Virus record (IMG/VR): IMGVR_UViG_3300030118_003601
Location: 1-30,388 of that record
DNA length: 30,388 nucleotides
Strand: one strand, 5' to 3'
Source of the DNA: a virus
Shown: piece after piece, positions 1 through 30,388 of the stretch
How positions within the stretch are numbered: position 1 is the stretch's first letter
How the letters are laid out: every line of letters begins with the position of its first letter
Position numbers and translations under genes: made by a program
The notes under the pieces: generated by a model
The model's input: the letters and a program-made list of their open reading frames with translations, nothing else
Database searches by the model: none
Told to the model about the DNA's origin: nothing

Positions 1-14
1 GTCGGCACTACGAC
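1..14. other. Left end, half of a junction dyad (possible cos end)
   Basis: The window begins GTCGGCACTACGAC. Bases 7-14 (ACTACGAC) are the reverse complement, with one mismatch, of 30375-30382 (GTCGTGGT) at the other end. Both arms lie exactly six bases from the junction formed by joining the ends. Bases 1-7 also recur directly as GTCGGCA at 30381-30387. No gene lies in bases 1-31. Known cos sites lie just upstream of terS and have imperfect twofold symmetry, so this may be a cohesive end. An artefact of contig ends cannot be excluded. Confidence 0.4.
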
Positions 15-31
15 CCCCTCTCCATAAATTA

Positions 32-382
32 TCACACACCTATGTTGTCGGCGGTGTGGGTGCTGTAGAACTTGGTCTCGCGTCGTTTAGCCATCACAAA
101 ATTGGGATGGGTTTGGATCGCTTCCATCAATATGGTCTCGATAAAACAACATTCAAGTTTTGAGATGACCTCAACGATCTCCAACAGCGGTCCAAATTTT
201 GGGAAGTTGACACCATCAATCCAATCTCTAATTGCCCTATCGGTTGGACCTGTCAACCGTGACAAATCCATGATGGAGAGTTTGTGTTTGGATAGATACG
301 ACGTTAACCAAATCCCAAAACTCGATTGGTCTGGTGATGGTTTGATTTGTGGTGGCCGGCGGCCGCTGTTCTTATTTCCCAT
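32..382 (-). CDS. Small HTH (XRE-like) protein, family member A
   Basis: A 116-residue basic-to-neutral protein with one predicted helix-turn-helix at about residues 22-60 (FGIWLTSYL, then LSIMDLSRLTG, then RAIRDWIDG). A conserved C-terminal helical segment follows. The start at 382 is chosen because GAGG lies just upstream inside the end of the RusA gene, which it overlaps by 11 bases; a longer upstream reading would run through RusA coding sequence. It shares its layout with the HTH proteins at 2749, 5374, 7415 and 7881. As the last gene of the leftward early block, next to the genome end and terS, it could regulate late genes; that role is inference. Confidence 0.8.
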   Translation of the reverse strand: MGNKNSGRRPPQIKPSPDQSSFGIWLTSYLSKHKLSIMDLSRLTGPTDRAIRDWIDGVNFPKFGPLLEIVEVISKLECCFIETILMEAIQTHPNFVMAKRRETKFYSTHTADNIGV

Positions 383-758
383 CCGTATCCTCTTTGACTT
401 TGAGTGTGGTGATTGTGATAGTGTATTCCCAATGACCCTTTTTGTAATCCTTAGAACCGGACAATTTTTGGATTTGATGGTCATCGTCATAGACAACACC
501 ATTGAGAGAATCACAAACAGATCCAAATAGATTTTGGAGATCACGACGACGACGATCACCAAAGGTGACATCGAGATGGAGTTTGACAGGACCTTTGATA
601 ACTGGATGACCAATGGCCATCATGATCTCGATGGCTCGTTGTTTTAACATCGCCTCGAATGATCTCACGGTGTTGTCCTTTATTAAGCGCTTACCACAAA
701 CTCTCATCCTGTTCTTTTTGGCTGGTATTTTGCCATAGTTATGGATTTTGATCATCAT
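372..758 (-). CDS. rusA: RusA-like Holliday junction resolvase
   Basis: A 128-residue protein with the RusA pattern: PAKKNR near residues 12-17, RRRD at 70-73, CDSLNG at 82-87 and a DDD cluster at 91-93, followed by a conserved-type lysine at about 104. RusA family enzymes are dimeric, magnesium-dependent endonucleases that cut four-way DNA junctions, and in phages they resolve branched DNA before packaging. The acidic residues expected for metal binding are visible. The start overlaps the stop of the gene upstream as ATGA, which supports translational coupling. The length is normal for the family. Confidence 0.9.
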   Translation of the reverse strand: MMIKIHNYGKIPAKKNRMRVCGKRLIKDNTVRSFEAMLKQRAIEIMMAIGHPVIKGPVKLHLDVTFGDRRRRDLQNLFGSVCDSLNGVVYDDDHQIQKLSGSKDYKKGHWEYTITITTLKVKEDTDGK

Positions 759-1042
759 TTGGACGTCCTACGTTTACGGCGCTTCCAAAGCGACTCACAG
801 GCCCAATATCGCGCTTCCAATCGTGTGGCGGGATCCTTGTCACATCTCATCCGAGAGCGGAAATTTTCATTGGCTCGAGCGCTGTAATTGTGACGATAGC
901 CAACGGCGCCAAATTTGATCAACTTCTCCTCTCCACCCTTGCAACCTTTGACAACCATTTTCTTTTTTCCATATCCAGGCTCACCCGATCTCAACTTGCG
1001 TGGTTTGTTACACTTCATTTTCTTTTTGTCTATTCGTGCCAT
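755..1042 (-). CDS. Small basic cysteine-containing phage protein
   Basis: A 95-residue, very lysine/arginine-rich protein. It starts MARIDKKKMKCNKPR, contains EKLIKFGAVGYRH, and ends with a C-x2-D/ATRLEARYWACESLWKR block. It resembles a recurrent family of small basic phage proteins (a KLIRFG-type motif followed by R-x-R-H/C and YWxC); the function is unknown and I do not assign one. The start at 1042 has GGAGG four bases upstream; the in-frame start at 1066 has no such site. It overlaps the upstream gene by 13 bases and the RusA start by ATGA. Binding to nucleic acid would fit the charge but is inference. Confidence 0.75.
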   Translation of the reverse strand: MARIDKKKMKCNKPRKLRSGEPGYGKKKMVVKGCKGGEEKLIKFGAVGYRHNYSARANENFRSRMRCDKDPATRLEARYWACESLWKRRKRRTSK

Positions 1043-1404
1043 ATATCCTCCAAATGTTTTATCCAATCATCATATCTCATCTCATTGATGGACTCGGGTG
1101 GCCTCCAAATCCTCCACATCTCAATCTCCATCTCCATCCCAATGGTATATCCACCGTGTGAATCTAACACCACCCACAACTCACTCTCATCAAAGTGAGC
1201 GGCCATCATGAGACCATTGAGGCTCTGAGTCATGGCGTTGACCGTGTCTCCATATCCATTGAGATGAGTCATGGGATGTGGACACATGATGACGACCTCA
1301 TGAGATCGATCGGACTCACTCACCAAACGAGTGATGGTGGTGAGTCGCTTTGTCCACTTCTCTGGATCCTCCTCATATGGTCCAATGATATATATTGGTT
1401 TCAT
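1030..1404 (-). CDS. DUF4406-like (nucleoside deoxyribosyltransferase-fold) protein
   Basis: A 124-residue protein that opens with MKPIYIIGPYEED, the first beta strand and loop typical of DUF4406 and nucleoside 2-deoxyribosyltransferase-like folds. Its end, SELWVVLDSHGGYTIGMEME, looks like the family's D-x-hhhh...S-x-G-x3-E substrate pocket. Related enzymes act on deoxynucleotides, but the activity of DUF4406 proteins is not established, so a nucleotide-related role is inference. The start at 1404 overlaps the methyltransferase stop as ATGA, which is why I prefer it to the start at 1425. Confidence 0.6.
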   Translation of the reverse strand: MKPIYIIGPYEEDPEKWTKRLTTITRLVSESDRSHEVVIMCPHPMTHLNGYGDTVNAMTQSLNGLMMAAHFDESELWVVLDSHGGYTIGMEMEIEMWRIWRPPESINEMRYDDWIKHLEDIWHE

Positions 1405-1907
1405 AATTTCCGCTCGACTGTGCAAATTGTATCATTCCTTGATCCGCCGTGAGGCACCAACAAAATCTCAAGTTTTTTAAATCCTCGAGTTTTTCCAATT
1501 CCCATACTATTCCAACCAAATGAAATCACTATGGAATTTTGTTTACAAATTCTAGCAATTTCATTTTTACAGTTTGACCAATAATTCATTTGATTGGGTT
1601 TTATTTTTAAATTTTCAACACCATAACTGTTATAACATTCTTTTGCTTGACGAATTGAGTAAGGTGGATCATACAAAACACCATCCATGGAATTTGTGTC
1701 CAATGTTTTTAAAAACTCCAAAGCGTCCAAATTAAAATCAGTTTGTCTATTTGGATTAATGTCATTTGTTATAGTTGCCATACTATTCTCACCAGCAAAT
1801 GGATCTATCCATACTCCTTCATTGACATATTTTTCCAATAAATCTTTGATTGGTTTGATAGTAAATGTCCATTTATTGGGCATAGCCCAAACTCTATTTA
1901 AAATCAT
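1401..1907 (-). CDS. DNA amino-methyltransferase (N6-adenine or N4-cytosine)
   Basis: A 168-residue SAM-dependent methyltransferase. The SAM-binding motif is WIDPFAGE at residues 34-40, the acidic strand-2 end is TNDINP near 47-52, and the catalytic motif is YDPPYS at 79-84. The final strand region holds ISFGWNSMG and LVPHGG. This compact type is common in phages, where it modifies phage DNA and can block restriction. The target base and site cannot be read from sequence; N6-adenine is the usual annotation. The gene is visibly more AT-rich than its neighbours and uses many A/T-ending codons, suggesting recent acquisition. ATGA overlaps join it to both neighbours. Confidence 0.85.
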   Translation of the reverse strand: MILNRVWAMPNKWTFTIKPIKDLLEKYVNEGVWIDPFAGENSMATITNDINPNRQTDFNLDALEFLKTLDTNSMDGVLYDPPYSIRQAKECYNSYGVENLKIKPNQMNYWSNCKNEIARICKQNSIVISFGWNSMGIGKTRGFKKLEILLVPHGGSRNDTICTVERKL

Positions 1908-2287
1908 CGTTTCTTCCCTTTGTGGACCCCGGTTTTGGCCACCTGTTGTCCTTTGGCCGTGGCTCGTCTCTTGGCACGATTAGCCGCCGCCAACTTGGCT
2001 CTCCCCTTTGGAGTCGCTTTGAGAGCCGAGATGGCTCGTTTTGGAAGATATACGCCATCCTTTCCAGCCGCTCTCCAATCCTGTTTTGACCATCGTGAGA
2101 GAGATCGTTGAGCCTTGGTCCTTCCCTTGGGTTTTTTGTACCCACCACCGGCGCTCTCATATTGTTTGACCAATAGTTGAGACTTACGAGCGCTCCATTG
2201 GCCCGGCTTACCACCTTTGGATCCGGCCATGATCTTTCGTTTGAGGCGCTCTCGGAGCGCTGGTTTGGTGTATTTGTCTTTGTCCAT
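1904..2287 (-). CDS. DUF5872-like basic protein
   Basis: A 127-residue highly basic protein. The N-terminal part (YTKPALRERLK, GGKPGQWSARKSQLL, YESAGGGYKK, then QRSLSRWSKQDW) matches my memory of the DUF5872 family, known from viruses and phages and without a known function. The C-terminal part (YLPKRAISAL, followed by a run of Arg/Lys/Ala) resembles the basic tail found in such proteins. GGGAGA lies seven bases upstream of the ATG. It is linked by ATGA overlap to the methyltransferase gene downstream. DNA binding or virion packaging is plausible from the charge but is not shown. Confidence 0.75.
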   Translation of the reverse strand: MDKDKYTKPALRERLKRKIMAGSKGGKPGQWSARKSQLLVKQYESAGGGYKKPKGRTKAQRSLSRWSKQDWRAAGKDGVYLPKRAISALKATPKGRAKLAAANRAKRRATAKGQQVAKTGVHKGKKR

Positions 2288-2288
2288 G

Positions 2289-2675
2289 TTATCTCCCTCT
2301 CGTAACTCGTGATCTTAAGCGGTTGGATCTCGTGGGACGTCGTGTGGCTCTGGAAGCCTCAAAAGCGTTATCATAAAAATCTCCATCCGTGCTCTCTCGA
2401 ATCACTGTGGTTTTTGGTGTGTTGTCTTTTTTCATCGCTTGAATCGCTTGAAGTACCGCCAACGGTTGGACCGGTATTGGGAGACCTCTTGTGGCTTTGG
2501 GTTTGTTGATTGGCGCTCCACTGGTTTTGAGACGTCCCAATGACTCCAAACGGATGGCGACGGCGGTCGCTTGATCTCGTGCCATACCGAAACGGGCCAT
2601 GAATTTGGGAATTGCTCGCTCGATTCGATTGTGTGCAGAACGATCGGAGTTTGGAATATATATATTTTGGGCCAT
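2289..2675 (-). CDS. Hypothetical early protein
   Basis: A 128-residue protein that I do not recognise. The N-terminal half (FMARFGMARDQATAVAIRLE) is predicted helical; the middle is rich in Pro, Lys and Thr; the C-terminus is arginine-rich (RATRRPTRSNRLRSRVTRGR). The start at 2675 is chosen for AGAGGAG six bases upstream; an in-frame start at 2717 has none. It lies between an HTH gene and the DUF5872-like gene, and its stop is one base from the next ATG. All three minus-strand frames are open across parts of this region, so frame choice rests on the SD and on codon pattern. Confidence 0.7.
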   Translation of the reverse strand: MAQNIYIPNSDRSAHNRIERAIPKFMARFGMARDQATAVAIRLESLGRLKTSGAPINKPKATRGLPIPVQPLAVLQAIQAMKKDNTPKTTVIRESTDGDFYDNAFEASRATRRPTRSNRLRSRVTRGR

Positions 2676-2742
2676 GGTGGACTCCTCTGGGATGACAATC
2701 ACATGGATCACATCCACATATTGGACAATAGTTCAATCTCAT
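2371..2742 (-). CDS. Possible overlapping Cys-rich ORF (doubtful)
   Basis: This frame opens six bases after the HTH gene stop and begins MRLNYCPICGCDPCDCH, five cysteines and a histidine spaced like a zinc-binding knuckle. It then runs out of frame through nearly all of the gene at 2289-2675, where its composition (Ser, Arg, Asn, Gln) looks like antiselected shadow sequence. It has no clear ribosome site. It would fill the only sizeable gap in this otherwise tight block, so a short zinc-knuckle protein or decayed remnant is possible. I rate it as doubtful. Confidence 0.22.
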   Translation of the reverse strand: MRLNYCPICGCDPCDCHPRGVHHGPKYIYSKLRSFCTQSNRASNSQIHGPFRYGTRSSDRRRHPFGVIGTSQNQWSANQQTQSHKRSPNTGPTVGGTSSDSSDEKRQHTKNHSDSREHGWRFL

Positions 2743-2748
2743 TGTATC

Positions 2749-2997
2749 TCATTTTGGTGGGTTCATATATTCGACACAATCAATGACACAATCCGTCAAC
2801 GTTTGATCCGTCATGTCACCAACACACTCCACCAACCAAATCCAATCCTCATGATACAATTTATTTTCACCATTGATTATCCTGTACAACTTGCGAATAT
2901 GGATTCCACTGTAGTCGCTCAGATTGATAATGGTGATTTGGTGATTCTGAAGTTGGAGCCGGATCCAATCTCCAAATGTGTTCGAAAGTCTTTTCAT
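2749..2997 (-). CDS. Small HTH (XRE-like) protein, family member B
   Basis: An 82-residue protein with a helix-turn-helix at about residues 5-45 (TFGDWIRLQL, ITIINLSDYSG, RKLYRIINGE) and a helical C-terminal part with DCVIDCVEYM. The layout matches the HTH proteins at 32, 5374, 7415 and 7881. The start at 2997 is chosen because a 13-codon SD-equipped leader ORF (2994-3035) ends in ATGA on this codon. It is the first gene left of the iteron region at 3044-3329, so it is the best candidate to bind those repeats as a regulator or origin-binding protein. That link is inference. Confidence 0.75.
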   Translation of the reverse strand: MKRLSNTFGDWIRLQLQNHQITIINLSDYSGIHIRKLYRIINGENKLYHEDWIWLVECVGDMTDQTLTDCVIDCVEYMNPPK

Positions 2998-3035
2998 GTC
3001 CACACCATAACACATCTCCACCCATGGTGGTCCAT
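2994..3035 (-). CDS. Thirteen-residue leader peptide coupled to the HTH gene
   Basis: A short ORF, MDHHGWRCVMVWT, with GAGAGG five bases upstream of its ATG. Its TGA stop overlaps the ATG of the HTH gene as ATGA, the same arrangement used by many real gene pairs in this genome. The HTH gene has no good ribosome site of its own, so the leader probably delivers ribosomes to it. The leader's SD lies at the edge of the three-copy iteron array, so protein bound there could affect both transcription and leader translation. Confidence 0.45.
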   Translation of the reverse strand: MDHHGWRCVMVWT

Positions 3036-3043
3036 AAATCCTC

Positions 3044-3073
3044 TCACACCAGTTTCACACCAGTTTCACACGT
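3044..3073 (-). repeat. Three-copy 11-bp iteron array (leftward)
   Basis: On the minus strand GTGTGA occurs at three sites with an exact 11-bp period (plus-strand TCACAC at 3044, 3055 and 3066), inside units ACGTGTGAAAC, TGGTGTGAAAC and TGGTGTGAGAG. A 19-base stretch, ACGTGTGAAACTGGTGTGA, is repeated in opposite orientation in the six-copy array at 3267-3329. One unit per helical turn means every copy faces the same side of the DNA, as in protein-binding iterons. It sits just upstream of the leader peptide and the HTH gene. Confidence 0.85.
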
Positions 3074-3266
3074 ACATCAACCGGGTATCATATCGAGTTT
3101 TATGGAAAAATAGACCAAAATACACCACTTTTTTGCATTTGCACCGCTTCAACTTACATCAACCCCATGGATATAAGATAAAAAATGTTTTTAGTTAGAA
3201 AATCATATATTTTAGTATATATTTTTGGTATGTAATCGGTTTTGTCGATGTTGTAGAGTTTTCGAG
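3074..3266. other. AT-rich intergenic core, possible replication origin
   Basis: There is no convincing gene in this stretch. It lies between two inverted iteron arrays and becomes strongly AT-rich at about 3175-3235 (long A/T runs with TATATT, TTTAGTATATA). A direct repeat, TACATCAACC, occurs at 3073-3082 and 3155-3164. Iterons beside an AT-rich unwinding segment are the standard form of many phage and plasmid origins. The region also divides leftward and rightward transcription, so a purely regulatory role is possible. The genome has its own primase and helicase, which require an origin somewhere. Confidence 0.5.
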
Positions 3267-3329
3267 ACGTGTGAAACACGTGTGAAACTGGTGTGAATTA
3301 CGTGTGAAATTGGTGTGATCTACGTGTGA
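3267..3329 (+). repeat. Six-copy 11-bp iteron array (rightward)
   Basis: GTGTGA starts at 3269, 3280, 3291, 3302, 3313 and 3324, an exact 11-bp period over six units. The two bases before each core are AC, AC, TG, AC, TG, AC, giving a partly alternating 22-bp pattern, and the four bases after it drift from AAAC to TTTT. The array ends 15 bases before the -35 box of a rightward promoter, the position expected for an activator or repressor, and also fits an initiator-binding origin array. The opposite array is at 3044-3073. Confidence 0.9.
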
Positions 3330-3344
3330 TTTTTTACTAGTTGT

Positions 3345-3373
3345 TTGACAATGTGTAAAGAATACCTTACAGT
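3345..3373 (+). promoter_or_regulatory. Rightward sigma70-type promoter
   Basis: A perfect -35 box TTGACA at 3345-3350, a 17-base spacer and a -10 box TACAGT (4 of 6 to consensus) at 3368-3373. Transcription would begin near 3380 and lead directly into the plus-strand gene at 3427. The six-copy iteron array ends 15 bases upstream of the -35 box, so its binding protein probably controls this promoter. Confidence 0.65.
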
Positions 3374-3426
3374 AAAGACATGGACACGAAGTTCATACAA
3401 ACAAACAAAATCAATCGGAGTCACAA

Positions 3427-3642
3427 ATGACAAAAGAACAAATCAAAGAAATCGGCCAATGGTTAATGGAAGAAAACATTGCAAATTACTATGAGCCAAA
3501 TAACCAAATTTACATTGAATCAGAATGTCAAATTGATGAATTAGATTGTATTCTTTCAGACTTGGGCATTGAATACACTATCGTAGAACACGAATATACA
3601 ATACAATTAGGTGATTATTTGGCTCATATTATTTTAAAATAA
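3427..3642 (+). CDS. Small acidic plus-strand protein (moron-like)
   Basis: A 71-residue acidic protein I do not recognise. It has an N-terminal helix (KEQIKEIGQWLMEENIANYY) and alternating strands rich in Glu, Ile and Tyr (QIYIESE, IEYTIVEHEYTIQL). GGAG lies six bases upstream of the ATG, a TTGACA promoter precedes it and an intrinsic terminator follows 23 bases after the stop. A lone gene with its own promoter and terminator, on the strand opposite its neighbours and clearly AT-richer, fits the moron pattern. Its small, acidic nature would suit an inhibitor of a host or phage DNA-binding protein, but nothing proves this. Confidence 0.8.
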   Translation: MTKEQIKEIGQWLMEENIANYYEPNNQIYIESECQIDELDCILSDLGIEYTIVEHEYTIQLGDYLAHIILK

Positions 3643-3665
3643 CCAAACCACATCTCATCAAACCG

Positions 3666-3697
3666 GAGTCACCCAAATGGGTGGCTCTTTTGGTTTT
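3666..3697 (+). terminator. Intrinsic terminator after the 3427 gene
   Basis: A nine-base-pair stem, GAGTCACCC (3666-3674) with GGGTGGCTC (3679-3687), closed by an AAAT loop and followed by TTTTGGTTTT. The single T-G pair is a wobble when read on the plus strand but a C-A mismatch on the minus strand, so it acts rightward. A near copy lies on the minus strand at 24518-24553. Confidence 0.85.
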
Positions 3698-4040
3698 AGA
3701 CCCACTCCCAATCATCATCATCGGAGTCCTCATCCTCAACACACATGAGATATTGTTGTTCCATATGTGTCAACGTGTGGAGAGCCGCTTGGATGACTCT
3801 CAACGTGGATGGGTGCTCATGGTGCTCATCAAACTCCACACCATCATTGGTAAAATGTACCAACATCACTTCCTTGTCTCCATCCATGACGTATCCAATC
3901 CCATCATGATGGATATAACACAACTCCAATGACTCAATCGCCGTCTCGAAGTGAAGACCGGCTTTGATTGGGTCAATGGGTGTGTCGGTGGAGATCCCAC
4001 GGAGTAACATCTGGATCAAATGGACAATGGATTCACTCAT
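3696..4040 (-). CDS. Acidic hypothetical protein
   Basis: A 114-residue protein of unknown function ending in a very acidic tail (VEDEDSDDDDWEWV). The body is alpha/beta with GIGYVMDGDKEVMLVHFT and EFDEHHEHPSTLRVIQAAL. The start at 4040 is the first ATG after the helicase stop, 17 bases away, with no good SD; an upstream in-frame TTG at 4079 lies inside the helicase gene. It is the last gene of the replication block and converges on the plus-strand 3427 gene, ending on that gene's terminator. Extreme acidic tails occur in DNA mimics and in proteins that bind basic partners; neither can be claimed here. Confidence 0.7.
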   Translation of the reverse strand: MSESIVHLIQMLLRGISTDTPIDPIKAGLHFETAIESLELCYIHHDGIGYVMDGDKEVMLVHFTNDGVEFDEHHEHPSTLRVIQAALHTLTHMEQQYLMCVEDEDSDDDDWEWV

Positions 4041-4057
4041 GATCTGAGTGTAACATA

Positions 4058-5377
4058 CTATTTTTTGAGAGGCTTCCAAACTCGATGTTTCCCACGTCGT
4101 TTTGACTCGTATCCCAACAAAATCATGATGGCCGCTATCCTTTTGGCGTTGCCAGTGTGGGAGATGTGCATTGGCAAGTCAAGCGCCTCAATGATGTCAT
4201 TCGTGGTGGTGTCTTGTGCTCCATCTCCACGCTCCGTCATGATTTTGTGAACCTTATAGGCCCATGGATCATCCACGAGAAAAGCGGTTTGATAATCTCT
4301 CAACATCTCCTCAAACTCCGGATCCAACCACCATTTGACTCCGGTTTTGTAAAAGTGGACCGCCTCGGCCCATATTTGTTCTTTGTGGGTCTGAAGATAC
4401 TGAATGTTGATTTTGTCGAGGATTTTGAACACCCAAAACCGTCGCTCTGGACCATCATCCATGAATTGATAATTGTTGGTTGTACCCACAAAACACGTCC
4501 TCCGTTGTCTCTTGACTGGTAGACGGCCATAACTAGGACGATACAAATCCTCGGATGTGGAGAGAAATTGTTTGGCCAAATCGGCGCTCTTTCCTTGCAG
4601 GTCCTTCAACTCTGCAATCTCCCATATCCATGTCCCACTTTGATGGATTTTCTCCATGGCGTCTTTGGTTCCAATAGGGATGTCCGACCGGTTGAAGTAT
4701 TGACCAGCCATGATCTCCATGGTCATCGACTTCCCCACACCTTTTGGACCCACAAAGATTGGGAATGTGTGGACATGACAGCCCGGTTGATAGATTCGAG
4801 CCACAAATGAGATCCACATGAGAGCCGACATCCGTTGGATCAATGGACGATACTCATCCACCGTCTCACACATCAACACATCCTCGGCCAAATTCTCAAT
4901 CCGTGGAGTATTGTCCCATTCTGGAAGCGCCTCCAACCAATCTTTGATTGGTGTGTGGATTCTCATGTGGGAGACTCTCAAAACGGCTCCCTCGAGGGCC
5001 TTATTGGATACCGTATAGCGATAACGGACCTCCATATCCAACGCCATGTCCTCAATCACGTCATCACTCACCAACTGACCTCTCCAAAGTATTTGGTTCG
5101 CATGTTCCCAAAAACAAAGAGACTTGTATTGTGGATCATTCTCCAAAATGAGATTGGTGTTGATTCGATTTGTCCGAGGTCTGACCGGTTTTTTGAGGTT
5201 GCCATGGTCATCGTATTGAGGCGCCGGCTTTTGGAGTTTGTCCCACGTGGTTGGATCCGCTCCGATTGGGAGTGTGGGATCCACTGTGGACTCGACATCA
5301 TCCACCATATGGATACCCAACTCTTTGGCCATCGCCAAAAGTCTCTCTCTCGCTTCCTTTTGTTTGTCTGTTGTCAT
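4058..5377 (-). CDS. VapE-type replicative helicase (virulence-associated E family)
   Basis: A 439-residue protein with the VapE/superfamily 3-like ATPase core. Walker A GPKGVGKS is at 210-217, Walker B WIWEIAELK at 250-258, the sensor strand CFVGTTNN at 296-302 and the arginine-finger motif ERRFW at 311-315. The N-terminal 200 residues contain the usual linker and winged helices, including WLEALPEWD. These proteins are predicted or shown helicases that open the origin and work with an AEP-type primase, here the gene at 6449. GGAG lies nine bases upstream and the start overlaps the preceding HTH gene as ATGA. The length is typical. Confidence 0.88.
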   Translation of the reverse strand: MTTDKQKEARERLLAMAKELGIHMVDDVESTVDPTLPIGADPTTWDKLQKPAPQYDDHGNLKKPVRPRTNRINTNLILENDPQYKSLCFWEHANQILWRGQLVSDDVIEDMALDMEVRYRYTVSNKALEGAVLRVSHMRIHTPIKDWLEALPEWDNTPRIENLAEDVLMCETVDEYRPLIQRMSALMWISFVARIYQPGCHVHTFPIFVGPKGVGKSMTMEIMAGQYFNRSDIPIGTKDAMEKIHQSGTWIWEIAELKDLQGKSADLAKQFLSTSEDLYRPSYGRLPVKRQRRTCFVGTTNNYQFMDDGPERRFWVFKILDKINIQYLQTHKEQIWAEAVHFYKTGVKWWLDPEFEEMLRDYQTAFLVDDPWAYKVHKIMTERGDGAQDTTTNDIIEALDLPMHISHTGNAKRIAAIMILLGYESKRRGKHRVWKPLKK

Positions 5378-5688
5378 TTTGGTAGTCTCCGATTTTTGTA
5401 TTGTTTGATTGATTTGTTGTTTGGATCGTTGGATTTGATGATGAGGTGGACCGCCTTATCCCATGTGACTCTCCACAAAACTGGATCATCCACCAACACA
5501 TCAATGATTTGGATGAGACGTACAAATTGGAGTCTCTCAGGTCGTTGACACCACTTCTTTACTGTTGGCGGTGTGACATCCAACGTGAGAGCCAAATCAT
5601 CAATGGTCATGTCCTTTTTGGCCAATGTTGTCACTAGCCAATCACCAAATGGACCGGAGCCCGCTGGGATTAAAATGTCATATATCAT
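5374..5688 (-). CDS. Small HTH (XRE-like) protein, family member C
   Basis: A 104-residue protein with a helix-turn-helix at about residues 13-50 (PFGDWLVTTLAKK, MTIDDLALTLDV, PPTVKKWCQ) and a C-terminal helical segment with DDPVLWRVTWDKAV. Its FG-x-W-L start, helix order and C-terminal part align by eye with the HTH proteins at 32, 2749, 7415 and 7881. GGAGGGTGA precedes the ATG, and ATGA overlaps join it to the cytosine methylase upstream and the helicase downstream. It may regulate the replication block or act as a replication accessory; both are inference. Confidence 0.78.
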   Translation of the reverse strand: MIYDILIPAGSGPFGDWLVTTLAKKDMTIDDLALTLDVTPPTVKKWCQRPERLQFVRLIQIIDVLVDDPVLWRVTWDKAVHLIIKSNDPNNKSIKQYKNRRLPK

Positions 5689-6452
5689 TCACCCTCCAAA
5701 AGGTCATCCAATAGACCGGATTTGAGTATTTGATCACCCACCCATTGTGAGCACTGCGGGACGATGGCGTTACCCAATGCCTTCAATCGAGCCAACCTAT
5801 TGGGAAGCCCATCATCCATTCGACAAAATGGGGATGGATACGCAGCCCGGTTCCAATAATTGTCTCCTCGTTGTATCCCTCCAATTTGGCTATCTCCACC
5901 CCGAGATCTCGGTCTCTCCTCCAACATGATGGACTCATGTTGTTTTTGATGTCGTGACATGTCGGAGTAGGCAACACAAAACCAGCGCTCTCTGAGGTGT
6001 GGTGCTCCAAATTGTCGAGCAGATACAATCGTCCATTCGCAATCATACCCGATTTGGGCAAGGGATCCGACCACGTCTCGTCCTCCCACTCGAAGCACCT
6101 GTTTAACATTTTCCATGATAATGAGCCTAGGTCGAAGATCGTTAGCAACTCTCCACATTTCCCACCATAAACCGGACTTTTCTTCATTTTCTAAACCCTC
6201 CATTTTTCCTGCTATGCTGATAGATTGACATGGGAACCCTCCAATCAATACGTCCACCGGGGCGACGTTGTGTTTTGTGATGTCTCTGACATCGTTATAG
6301 ATAGTTGCTTTTGGCCAATGTTTGGAGAGTATCTTTTGACAAAACTTATCTCTCTCCACTTGCCAAATGGTCTCAGCATTCACCCACGAGCGCTCCAATC
6401 CCAACTCAAACCCGCCTATTCCGGAGAAAAGTGATCCAATTTTTACAGTCAT
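5685..6452 (-). CDS. dcm-like: C5-cytosine DNA methyltransferase
   Basis: A 255-residue Dcm-type enzyme that transfers methyl from SAM to C5 of cytosine. Motif I is GSLFSGIGGFELGLE (6-20), the catalytic motif IV GGFPCQS (71-77) with Cys75, motif VI MENV (113-116), motif VIII QFGAPHLRERWF (147-158), and the GN motif of X is ALGNAIVPQ (225-233). The target-recognition region, about residues 160-205, is very short, so the recognition site cannot be read. It probably protects phage DNA from restriction. ATGA overlaps join it to the primase and an HTH gene. A second frame inside it, 5783-6187, has its own SD (see that entry). Confidence 0.93.
   Translation of the reverse strand: MTVKIGSLFSGIGGFELGLERSWVNAETIWQVERDKFCQKILSKHWPKATIYNDVRDITKHNVAPVDVLIGGFPCQSISIAGKMEGLENEEKSGLWWEMWRVANDLRPRLIIMENVKQVLRVGGRDVVGSLAQIGYDCEWTIVSARQFGAPHLRERWFCVAYSDMSRHQKQHESIMLEERPRSRGGDSQIGGIQRGDNYWNRAAYPSPFCRMDDGLPNRLARLKALGNAIVPQCSQWVGDQILKSGLLDDLLEGE
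5783..6187 (-). CDS. Nested alternate-frame ORF inside the cytosine methylase gene
   Basis: A 134-residue frame lying wholly within the methylase gene, shifted relative to it. Its ATG has GGAGGG (6196-6201) at an ideal eight-base spacing. The translation does not look like noise: LSWKMLNRCFEWEDETW, LPKSGMIANGRLYLL, HHTSESAGFVLPTPT and FVEWMMGFPIGW resemble, from memory, a family of phage proteins annotated beside cytosine methylases. The same bases encode methylase motifs VI, VIII and the segment RMDDGLPNRL. This suggests a genuine overprinted gene, or conserved methylase motifs that leave a recognisable shadow in many phages. A function cannot be assigned. Confidence 0.45.
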   Translation of the reverse strand: MKKSPVYGGKCGELLTIFDLGSLSWKMLNRCFEWEDETWSDPLPKSGMIANGRLYLLDNLEHHTSESAGFVLPTPTCHDIKNNMSPSCWRRDRDLGVEIAKLEGYNEETIIGTGLRIHPHFVEWMMGFPIGWLD

Positions 6453-7333
6453 GATAATTTCTCCAATTTACCCCACCATCCACATGAGTTGACGTGATTA
6501 CATGATGGCCATTTTGTTGAGTTGGCTGTTGATGGATCAATTGAATAGAACACCGAGCGCCGTCCACAGGATGGACATGGGATGTGTTTTATATATTGAC
6601 CCACGATAGACCCACCGGCGTTGATTCCAACTGATTGTCTCAACTGTGGATCCATCATAGCACTCTCCAACGATTGTGGTTTGTTACGGTCAAATGATGG
6701 TCGTGGTTTTGGTTTTGGGAGTTTAATGTGGTCATATTTTAACTTTAATGGCTCTCCAATCCAATACCCACTCCGGTGATACTGAGATGGGTGACATGGA
6801 TGGGAATGTGGCCATTGTTTGGACCCTTCGACGGTCTCCATTTTGGAGTCACGTGGCCATCCATACCGAAAGTAGACCCGCGCCAAATCCTTGATGGCTT
6901 TGGTGTCTGGTACTCCAATCCCAATCACATCCATCCACAACTCAAAGGAGGCTCTCCACACTCTCTCCCAATCCGCTTTTGGAAGTGGGACCGCCAATGG
7001 GATTATCACACGATACTTTTGATGAGATGGTGAGTGGGAGGCGCTGGTGTGAGCGATGGTGGTCCATCCACGTTGAGCAAACAGACACCACATGTCAAAC
7101 GTGGAGTCACCATCATCCATGTCGTAGACCAACATGGAAATGGATTGAGCGTTGGAAGTTGACCGGGTTCCATCAAAGGTGGTGGGACTCCACAATGGAA
7201 GCCGTGATTTGTCCTCAATGGATCGATGGATGGGTGTGGAGAGTCCTCGACAAATGGACTCCACATCCATGTTGATTTTTTGTCCACGTCGTTGGTGGAT
7301 CGTGTCGAATAGTGTTATATTGATTCCAGACAT
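6449..7333 (-). CDS. Primase-like replication protein (AEP/PrimPol type)
   Basis: A 294-residue protein with features of an archaeo-eukaryotic type primase domain. The metal motif VYDMDDG is at 69-75, a HTSASHSPSHQKYRVIIP stretch at 95-112 supplies the S-x-H and arginine positions, and VYFRYGWPRDS lies further on. The C-terminus carries a probable zinc ribbon: CPSCGR, then CNHVNSCGWWG, at about 245-290. Such primases make the starting primer and pair with VapE-type helicases, present at 4058. The helicase and primase are separate genes here, with a methylase and an HTH gene between them. GGAG lies 11 bases upstream. DNA polymerase must come from the host. Confidence 0.75.
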   Translation of the reverse strand: MSGINITLFDTIHQRRGQKINMDVESICRGLSTPIHRSIEDKSRLPLWSPTTFDGTRSTSNAQSISMLVYDMDDGDSTFDMWCLFAQRGWTTIAHTSASHSPSHQKYRVIIPLAVPLPKADWERVWRASFELWMDVIGIGVPDTKAIKDLARVYFRYGWPRDSKMETVEGSKQWPHSHPCHPSQYHRSGYWIGEPLKLKYDHIKLPKPKPRPSFDRNKPQSLESAMMDPQLRQSVGINAGGSIVGQYIKHIPCPSCGRRSVFYSIDPSTANSTKWPSCNHVNSCGWWGKLEKLS

Positions 7334-7375
7334 TTGAATAACTCCGAGTGTCTTTGTTGTATTGATTTGTTTTTA

Positions 7376-7405
7376 GGTGGAGGAAGCCGGCCAGCGTCCT
7401 TCACC
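7376..7405. other. Hairpin between the HTH and primase genes
   Basis: GGTGGAGGA at 7376-7384 pairs with TCCTTCACC at 7397-7405, with eight of nine positions paired and a 12-base loop containing GCCGGCCAGC. On the plus strand it is followed by TTTT; on the minus (coding) strand it is followed by TAAAAACAA, so it is not a normal terminator for the genes here. It lies in an 81-base gap just before the primase gene and could be an RNA structure affecting primase expression. Confidence 0.4.
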
Positions 7406-7414
7406 TTTTGACGT

Positions 7415-7900
7415 TTATATGATTGACTCACTCATGTCCAACAAAATTGTGTTGACGTCACATGATGACCATTTCGAATATAATCGAGCCAACTTAATAA
7501 AATTCGTGGCCCCGGGCTCATATTCATTGTTTATCCAATCATATATTGTTTGACGTGAGACTTTGATGTGTTGACCCATTTGAGTTTTGGTCATTGACAT
7601 ATCACTCAACATGTAATCCAAATAGGCTCCAAATGATTCGTGACGGCGATACTCCAATCTTTTGGTGTCAATCCATTGATGAGCGTCCATCCACGTCTCA
7701 TGGTTTAGTCTGTAAGCGCCTGAGGTATTAAACACGGCCGCCGTAAAAATCCAACATGATCCCAACTCACTCCAATGAGTCTCGATTTGACCAATGACCT
7801 CATTCTCATGTTTAATTTGGTCGAGTTGTGGTTTGTGGTTGCGATGTGCTACACGTCCGAATTGTTTTATATATGATCTCTCATTTTTGTTGGTTGTCAT
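7415..7900 (-). CDS. HTH protein with extended N-terminus, family member D
   Basis: A 161-residue protein in two parts. Residues 1-88 are an unrecognised domain with EVIGQIETHWSELGSCWIFT, followed by AYRLNHETWMDAHQWID. Residues 89-161 are a Cro/C1-type helix-turn-helix (SFGAYLDYMLSDM, MTKTQMGQHIKV, RQTIYDWINNEYEPG) plus a helical tail. The second half aligns by eye with the small HTH proteins at 32, 2749, 5374 and 7881. GGAG lies upstream of the ATG, and the start overlaps the preceding HTH gene by 20 bases. The N-terminal domain may bind a partner or ligand. Confidence 0.78.
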   Translation of the reverse strand: MTTNKNERSYIKQFGRVAHRNHKPQLDQIKHENEVIGQIETHWSELGSCWIFTAAVFNTSGAYRLNHETWMDAHQWIDTKRLEYRRHESFGAYLDYMLSDMSMTKTQMGQHIKVSRQTIYDWINNEYEPGATNFIKLARLYSKWSSCDVNTILLDMSESII

Positions 7901-8141
7901 GGTTTACTCCTTCCATGATTGGCTTGATGACGATCTCATGATAGACCGTCCAATGATTTGATTGTGGTTGTCTGAGGTTGATTTTATTGACGATTCGTAG
8001 CAGTTGATAATCCGTGAGAGTCTCATCATTATCTATGGCCGCTTTCAAATCCGAGATTGGTATCAGAGTCAACCGGTGGAGGTCAATGACACTCCACCCC
8101 AGTTGATCCATATACTTTTTGATAGTTTGTCCGGTGGTCAT
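7881..8141 (-). CDS. Small HTH-like protein, family member E
   Basis: An 86-residue protein with a likely helix-turn-helix at about residues 5-45 (TIKKYMDQLGW, SVIDLHRLTLIP, SDLKAAIDNDETL) and a C-terminal segment with HWTVYHEIVIKPI. It is the most divergent member of the five-protein HTH set and lacks the FG at the start. Its ATG overlaps the preceding stop as ATGA. With the two-domain HTH gene directly after it, the pair could form heteromers; that is inference. Confidence 0.65.
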   Translation of the reverse strand: MTTGQTIKKYMDQLGWSVIDLHRLTLIPISDLKAAIDNDETLTDYQLLRIVNKINLRQPQSNHWTVYHEIVIKPIMEGVNHDNQQK

Positions 8142-8449
8142 TTGGCACCACCCACAATCATCATGTCCTCAATGAGATCATATTGATTGATTATAATAGT
8201 CAAAGCCTCGACAGAAAATGGGATCCATTGACGTTGACCGGTGTGATACGTGACCACAATGATTTTGTCTGATGGTTGGATCTCACCTTTGGGTTTACAA
8301 TCAAAATAATGGACTCCACCATCATACTCAATATGACCATGTGGATATAAAAGTCCTCCGACCTTTTCGAGTCCCAAAATCCGAATTGATACGTCATCAC
8401 ATGTGTATTGATGTGGATTGATTTGATCTTTTGTGATTCGTGTAGTCAT
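8138..8449 (-). CDS. Hypothetical protein with KIIVVTYH module
   Basis: A 103-residue protein of unknown function. The C-terminal 45 residues (KIIVVTYHTGQRQWIPFS, followed by VEALTIIINQYDLIED) are a clear paralogue of the C-terminus of the 8562-9365 protein. The N-terminal part has alternating strands with LYPHGHIEYDGGVHYFDC. The start at 8449 has AGGAG seven bases upstream and replaces a longer reading from 8578 that would run across a small membrane-protein ORF. It is linked by ATGA overlap to the HTH gene downstream. Confidence 0.72.
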   Translation of the reverse strand: MTTRITKDQINPHQYTCDDVSIRILGLEKVGGLLYPHGHIEYDGGVHYFDCKPKGEIQPSDKIIVVTYHTGQRQWIPFSVEALTIIINQYDLIEDMMIVGGAK

Positions 8450-8451
8450 TT

Positions 8452-8559
8452 TTACGCTCCTAACATCCACACCAGCAAAGCCAATGTCATGGGTACAGTT
8501 GAGAAGGCGAGGACCACCAAAGCGGTCCCCATGATCGTGTCCTTGATACGTTGTCTCAT
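8452..8559 (-). CDS. 35-residue single-span membrane protein
   Basis: A short ORF, MRQRIKDTIMG followed by about 24 hydrophobic residues (TALVVLAFSTVPMTLALLVW) and a final MLGA. The basic N-terminus before one membrane span predicts a bitopic protein with its N-terminus in the cytoplasm. It begins two bases after the previous stop, with AGGA upstream, and it ends two bases before the next ATG, so it exactly fills the space between two genes. Its 3' end carries the SD of the next gene. Phage micro-membrane proteins include lysis and superinfection factors; no specific role can be given. Confidence 0.55.
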   Translation of the reverse strand: MRQRIKDTIMGTALVVLAFSTVPMTLALLVWMLGA

Positions 8560-8561
8560 TG

Positions 8562-8705
8562 TTATTGTCCTTGCTCAATGATTTGGATCTCTACGATGTT
8601 GTCAAAGTCCAAAAGAATTGACTCCATGTTCTCCGGTGTGAATGAGAACCACTTTTGGATATAACTGTGGTACGTGACCACGATGATTTTGGTTGGTTGT
8701 GCCAT
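8562..8705 (-). CDS. Possible internal start yielding a free 47-residue module
   Basis: Within the mosaic gene and in frame, an ATG at 8705 (MAQPTKIIVVTYH) has AGGAG (8712-8716) at six bases spacing, as good as real starts here. Translation from it would give only the C-terminal module, which exists as part of a separate gene at 8138. This suggests the module was once a stand-alone gene that fused to its upstream neighbour and kept its ribosome site, or that two products are made. Confidence 0.35.
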   Translation of the reverse strand: MAQPTKIIVVTYHSYIQKWFSFTPENMESILLDFDNIVEIQIIEQGQ

Positions 8706-9365
8706 GGTTGGCTCCTCTGGTTGTGGAATCACCTGTGACGGCTCCTCCGTTGTTGATTGATTGTTTGTTTGGGTAGTCTCTACGGTCTCAACTGGATTCT
8801 CAAGTTCAAGATATTCAATTTTATAAAATCCGTACATCCAATACTCATCATCCCAGTGTACTCCATAAAGGGTGTCACCATGATCAATGGATACCTCTTT
8901 AATGAGACCTGTCCCCTTGCAATCAATATGACGAACGCGGCTCCCAACCTTGAGAGTCTCCTCAACTGTGGTCTCCTCAACTGGTGTCTCCTCAACTGTG
9001 GTCTCTTCTTGTTCCATGTTGATCCGTGCCAACTCGGACTCAATAAATGTCAAAGCCGCTTTTTTAGCCTCCTTTGATGTTTCAAATGAGGTATCAAAGC
9101 AGTCAAACACGTAATTATTTTTCCATGTTGAATCTACATACACACCGACAACCTGAAAAAGTTCTTTGACTTCAATTCCGTTATAATTAAAGTCAACATA
9201 ATAATCAAAAACTCTCAAAGATTTTGATTTGGTTCCATCGTCATCAATTTTATATCCTTTTTCAACCCACAATTTTCCAATGACTTGGTTTTGAAAAATA
9301 ATTTCATGATGTGAGTCGTGAGACGGTGATGTTGTACATTTGATTGATTTACCGAGTTTTAACAT
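8562..9365 (-). CDS. Three-part mosaic protein heading the replication block
   Basis: A 267-residue acidic protein. Residues 1-117 form an AT-rich-encoded domain with VFDYYVDFNYNGIEVKELF. Residues 118-137 are a Thr/Val/Glu repeat encoded by a 15-bp tandem repeat. Residues 138-190 look like a small SH3/Tudor-like barrel (VGSRVRHIDCKGTGLIKEV, then YGVHWDDEYWMYGFYKIEYL). After a Gln/Pro/Thr linker, residues 221-267 are the KIIVVTYH module also found in the 8138 protein. It is the first gene after the divergent promoter at 9396-9432, with GGAG upstream, so it should be made early and strongly. The function is unknown. Confidence 0.8.
   Translation of the reverse strand: MLKLGKSIKCTTSPSHDSHHEIIFQNQVIGKLWVEKGYKIDDDGTKSKSLRVFDYYVDFNYNGIEVKELFQVVGVYVDSTWKNNYVFDCFDTSFETSKEAKKAALTFIESELARINMEQEETTVEETPVEETTVEETLKVGSRVRHIDCKGTGLIKEVSIDHGDTLYGVHWDDEYWMYGFYKIEYLELENPVETVETTQTNNQSTTEEPSQVIPQPEEPTMAQPTKIIVVTYHSYIQKWFSFTPENMESILLDFDNIVEIQIIEQGQ
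8956..9000 (-). repeat. 15-bp tandem repeat, three copies
   Basis: On the plus strand GTCTCCTCAACTGTG occurs at 8956-8970, as a two-base variant at 8971-8985 and again exactly at 8986-9000, with a degenerate fourth copy after it. On the coding strand it encodes the EETTV/EETPV linker of the mosaic protein. The length can vary without frameshift. Confidence 0.9.
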
Positions 9366-9395
9366 TTTGTGCTCCGTGTTGTTGTGTTGTTGTTT

Positions 9396-9444
9396 ATAAT
9401 ACTATTGTAAAGTATTATTTACAATGTGACAAGTATTATTTACA
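9396..9444 (-). promoter_or_regulatory. Divergent promoter/operator for the replication block
   Basis: Two overlapping leftward sigma70-like promoters. The first has TTGTCA (9427-9432), a 17-base spacer and TACAAT (9404-9409); the second has TTGTAA (9419-9424), a 17-base spacer and TATTAT (9396-9401). A perfect 20-bp palindrome, TTGTAAA-GTATTA-TTTACAA (9405-9424), covers the first -10 and the second -35. A direct repeat, AAGTATTATTTACA, at 9410-9423 and 9431-9444 has 21-bp spacing, and a further inverted pair TAATACT/AGTATTA lies at 9397-9417. This is an operator-dense control region. The remaining intergenic DNA to 9522 is AT-rich and probably holds the rightward promoter. Confidence 0.65.
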
Positions 9445-9522
9445 CTTTTATCAAAATAAATGAATGAACATCAAAAGTACACCGTCAGAACCGAACCCCA
9501 AAAAATATGATAAAAATATCCC

Positions 9523-10206
9523 ATGAACCTTTTGACGTGGTGCAAAATGAAAAACTCCAACTATCCAATCCACTTTGTTGACATTGAGACCACTCATTTT
9601 GATTGGAGAGTGGGTGAGATTATTGAGGTGTGTATTTGGACCTCGAAGGATGGCGGCCACACCATCTCGGACCGTTACCACACGTACATCAAACCACAAC
9701 ATTTGGAGAGAGCCAATCCACGAGCGTTGGAGGTCAATGGATATACGGATGAGCGGTGGTCCATGGCTCCACTGTGGGAGGATGTTTGTGGTGAGATCTT
9801 TCGTATTCTGGAATATGGAATTTTTTGCGCTCACAATGTAAATTTCGATTGGTATTGGCTCGACCACCACATCAAATCCACCAGCGGTCAAAAGATCACG
9901 TGGAGAAAACTGGACACCCAATCATTGGTTTGGGAACACATCCCCACTCAAAGCGCCTCCATGTCCAAACTCCGGACATTGTTGGGTTGGTCTCATTATA
10001 ACGCTCACACCGCTCAAAAGGACGTTGAGGACCTTGTGAGGTTGTATAAACTATGTGTCCACACCACCATTGGACACACTCCAGACATTGACGCCATCAA
10101 AGACCATGTGGAAGTTGTGAGACGGCGTGGAGATGATCACGTTTATCTCACCATCATGGATGTGGACGCTATGATCAAATTGATTCGATTATCTCAAAAT
10201 CAATAA
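9523..10206 (+). CDS. DnaQ-like 3'-5' exonuclease (DEDDh)
   Basis: A 227-residue exonuclease of the RNase H-like DnaQ family. The DEDDh residues are visible: FVDIETT (Asp20, Glu22), CAHNVNFDW (Asp109) and AHTAQKDVEDL (His162, Asp167). Members remove 3' nucleotides from DNA or RNA, either for proofreading or recombination. No phage polymerase is present, so it may act on its own or with the host polymerase. It is one of only three plus-strand genes. The start is uncertain: ATG 9523 lacks an SD, and ATG 9547 has only a weak GGTG. Its stop overlaps the end of the convergent small ORF at 10200, and a plus-strand terminator follows at once. Confidence 0.9.
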   Translation: MNLLTWCKMKNSNYPIHFVDIETTHFDWRVGEIIEVCIWTSKDGGHTISDRYHTYIKPQHLERANPRALEVNGYTDERWSMAPLWEDVCGEIFRILEYGIFCAHNVNFDWYWLDHHIKSTSGQKITWRKLDTQSLVWEHIPTQSASMSKLRTLLGWSHYNAHTAQKDVEDLVRLYKLCVHTTIGHTPDIDAIKDHVEVVRRRGDDHVYLTIMDVDAMIKLIRLSQNQ

Positions 10207-10343
10207 GATCGTTTGATCTTCTTTTTCTTTTTTGATTGGCTCGCTTTGATGGCCATCATTTGTCTCATGGCCGCTCGTTTGGTTCGATGGACCTTGGATG
10301 TGTTTTGGACCTTGTATCCACCTTTGACTCTGATTATTGGCAT
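10200..10343 (-). CDS. Small basic protein after the holin candidate
   Basis: A 47-residue lysine/arginine-rich ORF beginning MPIIRVKGGYKVQNTSK and ending SKKKKKIKRSY. It starts one base after the previous stop, with AAAGGGTGG upstream, which supports translation. Its lysine run is the antisense of the T-tract of the exonuclease terminator at 10205-10233, so part of its sequence is dictated by that terminator. No family is recognised. It is the last gene of the leftward late block. Confidence 0.6.
   Translation of the reverse strand: MPIIRVKGGYKVQNTSKVHRTKRAAMRQMMAIKASQSKKKKKIKRSY
10205..10233 (+). terminator. Intrinsic terminator of the exonuclease gene
   Basis: A six-base-pair perfect stem, AAGATC (10205-10210) with GATCTT (10215-10220), a GTTT loop, then CTTTTTCTTTTTT. 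It starts inside the TAA stop of the exonuclease gene and lies wholly within the coding sequence of the convergent small basic protein. Confidence 0.75.
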
Positions 10344-10344
10344 A

Positions 10345-10665
10345 TTATACCACCCTTTGGAATTTGGCTTTGATCTCTTCTACGACTTTGTTGATGATGT
10401 CGAGTTTTTGCTCGAGTAGACTCATTCTTTTGTCCAAATCACTAATCTCTTTGACAATCTCCGTCCTCATAGCGTCCTCTCGGGCTTGGAGATCTGCAAT
10501 GACCTTGTCATAACGATCTCTTAATTCCTTTTCACGGACCTCATTTTTGGTCTCACGGTCATCCGCTCGCTTTTGTTGCTCTTTGTATTGCCATAACAAA
10601 AACATAGCGAACGCCACATTTGGTCCACCTTGCATAAGGAGAGATAGGATTTGTTCCTCGGCCAT
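10345..10665 (-). CDS. Holin candidate with coiled-coil tail
   Basis: A 106-residue protein with one membrane span near the N-terminus (about residues 12-26, GPNVAFAMFLLWQYKEQ) followed by a long charged coiled coil, including EKELRDRYDKVIADLQ and LDKRMSLLEQKLDII. This N-terminal span plus charged coil is the layout of BhlA-like and related phage holin families. It lies close to the amidase gene, which supports a lysis role: a holin would let the amidase reach peptidoglycan. The assignment rests on topology and position, not on a sequence match I can run. Confidence 0.6.
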   Translation of the reverse strand: MAEEQILSLLMQGGPNVAFAMFLLWQYKEQQKRADDRETKNEVREKELRDRYDKVIADLQAREDAMRTEIVKEISDLDKRMSLLEQKLDIINKVVEEIKAKFQRVV

Positions 10666-10669
10666 GAAA

Positions 10670-10876
10670 TTATAAACCTTTGATTAATGGTTCAATCTTT
10701 TCAGGGATATCTAACAGGTTGTCAAGTATGATTTGTTGACGCTCTTCTTTGGTGATCTTCTCACCACCGTCCGAGTCCTTGTCTTTGGCCTCAATGATGT
10801 CGTCAACCAATGCCCAGATGATGGGTTGGATGGCTTTGAGAATAGCGGCTACCATTTTGATTTTTTTCCAGTCCAT
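10670..10876 (-). CDS. Small amphipathic protein in the lysis region
   Basis: A 68-residue protein with an N-terminal amphipathic to hydrophobic helix (MVAAILKAIQPIIWALVDDI), a charged turn and a helical C-terminus (ILDNLLDIPEKIEPLIKGL). GGGAG lies eight bases upstream. It lies between a virion-type gene and the holin candidate. It could be a second lysis factor such as a holin partner, but it is not recognised and the hydrophobic segment is broken by charged residues. Confidence 0.65.
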   Translation of the reverse strand: MDWKKIKMVAAILKAIQPIIWALVDDIIEAKDKDSDGGEKITKEERQQIILDNLLDIPEKIEPLIKGL

Positions 10877-10888
10877 GATTTTACTCCC

Positions 10889-11203
10889 TTATTTTTTGAT
10901 GATAATCAATGTCAAATTGTCTGTTCCACTTTGAACACCAACCAATAATTTTTTATTATCTTGACGACCGGTCTCCATTGGAATTTTTAATTCGTGATTG
11001 GCTGGGATTGACCCATATTGAGTGATAGCACCACCAAAAGCGTCATCATCACTTCCAACATTTGCAAAATATAAAGCACTAGCACAAATTAATTTGATTT
11101 CTGTACAAGCCTCAGGAAGTGTAATTTCTTGGGCCACCGTATCCAATGCTACACGTTGAATGAGTGGATATTGATTTGTTGATGATAGGTCCAATATTGC
11201 CAT
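10889..11203 (-). CDS. Putative beta-rich virion protein, paralogue of 24199
   Basis: A 104-residue protein that is a clear paralogue of the plus-strand protein at 24199-24519. Shared positions include DLSSTNQYP/DLSNVNTYP, SALYFANVGSDDDAFG/AALYCGNDGSDGDSFG, IPANHELKIPMETGRQ/IPANNLLEIPMEIGRQ and LLVGVQSGTDNLTLII/LLVATQSGSSTLHIVI. The strand-rich pattern suggests a small beta-sandwich, as in capsid decoration or tail-surface proteins. GGAG lies seven bases upstream. It sits between the amidase and the lysis genes. The role in the virion is inference. Confidence 0.75.
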   Translation of the reverse strand: MAILDLSSTNQYPLIQRVALDTVAQEITLPEACTEIKLICASALYFANVGSDDDAFGGAITQYGSIPANHELKIPMETGRQDNKKLLVGVQSGTDNLTLIIIKK

Positions 11204-11206
11204 GAT

Positions 11207-11791
11207 TTACTCCAATAAAAAAGATTTGATTCCAACGGCTAAAGATATACCGACCAACTCACATCCATGAGGTGTCATGAGTTCTTTGTGAGATTCACAG
11301 TCAATAAAAAAAGGTTCAAAACAAACGGCCACCGGCGCTCCCACTCCTTTGATAGTGTTGTAAGCGTTGGAGGTCCAATGATCTGGACGAGCGGCGATTG
11401 TTTTTGTTTTGTTGTGGAGAGGTCCACACCACTCATGGAGACGTTGAGTGATACAATTCGCCAACACCTCTCCACTCGTGGATCTATGGTCATAAAATAC
11501 CGAGCCATAGTCTCCACCGCCGGCGTTGATATGGCATGACACATATATTGACCGGTCATGGCCTCGAGCGTATTTATTGACCCTCTCATGACGTTGAGAG
11601 TAGTATCCATCCGAGATCACACAAACGTCAATTCCATGGTCTCTCAACTTCCACTCACAATGATGGATATATTGAGACGTCAATCGAGTCTCATGGACGC
11701 CATCATTGACGGCTCCACAATCACTCCACCGGTTTGGTTTTCCATGGTGTTGACGGTCCAAAAATACGATCATAGTGTCAATATACTCCAT
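11207..11791 (-). CDS. Endolysin, N-acetylmuramoyl-L-alanine amidase (Amidase_3)
   Basis: A 194-residue single-domain amidase that cuts between N-acetylmuramic acid and L-alanine in peptidoglycan. The Amidase_3 zinc site is seen as DRQHHGKP (His15/16), VHETRLTSQ (Glu34) and YVSCHINAGG (His87), with the catalytic-type glutamate in CFEPFFID near residue 158. There is no signal peptide and no separate wall-binding domain, so it needs a holin for export; the likely one is at 10345. The start could be 11791 or Met7 at 11773; GGAG lies 12 bases before the latter. A nine-codon mini-ORF bridges it to the upstream tail gene. Confidence 0.9.
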   Translation of the reverse strand: MEYIDTMIVFLDRQHHGKPNRWSDCGAVNDGVHETRLTSQYIHHCEWKLRDHGIDVCVISDGYYSQRHERVNKYARGHDRSIYVSCHINAGGGDYGSVFYDHRSTSGEVLANCITQRLHEWCGPLHNKTKTIAARPDHWTSNAYNTIKGVGAPVAVCFEPFFIDCESHKELMTPHGCELVGISLAVGIKSFLLE

Positions 11792-11826
11792 TTTGTGTCA
11801 ATGGTCATCCACGTTGACATTGGATG

Positions 11827-13464
11827 TCATTGGCGTGGATTCATCTCAAAAGCCAACTCCCATCTCCATCGAGTGTCGATCCACCGTTTGGAGACGATGA
11901 TCATTTTGTGATTTGTGAGATATATATTTGGAGCGGTCACATCCAACACGTCTCCAACTTGAAGCCATCCCAACTCCATATCCACATCCACCTCAATCGT
12001 GTTAATTGGGAGACATTTTGATCTCACCATATCCATCGCTATTTTGATAGCCGTGTCACGGTCATAGATATAATCACTGTCAATGGCCATGGGTTTGACT
12101 CCATAACGGTTGACGGATGTTATGGCGTAATCACTGACAACATCATACTCCTCGGATTTTATGTTGGTCACTCTCACCATAGATGTGTATTCCTGATCAT
12201 ATCCACGTTTAGCCCATCGGAGTGTCAACCGGTTGACCAACTGTGATGTCGCTCGTGTGGTGTTGATGGGTGAGACTTGAGTCACGTTGGAGTCATCGTC
12301 AATGATGATGGACGCCATGGATGTAACGTGGGTAAGTGCCCACATTTGTATCAAAACCGGTCTCAATCCTTTTGGACCCATACGGACCGTGATTGGTAAA
12401 AATGGAAGGATGTTACCATTGAGCCAACTCCACGCCGTGATTTTTGGGTCATTGATATATCCCTCAAAATTATATTGATTGAGAATGGGTGAGAGATTGG
12501 CCCACGCTCCGTCATCAATCAATTGTCCACTCCTCTGGAGAGCCCAACGACATATATCACCAGCGCCTCGCAGATCACCCGATCCAAATGGATTGACCAA
12601 TCCACCACCTCCGGTCATGTACACCCACCACTCACGTGACTCACCATTGACAGTGGAACCGGGGATCGCCACATCATCACTCGTGTCCAACTCTATATAT
12701 CCATATATATTCCCACGACCATCATCATCAAATTGGATGGTCTTGGTATCAATATCAAATTTGTCATCTTGAATGACTACACTCGTGGCCGTGATTGGAT
12801 GACCGGCCACCATGAATCGAGCGTCATTTGAGACGTCATATGTGTGAACACAATATGAAGGAAGAGCGTGGATATTTTTGGTGGTCCCCTCGGTGGTTCG
12901 AATCGCTCCACCAGCCGATCCCAAAATGATTGGATATGGCTTACCATCAGCGGTGTCGATGTGTCTGTTTGGGAATCGTGTATCAATGTATTTGTTGGAG
13001 TCCATCAACAGTCGATTGGAGTCAAACGGTTGAGCCTCAATGGATATGGATACAAATTGGAAAAACTGATTTGGATCACCAATTTGAGGCTCTTGGATTT
13101 GTCCACGGTATAAAATGACACGGTCCTCAAATGTCTGTTGAGCCACATCATATCTCATGAGGACATAAAAAAACTCGGCGTCCAATCCTTCCATTGTGTC
13201 ACCTTGACTCCACCTCTCCAACAAATCCACATCATCCATGATGAGACCCATGGACACAATATTGGCCTCCACATTAATGGACGTCAAATCCGCACTCTCC
13301 ACAAAATCAAACTCCACAATAGATGGAAGATAGTGGAGTGGACCACCATTGGATGCGAGCGTGATGTCATGTGTGGCGTAACGGTGAACACGTCCACCCC
13401 ACTCAAACTCCACACAAAACACCGGAGTGGATCCCATCAACTGATTGGAAGTAAAACCCAACAT
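11827..13464 (-). CDS. Tail tip/hub protein
   Basis: A 545-residue virion protein. The N-terminus (CVEFEWGGRVHRYAT) is followed by a beta-rich part containing GKPYPIILGSAGGAI, a phrase I associate with phage tail hub proteins. The C-terminal part includes KIAMDMVRSKCLPINTIEVD and WLQVGDVLDVTAPN, resembling tip proteins that enclose the distal tail end. It follows the tape measure and the large fibre-like gene, which is where hub and tip proteins are encoded in siphophages. AGGTGAGAT precedes the ATG, which abuts the previous stop. A subtype (Dit, Tal or gpJ-like) cannot be given. Confidence 0.65.
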   Translation of the reverse strand: MLGFTSNQLMGSTPVFCVEFEWGGRVHRYATHDITLASNGGPLHYLPSIVEFDFVESADLTSINVEANIVSMGLIMDDVDLLERWSQGDTMEGLDAEFFYVLMRYDVAQQTFEDRVILYRGQIQEPQIGDPNQFFQFVSISIEAQPFDSNRLLMDSNKYIDTRFPNRHIDTADGKPYPIILGSAGGAIRTTEGTTKNIHALPSYCVHTYDVSNDARFMVAGHPITATSVVIQDDKFDIDTKTIQFDDDGRGNIYGYIELDTSDDVAIPGSTVNGESREWWVYMTGGGGLVNPFGSGDLRGAGDICRWALQRSGQLIDDGAWANLSPILNQYNFEGYINDPKITAWSWLNGNILPFLPITVRMGPKGLRPVLIQMWALTHVTSMASIIIDDDSNVTQVSPINTTRATSQLVNRLTLRWAKRGYDQEYTSMVRVTNIKSEEYDVVSDYAITSVNRYGVKPMAIDSDYIYDRDTAIKIAMDMVRSKCLPINTIEVDVDMELGWLQVGDVLDVTAPNIYLTNHKMIIVSKRWIDTRWRWELAFEMNPRQ

Positions 13465-16400
13465 TTATCTCACCTCTCTCAACAAAACCGTGGAGACTCG
13501 AAAAACTTCGCCACGATCTCCATCCAATAACTCATCTCCAATCACGTGGTCAATCTGGATCTCTGTCCCAATGGTGGAGAGGATTTGATTGTGGTATCTG
13601 TTCAACACAATCTCAGTGGAAGGACCAACGGCGATGTGTGGGAGATATACGATGGCATTTTTTGAGGATTTGACATATTGGATGAGACCCATCATGGCCG
13701 TGGGAGCGCTACCATTGGCGGCGATTGGTTCACCGGTGTATAGTTCATAATGATTGGGATTGGCTTGGTTGGCATTGAGCGCGCTCGTGTCAACACCATC
13801 CGTCCACGCTATTCTCACCACACGTCCATCATCTCCACGGCTCCTGGTGTAGACGGTTCCATTTGGCGCCGTATTCTCTACCACGTTTGACTCAATCTGG
13901 ATGGTCCGTCCACGTCCATATTGTGGACCGGTGATCATTAATGGCCCGGCCACCATCGTCCCAATCTCAAAATAACCCTCGGCGGTCTTTTGGCTGGTGA
14001 TGTTGATACGGAATCCACTAAACTCATTTTTATTAACTAATACCGTGATACTGGATGGGATCAATGTCATGGTCCCACTCGTGGGATCCGTCGCCTTGAC
14101 TCCTTCAATGGTGAGATATGTCTTTTTGGATGATGTATTGGCCAAAACACCATCACCATTCGATTTGATTCGACGTTGGACAACATTCCCGACTCCATCA
14201 TCCAACAAAACGGACCATCCATGACACTCATTAAAGTGGAGATATGGTCCATTGGCTTGAGTGGAGTGGATAGCCGCTCCAACACGTCCAAAAGCAATCG
14301 CACCACCAACAGTATTGGAGACCGTGGCCGCTGTGGACCATGACGTCCCATTGTGAGTCTCAATCAAAAACTCCTTGAAGTTGACACCAGTCAAATGGAC
14401 TCCAATCGCTTGAGACTCGGTATGGGTGACGGCGGTCCCCTTGAGAGTCGTGTCCAAATACCATGCCACTGTTGAGTTGGCGACGGCGGTGGTGTCAGCA
14501 TTGGCGACGGCGTCCGATCTCCACCCCACCTTTGGAGATGGTGAGACGGTGTGGAGAGTCCGTTGGATTGGTGATCCAAATTGTGGCGTCAATGTGTATT
14601 CGTCACCCTCGCGAGCCGGTCCATCCAATGTGGAGATGGTCAATCCATCACGGATTTGGGTGTCAAATCCTCGAGGTGAGTATTGTTTTGAGTTGACATC
14701 ACCATCAATCCACCCGTCTCCCACAGTCGCTCCCAATCCGTATGAGAAAAAGTGATAATCGGCGGTCCTATCCGCTCCACCGGCGGTGGGACATCCCCAA
14801 TATATTTCTTGAGTTGTGTTTGGATCGGTGGTCAAAGTACCCGTGATTTTTTGGTATTGGCGAGGACTCCTAGCATCTCCAAAATACACGTGGACATCCC
14901 CAGTGGAGTTATCCAAATGACAAAGGATTTGGACCCCATTTGTGAGAGTTAACCCGGTTGCACTTCCAACGGGTGTCCCATAGCCGGCGTGAACATCATA
15001 AACATGGATTCGATTGGAACCCACCACAATCTCCAAATGATATGTGGCGGTGGATGATTGGGTTTGAATTTGGACTCCAATCGCCGTCCCACGTGTGGTG
15101 GATCCACCTGTTACATTTGTTATTTTTGTGTGGAGTGTCACTCCATTTGTTTTGTCTGAGACCCCTTGAGAATAATAAATAACATCACTCCCAGCGGCGT
15201 TGAGTGTGATGTGATCACCACCCAAAATATCCGTGGCCCCACCCGTCACATTTTGTGTCCATAGACTATTTTGTTGAGGCTCGTCAAATGGTGCCCACGT
15301 ATTGAGATCATAACCCCATTGACTATCTATGGGATACGGTTGGAGACGTCCATATTGTTGAGTTGACCATCCACCCAATGTGATGATATGGAGACCATCC
15401 GCCACACTATTGGTCCCTATGTTCTCCCAGTTACAAAACAAAAGTATCTCACCCTGGCCGGCCACCGCTTTGATGTTTTGACATCCTCCACCATTGTGGG
15501 TGGGTGTCTCAAACTCAATGACTCGACTATTGGCAAACGTCCCCGTCGTATCGCCGTATTGATACCATTTTTTTGCATAATCTTCTACACTTACACCAGC
15601 CAAATCCGAGTATCCACCGTGAATGATGGTTTTGGAGAGTTTGTTGATGTAAATATATAATCTTCCATCCGTATCCAATGCCAATGTCCAATCACCACCA
15701 GTCAACCGGTTGGATGTTCCCGTGGCAAATGATCCGGATATGGAGTCTGCTGAGATAAGTCCCAGTTGATCAAATACACTGTCAAAAGCGCTGGTCAATC
15801 GTGTAAACTCAATCGAATCCGTGGAGGAGATATATCCAATGATCAAAACTCCATTATATTCCACTATTTGTGGGAGATAGAAGTGTGATCCATCTCCACT
15901 CTCACTCTCATCAATAAACTTGAATGTGAGACCACCATTGGTGGATCCATATTGTCTCACACGTGATCCAAAGGTTGGACTCGTGTCGTGGAGGTTGATG
16001 GCCGTAAATAATAAAACTTGATTGGCTGTGGACGCCATGGTGAGCGGTTGAAGTTCAAACCCAGCCGCACCGGCGCCAAATACTCCACTCACATCCACAT
16101 CCTCAGGAAGTGCTCGAGATGATACCAATGTCCACGTCACACCATCATCAATGGATTTGTAGATTTGTACATTTGCCAATTTTTTGATGTCATCAATCAC
16201 CCACACCGCCAAATTAATCGAGCCGTTTGGAAGTTCCATAACCGTTGGATATCTTTTATTGGATAAAAGTGTGGAGGAGTCCACCGTGTCAACCTGTACA
16301 CTCGATGAGGTACCGTCCACGCCAATCCTATACACTCTTGTATTGTTTTCTGTAACTGTGGTATGTTCCACAGACACCAACACGGTCCCCGTGGAGAGAC

Positions 16401-16749
16401 GGAGTGCGTGACGTGGGATGTATTTGTGATTGATGGCCGGTGATTGTTCCATGGTCACGTCCATGACTTTGGCTGGTGTCTCATGACCATAATGGAGAGC
16501 GTCCGTGGAATACTTCCAAACAAAACCAGCGCCGTCCTGAATGTGACCGGGTTGATGTGTTTTGATCTCAATGTCTTGAGTTTGGACACCTTTGGACGTC
16601 ACCACCAATGGGGAGTCGTTGTTTGATATTGGAATCCCAGCCAATGACCCATTTTGAGTCAATGTGGACTCATCACTCCAAAAATGATCCGGTGTGAGTT
16701 TAAATGGAATCAAAAATCCTCGGATGTTGTCCGGTGTTATATTTGACAT
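13465..16749 (-). CDS. Receptor-binding/tail fibre-like protein with sialidase-type propeller
   Basis: The largest gene, 1094 residues. The first 450 residues look like a sialidase-type beta propeller: RHALRLSTGTVLVSVEHT near 113, and two Asp boxes, SIDDGVTW (199-206) and STNGGLTF (269-276). Around 480-640 is a jelly-roll or LamG-like region (AIGVQIQTQSSTATYHLEI, GDVHVYFGDA). The rest is beta-rich fibre-type sequence. Catalytic sialidase residues cannot be confirmed, so binding or cleavage of host glycans is inference. Start ATG 16749 overlaps the tape measure stop as TGATG, preferred to the TTG at 16752. Confidence 0.75.
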   Translation of the reverse strand: MSNITPDNIRGFLIPFKLTPDHFWSDESTLTQNGSLAGIPISNNDSPLVVTSKGVQTQDIEIKTHQPGHIQDGAGFVWKYSTDALHYGHETPAKVMDVTMEQSPAINHKYIPRHALRLSTGTVLVSVEHTTVTENNTRVYRIGVDGTSSSVQVDTVDSSTLLSNKRYPTVMELPNGSINLAVWVIDDIKKLANVQIYKSIDDGVTWTLVSSRALPEDVDVSGVFGAGAAGFELQPLTMASTANQVLLFTAINLHDTSPTFGSRVRQYGSTNGGLTFKFIDESESGDGSHFYLPQIVEYNGVLIIGYISSTDSIEFTRLTSAFDSVFDQLGLISADSISGSFATGTSNRLTGGDWTLALDTDGRLYIYINKLSKTIIHGGYSDLAGVSVEDYAKKWYQYGDTTGTFANSRVIEFETPTHNGGGCQNIKAVAGQGEILLFCNWENIGTNSVADGLHIITLGGWSTQQYGRLQPYPIDSQWGYDLNTWAPFDEPQQNSLWTQNVTGGATDILGGDHITLNAAGSDVIYYSQGVSDKTNGVTLHTKITNVTGGSTTRGTAIGVQIQTQSSTATYHLEIVVGSNRIHVYDVHAGYGTPVGSATGLTLTNGVQILCHLDNSTGDVHVYFGDARSPRQYQKITGTLTTDPNTTQEIYWGCPTAGGADRTADYHFFSYGLGATVGDGWIDGDVNSKQYSPRGFDTQIRDGLTISTLDGPAREGDEYTLTPQFGSPIQRTLHTVSPSPKVGWRSDAVANADTTAVANSTVAWYLDTTLKGTAVTHTESQAIGVHLTGVNFKEFLIETHNGTSWSTAATVSNTVGGAIAFGRVGAAIHSTQANGPYLHFNECHGWSVLLDDGVGNVVQRRIKSNGDGVLANTSSKKTYLTIEGVKATDPTSGTMTLIPSSITVLVNKNEFSGFRINITSQKTAEGYFEIGTMVAGPLMITGPQYGRGRTIQIESNVVENTAPNGTVYTRSRGDDGRVVRIAWTDGVDTSALNANQANPNHYELYTGEPIAANGSAPTAMMGLIQYVKSSKNAIVYLPHIAVGPSTEIVLNRYHNQILSTIGTEIQIDHVIGDELLDGDRGEVFRVSTVLLREVR

Positions 16750-18992
16750 CAATAGCCTCCACTTCCAACACGTTGACTCATCCGTTGTGTCATCGCTCGG
16801 TTGTATCTGTCAATGTGTTTAAAAGGTTGTATTATCACGACGGTCTCACCAACACCACCACCATTTTGGAGCGCTTGGACGCCTCTCTCTCCACCCAATC
16901 GATCCACGGTGGCTCGATCCAAAACGGCCTCTCCTCGAAGGAGATTAGCGTTGACCACATCTGGACCACCATCGGATTGACCTACCATACCACCCACGTC
17001 GAATTTGGGTGGCTGTTGTGCGGCGATACTTGCGGTTTGTGCTCCGGCTATGGCTGTCAATGTGGCGATACGTACACCACGAGCCACCGGTGGAAGAACC
17101 AACGCCTGAGCGATACCGGCCGCCAATTTAAAAGCAATCTCGGCCATGGTGGCGGCTTTGTTCCGTTTAAACTCTCTCATCTTCATCTCTTTTTGTTGGT
17201 CTTGGAATCCCTTCTCGATGGACGCTTTTGTGGTGGCGGCCTCATTGGCGCTGATCTCACCTCGTTTGTATAACTCGTCAATCGCTTTGGTCTCCTCATC
17301 AACTTGGGATTTGATTTGGTCAAGTTGGCTTTGATTGATGTCTGAGAAGGCTTGGGAGATGGCTCCAAAAGCCTCAAAGATTTGTCCACCCATAGACTCG
17401 ATCATGGATATTTTTTCCATGTATTTATCAATGATCATTTGTTGGGTTTGTAGTTCCAAATCCTTCTCATCTTCAATTTGATCGAGTCGCTTTTGATATG
17501 CTTTGTCTCTCAAATCGGTCATCTCTTTGATCTCGGCTCGCCTGTTTTCCGCTCCCAAATCCTCCAAAATGTTGATCTCATCCACCAATTGATTGAGTCG
17601 CTCTTGTTCTTCAACTGATAACTCACGGGTGGCGGCTTGATCCAATAAGACTCCCATTTGAAAATCTAATTCTTTTGTTTGATTTCGTATCTCATTCCCT
17701 AGTTGATGGACTTCTCGGCGCTGTTTTTCATATTCTGGAGTCAATCGCTCGGACACTTTCAATGTCAAATCATCAATGACATCCACCGAGTCATTAAATT
17801 GGATGTTTAGTTGTTTGTTGAGTTCCATGAGTGCTTTTGTGGCGGCTCCCATTTTATTGATGTTCTTTTGTGCTCGGTCGGCGCCGTCTGCGGTTTTGGA
17901 CATTGTTTGTGGACCCAATGACGATGATGACAACTCATTGAATCGATCCAACTCCTCATTGGCAATGACAAATACATTGGAGAGATTGTCAACGGCGGTG
18001 TGAGTCTCACGTTGGAGATCACCCAACACCACACGAGCCGTGTCCACATCTCCACTCATGGACATCGTGGCCACGTTTATCAACCCAATCACATTCTCAA
18101 AACCCTGAGAGATTCCACCCAATACCGTTGAGAATACGGATCCCATAAAAACAACGGCTTTGGAAGCACCTTGGACGGCCATGTTGACACTGTTGGGACC
18201 TGCGATGGATCCAATGACGTTTTGGAGAGTACCCATGGAGACGGTCCCAAACTCGGCCATAACCCTTTGAAATTGGGCCATGGAGTTGATCCCATCCTCA
18301 TTGATAGCAACACCAAACTCACTCGCCAACGCTGTCATGGATTCGAGGTTGTCAAGTGCTCCGGATTGGATGAGCGCCGGTCCACTTTGACGGCCAAATA
18401 ACTCCATCGCCATAGCGTTCCTTTGGGTTTGATTTTCCATGGTTCCCAACGCTCTCACGGTCTCATTAAACACCGTGTCAGCGTCTCTCAACTCACCATT
18501 TGAATCCTTGACACTGACACCCAGTTGATTAAACGTCTCCTCCAGATTTTTGGAACCGCTAGCCGCTTGATCCATTGACCCTTGAAACTTTATCAACCCT
18601 CCTTCAAGATTACCAAAAGCCAATCCGGATCCCTCGGCGGCCAATCTCAAACCAGCCAAAGTATCCACAGCGATTCCCGTTTTGGTCGAAGCGTCTACCA
18701 ACTCATTTGTCAAATCTGCAAATCGTTGAGACAACATGACCACACCACCAGTCACGGCGGCCACACTTGCACCAACCGCCGCCATGGATTTGGCCATTGT
18801 TTTCATCTTTTGAGAGACTGATTTGGACGTTTTTTCCGCGCTGGATTCCATTTTTTTGAAATTTTTGTCCAACTCTCCGGCGGCTTTGGTCGCTTCTTTA
18901 TCCGTTATACCGGGGATTTTCTTTAGTGCTCTCTCCAATTGCTCGGTTGAGGCGCTGTAATTAATCGCTACACTTTTATTGACGTCGGCCAT
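16749..18992 (-). CDS. Tail tape measure protein
   Basis: A 747-residue, largely helical protein that sets tail length and is threaded through the tail tube. The start shows the tape measure pattern: an N-terminal alpha/beta piece, a long charged helical stretch (ATKAAGELDKNFKKMESS), a hydrophobic segment (MAAVGASVAAVTGGVVML) and glycine-rich hinges. A coiled coil follows at about 450-560, and a second hydrophobic segment includes AEIAFKLAAGIAQALVL. By the usual 0.15 nm per residue rule the tail would be about 110 nm long. ATG 18992 with GGAGAG upstream is preferred to the TTG at 19004. Confidence 0.9.
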   Translation of the reverse strand: MADVNKSVAINYSASTEQLERALKKIPGITDKEATKAAGELDKNFKKMESSAEKTSKSVSQKMKTMAKSMAAVGASVAAVTGGVVMLSQRFADLTNELVDASTKTGIAVDTLAGLRLAAEGSGLAFGNLEGGLIKFQGSMDQAASGSKNLEETFNQLGVSVKDSNGELRDADTVFNETVRALGTMENQTQRNAMAMELFGRQSGPALIQSGALDNLESMTALASEFGVAINEDGINSMAQFQRVMAEFGTVSMGTLQNVIGSIAGPNSVNMAVQGASKAVVFMGSVFSTVLGGISQGFENVIGLINVATMSMSGDVDTARVVLGDLQRETHTAVDNLSNVFVIANEELDRFNELSSSSLGPQTMSKTADGADRAQKNINKMGAATKALMELNKQLNIQFNDSVDVIDDLTLKVSERLTPEYEKQRREVHQLGNEIRNQTKELDFQMGVLLDQAATRELSVEEQERLNQLVDEINILEDLGAENRRAEIKEMTDLRDKAYQKRLDQIEDEKDLELQTQQMIIDKYMEKISMIESMGGQIFEAFGAISQAFSDINQSQLDQIKSQVDEETKAIDELYKRGEISANEAATTKASIEKGFQDQQKEMKMREFKRNKAATMAEIAFKLAAGIAQALVLPPVARGVRIATLTAIAGAQTASIAAQQPPKFDVGGMVGQSDGGPDVVNANLLRGEAVLDRATVDRLGGERGVQALQNGGGVGETVVIIQPFKHIDRYNRAMTQRMSQRVGSGGY

Positions 18993-19092
18993 ATCTCTCT
19001 CCAATGATGACGACTAGGAGCGCCATGATGATCAATACACCATACCCAAAACATTTGACACGTGCTGTCATGTTTTTGACAAACTCTCTCAT
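18976..19092 (-). CDS. 38-residue single-span membrane protein between tail genes
   Basis: A short ORF, MREFVKNMTARVKCFGYG, then a hydrophobic span (VLIIMALLVVII) and GERYGRRQ. Its ATG overlaps the stop of the 19089 gene as ATGA, and it extends 17 bases into the tape measure gene, whose SD it contains. It fills a space of about 100 bases that would otherwise be non-coding in a tightly packed block. The basic flanks on both sides of a short span are typical of small membrane peptides. The role is unknown; its position before the tape measure is unusual for a lysis gene. Confidence 0.5.
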   Translation of the reverse strand: MREFVKNMTARVKCFGYGVLIIMALLVVIIGERYGRRQ

Positions 19093-19523
19093 ATTTTTCT
19101 CAACCTTTTGACTGTCTCATTGGCGATGGCCTCAACTACCTTTTGAGCACCTCGCCGGGCTGGTGACCATAAAACCACATTGGCCAATCGTCTACCTTGA
19201 CGAATGTTGGTGTTGGAAGTTGGACCCACCTTGATCGCCCACGCATATTCCGCCGTATTCTCTACAAAAGCCTCGATGGTATATGGTGGAATAATACGGA
19301 GTCCGGTTTTGTGTAGTCTTTTGGACCCTTTGGACTCTCCATATTTTGGTTGACGCACCAACCAACGGTCCTCACTTTTTTTGGCGAGTCCTTCGGTGGT
19401 TTGTTCTAACACTTTTACAATGGATGGATCGGCGGCTCGAATCGTGCCCAATATGAGATCACGTTGTGACTCATCAATCTCAATGGTCCCTCTCCCCTTG
19501 CCATATCTCAACACCTTACTCAT
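19089..19523 (-). CDS. HK97 gp10-like tail completion/connector protein
   Basis: A 144-residue protein with features of the HK97 gp10 family: an N-terminal helical part, then TGLRIIPPYTIEAFVENT, AEYAWAIKVGPTS and a C-terminal helix (KVVEAIANETVKRLRKI). The phrase YAxxxExG/YAWAIKVG is typical of that family, which joins tail tube and neck. Such genes usually precede the tail tube gene; here it follows the chaperones, an unusual order. GGAG lies upstream of the ATG, and it overlaps the chaperone frame by eight bases. Confidence 0.55.
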   Translation of the reverse strand: MSKVLRYGKGRGTIEIDESQRDLILGTIRAADPSIVKVLEQTTEGLAKKSEDRWLVRQPKYGESKGSKRLHKTGLRIIPPYTIEAFVENTAEYAWAIKVGPTSNTNIRQGRRLANVVLWSPARRGAQKVVEAIANETVKRLRKI

Positions 19524-19794
19524 TTGATCTCCATTGTTTTATTTTGTGCTTTTGAGCCTCTACTTTTTTCCGCTTGGATTCCTGTGGAGACTCATTGACC
19601 ATCATAAAATCAACATAGAGACGAGATTGGAGATCTTTGTCCAATGATTGGAACCAATATGGCTCTCGATTCCAAAAACGTGAGATTGCGTATCCTGTTC
19701 GCTCTATGGCCCCACTGGTGGTGGTTCGGTAAAATTTTCGGTTTCTTGGACCTCTTGTGATGATGGAAGTGATTTGGCCATCTCTCCAATGCAC
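19516..19794 (-). CDS. Tail assembly chaperone, frameshift-expressed T part
   Basis: The downstream frame of a G/GT-type chaperone pair, lying in the -1 frame relative to 19704-20066. Useful sequence begins at the slippery site at 19737-19731 and reads YRTTTSGAIERTGYAIS, YWFQSLDKDLQSRLYVDFM, and ends in a lysine-rich helix. Tail chaperones coat the tape measure while the tube forms. The predicted fusion has 112 residues of the first frame plus 71 of the second, 183 in all. The 5' part of this frame, before 19737, probably is not translated on its own; there is no good SD at 19794. Confidence 0.8.
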   Translation of the reverse strand: MHWRDGQITSIITRGPRNRKFYRTTTSGAIERTGYAISRFWNREPYWFQSLDKDLQSRLYVDFMMVNESPQESKRKKVEAQKHKIKQWRSNE

Positions 19795-20066
19795 ACCATC
19801 CCAATCTCCAAAATCTCATTGACTGGGACACCAGCGCCCAAAAGCGTATCCAGACACGTGGATCCATATTTGTGGACGTCCACGAGGTGTCTCACCTTTG
19901 GGAGACGATAGTCATTGAGACAAATACAAAGCGCCATCGCACAAACTCGACCCATCGCCGCTCTCGTTTGATCGTCGCTCCACATCGAGACGATGTCAAA
20001 ACATGTGGAGAGAGGAGGTTTGATCACTTCCACCTCTCCAAATGTTGTCAGTGTTACTTTTTCCAT
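19704..20066 (-). CDS. Tail assembly chaperone, G-type protein
   Basis: A 120-residue helical protein placed between the tail tube gene and the tape measure gene, where lambda G-like chaperones lie. It starts MEKVTLTTFGEVEVIKPPLS and has a helical core (AAMGRVCAMALCICLNDYRL). Its final codons contain the slippery heptamer A AAT TTT, which allows a share of ribosomes to enter the -1 frame and make the longer G-T fusion. AAAGGGA lies upstream of the ATG. Unframeshifted product ends in ENFTEPPPVGP. Confidence 0.82.
   Translation of the reverse strand: MEKVTLTTFGEVEVIKPPLSTCFDIVSMWSDDQTRAAMGRVCAMALCICLNDYRLPKVRHLVDVHKYGSTCLDTLLGAGVPVNEILEIGMVCIGEMAKSLPSSQEVQETENFTEPPPVGP
19731..19737 (-). other. 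Programmed -1 frameshift site A AAT TTT
   Basis: On the minus strand, the zero-frame codons GAA AAT TTT (19739-19731) form the heptamer A AAT TTT, which fits X XXY YYZ. After slipping back one base the tRNAs read AAA and TTT. The downstream frame then stays open for 71 codons with tail chaperone-like sequence. The G frame itself ends 27 bases further on. A structural stimulator was not checked. Confidence 0.85.
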
Positions 20067-20092
20067 GAGTTTTCCCTTTGTTACTCGGTTGG

Positions 20093-20590
20093 TTATGCTT
20101 GGACGTAAGCGACTCCACCATATACCTCGCCCGTCACCTCGATGGTGTTACCATCTGCGCTCTCACTTAAGTTAGACACTTCGAGATATACTTTTGAGTA
20201 TGTGGCGGTGTATGTTTTACCGGAGCCCAATGTTTGAGTGTCAACCTCAAATACAACAGTTTGGAGAAACTGTTCAAATCCATCGCCACCGGTTGAGGTG
20301 AGAGGAGCACCACCATGGAATCCGCGATTGTATAAACGATCCATAAGATTGTCCGCTGTGGTGTCTGTCAATGATCTCATGTGTACCGAGAAAGAGATGT
20401 TTATCACAGGATCGTCGCCCTTTCTGAGACCCACAATGGCTCCACGATCTCGGACCACCACTCGATCCGCACCCGGCTCGGCGCTAGCGAAGTCACCTAC
20501 TTCAAATGATACTTCATAACTAGACGCTGCACCGTCCGTAATCGTGATTTTCCCGTCTCGACGGGTTGTTACTACTGTACTATCGGCCAT
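20093..20590 (-). CDS. Major tail tube protein
   Basis: A 165-residue beta-rich protein, the size of siphophage tail tube subunits. The fold signal includes GKITITDGAASSYEVSFE, DPVINISFSVHMRSLTD and YTATYSKVYLEVSNLSES, ending in TIEVTGEVYGGVAYVQA. It lies after the terminator-type gene and before the chaperone pair, the canonical position. The ribosome site AAAGGAGGT, six bases before the ATG, is a full match to the anti-SD and the strongest in the window, as suits the most abundant tail protein. Confidence 0.85.
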   Translation of the reverse strand: MADSTVVTTRRDGKITITDGAASSYEVSFEVGDFASAEPGADRVVVRDRGAIVGLRKGDDPVINISFSVHMRSLTDTTADNLMDRLYNRGFHGGAPLTSTGGDGFEQFLQTVVFEVDTQTLGSGKTYTATYSKVYLEVSNLSESADGNTIEVTGEVYGGVAYVQA

Positions 20591-20615
20591 GATGACCTCC
20601 TTTATGTGTTTTGTG

Positions 20616-21056
20616 TTAAGTTAGATATAAATAGTGTAGCACTTCAAAAGCCAATGTGATGGACATCCACTCGCCAGAATCACTCAACTCATTGTCCATC
20701 CCACCAAAGCGGATTTGGATCTCATCGTGGAGCGGTGTGGACCGTTTTGTGATGGCATTGATAACCGTTTGAGCACTGTCCAAACCGTCATCAAAACTCT
20801 CAATTTGGTCCTTTGGTCGTATCCGATAGGCATAACGAACCAACACCTCGGTGGAGGTCATGACACCCACTCCACGACGTTGACGATCATCGTCACGACT
20901 GGACACCGACCGGATCCCCACCATGAATCTCTTGTGAGCGACCGTATTGGGTGAGCGTCCATATCCATCGAATGGATTACGACTCTCATCAAATCCGCTC
21001 AAACTGTCAATCATCGTGGCGAATCGTTGACGTATTGTGGCAAGTGATACGACCAT
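20616..21056 (-). CDS. Tail terminator-like protein
   Basis: A 146-residue protein with a helical N-terminus (LATIRQRFATMIDSLSGF), then strands and a hairpin (RRGVGVMTSTEVLVRYAYRI) and a C-terminal strand (EWMSITLAFEVLHYLYL). This alternation and the place directly before the tail tube gene fit tail terminator proteins, which stop tube growth and join the tail to the head. Its ATG abuts the previous stop. The assignment comes mainly from position and length. Confidence 0.55.
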   Translation of the reverse strand: MVVSLATIRQRFATMIDSLSGFDESRNPFDGYGRSPNTVAHKRFMVGIRSVSSRDDDRQRRGVGVMTSTEVLVRYAYRIRPKDQIESFDDGLDSAQTVINAITKRSTPLHDEIQIRFGGMDNELSDSGEWMSITLAFEVLHYLYLT

Positions 21057-21812
21057 TTAGCGTCTCCGATACCATATTGGAGGCGCGCTGGTGTAGATGA
21101 CTCCCAAATTGGCACGACGTCCATTTTTGTCATCCACTCGTCCATCTTGGTTTTGATCATAAGTGAACTTGAGACGCTTAAAATCAAATTCCATCTCTTT
21201 TCGATGGGTTTTGGCCAAATCGAGATAGCGTCCCTCTCCCAATCCACTGGAGTCCATGTCCTTGAATATGAGATAAAAGGTGAGATTTTTATGGCATGAT
21301 CTCAACGATTGTGGACTCATGATGAGATACTCAATATTGCCTTGGTCTCTCACCCGTTGGATGAGTTGTATCCATGCCTCGTCAATGTATGTTTGATAGG
21401 TGGAACCCAATGAGGATGGACGGATGGACGCCAAATCAGAATACTCCGCTTCCAAATCCAAATCACTGATCACCGGATACAAAGCACTCAAAGCGATGGC
21501 GGTGGGTTTTTTGAAAGTATGAACCACACCAGCAATCGTCAATTCCCAATATTGGAGGTATCCATCATCCAATCTGAGTGTGTTTGGGAGTTCACTTGGT
21601 GAGATTGTATATGTGGCCACGTTGGCGACGATAGACACGGATGTCCGAGCGATAACGTCGTTACCATTTGGATCCTCCAATCTAAAGTAGGCGGCTGTGG
21701 GTGATACCAATGAACCGTCTCGATATATCGGTAGGTCCACAGTACACCCACGAGACCTCTCAAGGACCTCATGAATCCGGATACGTGGTGAGTATAGTCT
21801 CTCAGTCGCCAT
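21057..21812 (-). CDS. Head-tail connector-like protein with N-terminal beta domain
   Basis: A 251-residue protein in two parts. Residues 1-105 are a beta-sandwich-like domain (CTVDLPIYRDGSLVSPTAAY, VANVATYTI, YLQYWELTIAGVVHTFK). Residues 115-251 resemble a head-tail adaptor: YPVISDLDLEAEYS, then helices with YIDEAWIQLIQRVRDQG, and a D-x-N-x-D-G-x-V-D-D calcium-type loop near the C-terminus. Adaptor proteins of this kind bind below the portal. AAGGA lies before the ATG. The fusion of a surface-type domain to an adaptor is a noteworthy detail. Confidence 0.55.
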   Translation of the reverse strand: MATERLYSPRIRIHEVLERSRGCTVDLPIYRDGSLVSPTAAYFRLEDPNGNDVIARTSVSIVANVATYTISPSELPNTLRLDDGYLQYWELTIAGVVHTFKKPTAIALSALYPVISDLDLEAEYSDLASIRPSSLGSTYQTYIDEAWIQLIQRVRDQGNIEYLIMSPQSLRSCHKNLTFYLIFKDMDSSGLGEGRYLDLAKTHRKEMEFDFKRLKFTYDQNQDGRVDDKNGRRANLGVIYTSAPPIWYRRR

Positions 21813-21821
21813 CGTTTATCC

Positions 21822-22154
21822 TTAGAGGTTGCTGACATTCAAAAATAGATACCATTGTGTGTCATCACTGACTAAAACAGCCATGTCACCGGGACCCAAT
21901 AGGACTTGTCTAACCGCTTGATCATTTTGAACATCCAAAGCGTTGGTGGCTCCATTGTTTAAAATAGCGTATACTCGGCCATCTTTCTCACTTGGAAGGA
22001 TTACATTTTCATCACTTCCACCACTATCAATGATTTGAAACAATGAGTCCTTGTCTGTTAATGTGACACCGTCTCCGATCACACGAGATTCAACACCACC
22101 AGCCAACAAAAGTGGACGTGGAATTTTGAAAAATGGTTTACCGTTATAAGCCAT
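21822..22154 (-). CDS. Small beta-rich virion protein
   Basis: A 110-residue protein starting MAYNGKPFFKIPRPLLLAGG, with strand-turn repeats DKDSLFQIIDSGGSDENVIL, DGRVYAILNNGATNALDV and QWYLFLNVSNL. The pattern resembles the small beta domains found on phage fibres and capsid surfaces. AGGAGG lies upstream of the ATG. It lies between a short gene and the connector gene, both in the head-tail block. A head decoration role is possible but not shown. Confidence 0.65.
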   Translation of the reverse strand: MAYNGKPFFKIPRPLLLAGGVESRVIGDGVTLTDKDSLFQIIDSGGSDENVILPSEKDGRVYAILNNGATNALDVQNDQAVRQVLLGPGDMAVLVSDDTQWYLFLNVSNL

Positions 22155-22163
22155 GTGGGCCTC

Positions 22164-22310
22164 CTATTTGGATTTTTTGATGTTTTGGGTTTGTGCTCGT
22201 TTCACCACTTCTTTTCGAACCGTCTCACGTGAGACATCACGACCGCTTTTTTTTGCATCCTCATACATACGGTTTGTGACTCTCTCCACCTGTTCTCTCG
22301 AAATAGACAT
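22164..22310 (-). CDS. 48-residue charged helical protein
   Basis: A short ORF, MSISREQVERVTNRMYEDAK, then KSGRDVSRETVRKEVVKRAQ and a basic end. It is predicted to be two amphipathic helices. AAAGGGAG lies upstream of the ATG; it begins two bases after the previous stop, and the next gene starts nine bases after its own stop. The strong SD and tight spacing support a real gene despite its size. No family is recognised. Confidence 0.65.
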   Translation of the reverse strand: MSISREQVERVTNRMYEDAKKSGRDVSRETVRKEVVKRAQTQNIKKSK

Positions 22311-22312
22311 AA

Positions 22313-22948
22313 TTACGCTCCCTTTGATTTTGATTTGGATTTTGTTTTGGGTTTGTGCATGGCCTCAAAACTGTCCTTCATTTGTTTTTTCAATCCATAT
22401 AATCCATCAATCTCTTTTTTGATCTCTGGGATGTGTTGGAGTTTGAGACGGCGGTCAATCTTTCGATCCAACAAAGCGATTTTGGATTGGATTACTTCGA
22501 TCTCTGGTTTTTCAATGATACCCAATCCAATCAACTCACGGCGCCAATCGTTATATCCATTGCTGTCATGATTCCAAAATACCTTTGATCCGATAACCTT
22601 TGGGACATCCCACTTCATACAATAGAAATATCCACCATATGTGGTCTCATATCTTGCAATATAACCAAACTCTCTATCAATCACGGTTTGACCATTGTCC
22701 ATCAATCTCATTCGACTCATTGTGGAGTCCGGTCCATTTGGTGTATCTTCCACACCATTCACTCCAGCGATCTCAAATAGTTGTCCAAATGTTGGCAACC
22801 ACTCCCAATCTCCCTCTCCAACTTCCACCAACTCCCATGCAAATGGGTGATGGAGTAAATAAAATGGAGCATTGGGGAATACTTTTAGTTTTGGATTTTG
22901 GGCCGCGGCTTTTGTTCCGGTCCATGTCGTTGGTGTAAATGTGCTCAT
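22313..22948 (-). CDS. Unknown head-region protein
   Basis: A 211-residue protein not recognised by me. It begins MSTFTPTTWTGTKAAA, has an aromatic-rich part (FAWELVEVGEGDWEWLPTF), and FGYIARYETTYGGYFYCMKW. A C-terminal coiled coil and lysine-rich tail follow (IALLDRKIDRRLKLQHIPEI; KTKSKSKSKGA). AAAGGGAT lies upstream. It follows the capsid gene after a 124-base gap that holds a hairpin. Expression with head genes suggests a virion or morphogenesis role. Confidence 0.7.
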   Translation of the reverse strand: MSTFTPTTWTGTKAAAQNPKLKVFPNAPFYLLHHPFAWELVEVGEGDWEWLPTFGQLFEIAGVNGVEDTPNGPDSTMSRMRLMDNGQTVIDREFGYIARYETTYGGYFYCMKWDVPKVIGSKVFWNHDSNGYNDWRRELIGLGIIEKPEIEVIQSKIALLDRKIDRRLKLQHIPEIKKEIDGLYGLKKQMKDSFEAMHKPKTKSKSKSKGA

Positions 22949-22998
22949 ATCTTTTTATCCCTTTGTTGATATGTGTTTATAATTTTGATGATACCACC

Positions 22999-23019
22999 CA
23001 CTCTCCAAAAAGGAGAGTG
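22999..23019. other. Perfect hairpin after the capsid gene
   Basis: CACTCTCC at 22999-23006 pairs perfectly with GGAGAGTG at 23012-23019, with a five-A loop (T on the coding strand). No T-run follows on the minus strand, so it is not a standard terminator. It lies in the 124-base gap between the capsid gene and the next gene and may limit or protect the 3' end of capsid mRNA. Confidence 0.5.
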
Positions 23020-23072
23020 AATGGAAGGACAAAGGGAATTTAAAACCCTCCACCCACTCATCATTTGACAAA

Positions 23073-23990
23073 TTAAGCGTCTGTAACAATCTTTACAATT
23101 CGAGCGTCCTCAGTGATCGCCGCTCCACAGTACAAATGTCCTACAACTTCGGTAAGTCCCTTACTTTCGTCACGTTGGAAGCCGATGACGACCGGTGTTC
23201 CTGCTGGACGAATCTCAACACCTGCACCAGCCAATGGACGAGGAGTACCAACAGCGTAAGCGATACCACCACGAGACATCATGGCGCCGATTTTGTCACC
23301 AGCGGCCTCGGTTACATAACTAGATTTGAAAATGTCAACACCACCAAAACGGCCGGCGAATCCTTGACCCTTGATGGCCAACATGTCCTCGGTCGCTGGT
23401 GAGAATGCGAGAGCGTTATTTGACTCGCTTCGAAGTGAGTCACGAAGGTCACTCAACTGTTGTGGGTGGAGTATACAATAAAAATCTCCATTGTTTGACT
23501 CGCTCTCCAATTGGAACATAGCGTCATAAAAGTCATCAACAGACATGTCCACACCACTTGTCCCAACAGAGTTGGAAGCGGCCGCAAAAGTCGCCGTGAT
23601 GATACCGTTTATACGTGCCTCTGCACTCATCGCCATTTTTTGAGCCAATGAAAATGGATCGATGTCCATACCCAATCCGGTCATAGCGGCGAGATCCGAG
23701 ATGTCATAACGTAAAGCCGAGCGGCCCACGGTGATGTCCACGGTTGATGGTGTTAATGTGGCCTCGGACACCTCTCCACCGTCGGTGGCTGTTGCAAATG
23801 GTGTAGCCGCTCCCCAGTTTGCATAACGCATACGCATCACTTTTGATCCGATACCAGCGACGTCACCAGCGAATAGGAGCGCTCCAGAATTACGGATCGA
23901 GGCTTGGTCGGCGAGGATGGCTCGCACTTCATTTTCTATCATTGCAGCGAGGCGAAGGTTGCCGAGCGTTGAATAATCAATAGTACTCAT
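23073..23990 (-). CDS. Major capsid protein
   Basis: A 305-residue protein with an HK97-fold type pattern. The N-terminal helical arm begins MSTIDYSTLGNLRLAAMIEN. A stretch with ATPFATATDGGEVSEATLTP forms the E-loop region, the P-domain helix is SLAQKMAMSAEARINGIITA, and the A-domain has FYCILHPQQLSDLRDSL. The C-terminal strands include GTPRPLAGAGVEIRPAGTP and GHLYCGAAITEDARIVKIV. It is the best candidate by size and composition. It is separated from portal and scaffold by fibre genes, a terminator and a plus-strand gene, so it must have its own promoter within 23991-24198. No obvious -35/-10 pair was found there. Confidence 0.85.
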   Translation of the reverse strand: MSTIDYSTLGNLRLAAMIENEVRAILADQASIRNSGALLFAGDVAGIGSKVMRMRYANWGAATPFATATDGGEVSEATLTPSTVDITVGRSALRYDISDLAAMTGLGMDIDPFSLAQKMAMSAEARINGIITATFAAASNSVGTSGVDMSVDDFYDAMFQLESESNNGDFYCILHPQQLSDLRDSLRSESNNALAFSPATEDMLAIKGQGFAGRFGGVDIFKSSYVTEAAGDKIGAMMSRGGIAYAVGTPRPLAGAGVEIRPAGTPVVIGFQRDESKGLTEVVGHLYCGAAITEDARIVKIVTDA

Positions 23991-24137
23991 TGTATTTTCT
24001 CACAATATATTTGGTTTTGGTTTTGTTTGGATGGGCGCGGATTTTTACGCTGTTGACGGTTGCGAACCTATCCACAATAACCAACTCCCATCATCCACCG
24101 TGGTGGAGATATGTGGTTGGATGTAGTATACCCATTT

Positions 24138-24159
24138 TTGTGATATGGTGTTATCACAA
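24138..24159. promoter_or_regulatory. 22-bp perfect palindrome, operator candidate
   Basis: TTGTGATA at 24138-24145 and TATCACAA at 24152-24159 form a perfect inverted repeat with a six-base spacer (TGGTGT). It lies 39 bases upstream of the plus-strand gene at 24199 and within the divergent gap to the capsid gene. Dimeric HTH regulators bind sites of this form. It could also act as an RNA hairpin. The rest of the 23991-24198 gap must hold promoters for both directions. Confidence 0.5.
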
Positions 24160-24198
24160 TGACACCACATGTCATTTTCACATCAAAGGGAGATCACC

Positions 24199-24519
24199 AT
24201 GGCAACTCATGACCTGTCAAACGTCAACACATATCCGAAGTTTAAAACACTCGACGTCTCTAACACGGCGTCAAAAATCATCCTCCCAAATGGAGCCACG
24301 GCGGTCTCCATTGGTAGCCCGGCCGCTTTGTATTGTGGAAACGATGGAAGCGATGGAGACTCGTTTGGTGATGGTGGTGTGATGGATTACGTATTTATAC
24401 CGGCGAATAATCTTTTGGAGATACCCATGGAGATTGGTCGTCAATCGAACCGGATACTTTTAGTGGCTACCCAATCAGGATCATCCACCCTCCACATCGT
24501 CATCAATAGATCGAAGTAA
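24199..24519 (+). CDS. Plus-strand paralogue of the 10889 virion protein
   Basis: A 106-residue protein starting MATHDLSNVNTYPKFK, clearly homologous over its length to the minus-strand protein at 10889-11203 (see that entry for matched blocks). The start at 24199 has AAGGGAG six bases upstream; an earlier in-frame start at 24169 has none. It is alone on the plus strand between the fibre gene and the capsid gene, downstream of a perfect palindrome, and converges on the fibre gene at a terminator. This suggests an inserted, separately controlled copy of a surface-type protein; the role is unknown. Confidence 0.75.
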   Translation: MATHDLSNVNTYPKFKTLDVSNTASKIILPNGATAVSIGSPAALYCGNDGSDGDSFGDGGVMDYVFIPANNLLEIPMEIGRQSNRILLVATQSGSSTLHIVINRSK

Positions 24520-24553
24520 AAAAACAAAAGGAGCCACCCAAATGAGTGACTCC
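24518..24553 (-). terminator. Intrinsic terminator of the packaging/fibre operon
   Basis: On the minus strand GGAGTCACTC, loop ATTT, GGGTGGCTCC (24553-24530), a ten-base-pair stem with two T-G wobbles, followed by TTTTGTTTTTTT. It lies 26 bases after the stop of the 24580 gene. On the plus strand the wobbles become C-A mismatches and no T-run follows, so it acts leftward. It is nearly the same element as the terminator at 3666-3697. Confidence 0.88.
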
Positions 24554-24579
24554 AAATGTATGGGGTTGAGGGTATCAGA

Positions 24580-25953
24580 TTAGATTGATACGGCGATGTC
24601 AATCCCAGTCAATCCAACAGTTGATTTGACTGAGACTGAGTTGGCGTTGGTGTAAGTGATCTCGAGTTCTACCTTGTTACCACTTCCATCCATAGCGCTC
24701 ACGTGTACAAGTTGCTCGCCGAGGTTGTGAGTCAATGCCAAAGCCGTGTTAGCGACCAATGTTTGATTTTGGAAACCTTTACGGAATGATGACAAAGCAA
24801 CCAACACTTGACCACCCGAGACACTTGCAAGGTTGCCCGCGGCTGGATTGGCTGTGATAGCGGCTTGGGCTCTCGCATTCGTAAAATATAACGCGCTTGA
24901 GTGCTCGCTAATTTGTGACGTATCGGCCGTCAATGAGATAACACCAGTTCCGGAGTTGTAAGACAAACCAGCAGCGTCCACCGAGATCGCTCCACGTGAT
25001 CTCGCTTGAGTAAAGTATAACGCGCTCGAGTCCTCGCTCACTTGTGAGGTGTTGGCGTTCAATGAGTATTCACCATCAGCATAACTGAGACCGGTACCGG
25101 CTTGGAATTGAGCGAATACATCACTCGCCTCGACTTTCAATTGACCATTTGAGGAATCATATTGAAGTAGTTGAACATCTGGAGACGACACCGCGCCCAA
25201 TGAGATGGCTCCACGGGCTCTCGCATTCGTAAAGTAAAGGGCACTCGAGTCCTCGCTAATTTGTGACGTATCAGCCGTCAACGAGATTACACCAGTTGAA
25301 GAGTTGTAATTTAAACCAGCGGCGTCCACTGAGATGCTAGCACGTGCCCGATCGGTCGTGTGGAATAAATTATTAGATCCCTCGGATATTTGATCAGAAT
25401 TAGCCGACAAAGAGAATGAACCACTTGCGGCGTTATATGCCAATCCAGTACCAGCCGAGAAAAATCCTTTTATCTCGGTTTGATCTGCTGTGAATTCACC
25501 AGTTGAAGAGTTGTAATTGATACCCGCACTCGCTGAGAATTTGGCGCGAATTTGAGCGTCACTCAAACCACTGTTGATGAGTTCCCAATCGTCAGCATTG
25601 CCAGCGGTTCCACCGTTGTGGATGTATGATTCAATCGGAGACGTCGCCGCCAAAAATACAATGTCACCCTCTTGGAAATTAGATCCAGTGTATACATTGG
25701 AGATAAAGTTGGCGAGTGATGTTTGAGATGAGTCAACAGTCACGTCCGTCACGGTCAATGGTTTGACCTTGAGTTTGTTAATACCACCATCGCTAACAAC
25801 TTCCAAATAATTGGCACTATCAGCGTGGATTGCGTTGAGTACGTTTGAGTGTAAGTATCCACGAGTGATCAAATGTTCGTCGTGTGATACTGTTCCTTTT
25901 TGTTTAATTACGCCTTCGGCGATCAGTTCAGGGGCTAAAAATCTTTGAGCCAT
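24580..25953 (-). CDS. Fibre-type virion protein with internal repeats
   Basis: A 457-residue beta-rich protein. Residues about 195-415 carry four copies of a module with the signature TSQISEDSSALYFTNARARG followed by AAGLNYNSSTGVISLTAD; the DNA is also repetitive there. The motif is frequent in fibre and structural proteins of marine and other phages. The C-terminal domain (LTHNLGEQLVHVSAMDGSG, then ANSVSVKSTVGLTGIDI) has the same pattern as the separate 72-residue protein at 26004. It lies among head genes, so it may be a head fibre rather than a tail fibre. It is the last gene before the terminator at 24518. Confidence 0.75.
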   Translation of the reverse strand: MAQRFLAPELIAEGVIKQKGTVSHDEHLITRGYLHSNVLNAIHADSANYLEVVSDGGINKLKVKPLTVTDVTVDSSQTSLANFISNVYTGSNFQEGDIVFLAATSPIESYIHNGGTAGNADDWELINSGLSDAQIRAKFSASAGINYNSSTGEFTADQTEIKGFFSAGTGLAYNAASGSFSLSANSDQISEGSNNLFHTTDRARASISVDAAGLNYNSSTGVISLTADTSQISEDSSALYFTNARARGAISLGAVSSPDVQLLQYDSSNGQLKVEASDVFAQFQAGTGLSYADGEYSLNANTSQVSEDSSALYFTQARSRGAISVDAAGLSYNSGTGVISLTADTSQISEHSSALYFTNARAQAAITANPAAGNLASVSGGQVLVALSSFRKGFQNQTLVANTALALTHNLGEQLVHVSAMDGSGNKVELEITYTNANSVSVKSTVGLTGIDIAVSI

Positions 25954-26003
25954 GGGGATATACCTCGATGTGTTTGTTTACTTGGATCCACCATGGAAGT
26001 GGA

Positions 26004-26222
26004 TCACCTGTAATATATCACCCCAGTCTCCACCGTCTCAAAAATGACAGTAAATGTCAAAAGGTTATTATAAGTGATATCACCAAACACAACCTCACCA
26101 TCAATGACAATCCACACATTGGGTGTATAGCCCAATCCATGAGTCACGGAGATGGTTGAGAGGTTTGTAAAATCATGGCGGTTGGGTATCCCAGCGCCGT
26201 CCGAGTATTTAAATGTCGCCAC
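26004..26222 (-). CDS. Small free-standing fibre-tip-like protein
   Basis: A 72-residue protein starting from GTG with GAGGTGA upstream. The sequence THGLGYTPNVWIVIDGEV, FGDITYNNLLTFTVIFE and TGVIYYR follows the HNLG...P.V...G...(long strand)...T..G pattern of the C-terminal domain of the adjacent fibre protein at 24580. Such domains cap or trimerise phage fibres. A stand-alone copy next to the full fibre gene suggests domain duplication or gene splitting. Confidence 0.65.
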   Translation of the reverse strand: MATFKYSDGAGIPNRHDFTNLSTISVTHGLGYTPNVWIVIDGEVVFGDITYNNLLTFTVIFETVETGVIYYR

Positions 26223-26232
26223 AACTCACCTC

Positions 26233-26898
26233 TCAAAACTTGTGTGGAGTTTGACCCAATCTAGAATAATAGGCTTCTCGGATGGCGTCTCGGTTTTGAG
26301 CGTAAAAGGTGGGATCGGTGGCCCGGCTTAACAAATCATTGGGAGCCGCTGTGGATTGGCTTTGGACACCTTTGTTGGAGGATGGTGGTGGTGTTAGTTG
26401 GGTTTGTGGCTGTTGGAGGCCTTGAGACGGCTGTGGAGGCTCGTTTGAGGTTGTTTGTGGTTGTGTATCCACTTGAGTCTCAAAGAATGGTCTCAACGTG
26501 CTTGGAGCGGTTGTGGGATCCGTCTTGATTGTCTCCAACCACTCTCCCAATTCGACTCGATCCTTTTTGGCACGATTCGACATGGCTCTGTCATATTGCC
26601 ACTCCACCATATCTCTCACATCACCGTCATTGATTCCAAACTGTGAGATTGTGGTGTGGCGATCATATCTGGATTGGGCTGTTTTGAGTTCTCCTTGGAG
26701 AGACTCCACTTGTGTTGTGAGATTGTCCACCAATCCCATTTTGGCTCGAGCGGCGTCCAACTCGCTCTCATACTCTCCCAACTTGGACTCCGTTTGGGCT
26801 AGTCGCTCGGAGTATTTGGCGATACGTTGACGGACTATCTCATCCACGTGGTCTTTTTGGATGTATTCAACACCCTCGATGATCTTGGTTTTACTCAT
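26233..26898 (-). CDS. Capsid scaffolding protein
   Basis: A 221-residue protein with the usual scaffold layout: a helical, coiled-coil N-terminal half (DEIVRQRIAKYSERLAQTES, LGEYESELDAARAKMG), a Gln/Pro/Thr/Ser-rich disordered middle from about 145 to 195, and a short helical C-terminus (FYAQNRDAIREAYYSRLG) that in related proteins binds the coat. AAAGGGA lies upstream. It sits between the portal and the fibre genes, one gene group before the capsid gene. No protease motif was seen in the window. Confidence 0.7.
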   Translation of the reverse strand: MSKTKIIEGVEYIQKDHVDEIVRQRIAKYSERLAQTESKLGEYESELDAARAKMGLVDNLTTQVESLQGELKTAQSRYDRHTTISQFGINDGDVRDMVEWQYDRAMSNRAKKDRVELGEWLETIKTDPTTAPSTLRPFFETQVDTQPQTTSNEPPQPSQGLQQPQTQLTPPPSSNKGVQSQSTAAPNDLLSRATDPTFYAQNRDAIREAYYSRLGQTPHKF

Positions 26899-26920
26899 GG
26901 TTTATCCCTTTGTTGAGTTG

Positions 26921-28378
26921 TTAAAAAGTTAGATTTTCCTGTTGGATCTTCAATAACATTTTACGGGCGTCGATGTCGTCGAGATCCGGATGGAGGATTT
27001 TGATGGCGTCCACTTTGGAGATCAAACCAGCCGCCAACAGTGCCAACATATTCTCTCTTTGTTCTTTGGACTCGGTTGGTGAGAGTGGGATGGCGTGATA
27101 TTCGATTCGATACCCATCCTCTGGATATGATGTACCCAAATAACGATTGGCTATTTTTGCGCTAATCTCCAATGTGTGTATATCTGCAATACGGAAAGAC
27201 GGTGCAAATTTTCGTTGAGCCTCTCTCAATGATGATCTTGAGATGGCGATGGCGTAACCACTTCGAGGATCCCCACTCATCTTTTGAACATCCGCGGGAT
27301 TGATACCGGCATACGTTGCCAACCGTCTCTCATAGACTGTGATCGATTCCAACATTTGTGAGACATCTCCACCGGGTTGGAATTGTCCAATCTGTGGATT
27401 TTGACCCGCTAACAAATCCGGATCCGGAGAAAACACCAAAATTGACGCTGGATCCGTGGCGATGGCTGTCCTCCGTGAATCGAGGTTGTTATCTAATACA
27501 TTCATTCCCGCTGGCATACATCCCATAATCCACCGTTGTGGGTGTGAACAATCGCGCGAGAGGTGTAAAAAATATGTGTACAACACGCTCGCATTTAAAG
27601 CGCCTTCAACCACTTCTCTCCCATTATATGGGTCAAATAGTCCACCATGGATCTCAGCATGATACAAAGAGTATGGAAGGAAGGGAGCGCCATTGGAGTC
27701 ACGATATGGATATGACTCTCCACTCATGTTGGATGTCAAATACTTCTCGGTCACATCCTCATCACGCTCACCATTGGAGTTGATGGTGTAAATCTCATAG
27801 ATTGGATTATTTGGATCCTCAATGGAGAGATGGTCCACCGTCCACTCATACTTTTGACACATCTCACAAAATCTCAATCGTGTCTCTTTGATGGTGTGAG
27901 GTCTCGAGGGATCACCAGCGCTGGCCATGGCCTCCACCATCTCCGGTGTCACAATCCGATACAATAAACCCTCTCCATCATCCGTAATGTCCACTCTTAA
28001 AAATGTCTCTCTCAATCCGAGTGTGTAAAACTGGACACGTTGCATGAGCGGCCATAATCCCGCTTTATTCACCAATCCATTACGTCCAACCAATCCATCC
28101 GTCTCACCTGCTGTGGTCTCATTGACTCCAATGGATGGCGGCTCCATGTACAAACCACACAAAGCACTCGTGGAGGCCTTGAAAATGTTGGACGACATAT
28201 CCGGAACACCCCACGTCGCTTGACGTGATTGTGGTATGTGATCACCAATTGAGTCGATGAGGTCTTGTAACCACATCCCCGTCAACATCCGTTTGCGGAG
28301 TGCTGTGTGTTCGACTCTCCTTTGAGTGGCTGGATCTTTTTGGACTGGGAGTGGAGGGATGTTGGATTGGGTGATCAT
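26921..28378 (-). CDS. Portal protein
   Basis: A 485-residue protein directly after terL, the standard portal position and length. It has GVPDMSSNIFKASTSALCGL near residue 58-77 and the wing-region phrase PYRDSNGAPFLPYSLYHAEI. The crown/stem part includes SGDPRSGYAIAISRSSLREA, a motif form typical of portals (helices that line the channel), and an end with helical LAAGLISKVDAIKILHPD. Twelve copies would form the DNA channel. The ATG overlaps the terL stop as ATGA. Confidence 0.85.
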   Translation of the reverse strand: MITQSNIPPLPVQKDPATQRRVEHTALRKRMLTGMWLQDLIDSIGDHIPQSRQATWGVPDMSSNIFKASTSALCGLYMEPPSIGVNETTAGETDGLVGRNGLVNKAGLWPLMQRVQFYTLGLRETFLRVDITDDGEGLLYRIVTPEMVEAMASAGDPSRPHTIKETRLRFCEMCQKYEWTVDHLSIEDPNNPIYEIYTINSNGERDEDVTEKYLTSNMSGESYPYRDSNGAPFLPYSLYHAEIHGGLFDPYNGREVVEGALNASVLYTYFLHLSRDCSHPQRWIMGCMPAGMNVLDNNLDSRRTAIATDPASILVFSPDPDLLAGQNPQIGQFQPGGDVSQMLESITVYERRLATYAGINPADVQKMSGDPRSGYAIAISRSSLREAQRKFAPSFRIADIHTLEISAKIANRYLGTSYPEDGYRIEYHAIPLSPTESKEQRENMLALLAAGLISKVDAIKILHPDLDDIDARKMLLKIQQENLTF

Positions 28379-29805
28379 CGGAATCTCAGTTTGGAGGTTT
28401 TGGGAGAGCGATATTGGATATCAATGATTGGCATAACTGCATATCTCAAAGCGTCAATGGTGTGCTTCCACTCACTCATTGTATCCATAACACCCGACTT
28501 TTTCAACGCCCAATACTTGAGAGATTTGATTGTCCTCTCACATCTTGGAAAGATTTGAAAACGGTTGTCACACATCAACTCATGTATGGATTGACATCCA
28601 TAATATACACTATATTTCGGTTTATGGGCGGTCCGGATTGTAAATGGGAGTTGACCCTTGGGATACTTCAAAACATGATTAAAACCAGCCATCAACATGG
28701 TATTCGACATCCTTCCACCGTTTTGTTTTGACCCACCATGAGAGCGGTCACCTGTCCAACGTTGTATATTTGCCAACTCGAGTCCATTCCTTCGAATCAT
28801 GGCCAATATGGATTTGGCGTGTTTTTCCGCTTTGGCTCCACTTGCCACGTACTCATCCACAACATAGACGGCCGGCTTTGATTTATTGGTTACATCCACC
28901 GCACACAATAACGCTACTTGAGAGGCGATGTCGTGACCGTGGTCGATCCCTATGGTCCAAATATACTCACGGTCTGGATCCGGTGTGAGGTCACTGATCA
29001 TGTCGTCAGTAAACTTGTCGAAAATCCGACCCTCGGGGACTCCACCATCCCAGTCTCCATTGATTCGAGCGTCCCGATCTATCGGTAGATAGGACATTCT
29101 CAACGCCTCTATCTCTTCCTCGGTCATCATGGGTTTACATCCCTTTGGAGTTGTATTTTCCACACTCATGACTCCAACATGTTCCGAGATGACACCATCC
29201 TTGACCATCTCTTTGAGATAGTGGACCGGCGCTCCAATCGGTGTGAGTGTAAACAACATCCGTCCATTGGTCCGAGTGATTCGAGCCCGCAACTCTCCAA
29301 AGACCACCGGCGGTGGAGGCTCGTCAACCCATATGTAGTCGACGGAACCGGAGGCCAATCCGAGCGTCCCTTGGTTGGTGGTTTTGAACCGGACTAAACT
29401 ATTGTTTTTGAATCTGACAATTGGCGCGCCGGTCCCTCGGTAGCCCTTCCCATGGACAAACTCAACATCTGGGTGGAGTTCTCCTTTTGGGACTAACTCG
29501 TGGAATTTTCCCATAATGGTCCGTGATTGCTCCCATGAGTGACAAATCACCCACGCCTCGATTGGAGGTGGTGGAATTTTTTTATAAGGATGGCGACCAA
29601 TACAATGACATATCGTTTCATACGCTCCCACCGCCGTTTTCCCGATTTGGTTACCACCTCGAAGGAGTACCAACCGGGATGGGTCACGCAGGACTCTTTC
29701 TTGGACCGCTGTTGGTCTCCAAAAGGTCATTGGATTGGCTTTGGACTCCTCCAATAGTTGGGATGTCCCTTTGGCGATGGCTTTGAGTTTGGATAGGTCC
29801 ATCAT
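28375..29805 (-). CDS. terL: Terminase large subunit
   Basis: A 476-residue packaging motor. The ATPase half has Walker A RGGNQIGKT (49-57), Walker B VDYIWVDEPPP near 160-170 and a coupling-type TLTPIGAP about 20 residues further. The nuclease half begins WTIGIDHGHDIASQVALL, whose aspartate belongs to the RNase H-like metal site. It cuts concatemeric DNA and drives it into the prohead. The start could be either of two adjacent ATG codons (29805, 29802); the first overlaps the terS stop as ATGA. Confidence 0.93.
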   Translation of the reverse strand: MMDLSKLKAIAKGTSQLLEESKANPMTFWRPTAVQERVLRDPSRLVLLRGGNQIGKTAVGAYETICHCIGRHPYKKIPPPPIEAWVICHSWEQSRTIMGKFHELVPKGELHPDVEFVHGKGYRGTGAPIVRFKNNSLVRFKTTNQGTLGLASGSVDYIWVDEPPPPVVFGELRARITRTNGRMLFTLTPIGAPVHYLKEMVKDGVISEHVGVMSVENTTPKGCKPMMTEEEIEALRMSYLPIDRDARINGDWDGGVPEGRIFDKFTDDMISDLTPDPDREYIWTIGIDHGHDIASQVALLCAVDVTNKSKPAVYVVDEYVASGAKAEKHAKSILAMIRRNGLELANIQRWTGDRSHGGSKQNGGRMSNTMLMAGFNHVLKYPKGQLPFTIRTAHKPKYSVYYGCQSIHELMCDNRFQIFPRCERTIKSLKYWALKKSGVMDTMSEWKHTIDALRYAVMPIIDIQYRSPKTSKLRFR

Positions 29806-30329
29806 GATCCACGATTGAGATGGATGATTTGTGGGTCACCACTCAACATCGACTCCAAACGGTCTCTCAAAATCGGTGGGAGACCTTGGACCGCCATGGC
29901 GATCTGATGGAGTACCTCATCCGGATTGGTCATGTTGTCAAACTCCTCCATCTCCTTTTTGAGTTGGACCCACTCGTCATGAACTTGAAGGTGGAGACGG
30001 TGGAATTGTGGGAGAGCGTGATGGGATCCCCGTTGGCGAGTCGCCTCAATGTCTTGACTGATCTCCCATAGTTTATACTGACGAAACAAAACCGGATCCA
30101 CTTCCACATCTCCATCATCGTTGGTGGTGATTGGCTGTTGTGGTGTGGTGCTCGTGTCCAATGTGGAGACGATTGGTTTGGGTCGTTTGAGTATTCGAGC
30201 CACGGTGGATTTGTGGACTCCAAATTGATCGGCTAGTTGTTGATACGTGTGACCGCCGTCCTCATAGAGTTTGATGATTTGGCTCCTCTCCTCTGGAGTG
30301 AGTCGCCCTCGCTTGGTGTTACGTGCCAT
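29802..30329 (-). CDS. terS: Terminase small subunit
   Basis: A 175-residue protein with an N-terminal resolvase/terminase-type helix-turn-helix at about residues 10-48 (TPEERSQIIKLYEDG, TYQQLADQFGVHKSTVARI) followed by a linker and a helical oligomerisation region (RLHLQVHDEWVQLKKEMEEF). It would bind the packaging site and recruit the large subunit. The gene begins 59 bases from the right end. AGGGG lies six bases upstream of the ATG. The HTH is of a different type from the five small HTH proteins of the early region. Confidence 0.85.
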   Translation of the reverse strand: MARNTKRGRLTPEERSQIIKLYEDGGHTYQQLADQFGVHKSTVARILKRPKPIVSTLDTSTTPQQPITTNDDGDVEVDPVLFRQYKLWEISQDIEATRQRGSHHALPQFHRLHLQVHDEWVQLKKEMEEFDNMTNPDEVLHQIAMAVQGLPPILRDRLESMLSGDPQIIHLNRGS

Positions 30330-30374
30330 GATGATCCCCTTGTTGCATATTTATTTCATATGGAGAGAAAAAAT

Positions 30375-30388
30375 GTCGTGGTCGGCAT
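30375..30388. other. Right end, half of a junction dyad (possible cos end)
   Basis: The last 14 bases are GTCGTGGTCGGCAT. GTCGTGGT (30375-30382) pairs with ACTACGAC at 7-14 when the ends are joined, with one mismatch. The 12 bases between the arms (CGGCAT and GTCGGC) straddle the junction, and GTCGGCA occurs at both ends in direct orientation. In lambda-type phages the cos site lies just upstream of terS as here. Confidence 0.4.

Follow-up and report, generated by a model that had tools for sequence, protein, structure and literature searches.

Inverted iteron arrays and a VapE helicase: a candidate PICI-type replication origin in a full-size tailed phage

The repeat arrays and their genes

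The DNA analysed here (the window) is the 30,388-bp IMG/VR virus record IMGVR_UViG_3300030118_003601, positions 1-30,388, in which two arrays of the hexamer GTGTGA stand in inverted orientation on either side of an AT-rich core (Table 1). The initial annotation described three minus-strand and six plus-strand copies with an exact 11-bp period, and on recount every spacing is indeed 11 bp. Its 19-base unit, ACGTGTGAAACTGGTGTGA, likewise occurs at 3055-3073 on the minus strand and inverted at 3278-3296 on the plus strand, the alternation of AC and TG in the bases preceding GTGTGA is partial, as claimed, and the distance between the arrays, put at about 195 bases, measures 197 bp. The AT-rich stretch that it placed between them is borne out as well: no 70 bp anywhere in the window are richer in AT than those from 3167 (84%), within the core. 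Further, a 30-nt inverted pair across the arrays is 93% complementary, and a single 6-mer recurs up to six times in succession at one fixed period (8-24) in the window, as against at most three in 30 whole-window dinucleotide shuffles. Searches for Rfam and tRNA matches found none.

Nearly all genes in the window lie on the minus strand. Genes for a terminase large subunit, portal, major head protein, tape measure, and lysis elsewhere in the window identify it as a tailed phage and not a satellite; PICIs as elements are satellites without a full head and tail gene set of their own, a description that does not fit the window. With respect to a primase upstream of rep or fused to it, the window has a separate upstream gene, parted from vapE by a methyltransferase gene and a small HTH ORF, and L133, L134, and L137, three of the related contigs considered below, encode longer proteins with N-terminal extensions. 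The arrays lie on the 3' side of vapE, about 730 bp from the gene end with ORFs between; the distance is about 410 bp in contig L006 and 430 bp in L138, and in L133, L134, and L137 the repeats are upstream of vapE. Five small XRE-like HTH proteins are encoded in this 30-kb genome (32-613, 2749-3021, 5374-5688, 7415-7900, and 7881-8141), four of them with fast-changing recognition helices, and a DnaQ-like exonuclease (9523-10206) lies on the plus strand of an otherwise almost wholly minus-strand genome. Regarding the host, short peptide pattern scans, which give weak evidence of absence, found no relatives of VapE or terL in the genome collection.

Table 1. Coordinates of the arrays, the core, and neighbouring genes in the window
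Feature	Position	Strand	Remarks
Left iteron array	3044..3071	-	3x GTGTGA (3044-3049, 3055-3060, 3066-3071); 11-bp period; conserved in nine relatives
Core	3072..3268		197 bp, AT 69%; likely melting region
Right iteron array	3269..3329	+	6x GTGTGA (at 3269, 3280, 3291, 3302, 3313, 3324); 11-bp period
HTH90, small XRE-like HTH protein	2749..3021	-	Adjoins left array; rival binder
ORF of 71 aa	3427..3642	+	Sole rightward ORF beside the arrays; not conserved
ORF of 127 aa	3696..4079	-	Between vapE and array; remains by the putative origin even where the replication module is swapped
VapE-type AAA+ helicase, proposed initiator (Rep)	4058..5377	-	PF05272, E=6e-57; PDB 7PDS PriRep1, E=9e-27
VapE C-terminal winged-helix domain, proposed iteron reader	4070..4267	-	Residues 371-436, predicted
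Small HTH protein	5374-5688	-	Between primase-like gene and vapE; transcribed towards the arrays
C5 methyltransferase	5685-6452	-	Between primase-like gene and vapE; transcribed towards the arrays
Primase-like protein	6449..7333	-	Separate gene upstream of vapE; PHROG primase families, E=1e-8; moves with vapE in relatives

The proposed initiator belongs to the VapE/SaPI-Rep class of AAA+ helicases. The nearest solved structure to it is PriRep1 (7PDS), solved with double-stranded DNA; the two folds match with a Z score of 31.3 over 377 residues spanning 42-439, at an rmsd of 8.1 that reflects a different placement of the domains. In an AF2 model built on a 35-sequence alignment (mean pLDDT 87, and about 66-85 in the C-terminal domain), the C-terminus consists of helices followed by two strands, which is the pattern of a winged helix.

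Conservation and exchange among relatives

The GTGTGA family comprises eleven contigs found by VapE search, at 79-94% identity, and two more found through the repeat pattern. A search for the same array in related phages had been proposed as a check, and the inverted arrangement of three and six copies is kept in all nine relatives that reach far enough. In each of these the right array holds six copies in register, five exact and one with a single mismatch, and the core is 197 bp in eight and 198 bp in the ninth. Pairwise identity of the core across clades is about 57-66%, with insertions offsetting deletions, and this constancy of length during turnover of sequence points to a geometric constraint. 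The motifs HTGNAKRIA and LGYESKRRG of the VapE C-terminal domain are invariant across the family, and the HTH segment of HTH90 and the C-terminal domain of VapE are both nearly so. The recognition helices of HTH104, HTH161, HTH86, and HTH32 vary within the family while the iteron is constant; as array binders, the small HTH proteins appear unlikely.

Exact DnaA boxes, two to eight of them, occur in each of the nine complete relatives, confined with one exception to the array region of the locus and often 12 bp apart. The window has none near the array even when one mismatch is allowed, and thus does not carry the boxes expected at a DnaA-dependent origin; none was found in L138 either. Given boxes in nine relatives and their absence from these two, help from DnaA looks optional. 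Seven boxes each are present in L133 and L137. Dense, helically phased tandem arrays of the box TTATCCACA, with a 12-bp period, lie at 2256-2408 in L133, 1946-2097 in L137, and 7620-8128 in L009, and also occur in L067.

Five further contigs (L133, L134, L135, L137, and L160) represent the window's phage type, with p142 and rusA 55-68% identical to those of the window and, in L135 and L137, a terL that is 73-76% identical (76% in L137). L133, L134, L137, and L160 are syntenic with the window and share HTH90 (51-58%), p142 (57-66%), and rusA (55-60%), and the recognition helix of HTH90 is nearly identical where it could be aligned (L134, L135, and L137). The primase and VapE of the same four contigs, however, are merely 26-35% identical to those of the window (L135 does not cover the module), and their VapE C-terminal domains give no significant alignment with the window's. 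GTGTGA arrays are absent from the site by HTH90 in all four, and in swapped-module relatives TGTCAC/GTGACA iterons in both orientations lie directly upstream of the new vapE. In L138, whose VapE is 54% identical, HTH90 is in the same place and the arrays consist of six TGGGATA and three TATCCCA at a spacing of 10-11 bp; the gap of 193 bp there was measured with a 7-mer and does not equate to the 197-bp core. No clear cluster was found between vapE and HTH90 in L136 (VapE 47%). The iteron words of the different lineages share a GGTG-like look but differ in orientation to the core, and no homology between them is claimed. Since GTGTGA is lost or altered with a swap of VapE while HTH90 stays, the array, as judged by these comparisons, follows VapE and not HTH90.

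The association was also measured in 34 VapE loci with mutual identities below 85%, each scored by the 350-bp stretch in which a single 7-mer, counted in both orientations, was most frequent. The top inverted cluster lay beside vapE in 25 loci against 8.2 expected (binomial p ~2e-9, a value that overstates the significance because the loci were treated as independent). Ten phages or satellites with names were scored as well, and in eight, including Paenibacillus phage Jacinda, Pseudomonas phage U5, Listeria phage LWP01, and APSE-1, no cluster in the sequence examined outranked the one on the vapE side; U5 and Jacinda had been inspected before this test was set up. No such cluster was found beside vapE in, for example, L136, L147, L157, L164, L169, L170, and L183, or in Stiles and BT2. 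Same-strand spacings in VapE-linked clusters are mostly 9-12 bp, and the 11-bp period, which the initial annotation had considered unusual, is therefore not so for VapE-linked origins, where such spacings are the rule.

The word GTGTGA alone identifies nothing, as arrays of it also lie near tyrosine integrases in unrelated phages: tried as a diagnostic in a pattern scan of viral contigs, it gave 69 loci, with other contexts outside the family and 17 near a tyrosine integrase. GTGTGA repeats with an 11-bp period, often GTGTGAATCCGGTGTGA, stand in L016, L019, L030, L043, L045, L048, L063, L076, L082, and others; those of the 17 otherwise unrelated integrase loci are possibly integrase arm or att sites. 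Other primase-helicase phages (L026, L032, L040, L052, L058, L062, and L078) have arrays of GTGTGAAA next to the gene for it, and those of L032, L062, and L078 are inverted. In the three scanned, the primase-helicase of this group combines Prim-Pol with a DUF3987 part that ends in an HTH at the C-terminus, and the arrays may be an independent origin of similar design. Inverted GTGTGACA arrays with 9- and 11-bp spacing lie near an HNH gene in L022, L031, L038, L042, L047, L064, and L079, in which phmmer found no VapE. A pattern scan for both arrays returned another group (L110-L127) with a highly conserved, symmetric TCACAC/GTGTGA block of about 230-250 bp and no genes in common with the window, which was set aside.

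Origin, operator, or partition site

The arrays and core are most probably the replication origin of this phage, of the PICI/SaPI type and recognised by its own VapE helicase. The origin function raised in the initial annotation draws strong support from the conserved layout of three and six copies, the fixed length of the core, the joint exchange with VapE, and the clusters of DnaA boxes in relatives. Cumulative GC skew, suggested as a check, is uninformative for the origin: it declines without a break between about 1 and 24 kb and shows no reversal at 3.1 kb, the behaviour of a skew that tracks the nearly uniform gene direction. The other function then proposed, a master switch between leftward and rightward transcription, is not supported. 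In L004 and L006 unrelated ORFs take the place of the rightward ORF, no conserved counterpart of it was found in L009-L013 and L057, which keep the arrays, and the number of sigma-70-like promoter matches around the arrays does not exceed that in shuffles.

Were the locus an origin whose iterons are read by a host protein or an unlinked phage protein, VapE would enter as helicase only. That binding by VapE is deduced from comparison, and that host DnaA boxes cluster at the array region in relatives, leaves some room for this reading, but it is unlikely given that the iteron word changes or vanishes together with the C-terminal domain of VapE and that the recognition helices of the four variable HTH proteins change over a constant iteron. 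C-terminal binding, moreover, has precedent in the same helicase class, and the C-terminal domains of SaPI Rep and SCCmec Cch2 bind iterons downstream of the gene (PMC7581432).

Slightly less likely still, the arrays might be operators of HTH90, which would coat the repeats and repress both its own leftward promoter and one at 3345-3373. About 25-70 bp separate the start of the gene from the left array, the HTH segment of HTH90 hardly varies within the GTGTGA family, and a promoter-like TTGACA-17-TACAGT occupies 3345-3373, just right of the six-copy array. Yet L134 and L137 keep a near-identical helix without GTGTGA arrays, HTH90 adjoins another word in L138, the rightward gene is not conserved, and distant VapE phages have equivalent arrays with no HTH90 relative apparent beside those inspected. 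A partition site (centromere) of a plasmid-like prophage is very improbable: in repeat length and in forming two sets the arrays resemble the 11-bp repeats that ParR binds at parC of plasmid R1, but the sets of R1 share one orientation whereas those here are inverted, the array follows VapE, and neither a ParR/ParM, ParA/ParB, or TubZ partner nor a ribbon-helix-helix family appeared among the window proteins scanned (Pfam or PHROGs, part of the ORFs).

For an origin read by VapE, the mechanism that we infer, from VapE binding through core melting to the loading and direction of the helicases, is as follows. The C-terminal winged helix would read one 11-bp unit per helical turn, which would align VapE subunits on one face of the DNA, and the arrays, pointing apart, would position one helicase assembly to each side of the AT-rich core at a set distance. 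The core would then melt and the helicases, presumably as two hexamers, would load and travel apart. The phage primase (6449-7333) would lay primers, and a host polymerase is proposed to extend them because none of the window proteins scanned came out as a polymerase. Host DnaA probably assists in close relatives, through the DnaA boxes clustered next to their arrays.

More broadly, VapE and its iteron origin may well constitute one exchangeable cassette, in which a rapidly changing winged helix at the VapE C-terminus reads the iteron word, with satellites and phages sharing a pool of modules. Shared modules, if real, would be relevant to competition or avoidance between satellites and helper phages at replication. 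Uncultivated tailed phages gain a predicted origin and initiator, and the natural swaps, which pair helicase C-terminal domains with iteron words, offer a data set for how the winged helix reads DNA.

Comparison with known systems

Classical iteron plasmids of the RepA/Pi/RepE type also have direct repeats by an AT-rich stretch, often with DnaA boxes, but their iterons are 17-22 bp and their initiator is unrelated; no initiator of that type was found among the window proteins scanned. The alpha protein of satellite P4, with ori/crr, acts as initiator, helicase, and primase on an origin whose iterons are short, much as in the window, although it is a fused protein and, by description rather than sequence, its iterons are distributed differently.

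Joint exchange has a precedent in the PLE replicon modules of Vibrio cholerae, where the DNA-binding domain of the initiator and the origin iterons are exchanged together, as in the window's relatives; PLE differs in its RepA_N initiator and semi-palindromic iterons of about 30 bp (PMC8263062). Likewise, in SCCmec the C-terminal domain of the Cch2 helicase binds short direct repeats downstream of the gene, at a putative origin, but Cch2 is of the D5_N/Primase_Cterm family, its iterons number only three and are 5 nt long, and the element is a different one (PMC7581432).

PICI/SaPI origins with Rep or Pri-Rep resemble the window in the C-terminal winged-helix domain of the helicase (PMC6092414, PMC7581432), and the inverted arrays of such origins have their counterpart in the three and six copies flanking the AT-rich 197-bp core. 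The facing-repeat layout has until now been described for small phage satellites (SaPIs/PICIs) and there called unique to them. PICIs and SaPIs are satellites, whereas the terminase, portal, capsid, and tape-measure genes of the window mark it as a full-size tailed phage; the PICI origin lies immediately 3' of rep, whereas the arrays here stand on the 3' side but about 730 bp from vapE. The strict 11-bp period, the asymmetry of three and six copies, and the DnaA-box clusters of the relatives, all read from the phage side, may also set the phage apart. Very probably the window works like a PICI origin and belongs to that replicon type, and the locus is best read as a PICI-type origin in a full-size tailed phage. 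The comparison suggests that full-size phages with VapE helicases commonly share a layout previously described as confined to phage satellites.
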